Shown here in pieces: positions 1 through 64,000 of a stretch of DNA of 64,000 bases. The DNA is taken from NCBI GenBank assembly GCA_030657355.1, contig CP131056.1, positions 310,001-374,000 on the forward strand, in the 5' to 3' direction. Below the pieces are notes generated by a model that saw only the letters and a list, made by a program, of their open reading frames with translations, was not told the DNA's origin and searched no databases. The stretch is from Radicibacter daui. GTDB lineage: Bacteria; Pseudomonadota; Alphaproteobacteria; Radicibacterales; Radicibacteraceae. The first letter of the stretch is position 1. Each line of letters starts with the position of its first letter. The translations under genes and the position numbers were made by a program.

Positions 1-462
1 CGGGCGGATGTCCACCTGGCTGCCCGGAAGGAAGGCAACAGCGCCGCCGAGGTCGACGGTGAAGCCGCCCTTGACCCGGCCGAAGATCACGCCGGTCACG
101 CGCTGGCTGTCGTTGAAGGAGGTTTCCAGCTGCTGCCAAGCCTCTTCACGCTTGGCCTTCTCGCGGCTGAGGACCGCTTCGCCATTCTTGTCTTCGAAAC
201 GCTCGAGGAAAACCTCGACCTCGTCACCCGCCTTCAGCTCGACCGGCTGGCCGGGAACCGTGGCGAATTCCTTGAGGGCAATGCGACCCTCGGACTTCAG
301 GCCCACATCAATGAGAGCGAAGTCGTTCTCGATGGCGACAACACGTCCCTTGAGGACGCTGCCTTCCAGCGAGGACTGGGGGCCCATAGACTCGTCAAGA
401 AGATCGGCGAAATTTTCCATGGAGGGTGTGTTCACTTGTTTGACCGCGAGGGCGGAGTTCAT
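1..462 (-). CDS. rpsA: 30S ribosomal protein S1, N-terminal part (runs off window)
   Basis: This is the first 154 codons of ribosomal protein S1, which binds mRNA on the small subunit and helps unfold it for initiation. The start is the ATG at 460-462, preceded by AAAGGAG 12 bases upstream. The N-terminus carries the acidic FADLLDES segment typical of alphaproteobacterial S1, then the first S1 repeat (LKGRVVAIENDFALIDVGLKSEG) and the start of the second (GVIFGRVKGGFTVDLGG). The remaining repeats lie beyond base 1. The gene follows cmk with a 94-base gap, the cmk-rpsA order common in proteobacteria, so the two are probably co-transcribed. The identification is secure; only the C-terminal part is missing. 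Confidence 0.96.
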   Translation of the reverse strand, partial: MNSALAVKQVNTPSMENFADLLDESMGPQSSLEGSVLKGRVVAIENDFALIDVGLKSEGRIALKEFATVPGQPVELKAGDEVEVFLERFEDKNGEAVLSREKAKREEAWQQLETSFNDSQRVTGVIFGRVKGGFTVDLGGAVAFLPGSQVDIRP

Positions 463-556
463 AAGAGCAAAATGCTCCTTTCAGGGGATTCGCCGCATGG
501 CCTGGTCTTGTCCCGCACTGGGGCCGGGCAGCGATGTCGATGCGGGTAATCCCGGA

Positions 557-1243
557 TCAGAGCGCGCTGCGGCACAGCTCGATATAGTCAACCGCCTTGG
601 CCAGAACCTCGTCGGGAGTCATACCGGATGTGTCCAAAACAAAAGCGCCCGACGCCACGGATAACGGGGCTACCGTTCTCTGGCTGTCGCGCGCGTCGCG
701 TTCTTTCAGGTCCGCAAGGACGGCCGGGACTGTAGACTCGATGCCCCGGGACCGCAACTCTTTCCAGCGTCTTTCTGCCCGCGCCTCAACCGATGCGGTC
801 ACATAGAGCTTGGAGGTGGCATCCGGGCAGATGACGGTGCCGATATCGCGCCCGTCGAGCACGGCGCCGGCCTTGCCGCCGGGCGGATTGGCTGCAAACT
901 GGCGCTGGAAATCGAGCAGCGCGGCCCGCACGCCGGGGATGACGGCAACCTTGCTGGCAGCCTGTGCCGCTTCATCGCCTCGGATCTCCGGCTTCTGGGT
1001 ATCTTCAAGCTTGAGTGCGCGTGCCGCCGCCTCGGCATCGGCCGCATCGGACGGGTCATGCCCGCGCGCAATCACGGCCAGACCAACGGCACGATAGAGC
1101 GTGCCGGTATCGAGATGGGCGAAATCGAAGATATGGGCCAGCTTGCGGGCGAGCGTGCCCTTGCCGCTGGCGGCGGGCCCATCGATGGCGATGACCTCGC
1201 AGATCGGCCCTGTCGGCCCTTTCGAGTCGGCTTGCCCCGCCAT
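557..1243 (-). CDS. cmk: cytidylate kinase
   Basis: Cytidylate kinase phosphorylates CMP and dCMP with ATP in the cytoplasm. The 228-residue product has the P-loop GPAASGKGT near residue 23, the [11 protein letters not shown] substrate loop, the [10 protein letters not shown] motif and a C-terminal [10 protein letters not shown] segment, all diagnostic of bacterial Cmk, and its length is normal. I chose the ATG at 1241-1243; an in-frame GTG three codons upstream (1252) is possible, and neither has an ideal Shine-Dalgarno. It lies directly upstream of rpsA on the same strand, as in many proteobacteria. The aroA gene that often precedes cmk is absent; a DUF1150 gene is there instead. Confidence 0.96.
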
Positions 1244-1319
1244 GCCCCTCACCCGTCACGCAACTGCCAAAACCGGGCAAGGGATAGGCCCTATTGGGGC
1301 CGTGAGGCAAGACCGCTGT

Positions 1320-1375
1320 GCCGCCCGCCGGGCGGCACCTCCGTCATGCCGGAAACAGGAGCCCCTGCTTCCGGC
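1320..1375 (-). other. two hairpins between DUF1150 gene and cmk
   Basis: The 140-base gap downstream of the DUF1150 stop holds two inverted repeats. One has 7-bp arms GCCGCCC/GGGCGGC at 1320-1326 and 1330-1336. The other has 11-base arms at 1348-1358 and 1365-1375 with one mismatch. Neither is followed by a T-run on the minus strand, so they may be Rho-dependent or mRNA-stabilising structures rather than intrinsic terminators. Confidence 0.4.
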
Positions 1376-1383
1376 TGGAAGGG

Positions 1384-1608
1384 TCAGTGCACCAGGAGCG
1401 GGGTCATGTCGTTCTGGACGATGGCGGCGATGGCAATATCGCGGCTTCCCAGTGCGGCAAGCCGGGTACCATCGGCGGAGAAGATACCCCACCGCTCGTC
1501 CTCTTCCCCGTCAACGAGGCGGACATAAGCCACGTTACCCTGGCCGAGGCTGGCGAATTCGGCCTGCGGCAGCGGTTGGTAGGTCTGATGGATGCGCGTG
1601 GCTTGCAT
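1384..1608 (-). CDS. DUF1150 family small protein
   Basis: This 74-residue protein matches the DUF1150 family of alphaproteobacterial small proteins, recognisable by a central VAYVR segment, a WGIFSADGTRLA core and a C-terminal MTPLLVH tail. Members are usually encoded next to a small heat-shock protein, as here, where hsp20 lies immediately upstream on the same strand. The function is unknown to me; the association suggests a heat-shock or proteostasis role. An in-frame GTG three codons further out overlaps the Shine-Dalgarno, whereas the chosen ATG (1606-1608) sits 8 bases after AAGGAG, so the ATG is the better start. The 206-base gap to hsp20 could hold its own promoter, but I could not identify one. 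Confidence 0.85.
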   Translation of the reverse strand: MQATRIHQTYQPLPQAEFASLGQGNVAYVRLVDGEEDERWGIFSADGTRLAALGSRDIAIAAIVQNDMTPLLVH

Positions 1609-1814
1609 GGTAGTCACTCCTTGGGGGCGGCCCGCCGGAGACCCTGCTTGCGACGGGTGGTGTCGCCTTCAGGTCAGGGTCCCGGCTGCCGGGTCATGTC
1701 CTCATAACGCTTGAGGCCTGCGCTTGAGTTCAGCCTTTCACGTTGTCCTTGTACTTTCCGTAAGGAAAATCACATGGATCTGTCGCTTGGGCCACACTCG
1801 GTTATGGGGCGCCG

Positions 1815-2288
1815 TTAGCGCTCCGGACCGATCTCAAGGGTTTTGCGAGGGGTGGAACGGGAAGAACGGGTGATGTCGATGCGGCGAACACGGCTCTGCG
1901 GAGCCGGGCGGCTGAGATCGACATTGAGCAGGCCATTGTCGAGCGAGGCGCCGATCACCTCTATGCCCTCGGCCAGCACAAAAGCGCGCTGGAACTGGCG
2001 GGCGGCGATACCGCGATGCAGATAGACCCGGCTCTTGTCGTCATTTTGCCGGCCGCGCACGACCAGCTGGTTGTCCTCGACGGTGATGTCGAGGTCGGCT
2101 TCGGTAAAACCGGCCACGGCCAGCGTGATGCGCAGGCCTTCATTGCCTTCGCCGTCTGCACCCAGCTGCTCGATATTGTAGGGCGGGTAGCCTTCCGAGG
2201 AGGCCTTGGCGATACGGTCCAGCGTCTGTTCGAACTGGTCGAACCCCAGCAGGAACGGGCTGCTGAAAACGCCCATACGAGTGCTCAT
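1815..2288 (-). CDS. small heat-shock protein Hsp20 (IbpA type)
   Basis: This is an ATP-independent holdase chaperone of the alpha-crystallin family that binds unfolding proteins in the cytoplasm. The 157-residue product has the IbpA-like N-terminus (FSSPFLLGFDQFEQTLDRI), the YPPYNIEQ entry to the alpha-crystallin domain (about residues 35-130), the strand pair LDITVEDNQLVVRGRQ, the AFVLAEGIEV region and a basic tail; the YLHRGIA segment matches IbpA (Y-RGIA-RSF). The start ATG at 2286-2288 follows GGAGGAGAGGA closely; longer reading upstream is leader. A sigma-32 promoter lies 140 bases upstream and the leader can pair with the ribosome binding site (separate entries), so both transcriptional and translational heat control are likely. 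DUF1150 follows. Confidence 0.95.
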   Translation of the reverse strand: MSTRMGVFSSPFLLGFDQFEQTLDRIAKASSEGYPPYNIEQLGADGEGNEGLRITLAVAGFTEADLDITVEDNQLVVRGRQNDDKSRVYLHRGIAARQFQRAFVLAEGIEVIGASLDNGLLNVDLSRPAPQSRVRRIDITRSSRSTPRKTLEIGPER

Positions 2289-2421
2289 TCCTCTCCTCCG
2301 TTGAGCGAGAAGAGCCGGAGGCGGCCTTTTCGGGCACCGTCCCGGCTTGGTGGGCCGGCTTTGCCGCACAGAACCTCCGTTCGCCGGAGCACCCTGCGCC
2401 GGACAAAGCCGGTCGGTCAGT
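2289..2421 (-). promoter_or_regulatory. hsp20 5' leader, possible ROSE-like RNA thermometer
   Basis: From the predicted sigma-32 start site the leader is about 130 bases, long for a bacterial gene. Just before the hsp20 start, the ribosome binding site CGGAGG (2295-2300, read on the minus strand) is perfectly complementary to CCTCCG (2316-2321), giving a 6-bp stem with a 15-base loop that would hide it. The loop contains TCGCT, which fits the U(U/C)GCU signature of ROSE elements in alphaproteobacterial hsp20 leaders. The pairing is visible; the thermometer role is inference. Confidence 0.5.
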
Positions 2422-2428
2422 TATGATC

Positions 2429-2457
2429 ACATGGGGGGTAGTGCGCTGGCTATCAAG
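2429..2457 (-). promoter_or_regulatory. sigma-32 (RpoH) promoter of hsp20
   Basis: On the minus strand CTTGATA (2451-2457) is followed after 14 bases by CCCCATGT (2429-2436). This matches the heat-shock consensus CTTGAAA, 13-17 bases, CCCCATNT almost perfectly. It lies about 140 bases upstream of the hsp20 start. Confidence 0.85.
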
Positions 2458-2493
2458 AGGCAGCCGCCGGCCTGCCACCGGGGCTGCGACCTC

Positions 2494-4689
2494 TCAGCTG
2501 GCGGACTTCATCGCGGTTCGCCGCGGGCGGGCCTGCGGGGCGACGCAATTGCGCGAGGGCGGCAGATGCACGAAGACGCTGGTGCCTTCGCCCGGGGCGG
2601 TGTCGAAGCTGAGCGTGCCACCATGCAGTTCCACCAGCATCCGGCTCAGCGGCAGGCCAAGCCCTGTGCCCTGGTGGCGGCGGTTAAAGCCGCTGTCGAT
2701 CTGGCCGAAGGATTCAAGCGCCAGCGGCAGGTCGGAGACATTCATGCCGATACCGCTGTCGCGCACCTCGATCACCACGCCGCCGGCAAGGCTCGGCATC
2801 AGCGCCGCATCCAGCAGGTAGGCGCCGTGCGTCGGCGCCTCGTCCAGCGCCTGCTCATGCAGCCTCACCACCACCTTGCCGCCCTGGCTGGTGAATTTGA
2901 CGGCGTTGGACAGGAGGTTGATGAGTACCTGGTTGAGGGCGCGTTCGTCGGCGAGCACCAGCACCGGATGTTCGGGTGGCGTCAGCTCGATGGTGACCTG
3001 GGCATCATGGGCGCGCCGCTCCACCATGCGCTGCGCCATGCGCACCAGAGTGCCGAGATCGGTCACCGATTCATGTAGCTGGTACTTGCCGGCCTCGATC
3101 TTGGAGAGGTCGAGCACATCATTGATCAAGCTGAGCAGGTGCAGGCCGCTCTCGCGGATATCGTTGGCGTATTCAATGTAGCGCTTGTTGGCGATGGCCC
3201 CGAAGATCTGCCCCGAAATCACCTCGGCAAAGCCGATCACGGCATTCAGCGGCGTGCGCAACTCGTGGCTCATATTGGCAAGGAACAGTGACTTGGAGCG
3301 GTTGGCCGCCTCCGCCGCTTCCTTGGCGCGGAAAAGCTCGCGCTCCGAGAGATAGCGATCGGTCACATCGATGACGCTGACCTGTACCGCCGGCTCGCCA
3401 TCCCACATCACCTCGCGGGCCAGCAGCGTCACCCAGACGATTTCGCCATCCCGGCGCCGGGCGCGCAGTTCCCAGCGGCCGAGACGGCCGCCGGTTTCCC
3501 CAGGCGCATGGCCCGGTCCGCGCAGCTCACCCCGGTGCAGCGGCACCGAGCGCGCCCATTCACGGTCGTCTTCGACCACCCAGTCCGTTGCGTCATCCCA
3601 CGACAGCATTTCCTCGCGGGAGGCGAAGCCCAGCATCTCAGCCATCGCATCATTGACGAACAGCGGCTTGAAATTGCGGTGGATCAGCACGCCCTGCAGC
3701 GAACCCTCGATCAGGTCGCGAAATTTGGATTCGCTGGCCGCAAGGTCGCTGGTGCGGGCCTCTACAAGACTGCGCAGCGAAGCCGCCGAGCGCACCAGCA
3801 GGCGCTGGCGCACCGAAAACAGATAGATGGCACCGGCCAGCAGCGGCACCAGCAAGGCGCCGAACAGGCCGAAGCGCACAAGGCGCAGGTCATTGATAAA
3901 CGAGTGGATCGGCTCGGCGGTGTCGGTTGCCACCACGAAGAGCGCGTCGTCTCCCACCTTGAACGAGTGCCAGGTCAAAAGATCGGGTGACAGGCTGCCG
4001 CCTTCGCCCACGGTCCACAGCTTGGCATTGCCGACCTCGCTCATGCCGCCGCTGTCGCTTGCCTGGATACCGGGCGGGAAGGCGCCGGTGCTGCCGGCCT
4101 TGCGGGCAAAGAGCGTCAGGCTGGCGCCAATATCGCCGAAGGGGCGGCTGGCCCGCTTCAGCACCATCTCCAGATCGATGGCGGCCAGATAGGCAGGTGT
4201 GCCATCGACACCGGGCGGGGCGCTGACAAGGGCGACGGGCCCTTCCGGTGTTGCAATCAGCTCCCGGTGCGCGACCGGCCTGGTGGCGAACAGGCGGCTG
4301 AAGGCCGTCCAGGCTTCCTGCCGTTCCAGCAGTCGCCGCGAGGGGGGCATGATGATTGTCGGTTCACCCGGCCGTGCCACCTCGACGAGCGCCAGCAGCG
4401 GCGAGTCCGGGCCACGTGCAACCTCGTCCGGGCCGGCGGTCACAAGCCGTCCGGCGATGCTGAGAGTACGTTCCAGCTCGTCTTCAAGCGCGGCGCTGGC
4501 GGCCTTCAGCAGCTCGACGCGCTGGCTGGAGTAAAGTTCCTGGGCACGGCGGGTGGCCTGCCGGTCGGCAAAAAGCCACAGCACCGCGTTGCCCGCGATG
4601 ACGACCGCGAACACGATGCCGAGCAGCCCTGTGGTTCCCAACCGGCCAAAAGCCCTGGCGACCGTTGCCGGTCGCTGTTCCTGGGCCAT
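2494..4689 (-). CDS. orphan PAS-domain sensor histidine kinase
   Basis: This 731-residue membrane sensor kinase has TM1 at about residues 20-42, an extracytoplasmic sensor region of roughly 230 residues, TM2 around 275-300, a short coiled linker, a PAS domain (about 320-445), a HisKA domain with the phospho-accepting His475 in the motif LANMSHELRTPLNA, and a HATPase_c domain with N box (NLLSNAVKFT), G1 (DSGIGM) and G2 (GTGLGLPL). No receiver domain is fused and no response regulator gene lies nearby, so the partner is unknown. A TTG sits just before the chosen ATG, which has GAGGGG upstream. MarR lies upstream on the same strand, 147 bases away, and may be co-transcribed. The signal cannot be deduced. 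Confidence 0.92.
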   Translation of the reverse strand: MAQEQRPATVARAFGRLGTTGLLGIVFAVVIAGNAVLWLFADRQATRRAQELYSSQRVELLKAASAALEDELERTLSIAGRLVTAGPDEVARGPDSPLLALVEVARPGEPTIIMPPSRRLLERQEAWTAFSRLFATRPVAHRELIATPEGPVALVSAPPGVDGTPAYLAAIDLEMVLKRASRPFGDIGASLTLFARKAGSTGAFPPGIQASDSGGMSEVGNAKLWTVGEGGSLSPDLLTWHSFKVGDDALFVVATDTAEPIHSFINDLRLVRFGLFGALLVPLLAGAIYLFSVRQRLLVRSAASLRSLVEARTSDLAASESKFRDLIEGSLQGVLIHRNFKPLFVNDAMAEMLGFASREEMLSWDDATDWVVEDDREWARSVPLHRGELRGPGHAPGETGGRLGRWELRARRRDGEIVWVTLLAREVMWDGEPAVQVSVIDVTDRYLSERELFRAKEAAEAANRSKSLFLANMSHELRTPLNAVIGFAEVISGQIFGAIANKRYIEYANDIRESGLHLLSLINDVLDLSKIEAGKYQLHESVTDLGTLVRMAQRMVERRAHDAQVTIELTPPEHPVLVLADERALNQVLINLLSNAVKFTSQGGKVVVRLHEQALDEAPTHGAYLLDAALMPSLAGGVVIEVRDSGIGMNVSDLPLALESFGQIDSGFNRRHQGTGLGLPLSRMLVELHGGTLSFDTAPGEGTSVFVHLPPSRNCVAPQARPRRTAMKSAS

Positions 4690-4836
4690 CAATCGCCCCT
4701 CGGTTCCACTTCCGCAAAGGGCACAAACACCGGTTGTCCATCGACGGTCAACCGGCCTTGCACCTTTTCCGGATCCTCATCTTTCTCCGGAGCCGGAGTC
4801 GATTGCCCATAATACAGGAGCCAGATGATAAGCCTG

Positions 4837-5361
4837 CTAGTTTTTGCGTACGTTGGTGTGAGCCGGATGCGATGTGGCCTGATAAAGCTTGTCCATCAGG
4901 GAGCGCAGCTGGGTGTGTTCATCCTCGCTGAGGGTCGACATGACGCCCAGCACGGATTTGACATGCTCCGGCACGGCAGCATCCAGTCGGCTGCGCGCCG
5001 TCTCTGTCAGGCTCACCAGGATGCGCCGGCGGTCGGTGCGGTGGTTGCGCCGTTCAACGAGGCCCGCGGCCTCCAGCCCGTCCAGCAGGCCGGTTACGGT
5101 TGCCCGGGTCACGCCGGCCCGCTCGGCAATATCGGAAGGGGTCAGCGGCGCCGGTTCGGCCATCGCCAGAACCATCAGTACCCGGAAGCGCCCGTCCGAC
5201 AGGCCATAGGGTTCGACGGAAAGGCCGATATGGCCGCTCACCGCGTGCGCTGTGCGCAAAAGGGCGTTGAAGACGTCGTAAAACCGTAGATCCAGCCCCG
5301 GATAGTGGCGCGCCAGAGCCGATTCGCTCATCGGGTCCATGGTTTGGTGCGTACCCCACAT
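4837..5361 (-). CDS. MarR family transcriptional regulator
   Basis: This 174-residue winged-helix regulator has the MarR pattern: an N-terminal dimerisation helix (FYDVFNALLRTAHAVSGHIG), the helix-turn-helix LTPSDIAERAGVTRATVTGLLDGLEAAGLV (about residues 80-110), and the wing RRNHRTDRRRILVSLT. The start ATG at 5359-5361 has GGAG 8 bases upstream (CTGGAGAATAACC). The frame stays open much further upstream, but that stretch looks non-coding. It is followed by the histidine kinase on the same strand and preceded by a 423-base non-coding region shared with rbfA. No cysteine-based redox motif is evident, so the effector is unknown. Confidence 0.93.
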   Translation of the reverse strand: MWGTHQTMDPMSESALARHYPGLDLRFYDVFNALLRTAHAVSGHIGLSVEPYGLSDGRFRVLMVLAMAEPAPLTPSDIAERAGVTRATVTGLLDGLEAAGLVERRNHRTDRRRILVSLTETARSRLDAAVPEHVKSVLGVMSTLSEDEHTQLRSLMDKLYQATSHPAHTNVRKN

Positions 5362-5784
5362 GGTTATTCTCCAGTGTTGTGGCCGGGAGGCCAGAGGGGA
5401 CATCAGTCCTGCCTTGCCGGGAATTTCAGCCTTCCTGGCCGGCAAGGTCATGTTCGGCCAAGCGCGCGCGTCTGTAATGCCTCGGTTTGCAAAGTTATGT
5501 TCAGGTGCCTTAAGGCTGTCCGGGGCCTTTCGGGTGTCCTCGCCAGCGGGTCGCGCGGGTCGTAAAAAGCACGGTGAAGCTTGCAATCCTGGCCCCCGGG
5601 TGTAAGAGAGCCCCCTTTCATCGCCGTCCTGCGGGCAGGCGGGTTCGGGGCGCGCTTTGTAAAGCCGCGCCCGATGCCGCCGCCGGGCCAGGCGACATCC
5701 GCAATACCGCAATAGGACAAGCAAGGCATCCGCCCTCCGGCACTGACCGGAAGCTGTGACGGGTGCCAGGGAGTTTCAGGCACC
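5362..5784. other. 423-base intergenic region between marR and rbfA
   Basis: No credible gene is visible here. The region must hold the divergent promoters of the MarR gene and of rbfA. Its clearest feature is a perfect 9-bp inverted repeat, CCTTGCCGG (5412-5420) and CCGGCAAGG (5439-5447), which could be a MarR operator or a leader hairpin. In most alphaproteobacteria infB lies directly upstream of rbfA; I found no infB remnant when scanning for its C-terminal domain. Confidence 0.5.
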
Positions 5785-6267
5785 ATGGCGCGCAGTAGCG
5801 TAAAGCCGCCCTCGCAGCGTCAGCTCCGGGTTGGCGAGGAAATCCGTCACGCACTGGCCGGTATGCTGGCGCGCGGCGATCACCTGCCCGATCCGGCACT
5901 GGCGGAGCTTAACGTCACCGTTACCGAAGTGCGCATGTCGCCCGACCTGCGCATTGCCTGGGCTTATGTGCGGGCACTGGGCGGCGGCGAATCGCATCTC
6001 GCCATCAAGCTGCTGGCCGAGGCCGCCAATAATCTGCGCCGCGAGGTTGCCCGCGAGGTGCGCCTTAAATATGTGCCGCAGCTGCGTTTCCTGATCGACA
6101 CCTCCTTTGATGAAGCCGCCCGCATCGACGCGCTGCTCGACAAGGTGCGGGTCTCCCCCGCCCCGTTCGATCCTGACAGCCTCGCTCCTGATGATGAGGA
6201 TGAGGACTGGGAGGACGAGGATGATGTCGAGGAAGACGATACCGAAGACGGCAAGGACCGGGGCTGA
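5785..6267 (+). CDS. rbfA: ribosome-binding factor A
   Basis: RbfA binds the 30S subunit and assists late maturation of 16S rRNA at the 5' end, especially in the cold. The 160-residue protein shows the family pattern: RVGEEIRHALAGML at the start, the LAELNVTVTEVRMSPDLRIAWAYV strand region, the KH-like fold with REVAREVRLKYVPQLRFLIDTSFDEAARIDALLDKV, and then a long acidic tail rich in Asp and Glu (about residues 130-157), common in alphaproteobacteria. It is the first gene of rbfA-truB-rpsO-pnp, with truB five bases downstream. The start ATG has a modest AGGGAG 12 bases upstream. Confidence 0.96.
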   Translation: MARSSVKPPSQRQLRVGEEIRHALAGMLARGDHLPDPALAELNVTVTEVRMSPDLRIAWAYVRALGGGESHLAIKLLAEAANNLRREVAREVRLKYVPQLRFLIDTSFDEAARIDALLDKVRVSPAPFDPDSLAPDDEDEDWEDEDDVEEDDTEDGKDRG

Positions 6268-6272
6268 GCGGC

Positions 6273-7232
6273 ATGGGGCGTAAGCGCAAGGGCGTACCGA
6301 TCCACGGCTGGCTCAACATCAACAAGCCGCTGGGCATGACCTCCAGCCAGGTGGTGGGCGCCGTGCGCCGCATCACCGGCGCCGAGAAGGCCGGCCATGG
6401 CGGCACGCTCGACCCGCTGGCCAGCGGTGTGCTGCCCATCGCGCTCGGCGAGGCGACCAAGACCGTTTCCTACGTCATGGACGGCCGCAAGACCTATGGT
6501 TTCCGCGTGCGCTGGGGCGCCGCGACCACCACGGATGACCGTGAGGGCCCGGTGGTCGAAACCAGCGAGCTGCGCCCGGACACCGCCGCCATCGAGGCGC
6601 TGCTGCCCGACTTCACCGGCGAGATCGACCAGGTGCCGCCGGCCTTCTCCGCCATCAAGGTGGATGGCGAACGGGCTTATGATCTTGCCCGCGATGGCGA
6701 GGAGGTCCAGCTCGCCAGCCGCCGGGTGAAGGTGGAGCGCCTGAGCCTCGCCGGTCAGCCCGATGCCGACTGTGCGGATTTCGAAGTTGAGTGCGGCAAG
6801 GGCACCTATGTGCGCTCGCTGGGCCGCGACATGGGCCGTCGTCTCGGTTGCCTTGGCCACATCGAAATTCTCACCCGTCTGCGGGTGGGAAGATTTACTC
6901 TGGAAAACGCGATTTCTCTGGACTCGCTGGAGGCGTTAGCCCAGAGTGCGCCCCCAAATGCGGCCCCCCAGCAATGGATGGGGCCTCATTTGCTTCCGGT
7001 TGAAACAGCGCTGGACGACATCCCGGCCCTGCTTCTGAGCGAAACGGAAGCTCACCGACTGCGACATGGTCAGACGGTTCCCCTGCTGCGCAAGGCCGAC
7101 CGCGCCCGGATTGACGGGCTCGAGCAGGTCGGCAGCGACGGAATCGCTTTCGCCATGACCGGGACAACCCCGGTGGCCATCGTCCTTCTGGAAGGCGGCC
7201 AGTTGCATCCGGTTCGCGTGCTCAATCTATAA
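6273..7232 (+). CDS. truB: tRNA pseudouridine-55 synthase
   Basis: TruB converts uridine 55 in the T-loop of nearly all tRNAs to pseudouridine. The 319-residue product begins with HGWLNINKPLGMTSSQVV and contains the catalytic motif HGGTLDPLASGVL with the nucleophile Asp47, the KTYGFRVRWG strand, the QVPPAFSAIKVDGERAYDLAR active-site segment and the CGKGTYVRSLGRDMG motif. A C-terminal PUA-like domain (about 240-310) follows. Length and layout are normal. It starts five bases after rbfA and ends 24 bases before rpsO, so translation within the operon is probably coupled. Confidence 0.97.
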   Translation: MGRKRKGVPIHGWLNINKPLGMTSSQVVGAVRRITGAEKAGHGGTLDPLASGVLPIALGEATKTVSYVMDGRKTYGFRVRWGAATTTDDREGPVVETSELRPDTAAIEALLPDFTGEIDQVPPAFSAIKVDGERAYDLARDGEEVQLASRRVKVERLSLAGQPDADCADFEVECGKGTYVRSLGRDMGRRLGCLGHIEILTRLRVGRFTLENAISLDSLEALAQSAPPNAAPQQWMGPHLLPVETALDDIPALLLSETEAHRLRHGQTVPLLRKADRARIDGLEQVGSDGIAFAMTGTTPVAIVLLEGGQLHPVRVLNL

Positions 7233-7256
7233 ACTCTCTTTTCAGGAGACATCACG

Positions 7257-7526
7257 ATGTCGATCACCGCCGAACGCAAGGCCGAGCTGGTCAAGGAATA
7301 TGGTGCAGTTGCTGGCGACACCGGTTCGCCCGAAGTGCAGGTTGCGATCCTCTCCGAGCGCATCTCCAACCTCACCGAGCACCTGAAGACCCACAAGAAG
7401 GACTTCCACAGCCGCCGTGGCCTGCTGATCATGGTTGGTCAGCGCCGCAGCCTGCTGGACTACGTCAAGCGCAAGGATGAGAGCCGTTACCAGACTCTGA
7501 TCCAGCGCCTCGGTATCCGCCGCTAA
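7257..7526 (+). CDS. rpsO: 30S ribosomal protein S15
   Basis: This is an 89-residue S15, which binds the central domain of 16S rRNA early in small-subunit assembly and forms bridge B4 to the large subunit. Family signatures are visible: [50 protein letters not shown] and the [12 protein letters not shown] tail. A good ribosome binding site (TTTCAGGAG) lies before the ATG. It sits between truB and pnp, the conserved order, and is followed by a strong hairpin at 7543-7572. Confidence 0.98.
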
Positions 7527-7542
7527 TCGGCGAATGCCCGAC

Positions 7543-7572
7543 AAGGCCGGTACGAACCTTCGTATCGGCCTT
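7543..7572 (+). terminator. rpsO-pnp intergenic hairpin
   Basis: Fourteen-base arms at 7543-7556 and 7559-7572 (AAGGCCGGTACGAA and its near-exact complement, one G-T pair) form a long stem followed by TGTCTTATTT. It may be a partial rpsO terminator, or the processing hairpin that in Escherichia coli is cut by RNase III in pnp autoregulation. Confidence 0.65.
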
Positions 7573-7844
7573 TGTCTTATTTAAGGGTTCCGGTCTGCCG
7601 GGACCGGCGGCACTTCGGGGCCGCGACCAGAGTTTTGACGAGGGCAGGTTTTCCGGGATGTCCCGGCAGCCGGTGCGCTTCGCCCGCCAAGGGCGAAAAG
7701 GGGCCGCACCATGGAGCTGGCAACCTGATCCTTTAAGCCCCGATCACAAAGGGTACTGCGCCGGCCTCAGGATGGTCCGCGTACCCGACCGAACCGGCGA
7801 ATCCGCGCCGGAACGGAATGCTGGCTGAAGGAAAGCTGAAAGCA

Positions 7845-9983
7845 ATGTTCAACGTTTACCGCAAATCCATTGAGTGGGGCGGGCGCACGCTCACCCTCGA
7901 GACTGGCAAGGTTGCCCGTCAGGCCGATGGCGCCGTCATGGTCACCTATGGCGACACGGTCGTGCTGTGCACCGCCGTCTATGCAAAGAAGCAGAAGCCG
8001 GGGCAGGATTTCTTCCCGCTCACGGTCAACTACCAGGAAAAGTTCTACGCTGCCGGCCGTATCCCCGGTGGTTTCTTCAAGCGTGAAGGCCGTCCGAGCG
8101 AGAAGGAGACGCTGGTCTCCCGCCTGATCGACCGCCCGATCCGCCCGCTCTTCGTCAAGGGTTTCAAGAACGAGGTGCAGGTTGTCGCCACCGTTCTGAG
8201 CCATGACCTTGAGAACGATCCCGATATCGCCGCGATCATCGGTTCTTCCGCCGCCCTCACCCTGTCCGGTGCGCCGTTCCTCGGCCCGATCGGTGGTGCG
8301 CGCGTTGGCGTGATCGATGGCGAGTTCGTGCTGAACCCGACCACCGAGCAGCTGAAGGACAGCAAGCTGGACCTCGTCGTCGCCGGTACGCAGGAAGGCG
8401 TGCTGATGGTCGAGTCCGAAGCCAGCGAGCTGGACGAGCAGAAGATGCTCGACGCCGTGATGTTCGGCCACAACGCCTACCAGCAGATCATCGACGCGAT
8501 CATCGACCTCGCCGAGAGCGCGGCCAAGGATCCGTTCGACATGCCGGCCCCCGCCTATGATGTCGACGCCCTTGAGGCGAGCATCAAGGCACTTGTTGGT
8601 GCCGATGTGCGCGCCGCCTACGACACCGTGGTGAAGCAGGACCGTCAGGCCAAGCTTTCCGCTGCTAAGGACAAGGCCGCTGCCGAACTCGTCGGTTCCG
8701 ACGAAGGCAAGTACCCGGCTGAAGTCTTCGGCGGGGCGTTCAAGAATGTCGAGGCCGACCTGGTGCGTAACCAGATCCTCGACACCGGCAACCGTATCGA
8801 TGGCCGCGACACCAAGACCGTGCGTCAGATCGCCGTCGATGTGAGCGTGCTGCCGCGTACCCACGGTTCCGCCCTGTTCACCCGTGGCGAAACCCAGGCG
8901 CTGGTGGTCACCACCCTCGGCACCGGCCAGGACGAGCAGATCATCGACGCGCTGGAAGGCGAATACCGTTCGCCCTTCATGCTGCACTACAACTTCCCGC
9001 CCTACTCGGTCGGTGAAGCGGGCCGCATGGGCTCCCCGGGCCGCCGTGAAATCGGCCATGGCAAGCTCGCCTGGCGCGCGATCCGTCCGATGCTGCCGAA
9101 GCCGGCTGATTTCCCCTACACCCTGCGTGTGGTGTCTGAGATCACCGAATCCAACGGCTCCAGCTCGATGGCCACCGTTTGCGGCACCTCGCTGTCGCTG
9201 ATGGATGCCGGCGTGCCGCTGCCGCGTCCGGTTGCCGGTATTGCGATGGGTCTCATCAAGGAAGGCGAGCGCTTTGCCGTGCTCACCGACATCCTGGGTG
9301 ACGAAGACCATCTCGGCGACATGGACTTCAAGGTGGCCGGTACCGCCAATGGCATCACCGCGCTGCAGATGGACATCAAGATCACCTCGATCACCAAGGA
9401 GATCATGCAGATCGCCCTCGCCCAGGCGCAGGCCGGTCGTGTGCATATCCTCGGCGAGATGGCCAAGGGCCTCGATACCGCCCGCGGCGAGGTTTCCGGT
9501 AACGCTCCGCGCATCACCACCTTCTCCATTCCGAAGGACAAGATTCGTGAAGTGATCGGCACCGGCGGCAAGGTCATCCGCGAGATCGTGGAAGTGACGG
9601 GCTGCAAGATCGATCTGGAAGATGACGGCACGGTCAAGGTGGCTTCCACCGACAGCGCCAAGGCCCAGCAGGCCATCGACTGGATCAAGGGCATCACCGC
9701 CACGCCGGAACTGGGCGTCATCTACAAGGGCAAGGTGGTCAAGGTCGTCGATTTCGGCGCCTTCGTGAACTTCCTCGGCTCCAAGGATGGCCTCGTGCAT
9801 ATCTCCGAGCTGTCGGCCACCATCCGCCCGAAGACGGTCAGCGAGATCGTCAGCGAAGGCCAGGAAGTGTTCGTGAAGCTCATCGGCTTCGACGATCGCG
9901 GCAAGGTCAAGCTGTCGATGAAGCGCGTCGATCAGGAAACCGGCGCCGACGCCGAAGGCAAGACCGAAGAGAGCGCCGAGTAA
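7845..9983 (+). CDS. pnp: polyribonucleotide nucleotidyltransferase (PNPase)
   Basis: PNPase degrades RNA 3' to 5' by phosphorolysis and can add heteropolymeric tails; it is a core part of the RNA degradosome. The 712-residue protein has two RNase PH domains (about 1-220 and 310-540) separated by an alpha-helical domain, a KH domain with GTGG at about residue 572, and an S1 domain from about 624 to 695 ([31 protein letters not shown]). The phosphate-binding segment [15 protein letters not shown] is intact. The start is the ATG before [12 protein letters not shown]; an upstream in-frame ATG at 7818 would add nine unlikely residues. A strong terminator follows at 10016. Confidence 0.98.
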
Positions 9984-10015
9984 TCGGCTGACTTCCAAGT
10001 CAGGCTCGTTAAAGG

Positions 10016-10052
10016 AAAAACCCCGGCGTCTCTGGCGTCGGGGTTTTTCTTT
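10016..10052 (+). terminator. rho-independent terminator of pnp
   Basis: AAAAACCCCGGCG (10016-10028) pairs with CGTCGGGGTTTTT (10036-10048), with one G-T pair, and ends in a TTTTTCTTTT run. It closes the rbfA-truB-rpsO-pnp operon. Confidence 0.92.
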
Positions 10053-10160
10053 TGGAAATCACCTGCCTGAACCGGCCCCAAAATCGGACAAGATTTTTCC
10101 CCCGGCACGGTCTTATCCTTCTGCCCGACAAAAAAGGGTCAAGGCAGGGGAGACGGGGTG

Positions 10161-11243
10161 ATGAAGGTCAGGCGCAAGACCTTTAGCGAGGCCGAGCAGG
10201 CCGGCGTACTGGAGCCGGGCCAGGGCGATGCGCTCTGGGAGTTCTGCGAAGGGCAGCTGCAGGGCGACCCGCGGTTTCACTTCTCCCATATCCTGTATTA
10301 CCTCGGTGGCGGCATCGCGATTGCGGCCATGAGCCTGCTGCTGACCGTCAGTTACGACCGCTGGGGCGGCCCGGCGTTATTGGTGCTTGGCCTTGTCTAC
10401 GGGCTCGCCTGCTGGCGCGCGGGGCTGTGGCTTCTGGAAGTGAAAAAACTTCCCTTGCCGGCCGGCATCCTGCTCACCCTCACCATTGTCATGGTGCCGG
10501 TTGCCGTTTACGGGCTGGAAGCCTGGCTGGGTTACTGGCCGGAAGGCGGGCCGTCTTATGACGAGTATCATCATCTGGTGAACTGGCGCTGGCTCTCCAT
10601 GGAGCTGGCAACGCTGGCGATTGCGGCCCTGCTGCTGGCGCGCCACCGGCTGCCCTTCATGGTCATGCCGGTGGCAGTCACGCTCTGGTATCTCGGCATG
10701 GATATCGGTGACTGGATCGCCGCCGGGCTTTATGCCGGCCCGGCCGATGCAGCTGCCGCCTATGACTGGCAAGCCGCCTATGCCGTGCGGCGGACCGTCT
10801 CCATTCTCTTCGGCCTTGCCATGCTGGGGCTGGCGCTGGGTGTCGATATCCGCACCCGCCGCCTTCACCGCGATTTTGCCTTCTGGCTCTATCTTTTCGG
10901 CCTCATGTCCTTCTGGGGCGGTGTGACGGCGCTCGACCCCTCGGGCGAGCTGGGGCGGGTGGGTTATGGCCTGCTCAATCTCGGGCTCATCCTCATCGGC
11001 GCACTGTTGCAGCGCCGGGCTTTTGCCGTGTTCGGGGCGCTGGGCATCGCGTTCTATCTCGGCCATCTCGCCTATGATGTCTTCAAGGACGAACTGGTCT
11101 TTGCGCTCGCCCTCAGCGCCATCGGCCTTGCCATCGTTGCCGGCGGCGTGTGGTGGAGCCGTCATGGTGAAACCCTTGGCGGTCGCTGGCGCCGGGCCCT
11201 GTCGCCGCGTTTTGCCGAGCTGATCGAGGCCCGGCAGGCCTAG
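10161..11243 (+). CDS. multi-spanning inner-membrane protein, DUF2157-like
   Basis: This 360-residue protein has a short charged cytoplasmic N-terminus and then about ten hydrophobic segments: for example around residues 45-65 (YYLGGGIAIAAMSLLLTV), 70-95, 100-120, 145-165, 170-190, 215-235, 245-260 and several to residue 335. The N-terminal helical region followed by LYYLGGGIA resembles DUF2157 and related predicted membrane proteins, but the match is from memory and no catalytic motif is visible. The start ATG is preceded by AGGGGAG at good distance; a GTG directly before it is also possible. It stands alone between the pnp terminator and the clpB promoter. Function is unknown. Confidence 0.75.
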   Translation: MKVRRKTFSEAEQAGVLEPGQGDALWEFCEGQLQGDPRFHFSHILYYLGGGIAIAAMSLLLTVSYDRWGGPALLVLGLVYGLACWRAGLWLLEVKKLPLPAGILLTLTIVMVPVAVYGLEAWLGYWPEGGPSYDEYHHLVNWRWLSMELATLAIAALLLARHRLPFMVMPVAVTLWYLGMDIGDWIAAGLYAGPADAAAAYDWQAAYAVRRTVSILFGLAMLGLALGVDIRTRRLHRDFAFWLYLFGLMSFWGGVTALDPSGELGRVGYGLLNLGLILIGALLQRRAFAVFGALGIAFYLGHLAYDVFKDELVFALALSAIGLAIVAGGVWWSRHGETLGGRWRRALSPRFAELIEARQA

Positions 11244-11255
11244 GGCAAAAGGGTC

Positions 11256-11284
11256 CTTGCGCATGGGGCCCACCCGCCCCATAT
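11256..11284 (+). promoter_or_regulatory. sigma-32 (RpoH) promoter of clpB
   Basis: CTTGCGC (11256-11262), a 14-base spacer and CCCCATAT (11277-11284) match the heat-shock consensus with the same spacing as the hsp20 promoter in this window. The clpB start lies about 130 bases downstream. Confidence 0.82.
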
Positions 11285-11420
11285 CCCCGATAGAAGGGCC
11301 GGGATCAGGCGGTTAGCCGTCCGGCACCGGCCCTTGATTGCACAGTTTGTGGATCACCAGACGGGCCGCCGTGCTTCATGGAAGGCGGTGCCCGGTTAAA
11401 GAATGAGGAGAACAGCGAAC

Positions 11421-14090
<2,670 letters not shown>

Positions 14091-14119
14091 CCTCCAGTCA
14101 GTCAGGCGCTTAGAATGAC

Positions 14120-14156
14120 AAATCCCTTCCCGGTTTCGGGAAGGGATTTTGTTTTG
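14120..14156 (+). terminator. rho-independent terminator of clpB
   Basis: A perfect 13-bp stem, AAATCCCTTCCCG (14120-14132) with its complement (14137-14149), loop GTTT, is followed by TGTTTTGAT. It lies between the convergent clpB and the beta-helix gene and may serve both. Confidence 0.9.
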
Positions 14157-14170
14157 ATATCGTTCTGAAA

Positions 14171-14767
14171 TTAGCCGGCGACTTCATCCGCCGTGTGGCT
14201 GCCGAGCCGCTCCGAAATCCCGGTGGTGATCTTCACCATGTCCGCTTCTTCGCGTGGAATGCCGTAGACGGTGAGCGGGAAATTGAGCGGCGCCTGTGCC
14301 TGCCAGATGGCGTCATGCTCGCCGGGCGGCAGGATTTGTGCCGGGTCGCCCACCGCCACCCAGCCGATGGGCACGGTGCTGGCGGGCGCAAGGCGGGTTT
14401 TCAGATGCACCACGGCATTGATGCGTACCTCGCTGCCCCGCCCGATACGGCTGGCATGAAAAACCGCAGTGCCGGTAGCGATGAAGACTTCATCCTCCAC
14501 GGTCGACCCGACAACGTGAGCGTTGGGGCCTACGAGGCAGTGATTGCCGATGGTGAGGGAATGGGCGGCGCTGGAGCGCAGCACGGCGTTCTCCATCACA
14601 ATGCTGTTTTGCCCGAGCGATATGGAGCCGCCCTCGGCAATCACCTGTGCGCCATAAAGGATGCGGCAGCCGGCACCCACGCTCACATCCCCGCACAGCA
14701 CCGCATTGGGGGCAACCCAGGCGTCGGGATGAACGGTCGGCGTTTTGCCGTTGTGGGTAATCAGCAT
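14171..14767 (-). CDS. left-handed beta-helix protein, gamma-carbonic-anhydrase-like without zinc ligands
   Basis: This 198-residue protein has hexapeptide repeats from about residue 12 to 125 (for example VAPNAVLCGDVSVGAGCRI and SIVMENAVL), the left-handed beta-helix of gamma-carbonic anhydrases, PaaY/CaiE proteins and acyltransferases. The usual zinc site in gamma-CAs (VGHxAxxHG) reads VGPNAHVVG here, so both His are replaced, and the preceding ligand segment reads ENAVLRS. A carbonic anhydrase function is therefore unlikely; an acyltransferase-like or structural role is possible. Its ATG overlaps the stop of the upstream AraC gene (TGATG), so the two are translationally coupled and probably functionally linked. 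Confidence 0.75.
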   Translation of the reverse strand: MLITHNGKTPTVHPDAWVAPNAVLCGDVSVGAGCRILYGAQVIAEGGSISLGQNSIVMENAVLRSSAAHSLTIGNHCLVGPNAHVVGSTVEDEVFIATGTAVFHASRIGRGSEVRINAVVHLKTRLAPASTVPIGWVAVGDPAQILPPGEHDAIWQAQAPLNFPLTVYGIPREEADMVKITTGISERLGSHTADEVAG

Positions 14768-15660
14768 CAGTGCGTGCTCCCGTGGGATGTCAGGGTGGCA
14801 ATGTCGTCGGCGATGGTGGCGTCGGGCTGCGGGGCATAAGCCGGGTCGGTGTGTTTCTGGGCGCGCAGATAACGCGCCGGCGGCTCACCCATCACCCGGC
14901 GGAACATGGTGGTAAAGGCAGCGGCGCTCTCATAACCAAGATCGAGCGCCACCGCGGTGATGCCCTCCCCGCGTGAGAGGCGCGGCAGGGCCGCAAACAG
15001 GCAGGCCTGCTGCCGCCAGGCGGAGAAGCTGAGCCCGGTTTCCCGGCGGAAGGCACGGGTAAAACTGCTGCGGCTCATCGCCATGTCTCCCGCCCATTCA
15101 TCGATGCTGTCATGGGCGCTGGGGGCAGCCAGAAACTGCCGGCAGCGCGCGGCAAGCCGCGGATCGGCGGGAAGCGGCAAAGCCAGCGGCGCTTCGGCAA
15201 GGCGCGGCAATTCCTCCACGATCAAGGCCAGGATCAGGCGTGTGCGATTGGTGCCGGTATCGTTCCGCCGCACCTTCACCGCTTCGACGATCAGGCTGCG
15301 CATAAGATCGGAGACGTGAAAGATACGGCACTCGGCCGGCAGGTCTGGCACGGAGGCGGTGTCGACATAAAGCGAGCGGGCGCTGGTTTTCTCCAGCATG
15401 GTCACCGAATGTTCGGTGCGAGCGGGAATCCACAGCGCATGGTCCGCTGGCACCAGCCAGTGCCGCCCATGCGTGTGGGCAATGGCAACGCCGGTCAGGG
15501 AGTAGAGCAGCTGCGAGCGGCTGTGGCAGTGCGGCGGTATGGCGTAGGCCGCCGGATAGTCGCTGGCCCAGGTGGCAACCGGTCCCGGTGTTGCTTCGAT
15601 GCGCACCACCTCATCCAGCGTGCCCGGCCGGAAATAGCGTGTCTCGAACTCTCCCGCCAT
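14767..15660 (-). CDS. AraC family transcriptional regulator
   Basis: This 297-residue regulator has an N-terminal cupin domain with PPHCHSRSQLLYSLTGVAI and WLVPADHALWIPARTEHSV, the arabinose-binding-like fold, and a C-terminal double helix-turn-helix (about 200-285) with MSRSSFTRAFRRETGLSFSAWRQQ and YESAAAFTTMFRRVMGEPPARYLR. It belongs to the group of AraC proteins often paired with MFS pumps. The MFS gene starting at 15861 is divergent, 200 bases away, and is a plausible target. The chosen ATG (15658-15660) is the first that fits the domain; upstream open frame is probably not coding. Confidence 0.92.
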   Translation of the reverse strand: MAGEFETRYFRPGTLDEVVRIEATPGPVATWASDYPAAYAIPPHCHSRSQLLYSLTGVAIAHTHGRHWLVPADHALWIPARTEHSVTMLEKTSARSLYVDTASVPDLPAECRIFHVSDLMRSLIVEAVKVRRNDTGTNRTRLILALIVEELPRLAEAPLALPLPADPRLAARCRQFLAAPSAHDSIDEWAGDMAMSRSSFTRAFRRETGLSFSAWRQQACLFAALPRLSRGEGITAVALDLGYESAAAFTTMFRRVMGEPPARYLRAQKHTDPAYAPQPDATIADDIATLTSHGSTH

Positions 15661-15860
15661 GCGCGCTGCCCTTCGGTTCGAATTATCGGATTGACCCGAT
15701 CTCACAAGAAGTGGAGCGAAGCACGAAAGCAGGTCGCCCGCAAAGCAGATAAATTCCAGCATCAGGAATACCACCTGCGGCACCGGCCCTTCCGGCCGGC
15801 AACCCGCGAGCGGGGAAAAAGACCCCGACAAGCCACCCGAAAACGCTGTTGGAGAAAAAA

Positions 15861-17114
15861 GTGAGTGAGACTGTGACCGTGGCCGAAGAGGCGGCCGCGC
15901 CCCCTTCGCTGGTGACGACTCCGGCTCGCACGGCCGGTGATGCGGCGTTTGCTGTCATCCTTGCCCTCAGCTTCTGCCACATGCTCAACGACATGATGCA
16001 GTCGCTGCTGCCGGCGATCTACCCGATGCTCAAGACCAATTTTGGCCTGAGCTTCAGCCAGATCGGCCTGCTTACCCTCACCTTCCAGGTGACGGCCTCA
16101 CTGCTTCAGCCTGTCGTCGGCATAGTGACCGACAAGCGCCCGCAGCCCTTTTCGCTGTGCGTGGGCATGGCCTTTACGCTCACCGGCCTCTTGCTGCTGG
16201 CCCATGCGGCCCATTTCGCCACGCTGCTGATCGCCGCCGCCATCGTCGGCATGGGCTCTTCCATCTTCCATCCTGACAGTTCGCGGGTGGCGCGCCTTGC
16301 CTCCGGCGGGCAGCACGGGCTTGCCCAGTCGCTGTTCCAGGTGGGCGGCAATGTCGGCTCGGCTGCGGGGCCGCTGCTGGCCGCCTTCATCGTGCTGCCG
16401 CGCGGGCAGGGCAGCATCGGCTGGTTCTCCATCGCCGCGCTCACCGCCATGGTGGTGCTGTTTCAGGTCGGCCGCTGGTACAGCGCGCATCTGGCCGGCC
16501 GGGCCCGCAAGGGCCACGTCGAGGCGCCGGTTATCAACATGCCGCGTGGCCGGGTGATCGGCGCGATCACAGTGCTCGGCATGCTGGTCTTCTCCAAATA
16601 CGTCTATATGGCCAGCCTCAGCAGCTACTACACCTTCTACCTGATCCATAAGTTCGGCCTCAGCGTGCAGGCGGCGCAGCTGCAGCTCTTCCTGTTCTTG
16701 GGCGCTGTGGCTGTGGGCACCATCGCCGGCGGCCCCATCGGGGACCGGTTCGGCCGCAAGCTGGTGATCTGGGGCTCCATTCTGGGCGTGCTGCCCTTCA
16801 CCCTCGCCCTGCCCTACGCCAACCTCACCTGGACCATGGTGCTGGCGGCGCTGATCGGCCTCATCCTTGCCTCTGCCTTCTCCGCCATCGTCGTCTATGC
16901 GCAGGAGCTGGTGCCGGGCAAGGTCGGCATGATCGCGGGGCTCTTCTTCGGCTTCGCCTTCGGCATGGGCGGTCTTGGCGCCGCCGTGCTGGGCGAGGTG
17001 GCGGACGCGAAGGGGATCGACTTCGTCTACCACCTCTGCTCGTGGCTGCCGGCACTCGGCCTGCTCACGATCTTCCTGCCCGATATCGAAGGGCACCGGC
17101 GCAAACGCGCCTGA
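15861..17114 (+). CDS. MFS transporter, fosmidomycin-resistance (Fsr) type
   Basis: This 417-residue, 12-helix carrier of the inner membrane matches the Fsr group: the first helix has LSFCHMLNDMMQSLLPAIYP, the loop and helix 4-5 contain GMGSSIFHPDSSRVARLASGG and GLAQSLFQVGGNVGSAAGPL, and GGPIGDRFGRK follows in the second half. Fsr of Escherichia coli exports fosmidomycin by proton antiport; the natural substrate is unclear. The frame opens with TTG, but the GTG at 15861 has GGAG six bases before it and is a better start. The divergent AraC gene is the likely regulator. A long perfect hairpin follows the stop. Confidence 0.9.
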   Translation: MSETVTVAEEAAAPPSLVTTPARTAGDAAFAVILALSFCHMLNDMMQSLLPAIYPMLKTNFGLSFSQIGLLTLTFQVTASLLQPVVGIVTDKRPQPFSLCVGMAFTLTGLLLLAHAAHFATLLIAAAIVGMGSSIFHPDSSRVARLASGGQHGLAQSLFQVGGNVGSAAGPLLAAFIVLPRGQGSIGWFSIAALTAMVVLFQVGRWYSAHLAGRARKGHVEAPVINMPRGRVIGAITVLGMLVFSKYVYMASLSSYYTFYLIHKFGLSVQAAQLQLFLFLGAVAVGTIAGGPIGDRFGRKLVIWGSILGVLPFTLALPYANLTWTMVLAALIGLILASAFSAIVVYAQELVPGKVGMIAGLFFGFAFGMGGLGAAVLGEVADAKGIDFVYHLCSWLPALGLLTIFLPDIEGHRRKRA

Positions 17115-17127
17115 GTGTAAGGGAAAG

Positions 17128-17157
17128 GGGATGTCGCCTGATCTCAGGCGACATCCC
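17128..17157. terminator. bidirectional hairpin between convergent MFS genes
   Basis: A perfect 14-bp inverted repeat, GGGATGTCGCCTGA (17128-17141) and its complement (17144-17157) with a two-base gap, lies between the convergent carriers. The right arm contains the last codons and the stop of the minus-strand gene. There is no T-run on either side, so it is terminator-like at best. Confidence 0.55.
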
Positions 17158-18430
17158 GTCCCCGCTTGTCCGGTACGCCCAGCAGCAGCAGGGCGCCGCC
17201 GATGACGAAAAATATCACCACCACACTCATGCCGGCGCGCTGACTGTGGAAGGCGGCCGTCAGGCTGCCCACCAGCAGCGGCCCCAGAAAGGCTGTCGCC
17301 TTGCCGGAAAGGGCAAACAGCCCGAACATCTCGCCGGCCTCCTCTGCCGGTGCCAGATAGGCCATCAGCGTGCGGCTGGCGGCCTGCGCCGGGCCGACGA
17401 AGATGCCGAGCCCTGCGCCCAGGATCCAGAACCACAGCGGGTCGCTGACAAGAAGCAGCGCGGTGCCCAGCACGGTGAGGGCAGCAAGCGACAGCAGCAC
17501 GGTCTTTTTGGGACCGATGGCGTCATCCACCCAGGCGAAGGCCGCCGCGCCGATGCCGGCGGTCACGTTCAGCAGGATGCCGAAGAGCAAAATCTGCTCG
17601 AAACTCAGGCCAAACGTTCCGGCAGCGTAAATACCGCCGAAGGTAAAAAGCGTGGTCAGCCCGTCTGTATAGAGCATGCTGGCGATGAGATAGACCACGA
17701 CCTCGCGCCGGTGGCGCAGCCGCCTGAGGCTGGCAACCAGCTGGCCGAATCCGGCCCTGACCGCAGCAGTCGCGCTGATGCCGGTCGAAGGTCGGTCGGG
17801 CGTCCACAGCAGCAGCGGCACGGTAAAGACGAGGAGCCAGCCGGCTGTCAGCAATGTCGTCGTGCGCACATTGAAGGCGCCGTCGTGGGAAATAGCAGGG
17901 TTCTGGACAAAGAGCTTCAACGCCACGATCAGGCAGACGAGCGCGCCAGCATATCCAAGGCCCTGCCCCCAGCCGGAAAGGCGCCCTACCTCGCCGGGAG
18001 CCGCCAGCTCCTTGAGCATGGCGTTGTAGAAAACCTGCGCATATTCGAAGGCCAGCGAGGCGATGACGACCCAGGCCAGCGCCCAGAGCGTCCAGTCGAG
18101 CCCGGGGGCGGCAAAGAACAATAGACCGCAGCCAATGGCATTGATCAGGCTGAAAACCACGATCCAAGGTTTGCGCCCGCCGCTGCGGTCGGCAATCGCC
18201 CCCAGCAGCGGGGCACCGATGGCGGCCAGCAGGGCGGTCAGCGCACTGGCCCAGCCCCACCAGGCGGTGCCGGTGGTCTCGTCCGGGGCCAGGGCGCGGG
18301 TAAAATAGGTAGCGAAGACGAAAGTGGAGATAACCGTGGGAAAGGCCGAGTTCGCCCAGTCATAGAGGCACCAGCCGAATTTCGCCTTGCCATCCGCTCC
18401 GCCGGCCGCCGGATTTGTCTCAGTCCTCAT
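17144..18430 (-). CDS. MFS transporter, UMF1 (Atg22-like) family
   Basis: This 428-residue integral membrane protein has the family hallmark WCLYDWANSAFPTVISTFVFATYFT in the first helix, then PLLGAIADRSGGRKPWIV, FEYAQVFYNAMLKELA and RLSGWGQGLGYAGAL, typical of UMF1-type carriers related to the yeast vacuolar effluxer Atg22. Yeast Atg22 releases amino acids; bacterial members are mostly uncharacterised. The start ATG overlaps the stop of the alpha/beta-hydrolase gene upstream (TGATG), so the two are one transcription unit. The frame continues upstream but only inside the hydrolase gene. Confidence 0.88.
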   Translation of the reverse strand: MRTETNPAAGGADGKAKFGWCLYDWANSAFPTVISTFVFATYFTRALAPDETTGTAWWGWASALTALLAAIGAPLLGAIADRSGGRKPWIVVFSLINAIGCGLLFFAAPGLDWTLWALAWVVIASLAFEYAQVFYNAMLKELAAPGEVGRLSGWGQGLGYAGALVCLIVALKLFVQNPAISHDGAFNVRTTTLLTAGWLLVFTVPLLLWTPDRPSTGISATAAVRAGFGQLVASLRRLRHRREVVVYLIASMLYTDGLTTLFTFGGIYAAGTFGLSFEQILLFGILLNVTAGIGAAAFAWVDDAIGPKKTVLLSLAALTVLGTALLLVSDPLWFWILGAGLGIFVGPAQAASRTLMAYLAPAEEAGEMFGLFALSGKATAFLGPLLVGSLTAAFHSQRAGMSVVVIFFVIGGALLLLGVPDKRGRDVA

Positions 18431-19005
18431 CAGGCAGAAAGTCCGGTGCGGGCAATCAGCGCGGCAAGCCGCTCCTGCCCCAGCGGCCACAGGCCGAGAT
18501 CGGAGGCCGAGTTGATGTGGCCGAGATTGCCGGCATCCGTCAGCGTTGCCCCCCAGGCCGCGGCCAGGGCCTGCGCCCGGCTGAAATCCACATAAGGATC
18601 GTTCCGGCTAGCGATCATTTCGGCGGCAAAGGGCAGCTTTTCCATCGGAAAGGGCGCAAAGCTCCGGGTCTCCGGCGGGGTGTGGGCTTCGGATTCGATG
18701 TCAGCCGGCGCTACCAGCAAGGCCCCGACAACCGGGGCCGGCTTGCCGGCGCGGCTGGCGGCCCAGCGCGCCACCAGCGAGCAGGAGAGGCTGTGGGCGA
18801 TCAGCACGGTTGGCCGGGTGTCCCGGCCGATATGCGTCTCCAGGGCAGCGATCCATTCGGCAGCATCAGGCTGGTCCCAGTCGCGCTGCTGCACCCGCTC
18901 CAGCGCCGGGTCGGCGGCCTGCCAGACACTCTGCCAGTGGGTCGGGCCGGAGTTGGAGAGGCCGGGCAGGATCAGCAGGCGATAAGCAGGGGCGGAATTG
19001 GCCAT
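18430..19005 (-). CDS. RBBP9/YdeN family alpha/beta hydrolase
   Basis: This 191-residue small serine hydrolase resembles RBBP9 and YdeN. It has the opening strand LLILPGLSNSGPTHWQSVWQ, the nucleophile elbow in IAHSLSCSLVARW, the Asp of the triad in SRNDPYVDF and the His in GNLGHINSASDLGLWP. Proteins of this type are cytoplasmic and have poorly known substrates (esters or peptides). It is the first gene of a two-gene unit with the UMF1 carrier, whose start overlaps its stop. The ATG at 19003-19005 is followed directly by the conserved fold. Confidence 0.9.
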   Translation of the reverse strand: MANSAPAYRLLILPGLSNSGPTHWQSVWQAADPALERVQQRDWDQPDAAEWIAALETHIGRDTRPTVLIAHSLSCSLVARWAASRAGKPAPVVGALLVAPADIESEAHTPPETRSFAPFPMEKLPFAAEMIASRNDPYVDFSRAQALAAAWGATLTDAGNLGHINSASDLGLWPLGQERLAALIARTGLSA

Positions 19006-19099
19006 CGGCAGGCACCTTTGTCAGGATTGCGGGGCCGATTAAGCCGGGGCCGGGCCGTGCCTGCAAGAGGGGTTTGAAGGCAGCGCCTTGCCCGATCAA

Positions 19100-19426
19100 C
19101 TATGCTTGGGGGCCCTTGTCGCCGATCATGCGGCGGCGGAGCGCCTCGGGCATCTCCAGTGTCTCACGGTCCCAGCCTTCGTTTTCGATGACTGTCTCAA
19201 GACAGTTTTCCAGCAGGCTGTGGCACTGCTCGAGCGCCCGCTTGATGGTCTCGTGGGTGGAAGCCAGATTGTCACGATCCTCAAGGCAGCGGCCCTGATA
19301 GTCGTGCGCTTCGCGGACCAGCGAGATCATCCGTGCCACCTGCCCGGGGCAGTCGCACATATAGACCATCGCCTGATCCAGCAGCTTGAAGATCTCGTCC
19401 TGGCTGAAGCGGGTATCGTTGATCAT
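19100..19426 (-). CDS. conserved hypothetical helical protein with five cysteines
   Basis: This 108-residue protein is not one I can name. It appears entirely alpha-helical, with no signal peptide or membrane segment. Cysteines occur at residues 24 and 26 (YMCDCPGQ), 47, 68 and 75, an unusual density for its size, and could bind metal or form disulfides. Helices containing REAHDYQGRCLEDRD and HETIKRALEQCHSLLENCLETVI look coiled-coil-like. The coding pattern and the weak AGGA before the ATG support a real gene. It stands between the hydrolase gene and the nitronate monooxygenase-like gene on the same strand. Confidence 0.6.
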   Translation of the reverse strand: MINDTRFSQDEIFKLLDQAMVYMCDCPGQVARMISLVREAHDYQGRCLEDRDNLASTHETIKRALEQCHSLLENCLETVIENEGWDRETLEMPEALRRRMIGDKGPQA

Positions 19427-19505
19427 GCCGGGCGGCTTCCTGAGGCTGGGGCGAGAAGGCGGACGCGAACGGCCGCTTTTTCCCTGCCCGCGGCCAGAAC
19501 CCAGT

Positions 19506-20903
19506 TCAGTCGCCGATCATGATCCGGTCAACGAGTTCCTTCACAGTCGGTATAAAGCCGTTGCTGTAAAAAGGATCGCTTGCGAAACGATAAGCGTTAT
19601 GGCCGGCGAACATCAGGTTGTTTTCGATGTCGCCGCCGTGGCCTGCGCTCATCAGCGTCTTCTGGATGCAGAAGGAACGCGGGTCGGCCTTGCGGCCGGT
19701 GGAAAACTTCTCGTTCGTGGCCCAGTTGGAGAACTGGCACTGCGAGAGGCAGCCCATGCAATCTGCCTGGTCCTTGCGGATTTCCTTCGACCGGTCCGGC
19801 GTCTCGAACACCAGCGTGAAGTCCGGCGTCTTCAGGGCCTCGCTGTACCCGTCGGCCATCCATTCCTCGGCGCGGATACGGTCGGCCGGGGTCACATAAT
19901 AGGCAGGGCCGCGCGGGGCGGGGCGGAACTCCACGGTGTGCTCGCCCACCGGCTCCACCGCATAGGCCACCTGCCGCTCGGAGCGGCCAATCATTTCGCG
20001 CAGGTAATCATTGCGCACGGCAGAGCTGTAGAAGCCCGTCGGGGAGAACTTGTTGAGGTAGACGTCGCCTTCGCGCAGGGTCAGCAGGCGCTGCTTCCAC
20101 TGGTCGGAGATCGGGCTTTCGCGGGTCAGCAGCGGGCGGGTGCCGAACTGGAAGGCTACCGGGCCAATTTCGGGATTGTCGAGCCAGTGGTCCCATTCGC
20201 GCAGGCACCACACTCCGCCGGCCATGATGACCGGGACATTGTGCAGACCATAGCTGTTCATCACCCGGCGCAGTTCGGCCACGCGGGGATAGGGATCTTC
20301 AGGCTTTTCCGGGTCTTCGCTGTTGGAGAGGCCGTTATGGCCGCCGGCAAGCCAGGGGTCTTCATAGACCACGCCGCCCAGCCACTCCGAAACCTTGGAG
20401 TAGGAGCGCTTCCACAAGGCGTTGAAGGCACGGCCGGAGGAAACGATCGGATAATAATAGACGCCGAATTCGGCGGCGATGTTGGCCAGCCGGTAGGGCA
20501 TGCCGGCACCGCAGGTGACGCCATGGACCAGGCCCTTGGCGCCTTCAAGGATGCCGTGCAGGATGCGCTCGCAGCCGCCCATCTCCCACAGCACGTTCAT
20601 GTGGATGCGGCCTTCGCCGCCGGAACGTTCATGGGCCTCGCGGGCCTGCTGGATGCCGCCGGCAATGCCGTAGGCCACCAGCTCCTCGTGCCGCTCACGG
20701 CGGCTGCGGCCGGAATAGACCTGCGGGATGATGTTGCCATCATCGTCGCGGGCATCGGCGTTGACGCCGGAGAAGGTGCCTGCACCGCCCGCGGCCGCCC
20801 AGGCGCCGGAACTGCTGCCATTGGTCACGGCAATACCCTTGCCGCCTTCGACCAGCGGCAGGACTTCCTTGCCGGAGAGGATAATGGGGTTCAGTGCCTT
20901 CAC
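19506..20903 (-). CDS. nitronate monooxygenase-like flavoprotein with C-terminal Fe-S-type cysteines
   Basis: This 465-residue TIM-barrel protein belongs to the nitronate monooxygenase/2-nitropropane dioxygenase superfamily, which binds FMN. Visible features are LPLVEGGKGIAVTNG near the N-terminus, GLVHGVTCGAGMPYRLANIA, VPVIMAGGVWCLREWDHWL and VAFQFGTRPLLTRESPIS. Unusually, a C-terminal extension carries Cys382, Cys385, Cys389 and Cys412 (CMGCLSQC then SFC), the spacing of a [4Fe-4S] site as in 2,4-dienoyl-CoA reductases of the old yellow enzyme family. I chose the GTG at 20901-20903; an ATG at 20972 would add 23 low-complexity residues. The gene is likely monocistronic; its substrate is unknown. 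Confidence 0.8.
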   Translation of the reverse strand: MKALNPIILSGKEVLPLVEGGKGIAVTNGSSSGAWAAAGGAGTFSGVNADARDDDGNIIPQVYSGRSRRERHEELVAYGIAGGIQQAREAHERSGGEGRIHMNVLWEMGGCERILHGILEGAKGLVHGVTCGAGMPYRLANIAAEFGVYYYPIVSSGRAFNALWKRSYSKVSEWLGGVVYEDPWLAGGHNGLSNSEDPEKPEDPYPRVAELRRVMNSYGLHNVPVIMAGGVWCLREWDHWLDNPEIGPVAFQFGTRPLLTRESPISDQWKQRLLTLREGDVYLNKFSPTGFYSSAVRNDYLREMIGRSERQVAYAVEPVGEHTVEFRPAPRGPAYYVTPADRIRAEEWMADGYSEALKTPDFTLVFETPDRSKEIRKDQADCMGCLSQCQFSNWATNEKFSTGRKADPRSFCIQKTLMSAGHGGDIENNLMFAGHNAYRFASDPFYSNGFIPTVKELVDRIMIGD

Positions 20904-21046
20904 TTGCGCCTTCGCTCCTGCTCCAGGCGCCCCGCACAGCCAGGGGGCCGGCGGGGGGCGGAGCACGTACATGTCAGATCAAAGGCGCCATATAGGTCGA
21001 AATTTCGCCGACCGCGACAGTTGACGGTGATTTTTTCGTAATTTTT

Positions 21047-21796
21047 TTATCCGAGGCTGCCGATGAGGCGTCCGGCGTGGTCGGTAAAGACGCTGGAGAC
21101 GCCTGCCCGCCACAGCTCATGAGCCAGCGCCGCGTTGTTGACGGTGTAGATCAGCACCGGCCGGCCGGAGGCACGATAGGCCGCAATCGTCTCTGTGGTT
21201 TCAAACCTGTTGCAGGCATGGATGGTGGAGGCCTGCAGCCGGTCGGCGGTCTCGGCCCAGTCATCCTGCCGCTCATAGATCAGGTAACCGCGCGGCCAGT
21301 CCGGCAGGCGGTCACGGGCGATCTCCAGCGAACGGGCAGAGAAGGAGGAGACCAGAGGCGGTACCCTGTCCTTCGGCCAGATGGCGGCAGCAGCGGCCAT
21401 CGCCACCTCTGCCGTTTCCACATCCTCTCCGGCAGCCGGTTTGATCTCGATATTGGGATGCAGCCCAAGCTCGAGGCAGAGCTTTAGCGCCTCGGCAAAA
21501 CCGAGGACCGGCTCGCCGGCAAAAGCCGGCCCGAACCAGGATCCGGCGTCGAGCTTCTGCAGGTCGGCCCAGTCCATGCCGTTCACCGGCCCCTTGCCGG
21601 TGCTGGTGCGGTCCAGATCATCGTCATGGAACAGCACCGGCACCCCGTCCCGGCTCAAGGTCACGTCAAACTCGACCCAGCGGGCACCATGGGCACGCGC
21701 AAGGCGCAGCGCCGCGGCGGTATTCTCCGGCGCATTGGCGCTGGCGCCCCGATGGGCGATGACGGGGGGCAGGAGGAAAGGCAGGGCGGCGACCAT
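21047..21796 (-). CDS. glycerophosphodiester phosphodiesterase
   Basis: This 249-residue hydrolase splits glycerophosphodiesters into glycerol 3-phosphate and an alcohol. The family signatures are complete: IAHRGASANAPENTAAALRLA with the two catalytic His region, WVEFDVTLSRDGVPVLFHDDDLDRTS with the metal-binding Glu and Asp and second His, the NIEIKP strand, and VYTVN-like LIYTVNNAA plus GVSSVFTDHAGRL at the end. There is no signal peptide, so it is the cytoplasmic UgpQ type. The ATG at 21794-21796 has AGAGG upstream; the longer open frame is non-coding. DUF3108 is divergent, 185 bases away. Confidence 0.94.
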   Translation of the reverse strand: MVAALPFLLPPVIAHRGASANAPENTAAALRLARAHGARWVEFDVTLSRDGVPVLFHDDDLDRTSTGKGPVNGMDWADLQKLDAGSWFGPAFAGEPVLGFAEALKLCLELGLHPNIEIKPAAGEDVETAEVAMAAAAAIWPKDRVPPLVSSFSARSLEIARDRLPDWPRGYLIYERQDDWAETADRLQASTIHACNRFETTETIAAYRASGRPVLIYTVNNAALAHELWRAGVSSVFTDHAGRLIGSLG

Positions 21797-21981
21797 TCTT
21801 GTGCCTCTTTCGGCGCGTTTGATTGATGGCCTGCGGACAGATGCGGGGCCTCCGAGAGGTCCCTTGTCCGCAAGCGAGCGACACTCTGGCAAAAGCCTGC
21901 GCGTCAATCCAGCGGGCACTTTGGCCAGCGGGTGCTTCGGCGGCAGGGCCGGTTGCCTCACTCCCGGCATAAGGAGGCTGT

Positions 21982-22830
21982 ATGCGCAGGTTCTCACCCC
22001 ACTTTGCCGATCTGTGGCAAAGGCGCCGGGCTGCCGCCTTTGCCATGATTGTTGCCGCGGGTCTTGCGGGGCTGCCGGCTCCGGCGCCCGCGCTGGAAGA
22101 AACCGGGCGACTGCCGTCTCCCGGTACGGCCAGCTGGACCTACGCGATCGGTTTTGCCGGCCTCAACATCGCGAGCTTCACTTTCGCTGCCGATCTTTCT
22201 GCCGGGCGCTATGCCGTGGCCTTGCAGGGGCAGACGGCCGGTCTTGCCGGCCTGCTGGCCGACCAGCTGGTTCCGGAACATCATTTCCGTCGCTGGACGC
22301 GGCGCGGGAAGGTGCGGGAGATGGCCATCGCCTATCCGTTGGCCGGGACCGCCGGATCCATGCTTCCCACGGTGGAAAGCACCCCGCCACCACCCGCGCG
22401 CCTGCGGGAGGCCGCGCTTTCCCTGTTGCAGGACAACAAGGGTGGTGTGGATACGCTGACGGCAGCCCTTTCTATACTCTTGCCGTCGAACCAGGCTGGC
22501 GGCGCCTGCAATCTCCGGCAAACCGGTTTTGACGGGCTTGGTCTTTATCGCATCGAGGCACGGCCGCTGGGCATGGAGACGGTAAAGACTGCCGGCGGCG
22601 GTATCCGGGCGCTGCACTGCGCGCTGGCCATCACCAAGCTGGGGCCGTGGAAAAATCCCGATGACGAACGGCAGTCGCAAAAGCTCCACCAGGCAGGGCG
22701 CAGTGATTACACGGCTGACCTGTGGCTGGTTGCCCGCGGGCCATTGCTGGTTCCGCTATATGGCGAGCTGAAATTGCAGAATGGTGGAGTCGCGACGATG
22801 TCACTGATCTCAAATCATCCTGAGAATTAG
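21982..22830 (+). CDS. DUF3108 domain secreted protein
   Basis: This 282-residue protein begins with a basic stretch and a hydrophobic core (AAAFAMIVAAGLAGLPAPAPA), a signal peptide probably cut near residue 38, so it is periplasmic or outer-membrane associated. The mature part follows the DUF3108 pattern: WTYAIGFAGLNIASFTFAADLSAGRYAVALQG, LAGLLADQLVPEHHF, and a C-terminal DLWLVARGPLLVPLYGELKLQNG. DUF3108 proteins are uncharacterised but common in alphaproteobacteria. AAGGAGG lies four bases before the ATG. It is divergent from the GDPD gene. Confidence 0.85.
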   Translation: MRRFSPHFADLWQRRRAAAFAMIVAAGLAGLPAPAPALEETGRLPSPGTASWTYAIGFAGLNIASFTFAADLSAGRYAVALQGQTAGLAGLLADQLVPEHHFRRWTRRGKVREMAIAYPLAGTAGSMLPTVESTPPPPARLREAALSLLQDNKGGVDTLTAALSILLPSNQAGGACNLRQTGFDGLGLYRIEARPLGMETVKTAGGGIRALHCALAITKLGPWKNPDDERQSQKLHQAGRSDYTADLWLVARGPLLVPLYGELKLQNGGVATMSLISNHPEN

Positions 22831-22846
22831 TCCGATAGGTAATAAG

Positions 22847-22859
22847 ATAGATATTCTAT
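22847..22859. repeat. small palindrome upstream of a hypothetical gene
   Basis: ATAGA, TAT, TCTAT form a 13-bp palindrome inside an unusually AT-rich 60-base stretch between the DUF3108 gene and the gene at 22948. It may be a promoter or operator element; nothing else supports this. Confidence 0.3.
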
Positions 22860-22947
22860 GCTTTCGCTTACCTTTATGGGATTGCGAGGCATGGCTAAAA
22901 GCGTACGATCAGGGTAATTCAGCACTCCCAGAAACCGGGGCCAGGCG

Positions 22948-23226
22948 ATGTTCAAATTTCTCACCGAAGTGGTTTTCGACAAGAAGGCCAAGGCCAAACC
23001 GGGCAAGGGCAACCCGTCCTCGATTGACTGGGAGGCGGTGCAGAAACTCGCCGTTGGCGAAATCAAGATGCAGACCTCCATCGGCCATGGCGCCGAGGCA
23101 AAGGTGGCCGTGTCGGCGGCCTACAAGCGCCCTGAAGTGCGCAACAAGCTGAATCAGCTGGCTTCCCAGGGTTATGACGAAGGTCGCCTTGGCCGCGCTC
23201 TTGCCAAGTTCGCGCTCGAAGCCTGA
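22948..23226 (+). CDS. hypothetical protein, 92 residues
   Basis: I do not recognise this small basic protein. It has a lysine-rich N-terminal third (FDKKAKAKPGKGNPSS), a middle segment IDWEAVQKLAVGEIKMQTSIGHG and a helical C-terminus EVRNKLNQLASQGYDEGRLGRALAKFALEA. There is no signal peptide, membrane helix or cysteine. The codon pattern is that of the surrounding genes, and the GNAT gene follows eight bases after its stop, so the two are probably co-transcribed. It is probably a real gene of unknown role. Confidence 0.6.
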   Translation: MFKFLTEVVFDKKAKAKPGKGNPSSIDWEAVQKLAVGEIKMQTSIGHGAEAKVAVSAAYKRPEVRNKLNQLASQGYDEGRLGRALAKFALEA

Positions 23227-23234
23227 AGCTTTTC

Positions 23235-23798
23235 ATGGCGGCGGCTTTCAGCCTGCATACGCCGCAGGCCGGGGAAGAGCGGGCGCTTGCCGCTTTCCAT
23301 CTCAAAATCTGGCGTGAGACCTATCGGGGCATAGTCCCGGCCGAGGCGGTCGAAATTCTCGGGCTTGAGCGCCGGGTCGGCCGTTGGCGGGACATGCTCA
23401 CGGTACCGCAGCCGGGCTCGCTGTTGCAGGTCGTCCTGCGTGGCGAGGATTATGCCGGTTTCTGTTATGCGGGGGAGGCTGGCCTGCCGCTTTTCGGTGG
23501 CCGCGGCGAAATACACTACCTCTATGTCGATCCCGCCTGCCATGGCCGGGGCATCGGCCGGCGCCTGATGGGGCTGGCCGCACGGCATTTTCAGGCGCAG
23601 GGCAAAAGCGGGCTCGGGCTGGGTGTGGTGGCCGAAAATCACAGAGCCATCGGCTTTTACGAGGCCATGGGGGGCGTTGCCGGCCCGGCCTATACCGATC
23701 CGGGTCCCGTGTGGCGTTCGGCCAATATCGCTTATTTCTGGGACGATCTGCCGGCCCTGATTGCACGTTCAGGGCCGGCAGAAACCGTCTTTGACTGA
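23235..23798 (+). CDS. GNAT family N-acetyltransferase
   Basis: This 187-residue acetyltransferase has the GNAT fold: KIWRETYRGIVP near the start, the strand IHYLYVDPACHGRGIGRRLMGLAARHF with the acetyl-CoA binding Q/R-x-x-G-x-G/A type motif (CHGRGIGRRL), and GLGVVAENHRAIGFYEAMGG, typical for motif B. It resembles the many uncharacterised GNAT proteins with possible roles in acetylating small molecules or protein N-termini. It follows the 92-residue gene and converges on the glutamate dehydrogenase gene with an eight-base gap and no visible terminator. Confidence 0.88.
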   Translation: MAAAFSLHTPQAGEERALAAFHLKIWRETYRGIVPAEAVEILGLERRVGRWRDMLTVPQPGSLLQVVLRGEDYAGFCYAGEAGLPLFGGRGEIHYLYVDPACHGRGIGRRLMGLAARHFQAQGKSGLGLGVVAENHRAIGFYEAMGGVAGPAYTDPGPVWRSANIAYFWDDLPALIARSGPAETVFD

Positions 23799-23806
23799 GC
23801 CTTGCC

Positions 23807-26800
23807 CTAGCTGAGCGTCAGGGCACGCAAGGCGCGTGCACCGACGGCCAGCATGGCAAGGTCGATGGCAGGCTGGCCCTGCAGCTCGCCGATCAGGCTG
23901 TTCAGCCGGTCAATCGCCCGGCGGCGGCCATTGGCCCAGGCTTCCACGGCATCGGCTCCGGCAGCGCCGGCCCCTTCGTCCTCAAGGATGCGCCGGGTGA
24001 TGGCGGACTGCTGGGCAAACAGGTCGTCGATCAGTGCAGCCACTGCCTGCTTCTGCCAATGGTTGCCGCTGACGATTTCGCCCGCCGCCCCGCGCAACCA
24101 GTTGATGCCCAGCTTGTCGCCGACGGCGAAGTAGATCTGCCCCACGGCCTCCACCTGATGGCCGCTGGCCCGGGCGATCGCCACCACGTCCGGCGAGGCA
24201 GCGAGGATCGGCAGGCTGGCGATGGCATGGGCCAGTTCCTCCGGCACGCCCTTTTCCGTCAGGCGCGTGCGGCGCCGGATCAGCGAGGCAAGGCCGTTTT
24301 CCGACAGTCGGGTCTCCAGCCCCACCTTGAGGCGGGCAATGCCGGCGCCGAAATTCTCCGCCTCTTCCGACATCGCAATGGGATGGCGGGCATTGGCGAG
24401 GAACCAGGCCACCGTGCGCTCCATCAGCGCCTCGGTTGCCTGCAGCATGTCGAGCTGCACTTCCGCCGGTACCAGCGTGTCGAGCGCCTCGATCTCCTGC
24501 CACATGGCCCGCACTTCAAAGGCATCGCGCGCCACGATATAGCAGCGGGCGATGTCGTCCGCCGCCATGCCGGTGGTCTCGGCGAGACGGGAGATGAAGG
24601 TGGGGCCGGTGCGGTTGATCAGCGAGTTGGTGACGGCGGTGGCGATGATCTCGCGCCGCAGCTGGTGCCCCTCGATCCGCTCCCGGTAACGATCGCGCAG
24701 CTGGGCGGGGAAGTAGAGCACCAGATCCTCGACCATCTTCGGGTCGTCCGGCAACGCGCTCTTCAGGAGCTGGTCATAGAGCCAGATCTTGGAGTAGGCG
24801 AGCAGCACGGCAATTTCCGGCCGGGTAAGCCCGTTATTATGGGCGGCCCGGCGGCTGATCTCCGCTTCATCGGGCAGGAACTCGATGGCCCGGTTGAGCA
24901 GCCCGCTCTTTTCCAGATCGCGCATCAGGCGGGCCTGGCTGTCGAGCTGGGCGGTACCATACCGTTCCGAAATCGAAATGGCCTGGGTTTGCAGATAATT
25001 GTCCCGCAGCACCAGCCGCGAGACCTCGTCGGTCATCTCCACCAGCAGGTTGTTGCGCTGCTTGCGGGTGATGTCGCCCCGGCTTTCGATGTCGCCAAGG
25101 AGAATCTTGATGTTCACCTCATGGTCGGAGCAGTCGACGCCGGCCGAATTGTCGATAGCGTCGGTGTTGAGGTGGCCGCCGGCCAGCGCATATTCGATGC
25201 GGGCGCGCTGGGTCATGCCCAGATTGGCGCCCTCGCCGATGACCTTGGCCCGGAGCTCGCCGGCGTCCACGCGCAGCGCATCGTTGGACTTGTCGCCGGC
25301 ATCCGCCTGGCTTTCCGCCGAGTGCTTCACATAGGTGCCGATACCGCCGAACCACAGCAGATCCACCTGCGCCTTCAAGAGCGAGCGGATGAGATCGTTG
25401 GGAGCCAGCTTGTCGACGGTAAAGCCGAAGCGCTCGCGTACCTGCGGCGTCAGCGTTACCGACTTGGCGCTGCGATCGATGATAAGGCCGCCTTCAGACA
25501 GGCAGGCGCGGTCATAATCCGCCCAGCTTGAGCGCGGCAGGTTGAAGAGCCGTTCACGCTCGTTGAAGGAGCGTTCGGTGTCCGGCGTGGGATCAAGGAA
25601 GATGTGCTGGTGGTTGAAGGCGGCAACCAGCTCGATCTTGCGGCTGAGCAGCATGCCGTTGCCGAACACGTCGCCCGACATGTCGCCGACGCCGACGACA
25701 GTGAAGGGCTCTTCCTGGATGTTGCGGCCAAGTTCACGGAAGTGGCGCTTGACGGCTTCCCATCCGCCGCGGGCGGTAATGCCCATCTTCTTGTGGTCAT
25801 ACCCGGCCGAACCGCCGGAAGCGAAGGCATCGCCGAGCCAGAAGCCATAGGACTCCGACACGGCATTGGCGATGTCGGAGAAGGTGGCCGTGCCCTTGTC
25901 GGCGGCAACGACGAGGTAGGGATCGTCCCGGTCGCGGCGCAGCACATGAGCCGGCGGAATGATGTCGCCGGCCTTGAGGTTGTCAGTGATGTCGAGCAGG
26001 CCGGACATGAAGATGCGGTAACAGGCAATGCCTTCCGCCATGAAGGCATCGCGCCCTTCCGACGGGGCGGGCGGGCGCTTTACCACGAAACCGCCCTTGG
26101 AGCCGACCGGCACGATGACCGCGTTCTTGACCATCTGCGCCTTCATCAGGCCCAGGATTTCGGTACGGAAATCCTCCCGCCGGTCAGACCAGCGCAGGCC
26201 GCCACGGGCGACCGTGCCGCCGCGCAGATGGATAGCCTCGACCCGGGCGGAGTAGACAAAGATTTCACGCCACGGCCTCGGTGCCGGCAGGCCGGTGATC
26301 TGCGAACTGTCGAGCTTGAAGGACACGTAGGATTTGGGCTCGCCCTTTTCGTCGGGCTGCCAGAAATTGGTGCGCAGGCAGGCGCGCACCATGTTGTTGA
26401 AGCGCCTGAGGATGGTATCGGCATCAAGGTTGGTGACGCTGTCGAGCGTCTGGTCGAACTCGTGCTGCAGTTCCTGGGCAATATCCTCGCGGTTCCCTTC
26501 CAGCCCCGGGTTCAGCAGGGCGTCGAACAGGCGGCAGGTCAGTTCCGCAGCCTGCGGGTACTGGCTGAGCACATCCATCACCAGCGCCAGCGAGTAGGGC
26601 AGCCGCGCCTGCTGGAGATATTTGGCGAAGGCGCGCACCAGCGTGACGTCACGCCAGTCGAGACCGGCGCCGATCACCAGGCGGTTGAAGCCGTCGCTTT
26701 CCATCTCGCCTTCCCACACCCGGATGAAGGTGTGGTGGAACGGCTCGCGCACGCGGGCAAGGTCTACATTCGCCCCTTCGGGCAGCTGCATGCGGAAATC

Positions 26801-28645
26801 ATGGATCCAGATCGTTCCGCCGTCGAGTTCGACCTCGTAGGGGATGGTCGAGACCACCTTGACGCCCATATCCACCAGCATCGGCATCACGGTTGCCAGC
26901 GGTACCGGGCCGCTCTGGTGGTATATCTTGAAATAAAGCTCGCTCTCATCCGCCTCCAGCGGGCGGTAGAGATTCATGCCAAGATGGCCGCTGGCGAGGG
27001 TCTTTTCGATCCGCTCGATGTCGCTGACGGCCTGGTCCGGCGTGTGAATCTCGGTATAGGCGGCCGCGAAGGCGGAGCTGTAGCGCCCGAAGAGGCTGAG
27101 GCCCTGCTCTTCTCCCCTGGCCTCGATGAGCGCGAGCTTGAGGCCGTCGGACCAGGATTTGCCCGCCTCGATCAGCTGGCGCTCGATCTCGTCGATATCC
27201 GGTTCGCTGACGGCCCCGGCGCCAAGGCTGACCACAAAATGCAGCCGCGCCAGCACGCCCTCATCCAGCGCCATGGCGAAAGCGGAAATATCGCCGCCGA
27301 ACCCTTCGGCGAGAATGTCGCCCATGGTGTCGGTCAGGTCGTTGTCCAGCCTCTCGCGCGGCACATAGACGAAGCAGGAGACGAAGCGGTTATAGCGGTC
27401 GTGCCGGGTAAAGAGCGCCACACGCTTGCGGTCCTGCAGGCGCAGCACCCCGAGCGAGATGCGCAGCAGATCATCTTCGGAGATCTGGAACAGCTCGTCG
27501 CGCGGGTAGGTCTCCAGAACATGCGCCAGCGCCTTGCGGGCATGGCCCTGCGTGGCAAAACCGGCCCGGGCTTCTACTGCTGCCACCTTGCGGCGCAGAT
27601 AGGGGATGAGGCGCGGGCTCTGGCTGTAGGCGCGGGAGGTGAAGAGGCCGACAAAGAGGGCGGCACCCACGGCCTTGCCCTGTTCGTCAAAGCGTTCAAC
27701 GCTGACCACATCCAGCAGTACGCCGCGATGCACGGTCGAGCGGTGGTTGGCCTTCTCGATCTCCAGCAAGCGGCCTTCGCCATTATCATCGCCAACGGGA
27801 GTGATGGAGCGGGAGCCGTCGAACAGCAGCCGTGCCTCGTCCTTGAGGATACCGAGGCCCGAGCCGGGAATGATGCGCGGGCGGGTCACATCGCCGTCCG
27901 CCTCGTAATCCACCTCCCGATAACCGAGGAAGGTCAGCGAATCATCGGCGGCCCAGCGCAGGAAAGCGCAGGCCTCGCTGATTTCCGCTTCGGGCAGGCT
28001 CAGCTTCGTCTTCTCCAGCCGGTCGGCCAGCGCCAGTGCCTCGCTGCGCATCTGCTGCCAGTCGGCAACGGCGGCGCGAACATCGCCCAGCACGCCTTCC
28101 AGCGCCTGCTCTATATCGGCGAGGATCGCTTCCGAGCTGATCTCGTCGATCTCGAGATACATCAGGCTTTCGCGCGGACCGTCGCCGGCATCGGCAATGG
28201 CGGTGAGCTCACCCTTGGCATTGCGGGTCACTTCCAGCACCGGGTGGATCACCATGTGCACGGTGATGCCGCGGCGATCCATTTCCTGCGTCACGCTGTC
28301 GACCAGGAAGGGCATGTCTTCCTGTACGATCTCGATGACCGTGTGCCCGGCGCGCCAGCCATGCTCGTCGGTACGCGGAGTGAACACTTTGAGCCGGTGC
28401 TGTCCGGCCTTGCGCTGGGCGGCCAGCTGCCAGAGCGACAGGGCAGCACCGTAGAGATGTTCGGCGCCGCGCGCCGCCATGTCGTCGGCGCCGACATTGC
28501 GGAAGAAACGCTCGACGAAAGCCTCGGCCGTCGTGGCCTTGCCTTTGCCGAGGCGCGTGTGGATGCGTTCGATCACCGCCGAAATCAGGTCACGTTTCTG
28601 ATTCTCGGCCCGGCTCTCGGCACGGTTGTCGAGGGACATTTGCAC
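23807..28645 (-). CDS. NAD-specific glutamate dehydrogenase, large GDH-180 type
   Basis: This 1612-residue protein belongs to the 180-kDa class of NAD-dependent glutamate dehydrogenases, which oxidise glutamate to 2-oxoglutarate and ammonia. It has the long N-terminal ACT-like region (about 1-700), with PFLVDSVTQEMDRRGITVH and SLTFLGYREVDYE, and the catalytic and Rossmann part (about 700-1250) containing RGGLRWSDRREDFRTEILGLMKAQMVKN, VPVGSKGGFVVK, GDMSGDVFGNGML and EGANLGMTQRARIEYA. The frame opens with TTG; a GTG at 28645 with GGAG six bases upstream, or an ATG at 28639, are better starts. It is well placed to use glutamate from the hut pathway, but it is a general enzyme. Confidence 0.96.
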   Translation of the reverse strand: MQMSLDNRAESRAENQKRDLISAVIERIHTRLGKGKATTAEAFVERFFRNVGADDMAARGAEHLYGAALSLWQLAAQRKAGQHRLKVFTPRTDEHGWRAGHTVIEIVQEDMPFLVDSVTQEMDRRGITVHMVIHPVLEVTRNAKGELTAIADAGDGPRESLMYLEIDEISSEAILADIEQALEGVLGDVRAAVADWQQMRSEALALADRLEKTKLSLPEAEISEACAFLRWAADDSLTFLGYREVDYEADGDVTRPRIIPGSGLGILKDEARLLFDGSRSITPVGDDNGEGRLLEIEKANHRSTVHRGVLLDVVSVERFDEQGKAVGAALFVGLFTSRAYSQSPRLIPYLRRKVAAVEARAGFATQGHARKALAHVLETYPRDELFQISEDDLLRISLGVLRLQDRKRVALFTRHDRYNRFVSCFVYVPRERLDNDLTDTMGDILAEGFGGDISAFAMALDEGVLARLHFVVSLGAGAVSEPDIDEIERQLIEAGKSWSDGLKLALIEARGEEQGLSLFGRYSSAFAAAYTEIHTPDQAVSDIERIEKTLASGHLGMNLYRPLEADESELYFKIYHQSGPVPLATVMPMLVDMGVKVVSTIPYEVELDGGTIWIHDFRMQLPEGANVDLARVREPFHHTFIRVWEGEMESDGFNRLVIGAGLDWRDVTLVRAFAKYLQQARLPYSLALVMDVLSQYPQAAELTCRLFDALLNPGLEGNREDIAQELQHEFDQTLDSVTNLDADTILRRFNNMVRACLRTNFWQPDEKGEPKSYVSFKLDSSQITGLPAPRPWREIFVYSARVEAIHLRGGTVARGGLRWSDRREDFRTEILGLMKAQMVKNAVIVPVGSKGGFVVKRPPAPSEGRDAFMAEGIACYRIFMSGLLDITDNLKAGDIIPPAHVLRRDRDDPYLVVAADKGTATFSDIANAVSESYGFWLGDAFASGGSAGYDHKKMGITARGGWEAVKRHFRELGRNIQEEPFTVVGVGDMSGDVFGNGMLLSRKIELVAAFNHQHIFLDPTPDTERSFNERERLFNLPRSSWADYDRACLSEGGLIIDRSAKSVTLTPQVRERFGFTVDKLAPNDLIRSLLKAQVDLLWFGGIGTYVKHSAESQADAGDKSNDALRVDAGELRAKVIGEGANLGMTQRARIEYALAGGHLNTDAIDNSAGVDCSDHEVNIKILLGDIESRGDITRKQRNNLLVEMTDEVSRLVLRDNYLQTQAISISERYGTAQLDSQARLMRDLEKSGLLNRAIEFLPDEAEISRRAAHNNGLTRPEIAVLLAYSKIWLYDQLLKSALPDDPKMVEDLVLYFPAQLRDRYRERIEGHQLRREIIATAVTNSLINRTGPTFISRLAETTGMAADDIARCYIVARDAFEVRAMWQEIEALDTLVPAEVQLDMLQATEALMERTVAWFLANARHPIAMSEEAENFGAGIARLKVGLETRLSENGLASLIRRRTRLTEKGVPEELAHAIASLPILAASPDVVAIARASGHQVEAVGQIYFAVGDKLGINWLRGAAGEIVSGNHWQKQAVAALIDDLFAQQSAITRRILEDEGAGAAGADAVEAWANGRRRAIDRLNSLIGELQGQPAIDLAMLAVGARALRALTLS

Positions 28646-28837
28646 GAATGACTCCAACCCGATGTAGTGCCGCCTTTCTGGCGACTTATGTTTCAGGCGG
28701 CGACGTGCTCCGGGGTCGGGCCGTCACCTGCCCAGCCCACAGGCTAGACGACAAAGTCCCGCAATAAAATATTGAGTGAGTTCTATTTTGGCTGTTTTTG
28801 CGACTTAAGCGTTTTCAGCGTAAAAGGTCAGCTATAC

Positions 28838-30136
28838 TTACCTTTGTGTCAGCAGTGCAGCAGCTTCGGCCGGCAGGCGCGCACCGTGCGTATTTGCACC
28901 ATCAAGGATGGCGCCGCTGAAGACGGCACTGTCGAACCGGCCGCCACGCAGGTCAGCCCCAGAAAGATTGGCCTGTTCGAAGCGGGTCGGCCAGATAATC
29001 GACTTTTCGGCCTTTTCGCTCGCCACCAGTTCGGTCGGGCTGGCATCGGCCTCGCGCAAGGAAACGCTGCGCAGGTCGGCGCCGTTGAAGCGCGCGCCGC
29101 GGAGCAGGCATCGGGTAAAGCGGGCTTCCATAAGCTTGGCGCCGCTGAAATCGGCGAGCATCAGCCGGCTGTCGCTCAAATCCGTTGCCCGCATGTCAGC
29201 GCCGGAGAAGTTGGCACCGCTCAGGTCGCAGGCTGTGATGGAGACGCCGACAAGGCTGCGGCCGGAAAAATCGGCCCGCTGGCCCTTGCGGCCATTGGAG
29301 ACGATCCATTGCACATGGGCATCGAGAATTTCCTCGATCTCCGGCGTCAGACCCTCCCGTTTGCCGACGAGCGTGTCGGAAAGGTTGGCGCCCTCGGTCA
29401 GTGCCCTGTCCATCGCGACATTGATCAGGCTGGCAGCGCGCATATCGCAGCCGGCGAAGTTGGTGCCTTCCACTCTGGCGCCATCCAGCACCGCACCCTT
29501 CATCTTGCAGCCGATCAGGGTGGCTCCGGAAAGGTCCGCTCCCGAGAGGTTGACCCCGAAGAGATTGGCGCCGGAGAGCGTGGCATTGGAGAGGTTGGCG
29601 GAAGAAAGGTCGGCCCGGTCCATCTGCACACCGGCCAGCGAGGCCCCGCTGAGATCGGCACCGTGCAGGTCCGCTGCACGTTCCTCGGTGCGTTTGCGGG
29701 TGCCCTCCCAGCGAATGAACTGTCCGGGCCGCAGGTCGGCGCCATCCAGTATGGCGCCCCGCATGACGGTTTCGGAAAAGTTGGCACCCCGCAGGTCAGC
29801 CTTGCGCAACGTGGCGTCGCTGAGGTCGGCCATGGCGAAATTGGCGCCGAACAGGTCGGAAAAATCGAAATCGCACCCCTGCAGAATGGCTTCGGCGAAG
29901 GTGCTGCCGGTGAGGATACCCTGCCGGAACGGAACCCCGTTCAAGGCCATGCGGCCGAAATCGGTCATGCGCCGATCCAGCCGCATGCCGTCGCGCCGGC
30001 CGGCCAGAAACAGCGCGTGCTGACGCAGCGCCTCGGCCAGCGCCCGCATGCGCGGGTCCGCCGCCAGCACCCTCGATCCGGCACCTGCAGGTGCCGGGGG
30101 GCGCTGGGCAGTAACCGGGAGTGGGGGGGTGGCCAT
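28838..30136 (-). CDS. pentapeptide-repeat protein with two beta-helical blocks
   Basis: This 432-residue protein is built mostly of A(D/N)LXX pentapeptide repeats, a right-handed quadrilateral beta-helix. The first block (about residues 58-250) includes ANFAMADLSDATLRKADLRG and ADLSSANLSNATLSGANLFG. A spacer with VQWIVSNGRKGQRADFSGRSL (about 265-290) joins a second block to residue 425, itself interrupted around residue 375 by a non-repeat loop (ELVASEKAEKSIIWP). No signal peptide or enzyme domain is visible. Pentapeptide proteins such as MfpA/Qnr mimic DNA, but most are uncharacterised, and this spacer-containing type is one I cannot assign. The gene appears monocistronic upstream of the glutamate dehydrogenase gene. 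Confidence 0.9.
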   Translation of the reverse strand: MATPPLPVTAQRPPAPAGAGSRVLAADPRMRALAEALRQHALFLAGRRDGMRLDRRMTDFGRMALNGVPFRQGILTGSTFAEAILQGCDFDFSDLFGANFAMADLSDATLRKADLRGANFSETVMRGAILDGADLRPGQFIRWEGTRKRTEERAADLHGADLSGASLAGVQMDRADLSSANLSNATLSGANLFGVNLSGADLSGATLIGCKMKGAVLDGARVEGTNFAGCDMRAASLINVAMDRALTEGANLSDTLVGKREGLTPEIEEILDAHVQWIVSNGRKGQRADFSGRSLVGVSITACDLSGANFSGADMRATDLSDSRLMLADFSGAKLMEARFTRCLLRGARFNGADLRSVSLREADASPTELVASEKAEKSIIWPTRFEQANLSGADLRGGRFDSAVFSGAILDGANTHGARLPAEAAALLTQR

Positions 30137-30290
30137 GGATGGGTTACGTTCTTATGTGTTCCGGACCGGACTTTAGCATGCGGGCGCAGGGTTTAGCTGG
30201 AGTGCAGGCGGATAGGGTTCAGTGGAAAGCGCTACCATCTGAATACAATATGATGCCTGATGTTGATGGAAAGTTAACCGGATATGTCAG

Positions 30291-30318
30291 AAAAACGCCG
30301 CCCCGGTCCGGGGCGGCG
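30291..30318 (-). terminator. rho-independent terminator of ohrR
   Basis: On the minus strand a 9-bp GC stem (arms 30296-30304 and 30310-30318, loop 30305-30309) is followed by TTTTTCTGAC. It ends the ohrR transcript and separates it from the pentapeptide gene. Confidence 0.88.
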
Positions 30319-30344
30319 CCTTTCGTCTTTACTGCTGGCCGGCT

Positions 30345-30809
30345 TCAGCGGCCGGTGGCGTTCAGCAGGTCTTCCCGCAGCAGGGTGAGCCGGGCTTGCA
30401 GCTGCTGCATTTCCGCCAGTGTGCAGCCGGTGGCGGCGCCGACCTGCTGGGGAACGGCCAGGGCTTTCTGGCGCAGCTCGCGTCCCTCGCCGGTAAGGCT
30501 GATGCGAACCTGGCGCTCATCGGCGGCGTCGCGGCGGCGGGCGATAAGGCCGGCCGCCTCCAGCCGCTTCAGGAGTGGCGTCAGCGTGCTCGATTCCAGC
30601 ATCAGCTTCTCGCCGATGGCGCCTACGGTCTGGTCGTCCTGCTGCCAGAGCGTCAACATCACCAGATATTGCGGGTAGGTGAGACCGATGCTGTCCAGCA
30701 ACGGCTTGTAGACGCGGTTGAAGGCGTGGGCAGTGGAATAGACGGTAAAGCACAGCAGGTTTTCCAGCTGCAGCGCTTCATCGGCGGAAAGCTGGTCGGG
30801 AGCGGTCAT
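30345..30809 (-). CDS. ohrR: organic-peroxide-sensing MarR regulator OhrR
   Basis: OhrR represses ohr until a reactive cysteine is oxidised by organic hydroperoxides. This 154-residue MarR protein has the family's ENLLCFTVYSTAHAFNRVYKPLLD N-terminus with the sensor Cys20 and Tyr residues that polarise it, LTYPQYLVMLTLWQ, helix-turn-helix VGAIGEKLMLESSTLTPLLKRLEAAGLI and wing RRRDAADERQVRISLT. Cys129 would serve as the resolving cysteine of two-Cys OhrR as in Xanthomonas. The start ATG at 30807-30809 has GAGGAGG upstream; the longer open frame is leader. It is divergent from ohr with operators between. Confidence 0.96.
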   Translation of the reverse strand: MTAPDQLSADEALQLENLLCFTVYSTAHAFNRVYKPLLDSIGLTYPQYLVMLTLWQQDDQTVGAIGEKLMLESSTLTPLLKRLEAAGLIARRRDAADERQVRISLTGEGRELRQKALAVPQQVGAATGCTLAEMQQLQARLTLLREDLLNATGR

Positions 30810-30859
30810 GGTGCGTCCTCCTCGCTCAAGGGTGCGCAGCCGCCCGCGGGCGACAAAAG

Positions 30860-30896
30860 ATCGTGCACAATATATCGTGCGATAAAGAATCGCAAA
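30860..30896 (-). promoter_or_regulatory. ohrR promoter with operator half-sites
   Basis: On the minus strand TTTGCG (30891-30896) and TATATT (30869-30874) are spaced 16 bases, a plausible sigma-70 promoter. The ATCGTGC motif occurs twice here, at 30860-30866 and 30874-30880, matching the half-sites found at the ohr promoter, so OhrR probably represses itself. Confidence 0.55.
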
Positions 30897-30901
30897 CACG
30901 C

Positions 30902-30944
30902 TTGACGCATGGCTGGGATGTGATTATTAAGATCGTGCACGATC
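30902..30944 (+). promoter_or_regulatory. ohr promoter and OhrR operator
   Basis: TTGACG (30902-30907) and TATTAA (30925-30930) are spaced exactly 17 bases. Directly after the -10 element lies a perfect 14-bp palindrome GATCGTGCACGATC (30931-30944), overlapping the predicted start site. A further TTGCACGAT half-site follows at 30948-30956. Position and symmetry fit OhrR repression. Confidence 0.72.
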
Positions 30945-31020
30945 AAATTGCACGATAAATAATAATCATCAAACACGGCGCCGCGGTTGGTGCCGGCATC
31001 CAAGCGGAGACAAGCAGATC

Positions 31021-31443
31021 ATGAAGGTGCTCTATCAGACCTCTTCCACCGCCACTGGCGGCCGTGACGGTTCCGTTCGCAGCGAAGACGGCGAACTCGC
31101 CCTGAAGCTGACTGTTCCCAAGGAACTCGGCGGCCCGGGCGGTGGCGGTCACAATCCCGAGCAGCTGTTCTCGGCCGGTTATTCCGCCTGCTTCCTTGGC
31201 GCGATGCGCTTTGTCGCCGGCCAGGAGAAGATCACCGTTCCGGCTGACGCCACCGTCAAGGCCACTGTCGGTATCGGTGCCAACGACAAGGGCCCGGGCT
31301 TTGCCATCACCGTGGCACTGGAAGTGACCATCCCCGGCATGGACCGTGCGACGGCCGAGAAGCTGGTCGCCACCGCCCACACCGTGTGCCCCTACTCCAA
31401 CGCCACCCGCGGCAATGTGGATGTTCAGTTGAGCGTCGCTTGA
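31021..31443 (+). CDS. ohr: organic hydroperoxide resistance protein Ohr
   Basis: Ohr is a thiol peroxidase of the OsmC superfamily that reduces organic hydroperoxides, using lipoyl groups as electron donor. The 140-residue protein has the diagnostic motifs GGPGGGGHNPEQLFSAGYSACFLGA with the peroxidatic Cys57 and the partner VCPYSNATRGN with Cys123, plus an Arg (residue 20) in the active-site loop. The length is typical. The ATG follows GGAGACAAGCAGATC, and ohrR is divergent with an OhrR operator over the promoter. Confidence 0.97.
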   Translation: MKVLYQTSSTATGGRDGSVRSEDGELALKLTVPKELGGPGGGGHNPEQLFSAGYSACFLGAMRFVAGQEKITVPADATVKATVGIGANDKGPGFAITVALEVTIPGMDRATAEKLVATAHTVCPYSNATRGNVDVQLSVA

Positions 31444-31465
31444 ACCATCCTTTTTGCCGAGGCAG

Positions 31466-31505
31466 AAAGGGCGCCTTCCCCTGCGGGAAGGCGCCCTTTC
31501 TCTTT
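31466..31505 (+). terminator. rho-independent terminator of ohr
   Basis: A perfect 15-bp stem (31466-31480 with 31485-31499, loop CTGC) is followed by CTCTTTGTT. It lies between convergent ohr and the deoxyribosyltransferase-like gene and can act in both directions. Confidence 0.88.
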
Positions 31506-31539
31506 GTTGCTCAACGCGGCGGCCCGGAACGTGGTTCCG

Positions 31540-32112
31540 CTAGAGCAGGGCAGCCGCTGCCAGCTTGAGGCACTCCTCGAAACCGCCCAGATCGCTGTAG
31601 AGCCGCTCGCGCGGCACGTCGCGTCGCACGAAGGCCCCGCCACGGGCGAGGATGCCGCCATCCAGCATCAGGTTGTCGCCCATGCCGTGGTTCTCGACAC
31701 TCAGCCCGTCCGGCCCTGCCATGCCGCCGGTGGGGCGGGGCACCAGCTCGCCCTGATAAAAGTCATCCCGGACGCGGTCGAAATAGTCGCGCGGCTCGTT
31801 GCTGAAGGCCCAGACCGAGCGGCCAAGGGCGCACATGAAGCCCAGCTCATAGACTGTGCCGACATCCGCGCTCACCCCGCGAAAGGGCGTGAGATTGGCG
31901 ATCACGGCATCCGAGGCCATCATCAGACCCTCATTGGCCGCACTGATCTTCATGCCATGGGTGAAGGGATCGAGCCCGTCCCGCTTTACCAGATCCCCCG
32001 GCGCCATCGGCTCAAAGCCATAACGGCTGCACAGCAGTTTCTTCTCGGCAATCACAGCCCGCGCTTCCGGCAGAAAGACTTCAGGGCCGGCGAGATAGAT
32101 TTTCAAAGCCAA
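31540..32112 (-). CDS. nucleoside 2-deoxyribosyltransferase family protein
   Basis: This 190-residue protein has the NDT fold pattern: KIYLAGPEVFLPEAR at the start, GLDPFTHGMKISAANEGLMMASDAVIANLTPFRGVSADVGTVYELGFMCALG with the Asp and the catalytic Glu of the family in the GTVYELGFM motif. True members transfer deoxyribose between bases; related proteins hydrolyse modified nucleotides. I cannot predict the substrate. It starts with TTG, with GGAGG eight bases upstream. It lies 37 bases behind pseI on the same strand, so it may be the last gene of the pseudaminic acid operon, though a link in function is not obvious. Confidence 0.85.
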   Translation of the reverse strand: MALKIYLAGPEVFLPEARAVIAEKKLLCSRYGFEPMAPGDLVKRDGLDPFTHGMKISAANEGLMMASDAVIANLTPFRGVSADVGTVYELGFMCALGRSVWAFSNEPRDYFDRVRDDFYQGELVPRPTGGMAGPDGLSVENHGMGDNLMLDGGILARGGAFVRRDVPRERLYSDLGGFEECLKLAAAALL

Positions 32113-32149
32113 TTGGGCGACCTCCGGGAGGAGCGATCAGAGTTATCGG

Positions 32150-33205
32150 TCAGGCGTCCGGGGCCGCTTCAATATCTGACCAGGACAGAGGCGTGGCACG
32201 GGCTATGGGGCGCCGGGCGACAGAACCGAGCACCTTCGGCAAGTCCGCAGGCGGCAGCCCGTGACCGGGGCGTACAGACCGTACATTGTCGACCGTAAGA
32301 CGTTCGCCCGTTGCAATATCCCTGGTCGCATAAAGAGAGCGACGGAACTGGGCGTTGCCTTGTTCTGATCCTTTCGGATCGTAGTTGATCCGGCCCAGGG
32401 CACTCCAGGCCATGTTGCAGTCACGAACCAGTACGGCGAATTCTTCGGGCTCGAGGGAAAAGCCGGAGTCTGGCCCGCCATCGGCCCGTCGCAGGGTCAG
32501 ATGCTTTTCGATCACGGTGGCCCCGAGCGCGACCGCTGCAACACTTACCGCGGTTCCCTGGGTGTGGTCGGAGAGCCCGACCGGACAGCCAAAGGTCTGG
32601 CCGATATGCGGCATGGTGAGCAAATTCGAATCTTCTGCGGGAGCCGGGTAGGAGGAAATGCAATGCAGCAGGACGAGCTCGCGGCAGCCGGCAGCGCGAG
32701 CCGTTGAAACGGCTGCTTCGATTTCTCCAAGATTGGCAAGGCCGGTTGACATGATCATCGGTTTTCCCTGCCGCGCGACGGTCTCGATCAGCGGCAGATC
32801 TACCAGCTCGAAGGAAGCAATCTTGTAGGCCGGAGCACCAAGGCCGGCGAGAAGGTCTACTGCAGAGGCGTCGAACGGAGACGAGAATATAACGATCCCC
32901 AGATCCGCAGCCTTCTGGAACAATGCTTCATGCCATTCCCAGGGCGTGTGTGCTTCCTCGTAAAGATCATAAAGACGGCGGCCTCCCCAAGGGCCGCCCT
33001 TGATGAGAAATTCGGGCCGGTCGCTGTTCAGCGTTATCGTGTCCGCCGTATAGGTCTGCAGTTTGACTGCGCTCGCTCCGGCATCCTTGGCGGCCTCAAT
33101 AAGGGCAAAAGCCCGGCCTATGTCGCGATTATGGTTGCCGGACATCTCGGCAATAATGAACGGGCGTGAATCTTTCCCTACGGGGACGCCAGAAATCTCA
33201 AACAT
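32150..33205 (-). CDS. pseI: pseudaminic acid synthase
   Basis: PseI condenses 2,4-diacetamido-2,4,6-trideoxy-L-altrose with phosphoenolpyruvate to pseudaminic acid. The 351-residue product has the NeuB-type barrel: FIIAEMSGNHNRDIGRALIE-like segment with AKDAGASAVKLQTYTADTITL, the SSPFDASAVDLL and GLSDHTQGT motifs, EKHLTLRRADGGPDSGFSLEPEEF for PEP and metal binding, and a C-terminal SAF (antifreeze-like) domain from about 285. The AEMSGNHN...TADTITL pattern fits PseI better than NeuB or LegI. The ATG directly follows the pseH stop (TGAAATG), so translation is coupled. It is the last synthesis gene of the cluster. Confidence 0.93.
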   Translation of the reverse strand: MFEISGVPVGKDSRPFIIAEMSGNHNRDIGRAFALIEAAKDAGASAVKLQTYTADTITLNSDRPEFLIKGGPWGGRRLYDLYEEAHTPWEWHEALFQKAADLGIVIFSSPFDASAVDLLAGLGAPAYKIASFELVDLPLIETVARQGKPMIMSTGLANLGEIEAAVSTARAAGCRELVLLHCISSYPAPAEDSNLLTMPHIGQTFGCPVGLSDHTQGTAVSVAAVALGATVIEKHLTLRRADGGPDSGFSLEPEEFAVLVRDCNMAWSALGRINYDPKGSEQGNAQFRRSLYATRDIATGERLTVDNVRSVRPGHGLPPADLPKVLGSVARRPIARATPLSWSDIEAAPDA

Positions 33206-33206
33206 T

Positions 33207-33737
33207 TCAGATGCTTTCGCTGAAGTATCGGGCTTCGAGTTCTTTATGGCAGAAAAGCCAGGTTTCCCGATCCAGTCCAAATCGTAGGACCTTTGGTCCG
33301 GCGTCTGCACGTCGGGTAAATCCGAGCCGCAAATGGGTGTTGATGGAAGCGATGTTATCCTGCTTGGTGATTCCGGCGATATAGGCAGCCTGCTTCCTGG
33401 TAAAAAGGAACTCCAGCATCAGCAGAAGCATTCGGCTGCCCGACCCCGGGGCAGTGTGCTCGGCGCCGATATAGAAGCCCCACTCCCATGTGCTGGCGTC
33501 ATTCTTCGTCTGTGTTGCGTTCACATGGCCGAGCGGTTTCCCGTCCTCTTCAAAGATGAACATAAGGACGTCGGCCCGTCTTAGCTGCCTTTCAAGCCAG
33601 CTTGTATGGCGTTCCCAGACCGGAGCGGCTGAGTCGAACATCCAGCGCCTTACGGAGGTTCGGGAACGCCAGTCAAATAGCAGCCTGGCGTCATTCATGT
33701 TTACCGGCCTTATGGCGTAACGTTGCTTTGCAGTCAT
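33207..33737 (-). CDS. pseH: UDP-4-amino-4,6-dideoxy-L-AltNAc N-acetyltransferase (GNAT)
   Basis: PseH acetylates the 4-amino group of the UDP-sugar made by PseC. The 176-residue protein has the GNAT fold: RYAIRPVNMNDARLLFDWRSRTSVRRWMFDS at the start, the WEWGFYIGAEHTAPGSGSRMLLLMLEFLF acetyl-CoA region, and NIASINTHLRLGF at the end. The start ATG directly follows the pseG stop in the arrangement TGAAATG, identical to the pseH/pseI junction. This fixes the start despite possible ATG codons inside pseG. Confidence 0.9.
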   Translation of the reverse strand: MTAKQRYAIRPVNMNDARLLFDWRSRTSVRRWMFDSAAPVWERHTSWLERQLRRADVLMFIFEEDGKPLGHVNATQTKNDASTWEWGFYIGAEHTAPGSGSRMLLLMLEFLFTRKQAAYIAGITKQDNIASINTHLRLGFTRRADAGPKVLRFGLDRETWLFCHKELEARYFSESI

Positions 33738-33738
33738 T

Positions 33739-34839
33739 TCAGGACAAGGCCATTGCATCGACAACTCTTGTACTTCCTTGTCCGTCGCACAGCCCCGCTG
33801 CTGCGGCACTCATGCGGCGCCATGTTGCCCGATCCCGGCTAATTGATCGGTAGGCGGAAAGAAATCTGGCGCTGTCGAACTTTGCGCCCTCCCCAAGGTA
33901 AATCGCACATCCACTCGCGTGTAGACCGATTGCCGGCCGGTGTTGGTTATCGGCAAGGCTGAAAACCAGGGCAGGAAGTCCGAGGCAGCAGCGCTCCCAG
34001 CTTGTTCCACCGCCGGCGCCGACGGCGAGATCGCACAGGCTCATCAAGCTGGCGACCTCATTGCTATCGATGTGGAGACAGAGCCGGCTTCCGTTAGCTT
34101 CTGCGAGCGATTGAAGCGACGGTAAGGTCCGGGCCGAACTGCCGATGGCTATATGGATGAGCGCACCCGTCGGGAGTAGCGCCCGGGCAATTGTTTCGTT
34201 CATGCCCCCGGCATCCATCATTCCCATGGAGACAAAAACCGTGGGTTCGGCATCGGGCGGTTGACGCGAAGGAAGCGTCTTTTGTCTTGAAGCCGCAAAT
34301 TCCGGCCTCAGCAACGCATAATCCGGCCCCAGAAGAAGTCGCGGACCGCCCCGGAGGCGCCGGTTATATGCGTCCAGAAAGCTCGCATCGGGCAAATTCT
34401 GGTTCAGCAGGAGATCGCAGTCGATATCGCGATCTGCCACGTCATCGATGACAAGAATATGGTTTGTCAGGTCGCGTGCACGGCGATGCCAGCGAGCGTC
34501 CAGTGCATAATGATCGACGACCAGCCAGTCCAGTCGGCCGTTGACGCTGCTTGCAGACGCCGAAAAATCCGTCCAATCCTTCGTCCAGGAAACTTCCAGC
34601 CATTGCTGGTGGGGAGGGCCTTCCTGTTCTGTCGGGGTGCTTTCTCCGGTGGGGGGAGGCAGCCAGATAACGTTGTGCCCCTCGTCCTTCAGCTTTGTGC
34701 CCAGATTTCCCTCAAGCTCGCGCACAAAAAAAAAGCAAGACGCACCAATGCTTCGTAGAGCATTCGCCAGAACGAGGCAGCGCATGATGTGCCCGCCTCC
34801 AATTTGGCGGGACGCATCAACGCGAAAACCGATTTTCAT
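33739..34839 (-). CDS. pseG: UDP-2,4-diacetamido-2,4,6-trideoxy-beta-L-altropyranose hydrolase
   Basis: PseG removes UDP from the diacetylated sugar. The 366-residue GT-B-like protein opens with MKIGFRVDASRQIGGGHIMRC, containing the GGGHxxR motif with catalytic His17 that defines PseG. It continues with LVVDHYALDARWHRRARD and VIDDVADRDIDCDLLLNQN, and has the UDP-binding GAGGGTSWERCCLGLP near residue 300. It overlaps pseF by four bases (ATGA) and touches pseH, consistent with tight operon translation. It is slightly longer than the Campylobacter enzyme, typical for alphaproteobacteria. Confidence 0.93.
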   Translation of the reverse strand: MKIGFRVDASRQIGGGHIMRCLVLANALRSIGASCFFFVRELEGNLGTKLKDEGHNVIWLPPPTGESTPTEQEGPPHQQWLEVSWTKDWTDFSASASSVNGRLDWLVVDHYALDARWHRRARDLTNHILVIDDVADRDIDCDLLLNQNLPDASFLDAYNRRLRGGPRLLLGPDYALLRPEFAASRQKTLPSRQPPDAEPTVFVSMGMMDAGGMNETIARALLPTGALIHIAIGSSARTLPSLQSLAEANGSRLCLHIDSNEVASLMSLCDLAVGAGGGTSWERCCLGLPALVFSLADNQHRPAIGLHASGCAIYLGEGAKFDSARFLSAYRSISRDRATWRRMSAAAAGLCDGQGSTRVVDAMALS

Positions 34840-35551
34840 TGCTTCTCCTGAAGCGCTTCCGAGTGGCTATTCTCGGTGAGGCGACGAAACAGAAGTTCAG
34901 CAAGCTCCCAATCTTCCAGGGTGTCTATGTCCTGCACCTGCGTACGCGGGAGCTTGATGGCCGCCGCGCCCTGCCAAAGCGACAATCCCTCGTCCAGCCA
35001 GGCTGTGCGGGTGCCCCAGTAGAACTGCCCCGCGTCATGCCAGCACTCTTCCAGATCTTGCGAACGCCGCGGCATGGCGTCGGGATCCACAGGAACCAGC
35101 CGGTTCAGGCTGTCGGTGCGCAAGGCTCTCTGAATGGGAAAGTCAAAACCCGTAACGGTGAAGGCAAAATTACTGGCCGTATCTTCCAGCAGCGTCAATC
35201 CAGCCTGCAGAGCTGCGGCCGTTACGAAGGGGGCCGTCGGGTAAAGGCAACATGCCGCTTCGCAGAGTACCCCCAACTTTTCCATTTCCCGCACGGCATG
35301 CCGGACGACCGGGACCGTGCCCGTGAAATCGTCGGCGAGAGCCGCCGGTCGCATGAATGGCACGTCGGCACCGAACTCACGGGCGACGGCTGCGATCTCG
35401 TCGTCATCTGTTGAAATAACAACGCTGGTGAAGATACCCGCCTTGCGAGCAGCCTCAATTGAATAGGCGATAATCGGCTTGCCAAGGAAGGCACGTATAT
35501 TCTTTCGCGGAATACGCTTGCTGCCACCCCGGGCCGGTATCACGCACAGCA

Positions 35552-35552
<1 letters not shown>
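34836..35552 (-). CDS. pseF: pseudaminic acid cytidylyltransferase
   Basis: PseF activates pseudaminic acid with CTP to CMP-pseudaminic acid, the donor for transfer. The 238-residue protein has the CMP-NeuAc synthetase pattern: IPARGGSKRIPRKNIRAFLGKPIIAYSI with the nucleotide-binding loop, STDDDEIAAVAREFGADVPFMRP, LYPTAPFVTAAALQAGL and a metal-binding DIDTLEDWELAE at the end. The RIPRKN and GQFYWGTRTAWL segments fit PseF. The start overlaps the pseC stop by one base (TGATG) and its stop overlaps pseG. Confidence 0.94.
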
Positions 35553-37920
<2,368 letters not shown>

Positions 37921-39276
37921 ATGTCGATCGCACTTGTCGGTTTTCGAAAAAACGTTTTAGAGCATTTGTTAGAATATAATTTTGATATTTCCTATTTTAT
38001 TGGATCGGAAAAAAAGGAAACTGCGTCTATTGATGACATAGAGTCTGTATATTATGATGATTTATTTTGGATGAAGCGTGCTGAATTTTCTTCGTCACTG
38101 AATTTAGATGTGGCGAATAAGGTTAGAAGTGCGTGTTATCATCTGTTTATTAGGACGCATTATCGACATCATAGCAGGTCGAATCCAAGGGCGGAAAGTT
38201 GGCTGGATTTTAACAATCATTTTGAGTCAGCTCTTCAATATTATTGGAATGTTATTGAAAGGAATAACATAAAAACGGTAATATTTTCGAACATTCCTCA
38301 TGAGGCTTCTTTAATAATTTTGTATTACTTATGCATGTATTTGGGAGTAGGTACTTTTGTATTTCTGCAATCTCAATTTCCGGGTCATTTTTTTGCTGCA
38401 AAAACAATTGATGGTATGGGTTTAGATAAATTTCGTGAGGATGCTGATTTTCGCATAGTTATGAATAAGAATCCAAAGCCCCCTTATTACATGGCATGGA
38501 GAGTGTCCGTAAATAGAGGTTATTTTTATAAGAATTATTTTCTTATATGTACAAAGATATTGTTAAAGATTATGTCATTTTCTTTTATTTACAATAAAAA
38601 TTCATTTCGTAAAAGTTTTACAAAGCTTAGAAAATTATCATCTATTTACAAACAGCAAAATCTCCCTGAGAGTTTATACTCAAAATTTGAATCTGGTGAA
38701 AAGTATATATATTTTCCTCTCCATCTTCAGCCTGAAATGACTACAGACATACTTGGTGGAAAATATTGTGATCAGCTTTTGGCGATAGAAGAATTAGTGA
38801 GAATTTTACCAAAAGACATTTTTGTGTACGTTAAGGAAAATCCTAAACAAACTACTTATATGAGAGAAGAAAGTTTTTATCAAAGATTGTCTTTAATTAA
38901 TAGAGTGAAATATATGTCAATGGATGTTTCGAGTTATGACTTAATAGATGGCTCTCAAGGTGTGGCGACAATAACAGGGACGGCTGGATGGGAGGCCTTG
39001 CAAATGGGAAAGCCGGTAATTGTATTTGGTGCAGCTTGGTATCGAGAATTATCAGGTGTTTTTGATTGGAATAAAGATGCCGAGAAGGCGGTAAGCGGAC
39101 TTTTAATGTTCGAACACAACAATGATGCCTTGGAGCAATCTTTGTGGGAAAAATCTAAACAAATTTTTCCTGGTGTTTTGGATGAAAATTACAAGGTTCT
39201 TCTTGAAGATTTTGATCATTTAAAGAACGCAAAAATCGTGGCCGAGAGTATACAGAAAATACTGGGGCAGAAATAA
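37921..39276 (+). CDS. KpsS/KpsC-like capsule glycosyltransferase, candidate pseudaminyltransferase
   Basis: This 451-residue protein is encoded by strongly AT-rich DNA (about one third G+C by eye) in a G+C-rich genome. Its C-terminal half follows the capsule-polysaccharide synthesis pattern (PF05159-like, as in KpsS/KpsC): YIYFPLHLQPEMTTDILGG, DIFVYVKENPKQ, and the donor-site ATITGTAGWEALQMGKPVIVFGAAWY. The N-terminal half is poorly conserved, with IFSNIPHEASLIILYYLC. Related KpsS-like proteins were proposed as pseudaminyltransferases in Acinetobacter capsules. Position divergent to a complete CMP-pseudaminic acid operon suggests this is its transferase, but the acceptor is unknown and the assignment is inference. 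No membrane segment or signal peptide is obvious. Confidence 0.7.
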   Translation: MSIALVGFRKNVLEHLLEYNFDISYFIGSEKKETASIDDIESVYYDDLFWMKRAEFSSSLNLDVANKVRSACYHLFIRTHYRHHSRSNPRAESWLDFNNHFESALQYYWNVIERNNIKTVIFSNIPHEASLIILYYLCMYLGVGTFVFLQSQFPGHFFAAKTIDGMGLDKFREDADFRIVMNKNPKPPYYMAWRVSVNRGYFYKNYFLICTKILLKIMSFSFIYNKNSFRKSFTKLRKLSSIYKQQNLPESLYSKFESGEKYIYFPLHLQPEMTTDILGGKYCDQLLAIEELVRILPKDIFVYVKENPKQTTYMREESFYQRLSLINRVKYMSMDVSSYDLIDGSQGVATITGTAGWEALQMGKPVIVFGAAWYRELSGVFDWNKDAEKAVSGLLMFEHNNDALEQSLWEKSKQIFPGVLDENYKVLLEDFDHLKNAKIVAESIQKILGQK

Positions 39277-39305
39277 CCCTCTATTAATTTTATTTCTGGG
39301 ATTTG

Positions 39306-40511
39306 TTATTTGTTCCCATGCCAAACCCGCTTGAACAGCGGGTTGAAGCCCAGCCGGTAGACGATTTCCGCCGGACGCTCGATGTCCCAGATCGCGAAGT
39401 CAGCCCACTTGCCGGGCTCGAGCGTGCCGGTCTCGTTGAGGCGGCCGAGGGCGCGGGCGGCTTCGCGGGTGACGCCGGCGATGCATTCGCTGACTCGCAT
39501 GCGGAAGAGCGTTGCGCCCATATTCATGGTCAGCAGCAGCGAGGTGAGCGGAGAGGTGCCGGGGTTGTTGTCGGTGGCAAGCGCCATGTGCGTGCCGTGC
39601 TTGCGGAAGGCCTCGATCGGCGGCAGGCGGGTTTCGCGCAGCATATAATAGGCGCCCGGCAACAGCACGGCCACGGTACCGGCGCGTGCCATGGCGGCGG
39701 CGCCTTCCTCGTTCGTGCATTCCAGATGGTCGGCGGAAAGGCCGCCGAAACGGGCGGTGAGCGCCGCGCCGCCGAGATCGGAGAGCTGGTCGGCATGCAG
39801 CTTGACCGGCAGGCCAAGGGCTTTTGCCGCCTTGAAGACCTGCTCGATCTCGTGCGGATGCAGGGCGATACCCTCGCAGAAACCATCCACCGCATCGGCA
39901 AGGCCTTCTGCCTTCATGCGCGGCAGCATCTCCTCAGTGATAAGGCGGATATAACCCGGCCGGTCATGGGCAAATTCCGGCGGGATGGCATGGGCGGCAA
40001 GGCAGCTGGTGCTGACGGAAATCTGCCGTTCCCCTTCCAGTGCGCGGGCGGCGCGCAGCATGGCGATCTCGCTCTCGACCGTCAGGCCGTAACCGGACTT
40101 GATCTCGACGCTGGTCATGCCCTCGGCCATCAGCGTGTCGAGGCGCTTCAGGGCGCCGGTCACCAGCTGGTCGTGGTTGGCGGTGCGTGTGGCGGTCACG
40201 GTCGAGAGGATGCCGCCGCCGGCCCGGGCGATCTCCTCATAGGTCGCCCCTTCAAGCCGCATCTCGAATTCGCGCGCCCGGTCGCCGCCATGCACCAGAT
40301 GGGTGTGGCAGTCGATGAGGCCGGGCGTGACCCAGCGCCCTTCGAGGTCGATGCGCTCGGCGCCGCTGAAGGCCGCGGGGACCTCGCCAACCGGGCCGAC
40401 CCAGCGGATGCGGCCCTCTTCCACCGCAATGGCGCCGCTTTCCAGTGCGCCCAATCCGGGCAGGGCCGGATCGAGCGTGGCAAGGCGTGCATTGGTCCAC
40501 AGGGTCTTCAT
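39306..40511 (-). CDS. hutI: imidazolonepropionase
   Basis: HutI opens the ring of imidazolone propionate to give N-formimino-L-glutamate, the third step of histidine degradation. The 401-residue amidohydrolase has [23 protein letters not shown] with the metal-binding Hx[46 protein letters not shown] and [12 protein letters not shown] with the catalytic Asp. It ends with [22 protein letters not shown]. Length and motifs are normal. It is the last gene of the minus-strand hut unit; the HutH-like gene ends 60 bases upstream. Confidence 0.97.
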
Positions 40512-40570
40512 GGCCGATTGTCCTTTTTCTTCTGGCTGCCGCGCATCCTATGCCAGCCGCCCTGCTTTCG

Positions 40571-42055
40571 TCAGCCCGGGAAACCGGCTTCCAGCAACCC
40601 GGCAGCGGCCCGAATGTCTCCTGCCAGTGGCCTGTCATCGGCGTAACGGGCGATCCGGGCCCTGACGGCACCATGAAGCGCATCGGTTGCCGGTGCGCGC
40701 CGGTGGGCCGGATCCTGCAGATCATAGGCCTGCGCTGCCGCCAGCAGTTCGATGGCGAGGATCTGGCGGCTGTTAGCCAGAATGGCCAGAGCCTTCAGCG
40801 CTGCCGGGGTGGCGTGGCAGAGATGGTCTTCCTGAAGCGCGGAGGTAATGCCGCCATCAAGGCTTGCCGGTGCGGCGAGGCGGCGGTTCTCGGCAACCAG
40901 AGACACGGCGGTGTACTGCGCAATCATGAAACCGGAGCCGACACCGCTGCCTTCGGCAAGGAACGCCGGCAGGTTGCTCACCAGCGGGTTCACCAGCCGG
41001 TCGGTCCGCCGCTCCGACATCGCCGCCACCTCGGCAAGCGCGATGGCGAGATTGTCCATGGCAAGGCCGATGGCCGCGCCGACGGCATGGGCCTGCGAAT
41101 AAACCAGCGGGGCGTCCTCGCTGCCGGCAATCGCCGGATTGTCGGTAACGGAAGCCAGTTCCCGATCGAGCACCGCGCTAACCTCGGCCAGCACATCGCG
41201 CGCGGCGCCATGCACATGGGGCACCGTGCGCAGGCTCAAGGGATCCTGCGTGCGCTCGCCGGGTTTGCCGGTAAGGCCGCTGCCCGTTATCAGATCGCGC
41301 AGCCGCTTGCCCACAGCCTGCAGGCCGGGTGAGTGCCGCAGGGCAAGCGACGCAGCGTCAAAGGCCGCCGGCTGGCCATGCAGGTTTTCAAAGCTCATGG
41401 CCGCGATGGCATCGGCGCTATCCAGCAGGCCTTCCGCCCGCGCTAGCGCCAGAGCGCCGAGGCCGGTCACGCAGGGCGTGCCGTTGACGAGGCTGAGGCC
41501 TTCCTTGGCTTCCAGCATCGCCGGGGCAAACCCGGCTCTGGCCAGTGCGGCTTTCCCGTCGAGTTGGTCATCGCCTGCCGTTGCCTGTCCGTGGCCGATC
41601 AGTACCAGCGCGATATGGGCCATGTGGCTGAGATAACCGACGGACCCCTGGGCCGGCACCACCGGGGTGATGCCGGCATTGAGGAGCGCGATCAGCCGCT
41701 CGACCAGTTCCAGCCGAAGGCCGGAATGGCCATGGGCATAGTTGTTGATGGCCGCCGCCATGATGGCGCGTACCTCGGCGGCCCCGAGCGGCGCGCCCAC
41801 ACCCACGGCGTGGCTCATCAGCAGGTTGCGGGAGAGCTGGCGCTGCTGCTCCGGCGGCACGATGACATCGCAGAGCGCGCCGACGCCGGTATTGACGCCA
41901 TAGGCGCGGATGCCGAGGCGGGAAATCGCCTCGACGATGCGCCGCGCCCTGGCAATCCGCTCCGCGGCGGCAGGCGAGAGTTCCAGCCGGGCGCCGTTTG
42001 CAACGGCCACGACATCACGCCAGCCAAGCGGCTGGTCAAGCATTACGACGGACAC
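40571..42055 (-). CDS. HutH-fold protein lacking the MIO Ala-Ser-Gly tripeptide
   Basis: This 494-residue protein is clearly homologous to histidine ammonia-lyase. Retained are AYGVNTGVGALCD (catalytic Tyr), RNLLMSHAVGVG (His), KEGLSLVNGT (Asn), TQDPLSLR, SVTDNP and ITSALQEDH (Glu). The loop that normally reads GSVGASGDLAPLAH, whose Ala-Ser-Gly cyclises to the MIO electrophile, instead reads GSVGYLSHMAH (41618-41647). Alignment removes exactly those three residues and replaces the following Asp by Tyr. The YSLR Tyr is also Leu, and the GGNFH motif is altered. MIO chemistry therefore cannot occur as known. Starts: GTG at 42055 with GGAG upstream, or ATG at 42043. It lies between the ABC genes and hutI. 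Confidence 0.9.
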   Translation of the reverse strand: MSVVMLDQPLGWRDVVAVANGARLELSPAAAERIARARRIVEAISRLGIRAYGVNTGVGALCDVIVPPEQQRQLSRNLLMSHAVGVGAPLGAAEVRAIMAAAINNYAHGHSGLRLELVERLIALLNAGITPVVPAQGSVGYLSHMAHIALVLIGHGQATAGDDQLDGKAALARAGFAPAMLEAKEGLSLVNGTPCVTGLGALALARAEGLLDSADAIAAMSFENLHGQPAAFDAASLALRHSPGLQAVGKRLRDLITGSGLTGKPGERTQDPLSLRTVPHVHGAARDVLAEVSAVLDRELASVTDNPAIAGSEDAPLVYSQAHAVGAAIGLAMDNLAIALAEVAAMSERRTDRLVNPLVSNLPAFLAEGSGVGSGFMIAQYTAVSLVAENRRLAAPASLDGGITSALQEDHLCHATPAALKALAILANSRQILAIELLAAAQAYDLQDPAHRRAPATDALHGAVRARIARYADDRPLAGDIRAAAGLLEAGFPG

Positions 42056-42083
42056 CTGGATGATGCTCCCCCGCGCCTTGCGG

Positions 42084-42887
42084 TCAGCGGATGGTGTTGC
42101 TGATGAACTGGCGGAACCGCTCCGAGCCGCCATCGCCGAACATTTCCTGCGGCGTGCCCTCGGCATCCACCTTGCCCTGATGCAGGAACATGACGCGGGA
42201 AGAAACGTCGCGGGCAAAGCCCATTTCGTGGGTCACCACCAGCATGGTGCGGCCTTCTTCGGCGAGCGTGCGCATCACCTTCAGCACTTCACCCACCAGC
42301 TCGGGGTCGAGCGCGGAGGTCGGCTCGTCGAAGAGCATGGCCTTGGGTTTCATGGCGAGCGCCCGGGCAATCGCCGCACGCTGCTGCTGGCCGCCGGAAA
42401 GATGGGCCGGATAGTGGTTGCGCTTGTCGGCAATGCCGACTTTTTCCAGCAGGGCCTCGGCTTCCAGAATGCACTCGGCGCGCGGGCGCTTTTGCACATG
42501 CACCGGCGCTTCGATCAGGTTTTCCAGGATGGTGCGGTGGGACCAGAGATTGAAGCTCTGGAACACCATGGCAAGCTCGGAGCGGATGCGATCCACCTGC
42601 TTGCGGTCGGAAGGCTGCAGATGCCCGTCCCCCGTGCGGCGCAGCTTCACCTGTTCGCCGGCCACCGTGATGTCGCCATCATCCGGGGTTTCCAGCAGGT
42701 TGATGCAGCGCAGGAATGTGCTCTTGCCGGAGCCGGAGGAGCCGAGGATGGAGATCACATCGCCTTCATGCGCATCAAGCGAGATGCCCTTCAGCACCTG
42801 ATGCTGGCCGAAACTCTTGTGGATGCCCTTCACGGACAGGGCGAGCGGCGCGACGCCGCGGGCGGATTTGCGGGCGGTATCAGCCAT
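42084..42887 (-). CDS. amino-acid ABC transporter ATPase, HisP-type
   Basis: This 267-residue ATPase belongs to the polar amino acid (PAAT) importer family. It has Walker A LGSSGSGKSTFLRCINLLE, Q-loop VFQSFNLWSHRTILENLIEAPVHVQ, signature [19 protein letters not shown], Walker B MLFDEPTSALDPELV and the H-loop VVTHEMGFARDV. PAAT-specific is the ERIRSELAMVFQ-type segment. The ATG at 42885-42887 overlaps the stop of the permease upstream and has GGAG at a good distance. With two permeases and a binding protein, inside the hut operon, it probably takes up histidine or a related imidazole compound. Confidence 0.93.
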   Translation of the reverse strand: MADTARKSARGVAPLALSVKGIHKSFGQHQVLKGISLDAHEGDVISILGSSGSGKSTFLRCINLLETPDDGDITVAGEQVKLRRTGDGHLQPSDRKQVDRIRSELAMVFQSFNLWSHRTILENLIEAPVHVQKRPRAECILEAEALLEKVGIADKRNHYPAHLSGGQQQRAAIARALAMKPKAMLFDEPTSALDPELVGEVLKVMRTLAEEGRTMLVVTHEMGFARDVSSRVMFLHQGKVDAEGTPQEMFGDGGSERFRQFISNTIR

Positions 42888-43635
42888 GGGAGGCATCTCC
42901 TGCGGCAGGCGGGGGAAGCGGGCGGAGGCCGGCGGAAAGGCTGGTCGGCCGCGCGCGCAAATGCGGGGTGAGGTAATATTCAAGGCCGCCGGTCAGTTTC
43001 ACGAGCACAAAATTGAGCACGAGATAGATGGCGGCCGCGCACAGGAACACGTCCATGGCGCGATAGGTCTGCGAGATGATGCGCTGGGCAACGCCGGTTA
43101 CTTCCCACACCGTCACCAGGCTCGCGAGCGCTGTCGACTTCATCATCAGGATGATTTCGGTGGAATAGGCCGGCAGGGCCTGGCGGATGGCGATGGGGGC
43201 GATGACCCGGCGCAGGAGCAGGAGGCCCGACATGCCGCAGGCCCGCGCCGCCTCGATCTGCTGCGCCGGCACGGCAATCAGCCCGCCGCGCAGGATTTCG
43301 GCGGTGTATCCGGCCGTGCAGAGAGCAAGGCCCAGCACCGCGCAGACAAAGGGTTCGCGCAGCACCGGCCAGAAGATGCTGTGGCGCACCACGGCGAACT
43401 GGCCGAGCCCGTAATAGACGAGGAACATCTGGATCAGCAGCGGCGAGCCGCGGAAGACGAAGATGTACCCGCGTGCCGGCAGGCTCAGCAGCTTGTAGGG
43501 GCTGATGCGCGCCCAGGTGATGAAACAGGCGAGCACGCCGCCGACACTGATGGAGAGGATGAAGAGTTCGAGCGTGGTGGGCAGCGCTGCCAGCAGCTTG
43601 CCCATGGTGTCGAAGATGAAGGGGAAATCCGGCAT
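42880..43635 (-). CDS. amino-acid ABC transporter permease, HisM-type
   Basis: This 251-residue inner-membrane protein has about five helices and the PAAT permease pattern PTTLELFILSISVGGVLACFITWAR, YIFVFRGSPLLIQMFLVYYGL, YTAEILRGGLIAVPAQQIEAARACGMSGLLLLRRVIAPIAIRQALPAYSTEIILMMKSTALASLV, including the EAARACGMS EAA loop contacting the ATPase. It overlaps the ATPase gene by eight bases and lies 18 bases behind the second permease gene. The C-terminal 20 residues are proline-rich and variable. Confidence 0.92.
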   Translation of the reverse strand: MPDFPFIFDTMGKLLAALPTTLELFILSISVGGVLACFITWARISPYKLLSLPARGYIFVFRGSPLLIQMFLVYYGLGQFAVVRHSIFWPVLREPFVCAVLGLALCTAGYTAEILRGGLIAVPAQQIEAARACGMSGLLLLRRVIAPIAIRQALPAYSTEIILMMKSTALASLVTVWEVTGVAQRIISQTYRAMDVFLCAAAIYLVLNFVLVKLTGGLEYYLTPHLRARPTSLSAGLRPLPPPAAGDASHG

Positions 43636-43653
43636 GGCCTTGTCGTTCCTCCC

Positions 43654-44376
43654 TCAGCCGCGACCGAGGCCGCCGCGGAAGCTGCGCGCCACGCGCGCCT
43701 CTGCCCGGTCGAACACCTGGTTGGAAAGGCTGGTCATCACCAGATAGAGTACCCCGCCGGCGATATAGAAGAGGAAGTACTGGCGGGTGGAGCCGGCGGC
43801 GACCTGCGAGGTGCGCATCAGTTCGGCAAGGCCGGTCACCGAAACCAGCGCCGAGTCCTTGAGTGACAGCTGCCAGACATTGCCGAGCCCGGGCAGGGCA
43901 AAGCGCATGACCTGCGGCGCGATGATGCGGCGAAAGCGCATCAGGGTTGGCATGCCGACGGAGCGCGCTGCCTCGATCTCGCCGCGCGCCACCGCCTGGA
44001 AGGCACCACGATAGACTTCGGCCTGATAGGAGCCGGAGATCACCCCCACCGCCAGCGCACCGGCAATGAAGGAGGGAAAGCCGATAAAACCTTCGGCACC
44101 CAGCAGCTGTCCGACACTGGTCACGACCGTGGAGCCGCCGAAATAGACGACGTAGATGACGAGCAGTTCCGGCACGCCGCGAAAGACGGTGGTGTAGGCC
44201 TCGCCGCCAAACCGGGCGAGCCGGCTGCGCGACAGCCTTGCCCAGGCAACAAGCGCACCGAGCACGGCGCCGATGGCAAGTGCGGTAAAGGTCACCAGGA
44301 ACGTCATCACCATGCCGAGCAGCAGCATGCCGCCCCAGCCCTTGGTGCCGAATCCCAGCAGCATGATCTGGTCCAT
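43654..44376 (-). CDS. amino-acid ABC transporter permease, HisQ-type
   Basis: This 240-residue partner permease of the same importer has MGMVMTFLVTFTALAIGAVLGALVAWARLSRS-type first helices, TVFRGVPELLVIYVVYFGG, GSYQAEVYRGAFQAVARGEIEAARSVGMPTLMRFRRIIAPQVMRFALPGLGNVWQLSLKDSALVSVTGLAELM with the EAA loop. The paired permeases, ATPase and binding protein form a complete HisJQMP-like unit between hutF and hutI. The start ATG has GGAGGG-like sequence upstream. Confidence 0.92.
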   Translation of the reverse strand: MDQIMLLGFGTKGWGGMLLLGMVMTFLVTFTALAIGAVLGALVAWARLSRSRLARFGGEAYTTVFRGVPELLVIYVVYFGGSTVVTSVGQLLGAEGFIGFPSFIAGALAVGVISGSYQAEVYRGAFQAVARGEIEAARSVGMPTLMRFRRIIAPQVMRFALPGLGNVWQLSLKDSALVSVTGLAELMRTSQVAAGSTRQYFLFYIAGGVLYLVMTSLSNQVFDRAEARVARSFRGGLGRG

Positions 44377-44466
44377 TTCAGCCCTCCCGCAACAGGGAAC
44401 GCCCCGCCCTGAGCCACACCCGGCGCGTCATGCGCAGGGGGCAACTCCGGGCGGGGCCGCTTCACA

Positions 44467-45321
44467 TCAGGGCGAAACGTCGACCTTGAACCACTTGAGG
44501 CTCAGCTTCTTGACGGTGCCGTCAGCCAGGGCGGCCGCAATGGCAACATCGAACATGGCCTTGAGGTCGGTGTCGGACTGGCGCACGCCGAAGGCTTCGC
44601 CTTCACCCCAGACCGGGCCGCCGATCTTCGGGCCAGCCAGCGTCAGGTCTTTGTTTTCCGGGCTTTCAAACGCGGAAAGGAAGTAGGTCGCATCGTCGAA
44701 CGCGGCGTCGATGCGGCCGGTCACCACGTCAAGGTCATGCTCGGCCGCGGTCTTGTACTCGCGGATATCGGCAATGTCCTTGAAGTTGTCATAGATGAAC
44801 TTGGAGTAGATGGTCGCGGCCTGGATGCCGATGGCCTTGCCCTTCAGCAGCGGGCGCAGCTTCTCGACCACATCCTTGTCGTGGGTGGCATCGCCGGTCA
44901 GCTTCACTTCTTCGCCATTCATCGGCAGCTGCTTGGCAAGCTCGCTGTCCTTCAGCACGGCGAAGGAAGCCGGCGTGGCAGCGTAGGGATCGGTAAAGCC
45001 GATCACCTGCTTGCGCTCGTCGCTGATGGAGAGCGCGTCCATGATGACGTCGAACTTGCCGGCATTGAGGCTCGGAATCATGCTGTCCCAGTCATGGGTG
45101 ATCAGCTTGCATTCCACCTTCATGCGGGCGCACAGGTCCTTGACCAGCTCGACCTCGAAACCGTCGAGCGAGCCGTCGGCGGCGGTGAGGTTCCACGGGG
45201 CATAACCGCCCTCGGTGCCGATCACCACGGTCTTCCAGTCCTTGGCGCTGGCCGGAAGGGCCGCGACGGTAAGGGCCGCGGCGGTCAGAACGCCAACGGC
45301 AATGCCGGTGAGTGCCTTCAT
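44467..45321 (-). CDS. amino-acid ABC transporter periplasmic binding protein
   Basis: This 284-residue solute-binding protein (SBP_bac_3 type) starts with a signal peptide (ALTGIAVGVLTAAALTVAALPASA, cut before KDWKTVV) and then has the family motifs TEGGYAPWNLTAADGSLDGFEVELVKDLCARM, AGKFDVIMDALSISDERKQVIGFTDPYAATPASFAV, IGIQAATIYSKFIYDNF and GRIDAAFDDATYFL. The Glu-Gly-x-Tyr-Pro-like start and Arg of ISDERK bind the amino acid backbone. The ATG at 45319-45321 has AGGAG upstream; a TTG nearer is not needed. Its ligand is probably histidine or urocanate because of the hut operon, but this is inference. Confidence 0.93.
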   Translation of the reverse strand: MKALTGIAVGVLTAAALTVAALPASAKDWKTVVIGTEGGYAPWNLTAADGSLDGFEVELVKDLCARMKVECKLITHDWDSMIPSLNAGKFDVIMDALSISDERKQVIGFTDPYAATPASFAVLKDSELAKQLPMNGEEVKLTGDATHDKDVVEKLRPLLKGKAIGIQAATIYSKFIYDNFKDIADIREYKTAAEHDLDVVTGRIDAAFDDATYFLSAFESPENKDLTLAGPKIGGPVWGEGEAFGVRQSDTDLKAMFDVAIAAALADGTVKKLSLKWFKVDVSP

Positions 45322-45372
45322 TTTTCTCAATCTCCTGGACCGTTGTTGCCTCGTGAGAGCCCGCTTGTTGTT

Positions 45373-46755
45373 CTAGTTGCGGGCCAGCCTGTTCATCGCC
45401 GTGCTGAACGCGCGGTCGATTTCTTCTTCTGCCTTGTGGCGCCCGTTCGTGAGGCGCCATTCACCGGCCACCATGACATCGCGCACGGCACTGTCGCCGA
45501 GAGCAAATATCCAGCGGTCGAGAATCTGATCATCTTTTGCTGTCTGGATGAAGGGATTATTGCCGTCCAGCACGACGAGGCTGGCGATAGCTCCGGCTTC
45601 CAGCACACCCAGCTTCTGCCCTAGCGCCTGGGCGCCGCCGGCTGCCGCATCCCGGAAGAGGGCGCCGCCGTTGGAGCGGCCGGGGCCGCCGGCAAGACGC
45701 ACACGCCGCTCGTCCCGCAGGCGCTGGCCATATTCCAGCAGCCGCAGTTCTTCAGTCAGGCTTACCGACACATGGCTGTCGGAGCCGACACCGTAGCGTC
45801 CGCCCAGTTGCTGGAAGCGGGTGGCCGGAAAGATGCCGTCGCCAAGGCTGGCTTCTGTCGTGGGGCACAGGCCGGCAACGGCGCCGCTAGCGGCAATACC
45901 CGCCACTTCGCCGTCATCGGCGTGCGTTGCGTGGATCAGGCACCAGCGCTCATTCACCGGCATTTCATCAAGCAGCCAGCGGATCGGGCGCCGCCTGCTC
46001 CAGGCAAGGCAGTCATCCACCTCACGCTGCTGTTCGGCGATATGGATATGGAGCGGCCCCTGCTGCGGCCCTTCCGCCAGCAGGCGGCGCATTTCTTCCG
46101 GCGTTGCCGCGCGCAGGGAATGGAAGGCGTAACCGAGCGTGGCACCTGCCTCGCGGCAGGCCGGCTCCAGCCCGGCGAGCAGCGACAGGAAGCCGTCGGT
46201 ATCATGGATGAAGCGCCGCTGGCCCGGGCTTGGCGGCTGACCACCGAAATTGGCGTGAGCGTAGAATACCGGCAGCAGCGTCATGCCGATGCCGGCCTTG
46301 TTCGCGGCGGCCAAAATGCGGTTTGCCATCTCGCCATGGGCGGCGTGCCGGCTGCCGTCGGCGGCGTGGTGCAGGTAGTGGAATTCCGCCACCGCGCCAT
46401 AACCGGTCTTCAGCATGTCGAGATAAAGTCTGGCGGCAACGGCCTCTACATCCTCCGGCGTCATCAGCCCGACGATGCGGTACATCTCCTCGCGCCAGGT
46501 CCAGAAGCTGTCATCACCGCTGCCGGCCACTTCGGTCAGGCCGGCCATCGCGCGCTGAAAGGCATGGGAATGCAAGTTGCCGAGGGCGGGCACCACCGGT
46601 CCGGATGCGATCTCGTCGCCGGCCTGCGCCGGCACGCCGGCAGTCACCGAAAGCAGGGTGCCATCCGCGCCGATCTCCAGCGCCACATCCGGGGCCCAAC
46701 CGGCGCCGGTCAGGGCGCGTGCGGCATGAAGGCGGCGGCTGGCAGGAGAGGGCAT
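45373..46755 (-). CDS. hutF: formimidoylglutamate deiminase
   Basis: HutF converts N-formimino-L-glutamate to N-formylglutamate and ammonia, the branch of histidine degradation that needs HutG afterwards. The 460-residue amidohydrolase has PALGNLHSHAFQRAMAGLTEV with the metal HxH, FWTWREEMYRIVGLMTPEDVEAVAARLYLDMLKTGY, LLPVFYAHANFGG, LHIHIAEQQREVDDC, HATHADDGE and RYGVGSDSHVSVSLTEELRLLEYGQRL, all diagnostic. The ATG at 46753-46755 is the first that fits; a candidate HutC operator lies 23 bases upstream. It starts the minus-strand operon hutF, ABC genes, HutH-like, hutI. Confidence 0.96.
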   Translation of the reverse strand: MPSPASRRLHAARALTGAGWAPDVALEIGADGTLLSVTAGVPAQAGDEIASGPVVPALGNLHSHAFQRAMAGLTEVAGSGDDSFWTWREEMYRIVGLMTPEDVEAVAARLYLDMLKTGYGAVAEFHYLHHAADGSRHAAHGEMANRILAAANKAGIGMTLLPVFYAHANFGGQPPSPGQRRFIHDTDGFLSLLAGLEPACREAGATLGYAFHSLRAATPEEMRRLLAEGPQQGPLHIHIAEQQREVDDCLAWSRRRPIRWLLDEMPVNERWCLIHATHADDGEVAGIAASGAVAGLCPTTEASLGDGIFPATRFQQLGGRYGVGSDSHVSVSLTEELRLLEYGQRLRDERRVRLAGGPGRSNGGALFRDAAAGGAQALGQKLGVLEAGAIASLVVLDGNNPFIQTAKDDQILDRWIFALGDSAVRDVMVAGEWRLTNGRHKAEEEIDRAFSTAMNRLARN

Positions 46756-46777
46756 CGGCAATTCATCCTGTATGATG

Positions 46778-46789
46778 TTGTATAGGCAA
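46778..46789. promoter_or_regulatory. candidate HutC operator at hutF
   Basis: TTGTATAGGCAA lies 23 bases upstream of the hutF start, within an 18-base inverted repeat with arms ATGTTG (46775-46780) and CAACAT (46787-46792). It matches the element in front of hutU in 11 of 12 positions. Confidence 0.7.
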
Positions 46790-46921
46790 CATTGGATAAT
46801 TTCACTTGCCGTGCAAGCAAAAAAACGTCGAAGAATTGGGCAGGCGGCGCCGGTGATGAAAGCCTGAGCTTGATGCCGAAATTGCAGCTTGGGCAAGAGG
46901 CCCCGTGGGGGAGACGTGGTT

Positions 46922-47752
46922 ATGGATGAAAAGGACGCTCTGCGGCAGGGGCCCGGCGGGCGCAAACCAGCCGGGGGCCTTGGCTCCCGCAGCGGGCGCG
47001 GCAGGGCGCCGCACCCGGCATTGCCCGGTGCCGGCACGCCTCCGGCCCCGCTTTATGCCGGCGTGAAGCAGATGATTCTGGACCGCATTGCCAGCGGCGA
47101 GTGGCCGCCCCACACGCGCGTGCCGTCAGAGAACGAGCTGGTTGCCGATATGGGCGTCAGCCGTATGACGGCCAACCGCGCCCTGCGCGAACTGGCGGCG
47201 GAAGGGGTGCTGGTGCGAATCCAGGGCGTCGGCTCCTTCGTGGCGGAAAGCAAGGCGCATTCCGCGCTTTTTGAAGTGCGCAACATCGCCGAGGAGATTG
47301 TCGAGCGCGGCCATGCGCACACCGCCCAGGTGGTGTTACTGCAGGAAGAAACCGCGACTCCGGAAGTTTCCGATGCGCTCGATATCCCGATTTCGGCGCC
47401 GGTCTTTCACAGCGTCGTCGTGCATTATGAGAACGACCTGCCGGTGCAGATCGAGGATCGTTTCGTTAATCCAGCCGCTGCACCGGACTATCTGACGCAG
47501 GATTTCAGCGGCTTTACGCCCAACGCCTATCTGACGGCGGTCGCCCCGCTGGCCGAAGCCGAGCATGTGGTGGAAGCTGCGCTGCCGCAGCCTTGGGAAT
47601 GCAAGCTGCTCGCCATCTCCCGCACCGAACCCTGCCTGCTGATCCGCCGGCGCACCTGGTCGGGCATCACCTCCGTCAGCGCGGCGCGATTGCTTTGCCC
47701 GGGCAGCCGCTATCGGCTGGAAGGTCGCTTCAGCCCGCGGGCAGCCGGCTGA
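46922..47752 (+). CDS. hutC: histidine utilisation repressor HutC (GntR/HutC family)
   Basis: HutC represses hut genes until urocanate binds. The 276-residue protein has a GntR winged helix, LYAGVKQMILDRIASGEWPPHTRVPSENELVADMGVSRMTANRALRELAAEGVLVRIQGVGSFVAE, and a UTRA effector domain from about 100 (TAQVVLLQEETATPEV, PVFHSVVVHYENDLPVQIEDRFVNPAAAPDYL, RTEPCLLIRRRTWSG), which are hallmarks. The ATG at 46922 has GGGGAG upstream; the N-terminal 50 residues are basic and Gly-rich, an unusual extension. It is divergent from hutF, with hutU downstream on the same strand. Confidence 0.96.
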   Translation: MDEKDALRQGPGGRKPAGGLGSRSGRGRAPHPALPGAGTPPAPLYAGVKQMILDRIASGEWPPHTRVPSENELVADMGVSRMTANRALRELAAEGVLVRIQGVGSFVAESKAHSALFEVRNIAEEIVERGHAHTAQVVLLQEETATPEVSDALDIPISAPVFHSVVVHYENDLPVQIEDRFVNPAAAPDYLTQDFSGFTPNAYLTAVAPLAEAEHVVEAALPQPWECKLLAISRTEPCLLIRRRTWSGITSVSAARLLCPGSRYRLEGRFSPRAAG

Positions 47753-47852
47753 TCCTGCGGGTTTGCGTGGTGCTTTGTGCCCCGCCGGCAGGTGCTGCTG
47801 CTTTTCAGTTGCCGACAGGGCCGGCTTTGAGTAGCGTCTCGCTTGTATCGAC

Positions 47853-47864
47853 TTGTATAGACAA
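47853..47864. promoter_or_regulatory. candidate HutC operator at hutU
   Basis: TTGTATAGACAA, a palindrome with TTGT/ACAA arms, lies 14 bases before the hutU start. It is preceded by a near copy CTTGTATCGA (47842-47851), so the site has two repeated halves. Confidence 0.72.
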
Positions 47865-47878
47865 ATGGGGTTCTGGCG

Positions 47879-49549
47879 ATGATCAGCAATACGCGTTTCC
47901 GCGATGTCGAAATCCGCGCCCCGCGCGGCACCAAGCTCAATGCCCGCAGCTGGCAGACGGAAGCGCCGCTGCGCATGCTGATGAACAATCTCGACCCGGA
48001 CGTGGCCGAGAACCCCAAGGAACTGGTGGTTTATGGCGGCATCGGCCGCGCCGCGCGCGACTGGAACGCCTTTGACCGCATTACCGAGACGCTGAAGCGG
48101 CTGGAAGAAGACCAGACCCTTTTGGTTCAGTCCGGCAAGCCGGTCGGCGTGTTTCGCACCCACAGCGATGCCCCGCGTGTGCTGATCGCCAACTCCAACC
48201 TCGTGCCGCACTGGGCCACGTGGGAGAAGTTCAACGAGCTCGATCGCCAGGGCCTGATGATGTACGGCCAGATGACCGCCGGTTCCTGGATCTATATCGG
48301 CAGCCAGGGCATCGTTCAGGGCACCTATGAAACCTTCGTCGAAGCCGGGCGCCAGCATTATGGCGGTGATCTTGGCGGGCGCTGGGTGCTGACGGCCGGC
48401 CTCGGCGGCATGGGCGGTGCGCAGCCGCTGGCCGCTTCGATGGCCGGTGCGGCTTCGCTCAACATCGAGTGCCAGCAGTCGCGCATCGATTTCCGCCTGC
48501 GCACCCGCTATGTGGACGTACAGGCCGCCGATCTCGATGAAGCGCTGGCGATGATCGATGACGCGGTCAAGAATCGCCGCGCCACCTCCATCGCCCTGCT
48601 CGGCAATGCCGCTGAAATCCTGCCGGAGCTGGTCGCCCGTGGCGTGCGCCCCGACATGGTGACGGACCAGACCTCCGCCCACGATCCGCTCAACGGCTAT
48701 CTGCCCATCGGCTGGAGCTGGGACGAATATCGCGCCCGCGCCGCCAGCGACGCCGCCGGCACCGTCAAGGCGGCCAAGGCCTCGATGGCCAAGCATGTCG
48801 AAGCCATGCTCGCGTTCCACGTGGCGGGCGTGCCGACCTTCGACTATGGCAACAACATCCGCCAGATGGCCCAGGAAGAAGGCGTCAAGGACGCGTTCGC
48901 CTTCCCGGGCTTCGTGCCGGCCTATATCCGCCCGCTCTTCTGCCGCGGCGTTGGCCCGTTCCGCTGGGCGGCCCTTTCCGGCAATCCGGAGGACATCGCC
49001 AGGACGGACGCCAAGGTCAAGGAGCTGCTGCCGGACGACAAGCACCTGCACCGCTGGCTCGACATGGCGGGCTCGCGCATTTCCTTCCAGGGTCTGCCGG
49101 CGCGTATCTGCTGGGTCGGTCTCGGGGACCGTCACCGTCTTGGCCTTGCTTTCAATGAAATGGTGGCAAAAGGCGAGCTTGAGGCGCCGGTGGTCATCGG
49201 CCGCGACCATCTCGACAGCGGGTCGGTGTCTTCGCCCAACCGTGAGACCGAATCGATGATGGACGGCTCCGACGCCGTCTCCGACTGGCCGCTGCTCAAC
49301 GCCATGCTGAATGTCGCCTCCGGCGCCACCTGGGTGTCGCTGCATCATGGTGGCGGCGTGGGCATGGGTTTCTCGCAGCATTCCGGCATGGTCATCCTGT
49401 GCGACGGCACCGAGGCTGCCGCCCGGCGCGTTGGCCGTGTGCTGTGGAACGACCCGGCAACCGGCGTCATGCGCCATGCCGATGCCGGTTATGCCGGTGC
49501 CATCGAGTGGGCAAAGAAGCAGGGTCTCGACCTGCCGAGCCTCGGCTGA
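47879..49549 (+). CDS. hutU: urocanate hydratase
   Basis: HutU adds water to urocanate to give imidazolone propionate, using NAD as electrophile. The 556-residue protein has [34 protein letters not shown] at the start, [16 protein letters not shown], the NAD-binding [62 protein letters not shown] and the catalytic [13 protein letters not shown]-like segment, and [20 protein letters not shown]. Length and motifs are standard. The ATG follows the operator region and is poorly preceded by GGGG. hutD follows 13 bases downstream. Confidence 0.98.
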
Positions 49550-49562
49550 GGCTGGGCCGGTC

Positions 49563-50111
49563 ATGGCGCAGCGCCTCGTAAAACCGTCGGATTTCGTGTC
49601 CATGCCCTGGGCCAATGGCAAGGGCGTGACGGTCGAACTGGCACGGGAGGACCGCCCCGAGGGCGGCCTCCTGTGGCGCCTCTCCTTGGCCGATGTGGTT
49701 GAGGATGGTGATTTTTCCCGCCTGCCCGGTATCGACCGCATCCTGACGCTGGTCGAGGGATCCGGTTTCGAGCTGGAATTCGGTGAGTTTGGGGCGTCCA
49801 GCGTGCGGGAGCCGCTGATGCCGGTTTCCTTCTCCGGCGACTGGCCCGCCCGGGCTACCGGCGTTACTGGCCCCTCGAAGGACCTCAACGTCATGACCGC
49901 GCGTGGCAGAGCCACGGCCGCCGTCTCGGTTCACCGTAGCGGCAAGGTCAGTTTTGCGGCCGCCCAACCGCTCTTGCTGCTGGCGCTTGCCGGCAGCTGG
50001 AAAGGGGCCGGACAGATAGTCTCCGCCGGTGAGTTGCTGGTAATTTCCGGCGAAGCGACGGTGTTTGAGGGCGAAGGCGTGCTTTTTGCCGCGGCGATCG
50101 AGCGGGTCTAG
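49563..50111 (+). CDS. hutD: HutD family protein
   Basis: HutD is a cupin-like protein encoded in many hut loci, thought to limit hut expression, possibly by binding formylglutamate or urocanate. The 182-residue product has the motifs SMPWANGKGVTVELAREDRP, LLWRLSLADVVEDGDFSRLPGIDRILTLVEGSGFELEFG, GVTGPSKDLNVMTARGR and FEGEGVLFAAAIERV. It begins 13 bases after hutU and is the last gene of hutC-hutU-hutD; chaC converges on it. Confidence 0.9.
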   Translation: MAQRLVKPSDFVSMPWANGKGVTVELAREDRPEGGLLWRLSLADVVEDGDFSRLPGIDRILTLVEGSGFELEFGEFGASSVREPLMPVSFSGDWPARATGVTGPSKDLNVMTARGRATAAVSVHRSGKVSFAAAQPLLLLALAGSWKGAGQIVSAGELLVISGEATVFEGEGVLFAAAIERV

Positions 50112-50117
50112 GCCGGC

Positions 50118-50807
50118 TTATCCAGCGCCGCCCCGGGCCTGTTCTTGCCTGACCTCGGTTTCCAGCATCTCAAGATCGGCATCCGGAATGCCGTTGAGCC
50201 GCAGGCCGTCGCAGGTCTGGTAGAGATAGTCGGCCGCGCTGCCGAGAGTGCCGGCGGCCGTGGCAAGGCGCCGGATGATCTCTGCCCGTTCAAGGCAGCC
50301 GGCATATTGCTCACTGTCATGATTCATGATGAAGGCCAGCACATGCCCGGCGGGGTTGCCCCCGGCATCCTCCGCCTCCAGCCAGCTCGGGATATAGGAG
50401 CCGGCCACCATCTCGCGCCGCCACAGCAATTCTAGCTCGGCTTCCAGAATCTCTTCCGCCACCCGGTAGGCAACGCCGGTGCAGGCGCCACCTTCATCAA
50501 GGCCCAGCACCAGCCCGGGATTGTCCGGGCTGCCACGGCCGGCGCGGGTGGAAAGGCAAAAGGCGCGGTGCCATCCGCGCACATGGACCACCCGGCTCTC
50601 AAGGCTCTGGATGGTCGGGTTCCAGATCAGCGATCCATAGGCAAACAGCCAGACAGGGCCTTCCGGGCGGCAGGCGAGTGTCTCGGCCAGCGAGGCTGCC
50701 CGCTCTTCATCGCTCAGAATGCGCATGCCCGGCGCTTCGCGCGCAATCATGGCGGCAATGCCGCCCGTTGCCATCAGCTCCCGCGTCAGCTCATGTTTGT
50801 TGCTCAT
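50118..50807 (-). CDS. ChaC family gamma-glutamylcyclotransferase
   Basis: ChaC-like enzymes act on glutathione, releasing 5-oxoproline and cysteinylglycine. The 229-residue protein has the signature PVWLFAYGSLIWNPTIQ, the WHRAFCLSTRAGRGSPDNPGLVLGLDEGGACTGVAYRV core with the catalytic Glu in the EELLWRREMV-type segment, and YLYQTCDGLRLNGIPDADLEMLETEV. It converges on hutD and is divergent from the ybaK gene. The ATG at 50805-50807 begins the domain after a long N-terminal helix. Confidence 0.92.
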   Translation of the reverse strand: MSNKHELTRELMATGGIAAMIAREAPGMRILSDEERAASLAETLACRPEGPVWLFAYGSLIWNPTIQSLESRVVHVRGWHRAFCLSTRAGRGSPDNPGLVLGLDEGGACTGVAYRVAEEILEAELELLWRREMVAGSYIPSWLEAEDAGGNPAGHVLAFIMNHDSEQYAGCLERAEIIRRLATAAGTLGSAADYLYQTCDGLRLNGIPDADLEMLETEVRQEQARGGAG

Positions 50808-50950
50808 ACGCTTGTGCTCGCCCTGCCATCGGGTCGGGCCTCCGGCTTTGCGAAAGCCCCTTCTTGCATATAAAGGCAGGTTGGGGGCGGATACCAGTTC
50901 CGCTGTCGGCAACAGCCCGTTGCCAATCAGGACCAGATCACCGGGAAGCC

Positions 50951-51427
50951 ATGTCCAAGACCACCCGCGCCACCCAGATGCTGCAAAAAGCCGGCATCGC
51001 TTTCACCACGGTCACCTATGAGTACGACCCCTCAGCCGACCGTATCGGCTTGCAGGCGGCCGAGGCCATCGGCGCCGAGCCGCACCGAGTGCTGAAGACC
51101 TTGATGGCCGAGGTGGATGGCAAGCCGGTTTGCGTCGTCGTGCCGTCGGACAAGGAAGTGAGCATGAAGAAGCTGGCAGCGGCCTTCGGCGGCAAGTCGG
51201 CCCAGATGATGAAGCCCGCGGATGCCGAGCGCCTGACCGGTTACCATGTCGGTGGCATCAGCCCCTTCGGGCAGAAACGCAAGGTGCCGACGGCGATGGA
51301 AGAAGCGGCGCTGGTTGAAGACACCGTCTTCATCAATGGCGGCCAGCGCGGGCTGCAGGTGAACCTCAAGCCCGCCGATGCGCTGAAGGCACTGGATGCC
51401 AAAGCGGTGCCGCTGGTGGCGGCGTAA
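50951..51427 (+). CDS. ybaK: Cys-tRNA(Pro) deacylase YbaK/EbsC family
   Basis: YbaK hydrolyses Cys-tRNA(Pro) made in error by ProRS and so protects translation. The 158-residue protein has the EbsC pattern: TRATQMLQKAGIAFTTVTYEYDPSADRIGLQAAEAIGAEPHRVLKTLMAEVDGKP, CVVVPSDKEVSMKKLAAAFGGKSAQMMKPADAERLTGYHVGGISPFGQKRKVPT with the catalytic Lys, and the ending VFINGGQRGLQVNLKPADALKALDA. It has a normal length and stands alone between the divergent chaC and the convergent SAHH-like gene. Confidence 0.95.
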   Translation: MSKTTRATQMLQKAGIAFTTVTYEYDPSADRIGLQAAEAIGAEPHRVLKTLMAEVDGKPVCVVVPSDKEVSMKKLAAAFGGKSAQMMKPADAERLTGYHVGGISPFGQKRKVPTAMEEAALVEDTVFINGGQRGLQVNLKPADALKALDAKAVPLVAA

Positions 51428-51434
51428 GGCCGCT

Positions 51435-52598
51435 CTACCGGTTGAGGGCCAGATAGGCGCTGGCAACGGCAGCGTCGATATCGGCCGGCACGGGCACGAC
51501 GCAGGCTTCGGCACCAAGGTTGCCCCGTGCCACCCGTTCCAGGCAGCGTGCCTGCAGGGTGAAGCCGAGATCCATGGATTCGATGGAATTGCCGAGCGGG
51601 CGTGGCCCGGCAAGGTTGGCCATGTGCCCTTCCCCCAGCAGGTGAAAACACCGTCCATCCGCCAGCACACCGGTCGTGATCTGCTCCTGCGGGTAGTTGC
51701 GGATTTCTGCAGCGGTAGCCAGCAGTGCGCCGGCATCAATTTCCTGCGGAAAATGGCCGCCATTCATCAGGATAACGCCGTCCTTGAGCAGCGGCAGATC
51801 ATCCGTTGTCAGGATATTCGCCGCGCCGGTTACGGTCACGATAACGTCGGCCGAGGCGATGGCGGTCTCCCGCAGCGGTGTCGCAAAACCATCGAGATGG
51901 GCTTCCAGCGTGGTGACCGGGTCGATATCAACGACACTTACCTGCGCAAAGGCGGCCTTGAAGCAGGCGGCGGTGCCGCGCCCGCAAGCCCCGTAGCCGA
52001 AGACCGTCACCCGCTTGCCGCCGGTCGAGCGGTTGGTAAAGCGCATGTAGCTTTCAAACAGGCTCTGGCCCACGGCGTGGCGGTTCTCGGCAAATTGCTT
52101 GATCGGGCTGTCATTGATGACCAGTACCGGCAGGTTGATCTGGCTGCGCAGCGGCATCAGCCGCGTCCGGCCGGAGGTCGTTTCTTCCGTGCCGCCCCGC
52201 AGGCGCCGATAGGGGTGCTGCGCCACGCGGGCAAACAGGTCGCCGCCATTATCCAGCAGCAGGTCGGGCTCATGAGCCAGCAAGGCATCGAGATAAGCTC
52301 CCTGTGCGGCGGCGTCGCGGGTCTGGCCGCCAATCACCTCGATGCCGCGGGCCTCCAGCCAGGCGATGGTCTCCGGCTGCGTGCTGCTGAGATTGCCGGT
52401 GGCAACCAGCCTCGCACCGCCGGCGGCCAGTGTAGCGAGCAGGGCGGCGGTCTTGGGCTCCAGATGGATCGCGGTGCCGATGGTCAGGCCGGCAAAGGGG
52501 CGGGTGACGGCAAACTCGGCTGCCGTTGCCTGCAAGAGCCTGCAACTCGACGCGACCCAGTCGATCCGTGACAAATCCCCGGTTGTTGCTGTGGTCAT
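51435..52598 (-). CDS. S-adenosylhomocysteinase-fold protein with altered active site
   Basis: This 387-residue protein follows S-adenosylhomocysteine hydrolase over its length: AIHLEPKTAALLATLAAGGARLV, NLSSTQPETIAWL, LLDNGGDL, RGGTEETTSGRTRL, NLPVLVINDSPIKQFAENR, the NAD site VTVFGYGACGRGTA and LMNGGHFPQEID. By human numbering Glu156, Lys186, Asn191, His55 and His301 are kept, but Asp131 is Asn, Asp190 is Glu, Cys195 is Val and Cys79 is Gly; the region of His353 is missing and the C-terminal Lys/Tyr tail is absent. A true SAH hydrolase is therefore doubtful. The start ATG is at 52596-52598. It lies 113 bases downstream of a LysR gene. Confidence 0.8.
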   Translation of the reverse strand: MTTATTGDLSRIDWVASSCRLLQATAAEFAVTRPFAGLTIGTAIHLEPKTAALLATLAAGGARLVATGNLSSTQPETIAWLEARGIEVIGGQTRDAAAQGAYLDALLAHEPDLLLDNGGDLFARVAQHPYRRLRGGTEETTSGRTRLMPLRSQINLPVLVINDSPIKQFAENRHAVGQSLFESYMRFTNRSTGGKRVTVFGYGACGRGTAACFKAAFAQVSVVDIDPVTTLEAHLDGFATPLRETAIASADVIVTVTGAANILTTDDLPLLKDGVILMNGGHFPQEIDAGALLATAAEIRNYPQEQITTGVLADGRCFHLLGEGHMANLAGPRPLGNSIESMDLGFTLQARCLERVARGNLGAEACVVPVPADIDAAVASAYLALNR

Positions 52599-52711
52599 GG
52601 CCTTGCTTGCCCCCCGATGTTTCCCGGCCTGATGCCGTTGGGGCAAAGCTAGGGCGCGCTATTGGGCAGCACAAATGACGATAAATGGCGCTTACGGCAG
52701 TTTTTCTGCCT

Positions 52712-53605
52712 TCATGCCAGGGCGGCCCCTGCCTCTTCCAGCCATTGCCGTACCTGGCGGAAGGCCGGCAGGTTCTGGTCACCGGCCCGGCAGCAGAAAT
52801 GATAACCTCCGGGGCGTTCGATAAAACCGAAGGGCGCCGCCAGAAGCCCGGTTGCCAGCTCTTGCCCGATGAGGGCGCGCGGGGCCATCACGATTCCCAG
52901 ACCGGCGCGGGCGGCGCTCAGCGCCAGTGTCATGCCTTCAAACTCCAGCCTTCTGGCAAAACGCACCGGCCTTGTGCCGCTTTCATGAAACCACGCTGTC
53001 CAGAGGCCGCGCGGTGTGCGTGCCGCAAGTGCCGTAGCGCCCCGTAGCCCCTCCGGGCCCTGCGCAAGATCGAGCCCGGCGAGGACGGCCGGTGTGGCAA
53101 CGGGGCCGAACTCGTCCTTCAGGAAGCGGAAACCCGCAATCTCGGGGCGCGGCTCATATTCCCCGCCCACGATTACGCCGTCGAGGTCGGTATCCTCCAG
53201 ATTACGCGGCACGGCCACGGGCACGATATCAAGGTCGAATCCCGGCGCCATCGCCAGAAAGGCCGGCAGGCGGGGGATGAGCCACAGTGCGGCCCAGCTG
53301 TCTGTCGCGCCAAGGCGGAAACGCCGCCGCCCGCCTGTTGGTGCCACCTCCTGTGCCGCACGGCTGATCACGGCAAAGGCTGCACTGACCGCGCCCGCAA
53401 AACGCTCCCCCGCCTCCGAGAGCACAAGCCGCCGCCCCTGCCGGGTAAAAAGAGAGATGCCCAGATGTTGCTCCAGCAAGCGCAGCTGCTGGCCAATGGC
53501 GCCGCGCACCACATGCAGTTCATCGGCCGCCGCCTGAATGGTGCCGCGGCGGGCAACCGCCTCGAAGGCGCGCAAGGCCGTGAGCGGGGGAAGGTCGGTC
53601 GTCAT
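52712..53605 (-). CDS. LysR family regulator, GcvA-like
   Basis: This 297-residue regulator has the LysR helix-turn-helix LPPLTALRAFEAVARRGTIQAAADELHVVRGAIGQQLRLLEQHLGISLFTRQGRRLVLSEAG and a substrate-binding domain. The PPLTALRAFEAVAR start and the short effector domain fit the GcvA-type group. It lies between the YbfB-like carrier and the SAHH-like gene, all on the minus strand, so it may regulate its neighbours. The start ATG at 53603-53605 has GGAAAG upstream. Confidence 0.92.
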   Translation of the reverse strand: MTTDLPPLTALRAFEAVARRGTIQAAADELHVVRGAIGQQLRLLEQHLGISLFTRQGRRLVLSEAGERFAGAVSAAFAVISRAAQEVAPTGGRRRFRLGATDSWAALWLIPRLPAFLAMAPGFDLDIVPVAVPRNLEDTDLDGVIVGGEYEPRPEIAGFRFLKDEFGPVATPAVLAGLDLAQGPEGLRGATALAARTPRGLWTAWFHESGTRPVRFARRLEFEGMTLALSAARAGLGIVMAPRALIGQELATGLLAAPFGFIERPGGYHFCCRAGDQNLPAFRQVRQWLEEAGAALA

Positions 53606-53706
53606 CGGGCAGGGCTTTCCGGGCAGGAAAAAGGGCGGCCAGTGGCAGAAGGTGGCCGCCCTCGATCCAGTGCGCAATCGGTGTTGCGCTTGCGTCCCCT
53701 TCGATC

Positions 53707-54960
53707 TCAGGCCTTGTGGTGGCGCCCCTCCACCAGCCAGGCGAAGAGGTCGAGCGCCAGCGTCAGCACCATGGCGGCGACGCCGCAGGCATAGATTGCG
53801 GCATGGCTGCCGCCGGTGGCGGTGAAGAGCCAGGAATAAAAATAGGCGGAGGCGGCTTGCAGCAGCGCAAAGGCCGTCGTCGCCCGGCTCCAGGCCACAC
53901 CCTGCGCGGCATGGTCCCCCGGCAGCAGGTCATGCACGCGGGCAAGCGCCACCGGCACGATGCCCGGCGTCAGCGCGCCCATAACGAAACTGGCAATCGC
54001 AATGGCCGGCAGGTTGGTTGTCAGGGCCGGGATCGTCAGAAAAATCGCCTGTGTGAGAAGCGACAGGCGCAGCGAGGTGGCGGAGCCGAGGCGGTCGGTC
54101 ACCATGCCGGTGGCAATGGGGCCGACGATGGCACCGAGGCCGTACAGTACCCAGAAGAAGGCGCCGACGGCGGCACTCTGGCCAAGGCCGCGCTGAATGA
54201 AATCAACGAGGAAGACGATCATCGGCACAAGGCCGGCGGCGTTCAGCGCGTACTGGCCGTAAAGCGCCTTCAGCGTCAGGCTGCGGCCCTGATGATGGGC
54301 GCCATGCTCGCGGGACGCATGGGCGGCAAAGGGGCCGGCCAGATGCGGGTTATGTTTCGGCCAGCAAAACCACGCGGCGACCGTCAATACCGCAGAGGCG
54401 ATGCCAAGCCCGATCCAGGTGGCCGCCAGCCCGAGCCCGATCAGTGCCGGGATCAGCGTGCCGGAGGCGGCAACACCAACGCCTGCGCCCATGAAGATGG
54501 CGCCGCTGGCAAAACCGCGCCGGTTCACCGGCACATGCGGCAGCACGGTTGCGGCCACCAGCACCATGATGGCGCCGCCCCCGAGGCCGGAGGCAAAGCG
54601 CCACACAAAGAACCAGGTGACCGAGAGCGGCAGGGCGCAGGCGAAGAAGGCGAGGGTGACCACCAGCATCATCAGCTTGAGGGTGCCGGTATTGCCAAGG
54701 CCGCGGGCGATGGGCCGCCCGGTCAGTGCGCCCGCCAGATAACCGGCAAGGTTGGCCGCGCCGAGATAGACCACGTCACTGGCCGAAAACCAGTGCGCGG
54801 CAATCAGCGGCGGGATCAGCGGTGTATAGGCAAAACGCGAGAGGCCGATACCCACCAGGCTGGCGGCAAGGCCGGCAAAGGTAGCGGCCCAGGCCGTTGC
54901 CGGCATGGGGCTGCGGGCCTTGCCGGCAGCGCCTTCGGCGGTGGGGGAGAGCGAACTCAT
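53707..54960 (-). CDS. MFS transporter, YbfB/YjiJ family
   Basis: This 417-residue, 12-helix carrier begins with WAATFAGLAASLVGIGLSRFAYTPLIPPLIAAHWFSASDVVYLGAANLAGYLAG, the hallmark of YbfB/YjiJ proteins, and has GMVTDRLGSATSLRLS in the second half. The substrate is unknown. The ATG has AAGGAG at seven bases. It is divergent from a TetR gene with two palindromic operators between the genes, so TetR probably controls it. Confidence 0.92.
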   Translation of the reverse strand: MSSLSPTAEGAAGKARSPMPATAWAATFAGLAASLVGIGLSRFAYTPLIPPLIAAHWFSASDVVYLGAANLAGYLAGALTGRPIARGLGNTGTLKLMMLVVTLAFFACALPLSVTWFFVWRFASGLGGGAIMVLVAATVLPHVPVNRRGFASGAIFMGAGVGVAASGTLIPALIGLGLAATWIGLGIASAVLTVAAWFCWPKHNPHLAGPFAAHASREHGAHHQGRSLTLKALYGQYALNAAGLVPMIVFLVDFIQRGLGQSAAVGAFFWVLYGLGAIVGPIATGMVTDRLGSATSLRLSLLTQAIFLTIPALTTNLPAIAIASFVMGALTPGIVPVALARVHDLLPGDHAAQGVAWSRATTAFALLQAASAYFYSWLFTATGGSHAAIYACGVAAMVLTLALDLFAWLVEGRHHKA

Positions 54961-55047
54961 GGCAATGCTCCTTGGGCACTAGCGGCTGGCCGGTGCCCGT
55001 TTCCTTGTGAGGAGAAGGGTCGTCAACGGGTGGGCCCGTTGCTATAT

Positions 55048-55081
55048 TTGACAAAGGTGTCAAACTTGACAGTGCTGTCAA
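55048..55081. promoter_or_regulatory. two tandem palindromic operators between TetR and MFS genes
   Basis: TTGACAAAGGTGTCAA (55048-55063) and TTGACAGTGCTGTCAA (55066-55081) are each perfect palindromes with 6-bp arms and a 4-base centre. Their centres are 18 bp apart. This is the expected arrangement for two TetR-family dimers. Confidence 0.85.
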
Positions 55082-55101
55082 GGATGCGTGTGGAGGCCGC
55101 C

Positions 55102-55677
55102 ATGGCGGGTGTGAAGCAGTTCAATGAGGAAGAGGCACTCGGCCGGGCGCTCGATCTCTTCTGGGCGCGGGGATACCGCGCTACCTCGATGCTCGATCTG
55201 GCGGAAGCGACCGGCGTCCAGCGCGGCTCGCTCTACAACGCTTATGGCGACAAGGAGGAAATCTTCCTCATTGTTCTGCAGCGTTATTCAGAGGCTTATC
55301 TGGCCCGCGTCAGCGCCGCCTTCAGCGGCGACGATGTGGCGGCGGCCCTCACACGTTATCTTGATGCCTGCATCGCCATCATGATGGCCGGTGACCCGCC
55401 ACGCGGCTGCATGACAACCAAGACGGCAACCGACACCGCGCTGAATGGCGAGCGGGTCCACATCGCCCTCAAGGGCTTTCTGGACGAGGTGGAAAAGGCC
55501 ATTGCCGGATATCTGGCGACTCCGGTCTTTGCTGCACGGCTTGCGTTGCCGCCGGCCGAAGCGGCCCGGCTGCTGGTCACCTTCACCCGTGGCATGGCCG
55601 TGCTGGAGCGGGTCTATCAGGATGAAAAACGCCTTCACGAGAGCGCACGCTCCCTCGTGAAGGCGTTGGTTCGTTAG
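55102..55677 (+). CDS. TetR family transcriptional regulator
   Basis: This 191-residue regulator has the TetR DNA-binding domain (FNEEEALGRALDLFWARGYRATSMLDLAEATGVQRGSLYNAYGDKEEIFLIVLQRY) and a variable all-helical effector domain with a central Cys (GCMTTKTATD, typical of the TetR_C_16-like group). The ATG at 55102 has GGAGG at a good distance; an ATG at 55084 touches the operator and is less likely. It probably represses the divergent MFS gene and itself through the tandem palindromes. Confidence 0.93.
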   Translation: MAGVKQFNEEEALGRALDLFWARGYRATSMLDLAEATGVQRGSLYNAYGDKEEIFLIVLQRYSEAYLARVSAAFSGDDVAAALTRYLDACIAIMMAGDPPRGCMTTKTATDTALNGERVHIALKGFLDEVEKAIAGYLATPVFAARLALPPAEAARLLVTFTRGMAVLERVYQDEKRLHESARSLVKALVR

Positions 55678-55692
55678 CGGCGCGGGCCGTTC

Positions 55693-56529
55693 CTATGCGG
55701 CAGCGTCCCATTCCGGTGCCAGCCCGTCCGGGCTCACCAGCCGGCCATCCTGCCGGGCCAGGGCGTGAATTGCGGTCATCTCGGCTTCCGTCAGGCTGAA
55801 GTCGAAGATCGCTGCATTTTCTGCCGCCCGGGCAACGCTCACCGTCTTTGAAAGCGCAATGACACCCGGCTGCTGCACCAGCCAGCGCAGGGCAATTTGC
55901 GCGGCACTTTTGCCATGGCGGGCGCCGATATCGGCTAGCAACCCGTCTGCTGGCACCTTGCCATCAGCCATGCCGTAATAAGCGGTCACGCTCATGCCCA
56001 GCTCGCGGGCAGCCGCCAGCACCGGCTGCTGGCTCAGATAAGGGTGATATTCCACCTGGTTGGTTACCAGCGGCGCCGGGCTCAGGCGCGCGGCCTCTTC
56101 CATCATCGCCGTGTTGAAATTGCTGATGCCGATATGGCGGGCAAGGCCTGCCTTGTGCACGGCATTGAGATTCTCGATCTGCTCTTCCAGCGGCACCGCC
56201 TGGTTGGGCCAGTGCAGCAACAGCAGATCGACATGATCGCTGCCCAGCCGCTTCAGACTCTCCTCGACGGAGGGGCGGAAACGCCCGGTGCGATAGGTCT
56301 CGACCCATACCTTGGTGGTCAGGAACACATCCTGCCGCGGCACGCCCGCGGCAGCGAGGCCGGCGCCCACGGCGGCTTCGTTGCCATAGATCTGGGCCGT
56401 GTCGATGTGCCGGTAGCCGAGCCCCAGCACGTCCTTGACCATGCGGGCGGTATTCGCCTCGTCAATACGGAAGGTGCCGAAGCCGAGGGCCGGGATGCGG
56501 GCCCCGCGGGCCGTGACGAAATTGTCCAT
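55693..56529 (-). CDS. aldo/keto reductase (DkgB-like)
   Basis: This 278-residue NADPH-dependent oxidoreductase has the AKR catalytic tetrad: Asp43 and Tyr48 in YRHIDTAQIYGNEAAVG, Lys73 in FLTTKVW and His106 in LLLLHWP. Further motifs are RHIGISNFN, NQVEYHPYLSQQ and, in place of the usual IAYSPL, VTAYYGMADG, which may alter cofactor binding. It resembles 2,5-diketogluconate reductase B. It lies 34 bases behind the MFS gene on the same strand and may be co-transcribed; the LysR gene at 57927 is divergent from this pair. Confidence 0.92.
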   Translation of the reverse strand: MDNFVTARGARIPALGFGTFRIDEANTARMVKDVLGLGYRHIDTAQIYGNEAAVGAGLAAAGVPRQDVFLTTKVWVETYRTGRFRPSVEESLKRLGSDHVDLLLLHWPNQAVPLEEQIENLNAVHKAGLARHIGISNFNTAMMEEAARLSPAPLVTNQVEYHPYLSQQPVLAAARELGMSVTAYYGMADGKVPADGLLADIGARHGKSAAQIALRWLVQQPGVIALSKTVSVARAAENAAIFDFSLTEAEMTAIHALARQDGRLVSPDGLAPEWDAAA

Positions 56530-56563
56530 GATCGGAAAACTCCCTTGGTGAGGTCTGGCAGGG

Positions 56564-57772
56564 TTATTCGGCGGGGACGGCTACCGGCCGGGGCTGGCGG
56601 CGGTCGAGCTGGCCGCTCAGAAGCGTGAGGCCAAGAGCGCCTGCCACCAGCAGCGCGCCGATCCAGGGCGTGGCGGAAAGGCCAAGGCCGGGCGCCTCCA
56701 CCACCTGCCCGCCAAGAGCGGAGCCGGCGGCGATGCCGAGATTGAAGGCGGCAATGTTGAGGGCGGAGGCAACATCCACCGCCTGCGGCCGATGGCGTTT
56801 GGCCAGCTGCACCACATAGAGCTGCAGCCCCGGCACATTGGCGAAGGAGAGGAAGCCCAGTGCCGCCAGCGTCACCAGCACCAGCGGCTTGGACGGCGCA
56901 GTGAAGGTGAGGACCAGCAGCACGGCGGCCTGCACGGCAAAGAGACCGATGAGTGCCCTGACCGGGTTACGGTCGGCGATGCGCCCGCCGGCAATGTTGC
57001 CGATGGCAATGGCACCGCCATAGAGCATCAGGATGAGGCTGACGGCCCCTGCCGGAAAGCCGGTGATCTGCTGCAGGAGCGGCGACAGGAAGGTGAAGGT
57101 GACAAAGGTGCCGCCATAACCGAGCGCGGTCATGGCGAAGGCCAGCAGCAGGCGCCCGCTGGAGAGCACACGCAGCTGCTCGCCAAGGCTGGCCGGGGCG
57201 GAGCGTGCCAGCCCGGCCGGCAGCAGCAGGGCAATACCGGCAACAGCGACGACGCCCAGCAGGCTCACGGCCCAGAAGGTGGCACGCCAGCCGAAGGCCT
57301 GGCCGATGAAGGTGCCGAGCGGCACGCCGGTCACGATGGCGACGGTGAGGCCGGCGAACATGAAGGCAATGGCCGAGGCACGTTTATCCTCCGGCACCAG
57401 CCCGGCGGCGATGGTGGCGCCGACAGAAAAGAAAACGCCATGGGCAAAGGCCGTCAGCACCCGGGCCACCAGCAGAGGGGCAAAGCTCGGGCTCAAGGCG
57501 GCAACGGCATTGCCGAGGATGAAGAGCCCCATCAGCCCGATGAGCAGGAGCTTGCGGTCGAGCCGGCCGGTGAGTGCCGTCAGCACCGGGGCGCCGATGG
57601 TGACGCCGAGGGCGTAGACGCTGACGATCATGCCGGCGAGCGGCAGGGTGATGCCGAGGTCATTTGCCACCGTGGGCAGCAGGCCCACGCTGACGAATTC
57701 GGTGGTGCCGATCGCGTAAGCCGCGATGGTGAGGGCAAACAGCGCCAGCGGCAGGCGGGATTTCGCGGCCAT
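56564..57772 (-). CDS. MFS transporter, AraJ/YdhP-like drug or sugar efflux
   Basis: This 402-residue, 12-helix carrier has the DHA1 pattern with the EF motif in AIGTTEFVSVGLLPTVANDLGITLPLAGMIVSVYALGVTIGAPVLTALTGRLDRK, and RVLTAFAHGVFFSVGATIAAGLVP, as in AraJ and YdhP-type exporters. The ATG at 57770-57772 follows AAGGAG by seven bases. It is divergent from a LysR gene 154 bases away and followed by the aldo/keto reductase. Confidence 0.92.
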   Translation of the reverse strand: MAAKSRLPLALFALTIAAYAIGTTEFVSVGLLPTVANDLGITLPLAGMIVSVYALGVTIGAPVLTALTGRLDRKLLLIGLMGLFILGNAVAALSPSFAPLLVARVLTAFAHGVFFSVGATIAAGLVPEDKRASAIAFMFAGLTVAIVTGVPLGTFIGQAFGWRATFWAVSLLGVVAVAGIALLLPAGLARSAPASLGEQLRVLSSGRLLLAFAMTALGYGGTFVTFTFLSPLLQQITGFPAGAVSLILMLYGGAIAIGNIAGGRIADRNPVRALIGLFAVQAAVLLVLTFTAPSKPLVLVTLAALGFLSFANVPGLQLYVVQLAKRHRPQAVDVASALNIAAFNLGIAAGSALGGQVVEAPGLGLSATPWIGALLVAGALGLTLLSGQLDRRQPRPVAVPAE

Positions 57773-57873
57773 GGCGGTCTCCTTGACGGTCATAACAGGG
57801 CGGGCAGCAGGCCCGCGGGATAACCGGCATATAGGCCCGGCATCATTGCCGCGTGTAGCGGGTGGAATGGACA

Positions 57874-57885
57874 TTCACTTGTGAA
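57874..57885. repeat. palindrome between MFS and LysR genes
   Basis: TTCACTTGTGAA has 5-bp perfect arms and lies in an AT-rich stretch 41 bases before the LysR start. It may be a LysR site for control of the divergent MFS-AKR pair; this is inference. Confidence 0.35.
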
Positions 57886-57926
57886 GTAAATTCAAAATAT
57901 GAACGAGAGTATCAGGTGGAGCGGTC

Positions 57927-58859
57927 ATGAATAACCGGGCGGGAGAGATGGAGGCTTTTGTCCAGGTGGCTGATTTCGGCGGCTTCAGTGCCGCCGGCCG
58001 GCGGCTTGGCCTTTCGCCCTCTGCAGTCAGCAAACTGATTTCCCGCATGGAAGAAAGGCTGGGCACGCGCCTCCTGGTGCGCTCCACCCGCCGCCTGTCG
58101 CTGACGCCGGAAGGGGAGAGTTACCTTGCCCGGGCGCGCGCTATCCTTGCCGAGATTGACGAGACCGAGCGCGAGGTGGCGCATGGAGCCCTTGCCGCGC
58201 CGCGCGGGTGCCTCCGGGTAAACACCTCGGTTCCCGTCGGCATGCGCTGCATTGCGCCGCTGATGCCCGCCTTCCTGCAGCGTTATCCCGAGGTTGAGGT
58301 CGACCTTTCACTGTCGGACGAGACGATCGACCTGATCGGCGAACGGGCGGATGTGGCGATCCGTGTTGGCCCCTTGCGCGATTCCGCCCTTATGGCCCGC
58401 CGGCTGGCCGAAAGCCCCTATGATGTCGTGGCCTCACCGGATTATCTCGCTCGCCTCGGCACCCCGCGGTTGCCCGCTGATCTCGCCGGCCATAACTGCC
58501 TTGGCTTTACCTTCCGGCGAACCTTCAGCGACTGGCCGTTCCGGGTGGTTAACGAAAAGGGTTTGCCGGGGGAGCGGATCGAGCGGCGCGCCATTGCCGG
58601 AAACTTTCAGGCCAACAATGGCGAGACGGTCCGGCAGATGGCGCTGGCTGGCCTCGGCATTGCCCGTCTTGCCAGCTTCCACGTGTTTGAGGATATCGCT
58701 GCCGGGCGGCTCGTCCGGCTGCTTGCAGCCTTCAACCCCGGGGATATCGAGCCGGTGCATGCCGTCTTTGTCGGCCATGCCCAGCTGGCGGCGCGTGTTC
58801 GCGCCTTTGTCGATTTTCTGGCGCTGACCCTGCCGCAATCCTTCGCCACAACCGGGTAG
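57927..58859 (+). CDS. LysR family transcriptional regulator
   Basis: This 310-residue regulator has the helix-turn-helix MEAFVQVADFGGFSAAGRRLGLSPSAVSKLISRMEERLGTRLLVRSTRRLSLTPEGESYL and an effector domain starting LRVNTSVPVGMRCIAPLMPAFLQRYPEVEVDLSLSDETIDLIGERADVAIRVG, of the group with the RXAPxMPxFL segment. GGAG lies seven bases before the ATG. It is divergent from MFS-AKR, its probable targets. Confidence 0.94.
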   Translation: MNNRAGEMEAFVQVADFGGFSAAGRRLGLSPSAVSKLISRMEERLGTRLLVRSTRRLSLTPEGESYLARARAILAEIDETEREVAHGALAAPRGCLRVNTSVPVGMRCIAPLMPAFLQRYPEVEVDLSLSDETIDLIGERADVAIRVGPLRDSALMARRLAESPYDVVASPDYLARLGTPRLPADLAGHNCLGFTFRRTFSDWPFRVVNEKGLPGERIERRAIAGNFQANNGETVRQMALAGLGIARLASFHVFEDIAAGRLVRLLAAFNPGDIEPVHAVFVGHAQLAARVRAFVDFLALTLPQSFATTG

Positions 58860-58910
58860 GCGTGCCGGTAATTGCCGGTTTTGTGACTTTTGAACAAGGA
58901 AACTGCGCGC

Positions 58911-58928
58911 CTGTCGCGTAACTGTAAT
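58911..58928 (+). promoter_or_regulatory. possible Pho box before ABC importer
   Basis: CTGTCGC, four bases, CTGTAAT match the Pho box pattern CTGTCAT-N4-CTGTCAY with 5 and 6 of 7 positions. TAAGGT ten bases downstream could be the -10. Support is moderate. Confidence 0.4.
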
Positions 58929-59005
58929 CGTCGCTGACTAAGGTCCGCCCTTGGCCGGGTGGCTCGAACTGCCCGGCGCCAGCTATTAAGCGCGCGGGGC
59001 AGGCG

Positions 59006-60133
59006 ATGAGCGGTATCTCCCGGCGGGCCGAAGCGGCCGAGGCCGTTACCGTCCGCAATGTCAGCCAGGATTACGGCACCAGCCGGGTCCTGAACGGCGT
59101 CGATTTTGCGCTGCCGACCGGCCAGGTCATGGCCCTGCTCGGGCCATCCGGCTGCGGCAAGACCACCCTGCTTCGCCTCGTTGCCGGTCTGCTTGCCCCG
59201 TCAATCGGGTCCGTGGGCATTGCCGGCAATCTGGTGGCGGACGCTTCCACCGGCTTTTTCCTGCCGCCGGAAAAACGCGGTCTCGGTATGGTGTTTCAGG
59301 ACTATGCCCTCTGGCCGCACATGACCATCGGTGAAAATGTCGCCTTTCCGCTCGAGATGCGCGGCATCGGCCGCAGTGAGCGTGAAACCCGCGTGGAGGC
59401 TGCGCTTCAGCGGGTCGGCCTAGGCGGTTTCGGGGCGCGCCGTCCTTCCGATCTTTCCGGTGGCCAGCAGCAGCGTGTGGCCATTGCCCGCGCCATCGTT
59501 GCCGAGCCGGGCCTCGTGCTGTTCGACGAGCCGCTATCCAACCTTGACCGCGAACTGCGCGAGCAGCTGGTGGGCGAGATTGGCGAACTGGTGGCGACCC
59601 TTGGCCTTACCGCCCTCTATGTAACGCATGATCAGGCAGAGGCCTTTTCGCTCGCCGATAGTGTCGCCGTCATGCGCGGCGGCCACATCGTGCAGGCCGA
59701 TAGTCCCGAACAGCTGGTGGCGCAGCCCGCCACGCCCGACGTCGCGGAGTTTCTGAAGCTCGGCACGGTGGTGGAGGTCGAGGCGCACGGCGATGGCTGG
59801 TGGTTGCCCGGTGCCGTCGAGGCGCTGCTGCCTCGTTCTCTGGGGCCCGCGGGTACGGACGATGCCGTGCTGCTGCTCACCCGGTCGGCCCTGCGCCCGG
59901 TTGCCAGCGGGGAAGGCCAGCTTCAGGCCGTTGTCCGCCGCTCGCAGTTCCGCGGTGACCATCATCTCCTCACCCTCGTCCTGCCGCGTGCCGGCGAGAT
60001 CGAACTTTCCTTGACCAGTGATCGCCGGGCCCAGCCGGGTGAGCGGTTGGGCCTCGCCCTGGTGCCGGAAGCGCTGCGGTGGTTTGCCCGCTCACGGCCG
60101 GTGCCGGTGCGCCTGTCCGAGCCGGCGCTCTAG
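59006..60133 (+). CDS. ABC transporter ATPase, Fe3+/phosphonate-type importer
   Basis: This 375-residue ATPase has Walker [21 protein letters not shown]-loop [24 protein letters not shown], signature [19 protein letters not shown], Walker [21 protein letters not shown]-loop [14 protein letters not shown] and a C-terminal TOBE-like regulatory domain. The layout is of the FbpC/PotA group. It is followed by the binding protein 122 bases downstream and by a fused permease, an AfuABC/FbpABC-like set that could carry Fe3+, sugar phosphates or 2-aminoethylphosphonate. Confidence 0.92.
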
Positions 60134-60255
60134 CAGCCGCGACCCTTTTTCAGCCGGATTTCCCGCCGGGAGGGGGAGGCGGGAAGATCCGGCCATTTCG
60201 ATATCGCAACTTTTTGGCCAGAGGCCAGGCCCCCGAAGAAGGACAAGCTATCGCC

Positions 60256-61209
60256 ATGCTCAAGAAATCGCTGCTTTCCACGCTCGTTATCGCCGGCTCG
60301 CTGGTGAGCGTTGCCGCCCATGCGGACATCACCATCTACACCGCCGGCCCGGCTGGCCTGATCAAGAAGCTGACCGACGGCTTCACCGCCGATACCGGCA
60401 TCAAGACCGATGTGTTCCAGAGCACCACCGGCAAGGTCATGGCCCGTATCGAGGCCGAAGCCGCCAATCCGGTGGTCGATGTGCTGATCTCCGCCTCCTG
60501 GGATACCGCCAACGACTTTACCCAGCGCGGCCTGCTGCTGCCCTACACCAGCCCCAACGCCGCCAAGGTGCCGGACTTCCTGAAGAGCGAAACCGCCGTG
60601 GCGCAGGGCATCTCCGCCCTCGGCATCGTCTGGAACACCAAGAGCGGCACGCCGAAGCCGGCCGACTGGGCCGACCTCACCAGGCCGGAATACAAGGATC
60701 TGGTGAACATTCCCGATCCGGCCCAGTCCGGCTCCTCCTTCGAGCTCACCGCCTCGCTGGTGGCCAAGGATGGCTGGGACCTGTTCAAGAAGCTCAATGA
60801 CAATGGTGCCATCATCGCCGGTGCCAATGCCGATGCGCTGAACCCGGTGCTGCAGGGCGCCAAGGCCGCCGTGTTCGGCGCCGTGGACTACATCGCCATG
60901 GGCAGCCAGGCCAAGGGCGAGTCGATCGAGGTGATCTTCCCGGCTTCCGGCACCGTCATCGCGCCGCGCCCGATGATGATCTTCAAGTCCTCCCAGCATC
61001 AGGACGAAGCCAGGAAGTTCATCGACTACGTGCTGTCGGAAAAGGGCCAGAAGGAAGTGGCCGCCACCTATCTGATGCCGGCCCGCACCGATATCCCGGC
61101 GGACCGTCCGCTGATCAGCGATCTCAAGATCCTGCCGGTCGACGCCGGTTCGATCTACCCGAAGCGTGACGAAACGCTGGCGACCTTCGCCAAGACCTTC
61201 GGCAAGTAA
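60256..61209 (+). CDS. ABC transporter periplasmic binding protein (Fe3+/phosphonate-type)
   Basis: This 317-residue protein starts with a signal peptide (LKKSLLSTLVIAGSLVSVAAHA, cut before DITIYT) and belongs to the SBP_bac_6/11-like family: DITIYTAGPAGLIKKLTDGFTADTGIKTDVFQSTTGKVMARIEAEAANPVVDVLIS, with STTG as the expected anion-binding site, FLKSETAVAQGISALGIVWNTK, and FIDYVLSEKGQKEVAATYLMPARTDI. The tyrosine pair that ferric-binding FbpA uses is not evident, so an anionic ligand, perhaps a phosphonate, is as plausible as iron. The longer frame upstream is non-coding. Confidence 0.88.
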   Translation: MLKKSLLSTLVIAGSLVSVAAHADITIYTAGPAGLIKKLTDGFTADTGIKTDVFQSTTGKVMARIEAEAANPVVDVLISASWDTANDFTQRGLLLPYTSPNAAKVPDFLKSETAVAQGISALGIVWNTKSGTPKPADWADLTRPEYKDLVNIPDPAQSGSSFELTASLVAKDGWDLFKKLNDNGAIIAGANADALNPVLQGAKAAVFGAVDYIAMGSQAKGESIEVIFPASGTVIAPRPMMIFKSSQHQDEARKFIDYVLSEKGQKEVAATYLMPARTDIPADRPLISDLKILPVDAGSIYPKRDETLATFAKTFGK

Positions 61210-61233
61210 GCAACACCGGCACGGAGGTTCATG

Positions 61234-62922
61234 ATGAAGGCGGGCGCGGCAACAGGGCGGATATCGGGTACCGGCCCGCTCTTCTGGGCGGTAACGGGGC
61301 TCCTGCTTCTGCTCGTTGCCTTTCCGCTCGCCTTCATCATCCTTCAGGCCATCTTTCCGGAAATCGGCCATGCCAGCCTGGCACGGCCTTTTTCCGGCAT
61401 GGTGGCCGCGCTCGGCGACTGGAAGCTGCTGGGCATGGCGCGCAATACCGTCGCGCTCGGCATCATGGTTATGGCGGGGGCCGCGCTGCTGGCCATTCCG
61501 CTCGGTGTGTTCCGCGTCCTCTTCCGCCTGCCGCTCGGGCGCTTCTGGGACCTGTGTTTCCTCGTCCCCTTCATGATCCCGCCCTATATCGCCACGCTCG
61601 GCTGGATCATGACGCTGCAGCCACGCGGGTATCTGCAGCAGCTCACCGGCATCAATGGCGCCGGGTTTCTGTTCTCCATTCCCGGCGTTGCCTTCGTGAT
61701 GGTGCTCAGCACCTTCCCGGTCGTCTATTTTGCCGTCTCGCGCACGCTGGAAGCCGTCGGCCAGCGTTACGGCGATGTGGCGCGCGTGTTCGGTGCCTCG
61801 CCGCTGCGGGCCTTCTGGCGCATCACCCTGCCGCTTGCCACCCCCGGCCTTGCCGCCAGCCTGCTGCTCGTCTTCGCCATGGCGATCGAGGAATATGGCA
61901 CCCCTGCTGCGCTTGGCCGCCGCGCCGGCTTTGACGTGCTGGTAACCGGCGTCGATAATCGCATCTCCGACTGGCCGATCGATCTTTCCGGCGCTGCCGT
62001 CCTGTCGCTGCTGCTGGTCGGGCTTTCGCTCATCGCCTTCTTTACCCAGCTGCGCATCCTCTCCCGCCGTAATTATGAGACGACGGGCGGCAAGCCGCAG
62101 GCCATCGAGCGCCGGCCACTCGGCCTCTGGACGGTTCCTGTCCTGCTCTTCTTCGCTTTCGCAGCCTTCATCGCCTGCGCCGTGCCGCTGCTGGCCATTC
62201 TGGCAACCGCGCTTCAGCGCACGCTGTCCGGCGGCCTCGCCTTCGGTAATTTCGGCCTGCAGAATTTTACCGAGATCTGGTCGCAGGGCTCGGACGGCCT
62301 GACGGCGCTGATGAGCAGCCTGTCGCTAGGCGTCTCGACCGCGCTTATCACCGGCCTTCTCGGGGCGCTTGCGTCCTATTTTGTCGTGCGGGGTACCGGA
62401 CGCGGCCGGGTGCTGCTGGATGCGCTCAGCGTTCTGCCCAATGCGCTGCCTGGCGTTGTGGTGGCCGTCGGCCTCATTCTGGCGTGGAACCAGCCATGGC
62501 TGCCGGTCTCACCCTACAACACGCCCTTTATCCTGCTGATTGCCTACTGCTGCATCCTGCTGCCGTTCCCGGTGCGTTATGCCAATGCAGCCTTCCGCCA
62601 GATCGGCACCAGCCTCGAGTCCGCGGCCCGGGTGGCGGGCGCCGGTCCCGTCGTGACCCTGCGGCGCATCCTCGGCCCGCTGGTGGCGCCGAGCATGGTC
62701 TCGGCCATGCTGCTGGTCTTTGCCGTCGCCTCGCGGGAACTGGTGGCCTCCATCCTCGTGGCGCCGGTCGGCATGACCACGGTTGCCACCTTCATCTGGC
62801 GTCAGTTCGAGCAGGGTTCGGTCGGGCTCGGCATGGCGATGGCCTTTACCGCCATTCTCATCACCACCGCGCTGCCGCTGATCGTGCTGATCGCCATGCG
62901 CCGCACCCGCATGGTGCTTTAG
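61234..62922 (+). CDS. ABC transporter permease, two fused domains
   Basis: This 562-residue, about 12-helix permease consists of two tandem permease domains, each with an EAA loop: AVGQRYGDVARVFGASPLRAFWRITLPLATPGLAASLLLVFAMAIEEYG in the first half and AARVAGAGPVVTLRRILGPLVAPSMVSAMLLVFAVASRELVASILV in the second. This is the FbpB/AfuB/PhnU-type fusion. Of two adjacent ATG codons, the second has GGAGG at better distance. The gene ends with a four-base overlap with the convergent LysR gene. Confidence 0.92.
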   Translation: MKAGAATGRISGTGPLFWAVTGLLLLLVAFPLAFIILQAIFPEIGHASLARPFSGMVAALGDWKLLGMARNTVALGIMVMAGAALLAIPLGVFRVLFRLPLGRFWDLCFLVPFMIPPYIATLGWIMTLQPRGYLQQLTGINGAGFLFSIPGVAFVMVLSTFPVVYFAVSRTLEAVGQRYGDVARVFGASPLRAFWRITLPLATPGLAASLLLVFAMAIEEYGTPAALGRRAGFDVLVTGVDNRISDWPIDLSGAAVLSLLLVGLSLIAFFTQLRILSRRNYETTGGKPQAIERRPLGLWTVPVLLFFAFAAFIACAVPLLAILATALQRTLSGGLAFGNFGLQNFTEIWSQGSDGLTALMSSLSLGVSTALITGLLGALASYFVVRGTGRGRVLLDALSVLPNALPGVVVAVGLILAWNQPWLPVSPYNTPFILLIAYCCILLPFPVRYANAAFRQIGTSLESAARVAGAGPVVTLRRILGPLVAPSMVSAMLLVFAVASRELVASILVAPVGMTTVATFIWRQFEQGSVGLGMAMAFTAILITTALPLIVLIAMRRTRMVL

Positions 62923-63857
62923 TCGGCCACTGGTAGTTCGCGGTCCCAGGGCGGCAGGGCGCCGCTGGCGGTGCCATAGGCCGCCATCAGGAAATTTACG
63001 AAGGCGGCGACCTTGGCGGTCTGTCGCCGCTCCGGATACAGCGCCATCACCCCGCTGATCACCCGGACCGGATGATCGAGGGTCAGTGCCACCAGCCGCC
63101 CGTCGCGCAGCGCATCGCCGACGATAAAGGTCGGCTGGTAGATGATGCCCAGCCCGGCAACCGCCCCTTCCATCAGCGCATCGCCGTTGCTGGCAATCAG
63201 CGATCCTGAAATGGCGGTGCGGATGTCGCCCTTGGTGCCAAACCACCATTCCCGCGCGCCCAGCGTGGGGGAGAGGGTGTAACCAAGGCACTCATGATCG
63301 GCGAGGTCCGCCACGGTCCGCGGCGCTCCCCGGCGCGCCAGATAGGCGGGCGCGGCGCACAGGGCGAGATTGCACGGCGCCAGCAGCCGGGCGGAAAGGC
63401 CGCGATTGTCCCGCTGGCTGACGCGGATGGCGAGATCCCAGCCCTCCTCCGTCAGGTCGATCACCCGGTCATTGAGGCCCAGCTCGACGCGCAGATGCGG
63501 ATATTGTTCGGCAAAACCCGCCATCAGCGGGGCGATCTGGCGGGTGCCGAAACTGACCGGGGCATTGACCCGCAAATTGCCGCGCAGCTCCACCCGTTCG
63601 GCGCTTGCCGCCGCCTCCACCTCCTCTACCTCGGCCAGAATGCGTTCGGCACCATCGAGGAAACGTCGCCCGGCCTCGGTCAGGGTCAGGCGCCTTGTCG
63701 TGCGGTGCAGCAGCTTGACGCCCAGCCGTTCTTCCAGTGCCGCCAGATATTTGGTCGCCATGGTGGGCGACATGCGCAGCGAGCGGGCGGCGGCTGAAAT
63801 GCCGCCGAGCGCGGCGACACGGGCAAAAACCTCCATGCCGAGAAACCGGTCAAGCAT
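62919..63857 (-). CDS. LysR family transcriptional regulator
   Basis: This 312-residue regulator has the helix-turn-helix MEVFARVAALGGISAAARSLRMSPTMATKYLAALEERLGVKLLHRTTRRLTLTEAG and an effector domain with LRVNAPVSFGTRQIAPLMAGFAEQYPHLRVELGLNDRVIDLTEEGWDLAIRV, of the CrgA/YhjC-like group. Its 3' end overlaps the permease gene by four bases. It is divergent from a gene starting at 63984, its likely target. Confidence 0.94.
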   Translation of the reverse strand: MLDRFLGMEVFARVAALGGISAAARSLRMSPTMATKYLAALEERLGVKLLHRTTRRLTLTEAGRRFLDGAERILAEVEEVEAAASAERVELRGNLRVNAPVSFGTRQIAPLMAGFAEQYPHLRVELGLNDRVIDLTEEGWDLAIRVSQRDNRGLSARLLAPCNLALCAAPAYLARRGAPRTVADLADHECLGYTLSPTLGAREWWFGTKGDIRTAISGSLIASNGDALMEGAVAGLGIIYQPTFIVGDALRDGRLVALTLDHPVRVISGVMALYPERRQTAKVAAFVNFLMAAYGTASGALPPWDRELPVAD

Positions 63858-63918
63858 GTGCGCCGCCCTCCGTCATTTCACTCTGATGGTGTGAACTGTC
63901 GTTCCAACAAAGCGGATT

Positions 63919-63945
63919 ATCATGATTTGAGTTTGAAGTCATGAT
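63919..63945. promoter_or_regulatory. inverted repeat between LysR and next gene
   Basis: ATCATGA (63919-63925) and TCATGAT (63939-63945) are perfect 7-bp arms with a 13-base spacer, midway between the LysR start and the gene at 63984. This looks like a LysR binding site. Confidence 0.5.
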
Positions 63946-63983
63946 GAGGGTCTCAAATGTTTTCCTCCCTCAGGAGAGTTTTG

Positions 63984-64000
63984 ATGATCGACAACCGTAC
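63984..64000 (+). CDS. start of an unidentified gene (truncated by window)
   Basis: ATG at 63984 with AGGAG seven bases upstream begins a frame reading Met-Ile-Asp-Asn-Arg before the window ends. It is divergent from the LysR gene, so it is probably its regulated target. Nothing more can be said about the product. Confidence 0.5.

Follow-up and report, generated by a model that had tools for sequence, protein, structure and literature searches.

A KpsS1-like GT-B protein encoded beside a pseudaminic acid operon in Radicibacter daui is a predicted pseudaminyltransferase

The 64-kb window of the Radicibacter daui genome analysed here carries, at positions 37921..39276 of the forward strand, a gene for a KpsS1-like GT-B protein of 451 amino acids, termed P0001, that we predict to be a CMP-pseudaminic acid:glycan pseudaminyltransferase. 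Specifically, P0001 probably transfers pseudaminic acid (Pse) from CMP-Pse to a cell-surface glycan by double displacement, with Glu272 as the nucleophile; the donor, acceptor, covalent intermediate and retention discussed below are those that we infer for it. Sequence, gene neighbourhood and co-occurrence agree on a KpsS-like pseudaminyltransferase as the best reading, and the predicted fold agrees more weakly.

The open reading frame fills exactly 37921-39276 and runs intact from an ATG start through 451 codons. With a G+C content of 0.336 (GC3 0.294) in a region of about 64% G+C, it is as AT-rich as the original prediction had described. The six pse genes beside it range in G+C from 0.472 to 0.597, and the two genes flanking the cluster have G+C/GC3 values of 0.642/0.791 and 0.67/0.828. 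So large an excess of A+T over the pse operon makes it probable that the P0001 gene arrived independently of the operon, and their adjacency could be secondary.

The neighbouring pathway is complete. A pseB-C-F-G-H-I operon runs on the reverse strand from 37734 down to 32150, divergently from the P0001 gene, with 186 bases between the starts of P0001 and pseB. Five of its six products score above their NCBIfam equivalog cut-offs, namely the UDP-GlcNAc 4,6-dehydratase PseB (36715..37734; TIGR03589, 555 bits, cut-off 407.75), the aminotransferase PseC (35552..36718; TIGR03588, 544.9 bits, cut-off 423.5), the CMP-Pse synthetase PseF (34836..35552; TIGR03584, 315.2 bits, cut-off 205.7), the UDP-sugar hydrolase PseG (33739..34839; TIGR03590, 258 bits, cut-off 153.55) and the pseudaminic acid synthase PseI (32150..33310; TIGR03586, 494.6 bits, cut-off 340.25). 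The PseI match begins at residue 50, and the true pseI start is probably inside this open reading frame. Only the GNAT N-acetyltransferase PseH (33207..33809) falls below its cut-off (TIGR03585, 56 bits, cut-off 93.1; PF13302, 54.8 bits); despite this score it is, judged by its sequence, the expected type of protein at the expected place in the operon. Thus, the complete operon that was first recognized by inspection is borne out by profile searches.

P0001 and the operon sit amid housekeeping genes and outside any capsule locus, with a nucleoside-deoxyribosyltransferase-like gene on one outer flank and hutI on the opposite side. P0001 had been singled out as the only transferase candidate near the pse genes, and we found nothing else resembling a glycosyltransferase gene within about 10 kb of it (10 proteins scanned with Pfam, the remaining open reading frames by eye). 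No further glycan gene was seen in the 64-kb window, where most open reading frames were judged by eye. A scan near P0001 returned 5 promoter-like sites (5.8 expected) and 0 terminators. The family and order of this genome hold no second genome, and therefore no empty site for comparison.

Family assignment begins with the C-terminal domain. PF05159 (Capsule_synth) matches residues 236-375 of P0001 with 46.9 bits (E 3.4e-12), above the gathering cut-off of 20, and the capsule-type donor motif named in the original prediction is present, reading ...TITGTAGWEALQMGKPVIVFG. Pfam matches to Pertussis_S1 and ATP13 lie below their cut-offs and were treated as chance. Searched as a single sequence, P0001 finds KpsC structures weakly (E 3e-4), and a profile of 8 family proteins searched against the PDB finds KpsC at E 8.6e-10 and WbbB at E 2e-5. 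When the P0001 clade is compared with the KpsS1-like clade, profile to profile, the probability of a match is 99.8%. Profile E-values are 1e-25 to 1e-29 to the KpsS1-like clade and 1e-9 to 1e-10 to 16 of 40 control KpsS-type proteins. The same kind of alignment ties the N-terminal half of P0001 to the KpsS1-like clade from residue 103 onward, and the predicted model shows strands and helices there that fit the N-terminal domain of a GT-B protein, with moderate to low confidence. This half, which at first had seemed unlike anything recognizable, is thus not alien.

The AlphaFold model itself is weak. It was built on 7 sequences, has a mean pLDDT of 61 and a pTM of 0.52, and falls below a pLDDT of 50 in stretches that include residues 149-236, 270-276 (around the predicted nucleophile) and 412-451. 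Re-alignment of 1000 chains to this weak model with VIA-align places KpsC (6mgd), the comparison that the original prediction had named, first (Z 14.4, rmsd 5.7, 210 residues). WbbB reaches Z 11.6, and KrkA, which transfers Kdo in E. coli K13 (GT140), reaches Z 10.8 with 229 residues aligned at rmsd 6.1; background GT-B proteins (UDP-GlcNAc 2-epimerases, GumK and trehalose synthases) score Z of about 10-12.5. Foldseek E-values order the matches differently: UDP-GlcNAc 2-epimerases come first, WbbB stands 10th and KpsC 24th. These other matches reflect the common GT-B arrangement, and the fold match is therefore support rather than proof. P0001 groups with the ulosonate transferases KpsC, WbbB, KrkA and KpsS1 by profile and, more weakly, by predicted fold, and we assign it with moderate confidence the GT-B fold common to KpsC, WbbB and KrkA.

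The active-site motifs were examined in an alignment of 69 family proteins, 3 of them from phages, from which family hits below 25 bits were left out. A maximum-likelihood tree of 68 rows (L135 omitted, motif columns kept in) joins P0001 and its relative in genome G051 at 100/99, the relative in G471 at 98/80 and that in G672 at 99/96. P0001 falls within a 14-row clade supported at 96/88, and the KpsS1-like set (L003, L005, L008 and L127) forms a separate clade at 100/100. Several branches in the 14-row clade are long (L054, L052, L004 and L124, with a warning from the tree program for L004 with L052), making its outer members less sure.

The counterpart of the QXXXD nucleophile motif is the sequence HLQPE at codons 268-272 (38722..38736, forward strand). 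Column 272, which aligns with the KpsC nucleophile Asp160, holds E in 60 and D in 9 of the 69 proteins, and column 268, which aligns with the Gln of QXXXD, holds H in 41 and Q in 19; the KpsC residue and motif are as given in the cited part of PMC10148158. Glu272 is on this alignment the predicted nucleophile of P0001. The counterpart of the CMP-binding HP motif is Asn-Pro at codons 307-308 (38839..38844, forward strand), in a column with H in 47 and N in 14 of the 69.

Near the N-terminal active-site position the family diverges. P0001 has Phe-Ser where KpsS1-like proteins have Tyr-Glu, so that Ser123 occupies the position of the proposed KpsS1 base; column 123 is E in 5 of 69 proteins, and the Tyr-Glu rows are L003, L005, L008 and L127. 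The alignment thus indicates that the catalytic base of P0001 is not the glutamate proposed for KpsS1. Just beyond it, at codons 126-127 (38296..38301, forward strand), lies a Pro-His motif that is present in 13 of the 69 proteins, all of them inside the 14-row clade of P0001; the next residue, Glu128, is not conserved. In the model, loop 123-130 comes after strand 117-122, whose end aligns with the KpsS1 YE motif. Because the Pro-His loop adjoins the strand that ends at this position, His127 is a reasonable candidate for the base, and the best one that the alignment and model offer. It is possible, though on balance doubtful, that P0001 founds a separate Pro-His-clade family in a large and mostly uncharacterised superfamily of nonulosonate transferases, in which the base, differently placed in KpsC/WbbB and in KrkA/KpsS1, would have shifted to yet a third site, a histidine in a loop. 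A limited literature search found no published account of this clade.

The KpsS-like precedent in Acinetobacter has moved from a proposal to an activity reported as established: KpsS1 of Acinetobacter baumannii is described as a GT118 enzyme, a retaining Pse5Ac7Ac transferase (PMC12887879, in a passage citing Walklett 2024). The cited part of that source presents Glu132 of the YE motif as a proposed base, not proven and not stated there as a family criterion, and has the KrkA base Glu102 correspond to the YE position (PMC12887879). The literature consulted also included PMC12053666, PMC9676051, PMC3628348 and PMC10320297. Among our sequences, the Acinetobacter homologue L003 has 480 amino acids and a Tyr-Glu with Glu at 132; this residue and the K-locus setting make it very likely that L003 is KpsS1 itself or a near variant of it. 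KpsS3, going by the title of a cited reference, is likewise said to link Pse.

P0001 resembles KpsS1 in its C-terminal domain, in the position of its nucleophile motif and in its association with a complete pse set. The kinship is nevertheless remote (22% identity to L003 as a stand-in for KpsS1, phmmer E 2e-21), and P0001 belongs to a separate clade, has Phe-Ser instead of Tyr-Glu with the Pro-His motif close by, and is encoded among housekeeping genes, whereas KpsS1 is encoded inside a capsule locus. A KpsS-like pseudaminyltransferase, as originally predicted, is kept as the best reading with these qualifications and with a family that extends beyond Pse. With the GT107 beta-Kdo transferases KpsC and KpsS and with WbbB (GT99), P0001 shares the predicted GT-B fold, a PF05159-type C-terminal domain and an acid at the nucleophile position. 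In contrast to their invariant QXXXD with its Asp nucleophile, P0001 has Glu for Asp and His for Gln. Their base, Glu66/Glu158, ends the next strand, where the residue of P0001 nearest the KpsC Glu66 position is Gln150, at the end of predicted strand 144-150 with model confidence low from 149. The position of the KrkA base is Ser123 in P0001.

A tblastn search of a plasmid collection matched 9 records, 7 regions of which were examined (H7 and H9 match the same place with the same identity as H6 and H8). In 6 of the 7 the relative has pse genes around it, and in 5 these amount to a strict pse set as defined below. Annotated pse genes surround the relative in Mesorhizobium, Mariluticola, Sphingobium, Klebsiella and Pseudosulfitobacter records; the Sphingobium relative lies between pseF and pseG, the Pseudosulfitobacter locus shows no pseF, and the Mariluticola locus has pseB, pseC, pseF and pseG with a synthase nearer to NeuB. 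In the Acinetobacter record (L003) the full six-gene pse set, recognized by similarity, is part of a K locus, and the relative in Rhizobium WL3 belongs to a NeuB/NeuC-type locus.

Searches of two genome samples at E 1e-5 gave hits in 45 of 385 class genomes and 17 of 398 phylum genomes, with the genome of the window in both. Exclusive of the window, 59 distinct family loci (45 from the class sample and 14 from the phylum sample) were examined together with flanks of up to about 10 kb. The controls came from the 80 phylum-sample genomes with a PF05159 match; for 40 of these, taken from the top of the list with P0001-matching genomes excluded, the best hit was used, and the controls therefore represent classic kps loci. 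Stretches of at least 19 kb cover 39 of the 59 family loci and 30 of the 40 controls. Some control loci contain open reading frames faintly similar to P0001 (17-35 bits), and a few low scorers among the 59 (e.g. L087, L135 and L136) resemble KpsC/KpsS proteins.

Nonulosonate genes occur near 40 of the 59 family loci and near 0 of the 40 KpsC/KpsS-type controls (Fisher p 1.9e-13), at thresholds set after first looks at the scores: 100 bits to PseI for a NeuB-family gene or 60 bits to PseF for a CMP-nonulosonate-synthetase-like gene, a value that may let in other cytidylyltransferases. Counted by taxonomic family code, the figures are 28 of 40 versus 0 of 17. A NeuB-family gene alone is found near 30 of the 59 and near none of the 40 controls, and a strict pse set (PseI at 300 bits plus at least one of PseB at 200, PseC at 250, PseF at 200 and PseG at 130) near 7 of 59 versus 0 of 40.

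The closest relative, in G051 (locus L047; 45% identity over residues 54-447), stands apart from pse and NeuB-family genes, none of which lies within about 10 kb of it, and that genome carries a complete pseBCFGHI set on another contig, of which PseB and PseI pass their cut-offs. The relative in G471 (33%) belongs to a pse operon, where it ends 4 bases ahead of pseB; genes that by eye resemble capsule-export genes lie a few kb away. The relatives in G672 (L124; 38% over residues 245-421) and G535 (L126) lack pse and NeuB-family neighbours over about 10 kb. The consistent association with non-pse loci that was to count against the original prediction is seen in part, among distant clades, and not for the two nearest relatives. 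L126 is also one of a pair of near-identical transferases in two genomes of one genus; its partner, L125, ends a complete pse operon. Within the G471 pse operon, a patch at L123:12953-16119 comprising pseG, two hypothetical genes and a gene that is PIG-L-like by eye has GC3 of 0.27-0.33, amid genes of about 0.58-0.70, and is perhaps a mosaic operon for a Pse variant.

Family members also accompany other synthases. Eight of the 10 scanned, including that of Mariluticola, resemble the NeuB model more than the PseI one, and those of L067 and L073 pass the NeuB cut-off. This suggests that the family at large acts on several nonulosonates, not on Pse alone. The PF05159 protein of L073 is the only glycosyltransferase-type Pfam match among the 10 scanned of 18 listed open reading frames. 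This legionaminate-type locus (L073:1303-16639) has a NeuC that passes its cut-off, an aminotransferase nearest the LegC family though below cut-off, an N-acetyl sugar amidotransferase (WbuX) and, by eye, HisH/HisF-like genes. Pattern searches of genome_contigs, made with patterns that were not conserved motifs, returned 0 relatives for P0001 and only the G051 MAG again for the P0001 and G051 pair.

Relatives occur on phage-like DNA as well. In viral_contigs, 7 loci encode one; tblastn of named phage records found 0, a pair search with P0001 and G051 found 0 in viral_contigs, and two single phage relatives used as queries returned only themselves and near copies. Loci L010-L015 are phage-like contigs with a sugar cassette. 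That of L012 (943-8930) encodes a PseB-like dehydratase, an aminotransferase, a cytidylyltransferase, a PIG-L deacetylase and a Pro-His-clade transferase, together with a short protein that has a borderline NeuB match (22.3 bits), and a phage capsid gene lies downstream. A phage-borne nonulosonate pathway seems possible.

We envision P0001 as a cytoplasmic GT-B enzyme that would be fed CMP-pseudaminic acid by the adjacent PseB-C-H-G-I-F pathway, with a surface saccharide as the acceptor, be it a lipid-linked repeat unit, LPS or capsule glycan. If modelled on KpsC, WbbB, KrkA and KpsS1, its C-terminal Rossmann domain would hold CMP-Pse while Glu272, equivalent to the aspartate of QXXXD, forms a covalent Pse adduct by attack on the anomeric carbon. 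An acceptor hydroxyl, activated by a base in the N-terminal domain, would then resolve this adduct with net retention. The genome contains one PF05159 match and one NeuB-family match, which is PseI, both searched at E 0.001, and a dedicated transferase-synthase pair is thus plausible. Counted against this assignment are the gap in base composition to the pse operon, the G051, G672 and G535 relatives without pse genes nearby, the strict pse set at just 7 of 59 loci, the NeuB-leaning synthases, the Rhizobium NeuB/NeuC locus, Asn for His in the HP motif, the KpsS1 base position without Glu, and the weakness of the structural model, for which epimerases rank first by Foldseek.

It is unlikely that P0001 instead transfers another ulosonate, either Kdo or a Leg/Neu-type sugar, and came to lie beside the pse genes by chance of acquisition. 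Base composition unlike that of the operon and family loci with Neu/Leg-type synthases such as L073 (NeuC, NeuB and a LegC-like aminotransferase) would fit such an enzyme. However, with PseI as the only NeuB-family match, the genome is not expected to make a Leg/Neu donor of its own, the absence of nonulosonate genes at all 40 control loci sets the family apart from an ordinary Kdo-capsule context, and the two nearest relatives, in G051 and G471, go with pse operons.

Somewhat less likely still is that P0001 places Pse on flagellin in the cytoplasm, in place of Maf or FlmG. The genome has 9 flagellin-type matches and 0 matches to the Maf model PF01973, but this absence says little, since PF01973 hit just 4 of 14 control genomes, all archaeal, and may miss bacterial Maf. 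P0001 itself matches no Maf model and no TPR model in Pfam, whereas FlmG has an N-terminal TPR domain that binds flagellin, according to the cited part of PMC7591256. The G051 genome (completeness 92%) combines the closest relative and a full pse operon with no flagellin match, which argues for a non-flagellin acceptor, and the relatives of Mesorhizobium and Klebsiella (as annotated) and Acinetobacter (by eye) lie in polysaccharide clusters. Long flagellin frames of 727-776 amino acids are found on contig C2 of G000 and at L103 and L104, with TPR and GT41 genes beside three. Elsewhere in the window's own genome, a TPR protein ends in a GT9-type region that stays under the Pfam cut-off, a FlmG-like layout. 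The flagellins of this genome, flanked by TPR and GT41 genes, and its TPR-glycosyltransferases could also consume CMP-Pse and so weigh against P0001 as its user; flagellin could be an additional Pse sink. That the gene is a decaying recent import without present function is very improbable: its base composition is strongly mismatched and no promoter exceeds chance in the scan, but its 451-codon frame is unbroken, and its product is 41% identical, end to end, to a 452-amino-acid relative and retains the acid at 272 together with the C-terminal motifs.

In the cited parts of the sources used here, Pse transfer is demonstrated for a single enzyme of this fold, KpsS1. P0001, as a predicted pseudaminyltransferase, is a stand-alone candidate with a full donor pathway adjoining, and it points to a set of related candidates. 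These make testable how a catalytic base might shift while the position of the nucleophile stays, and whether the fold also acts on Leg/Neu-type sugars. Such enzymes would serve as tools for making defined Pse glycans.
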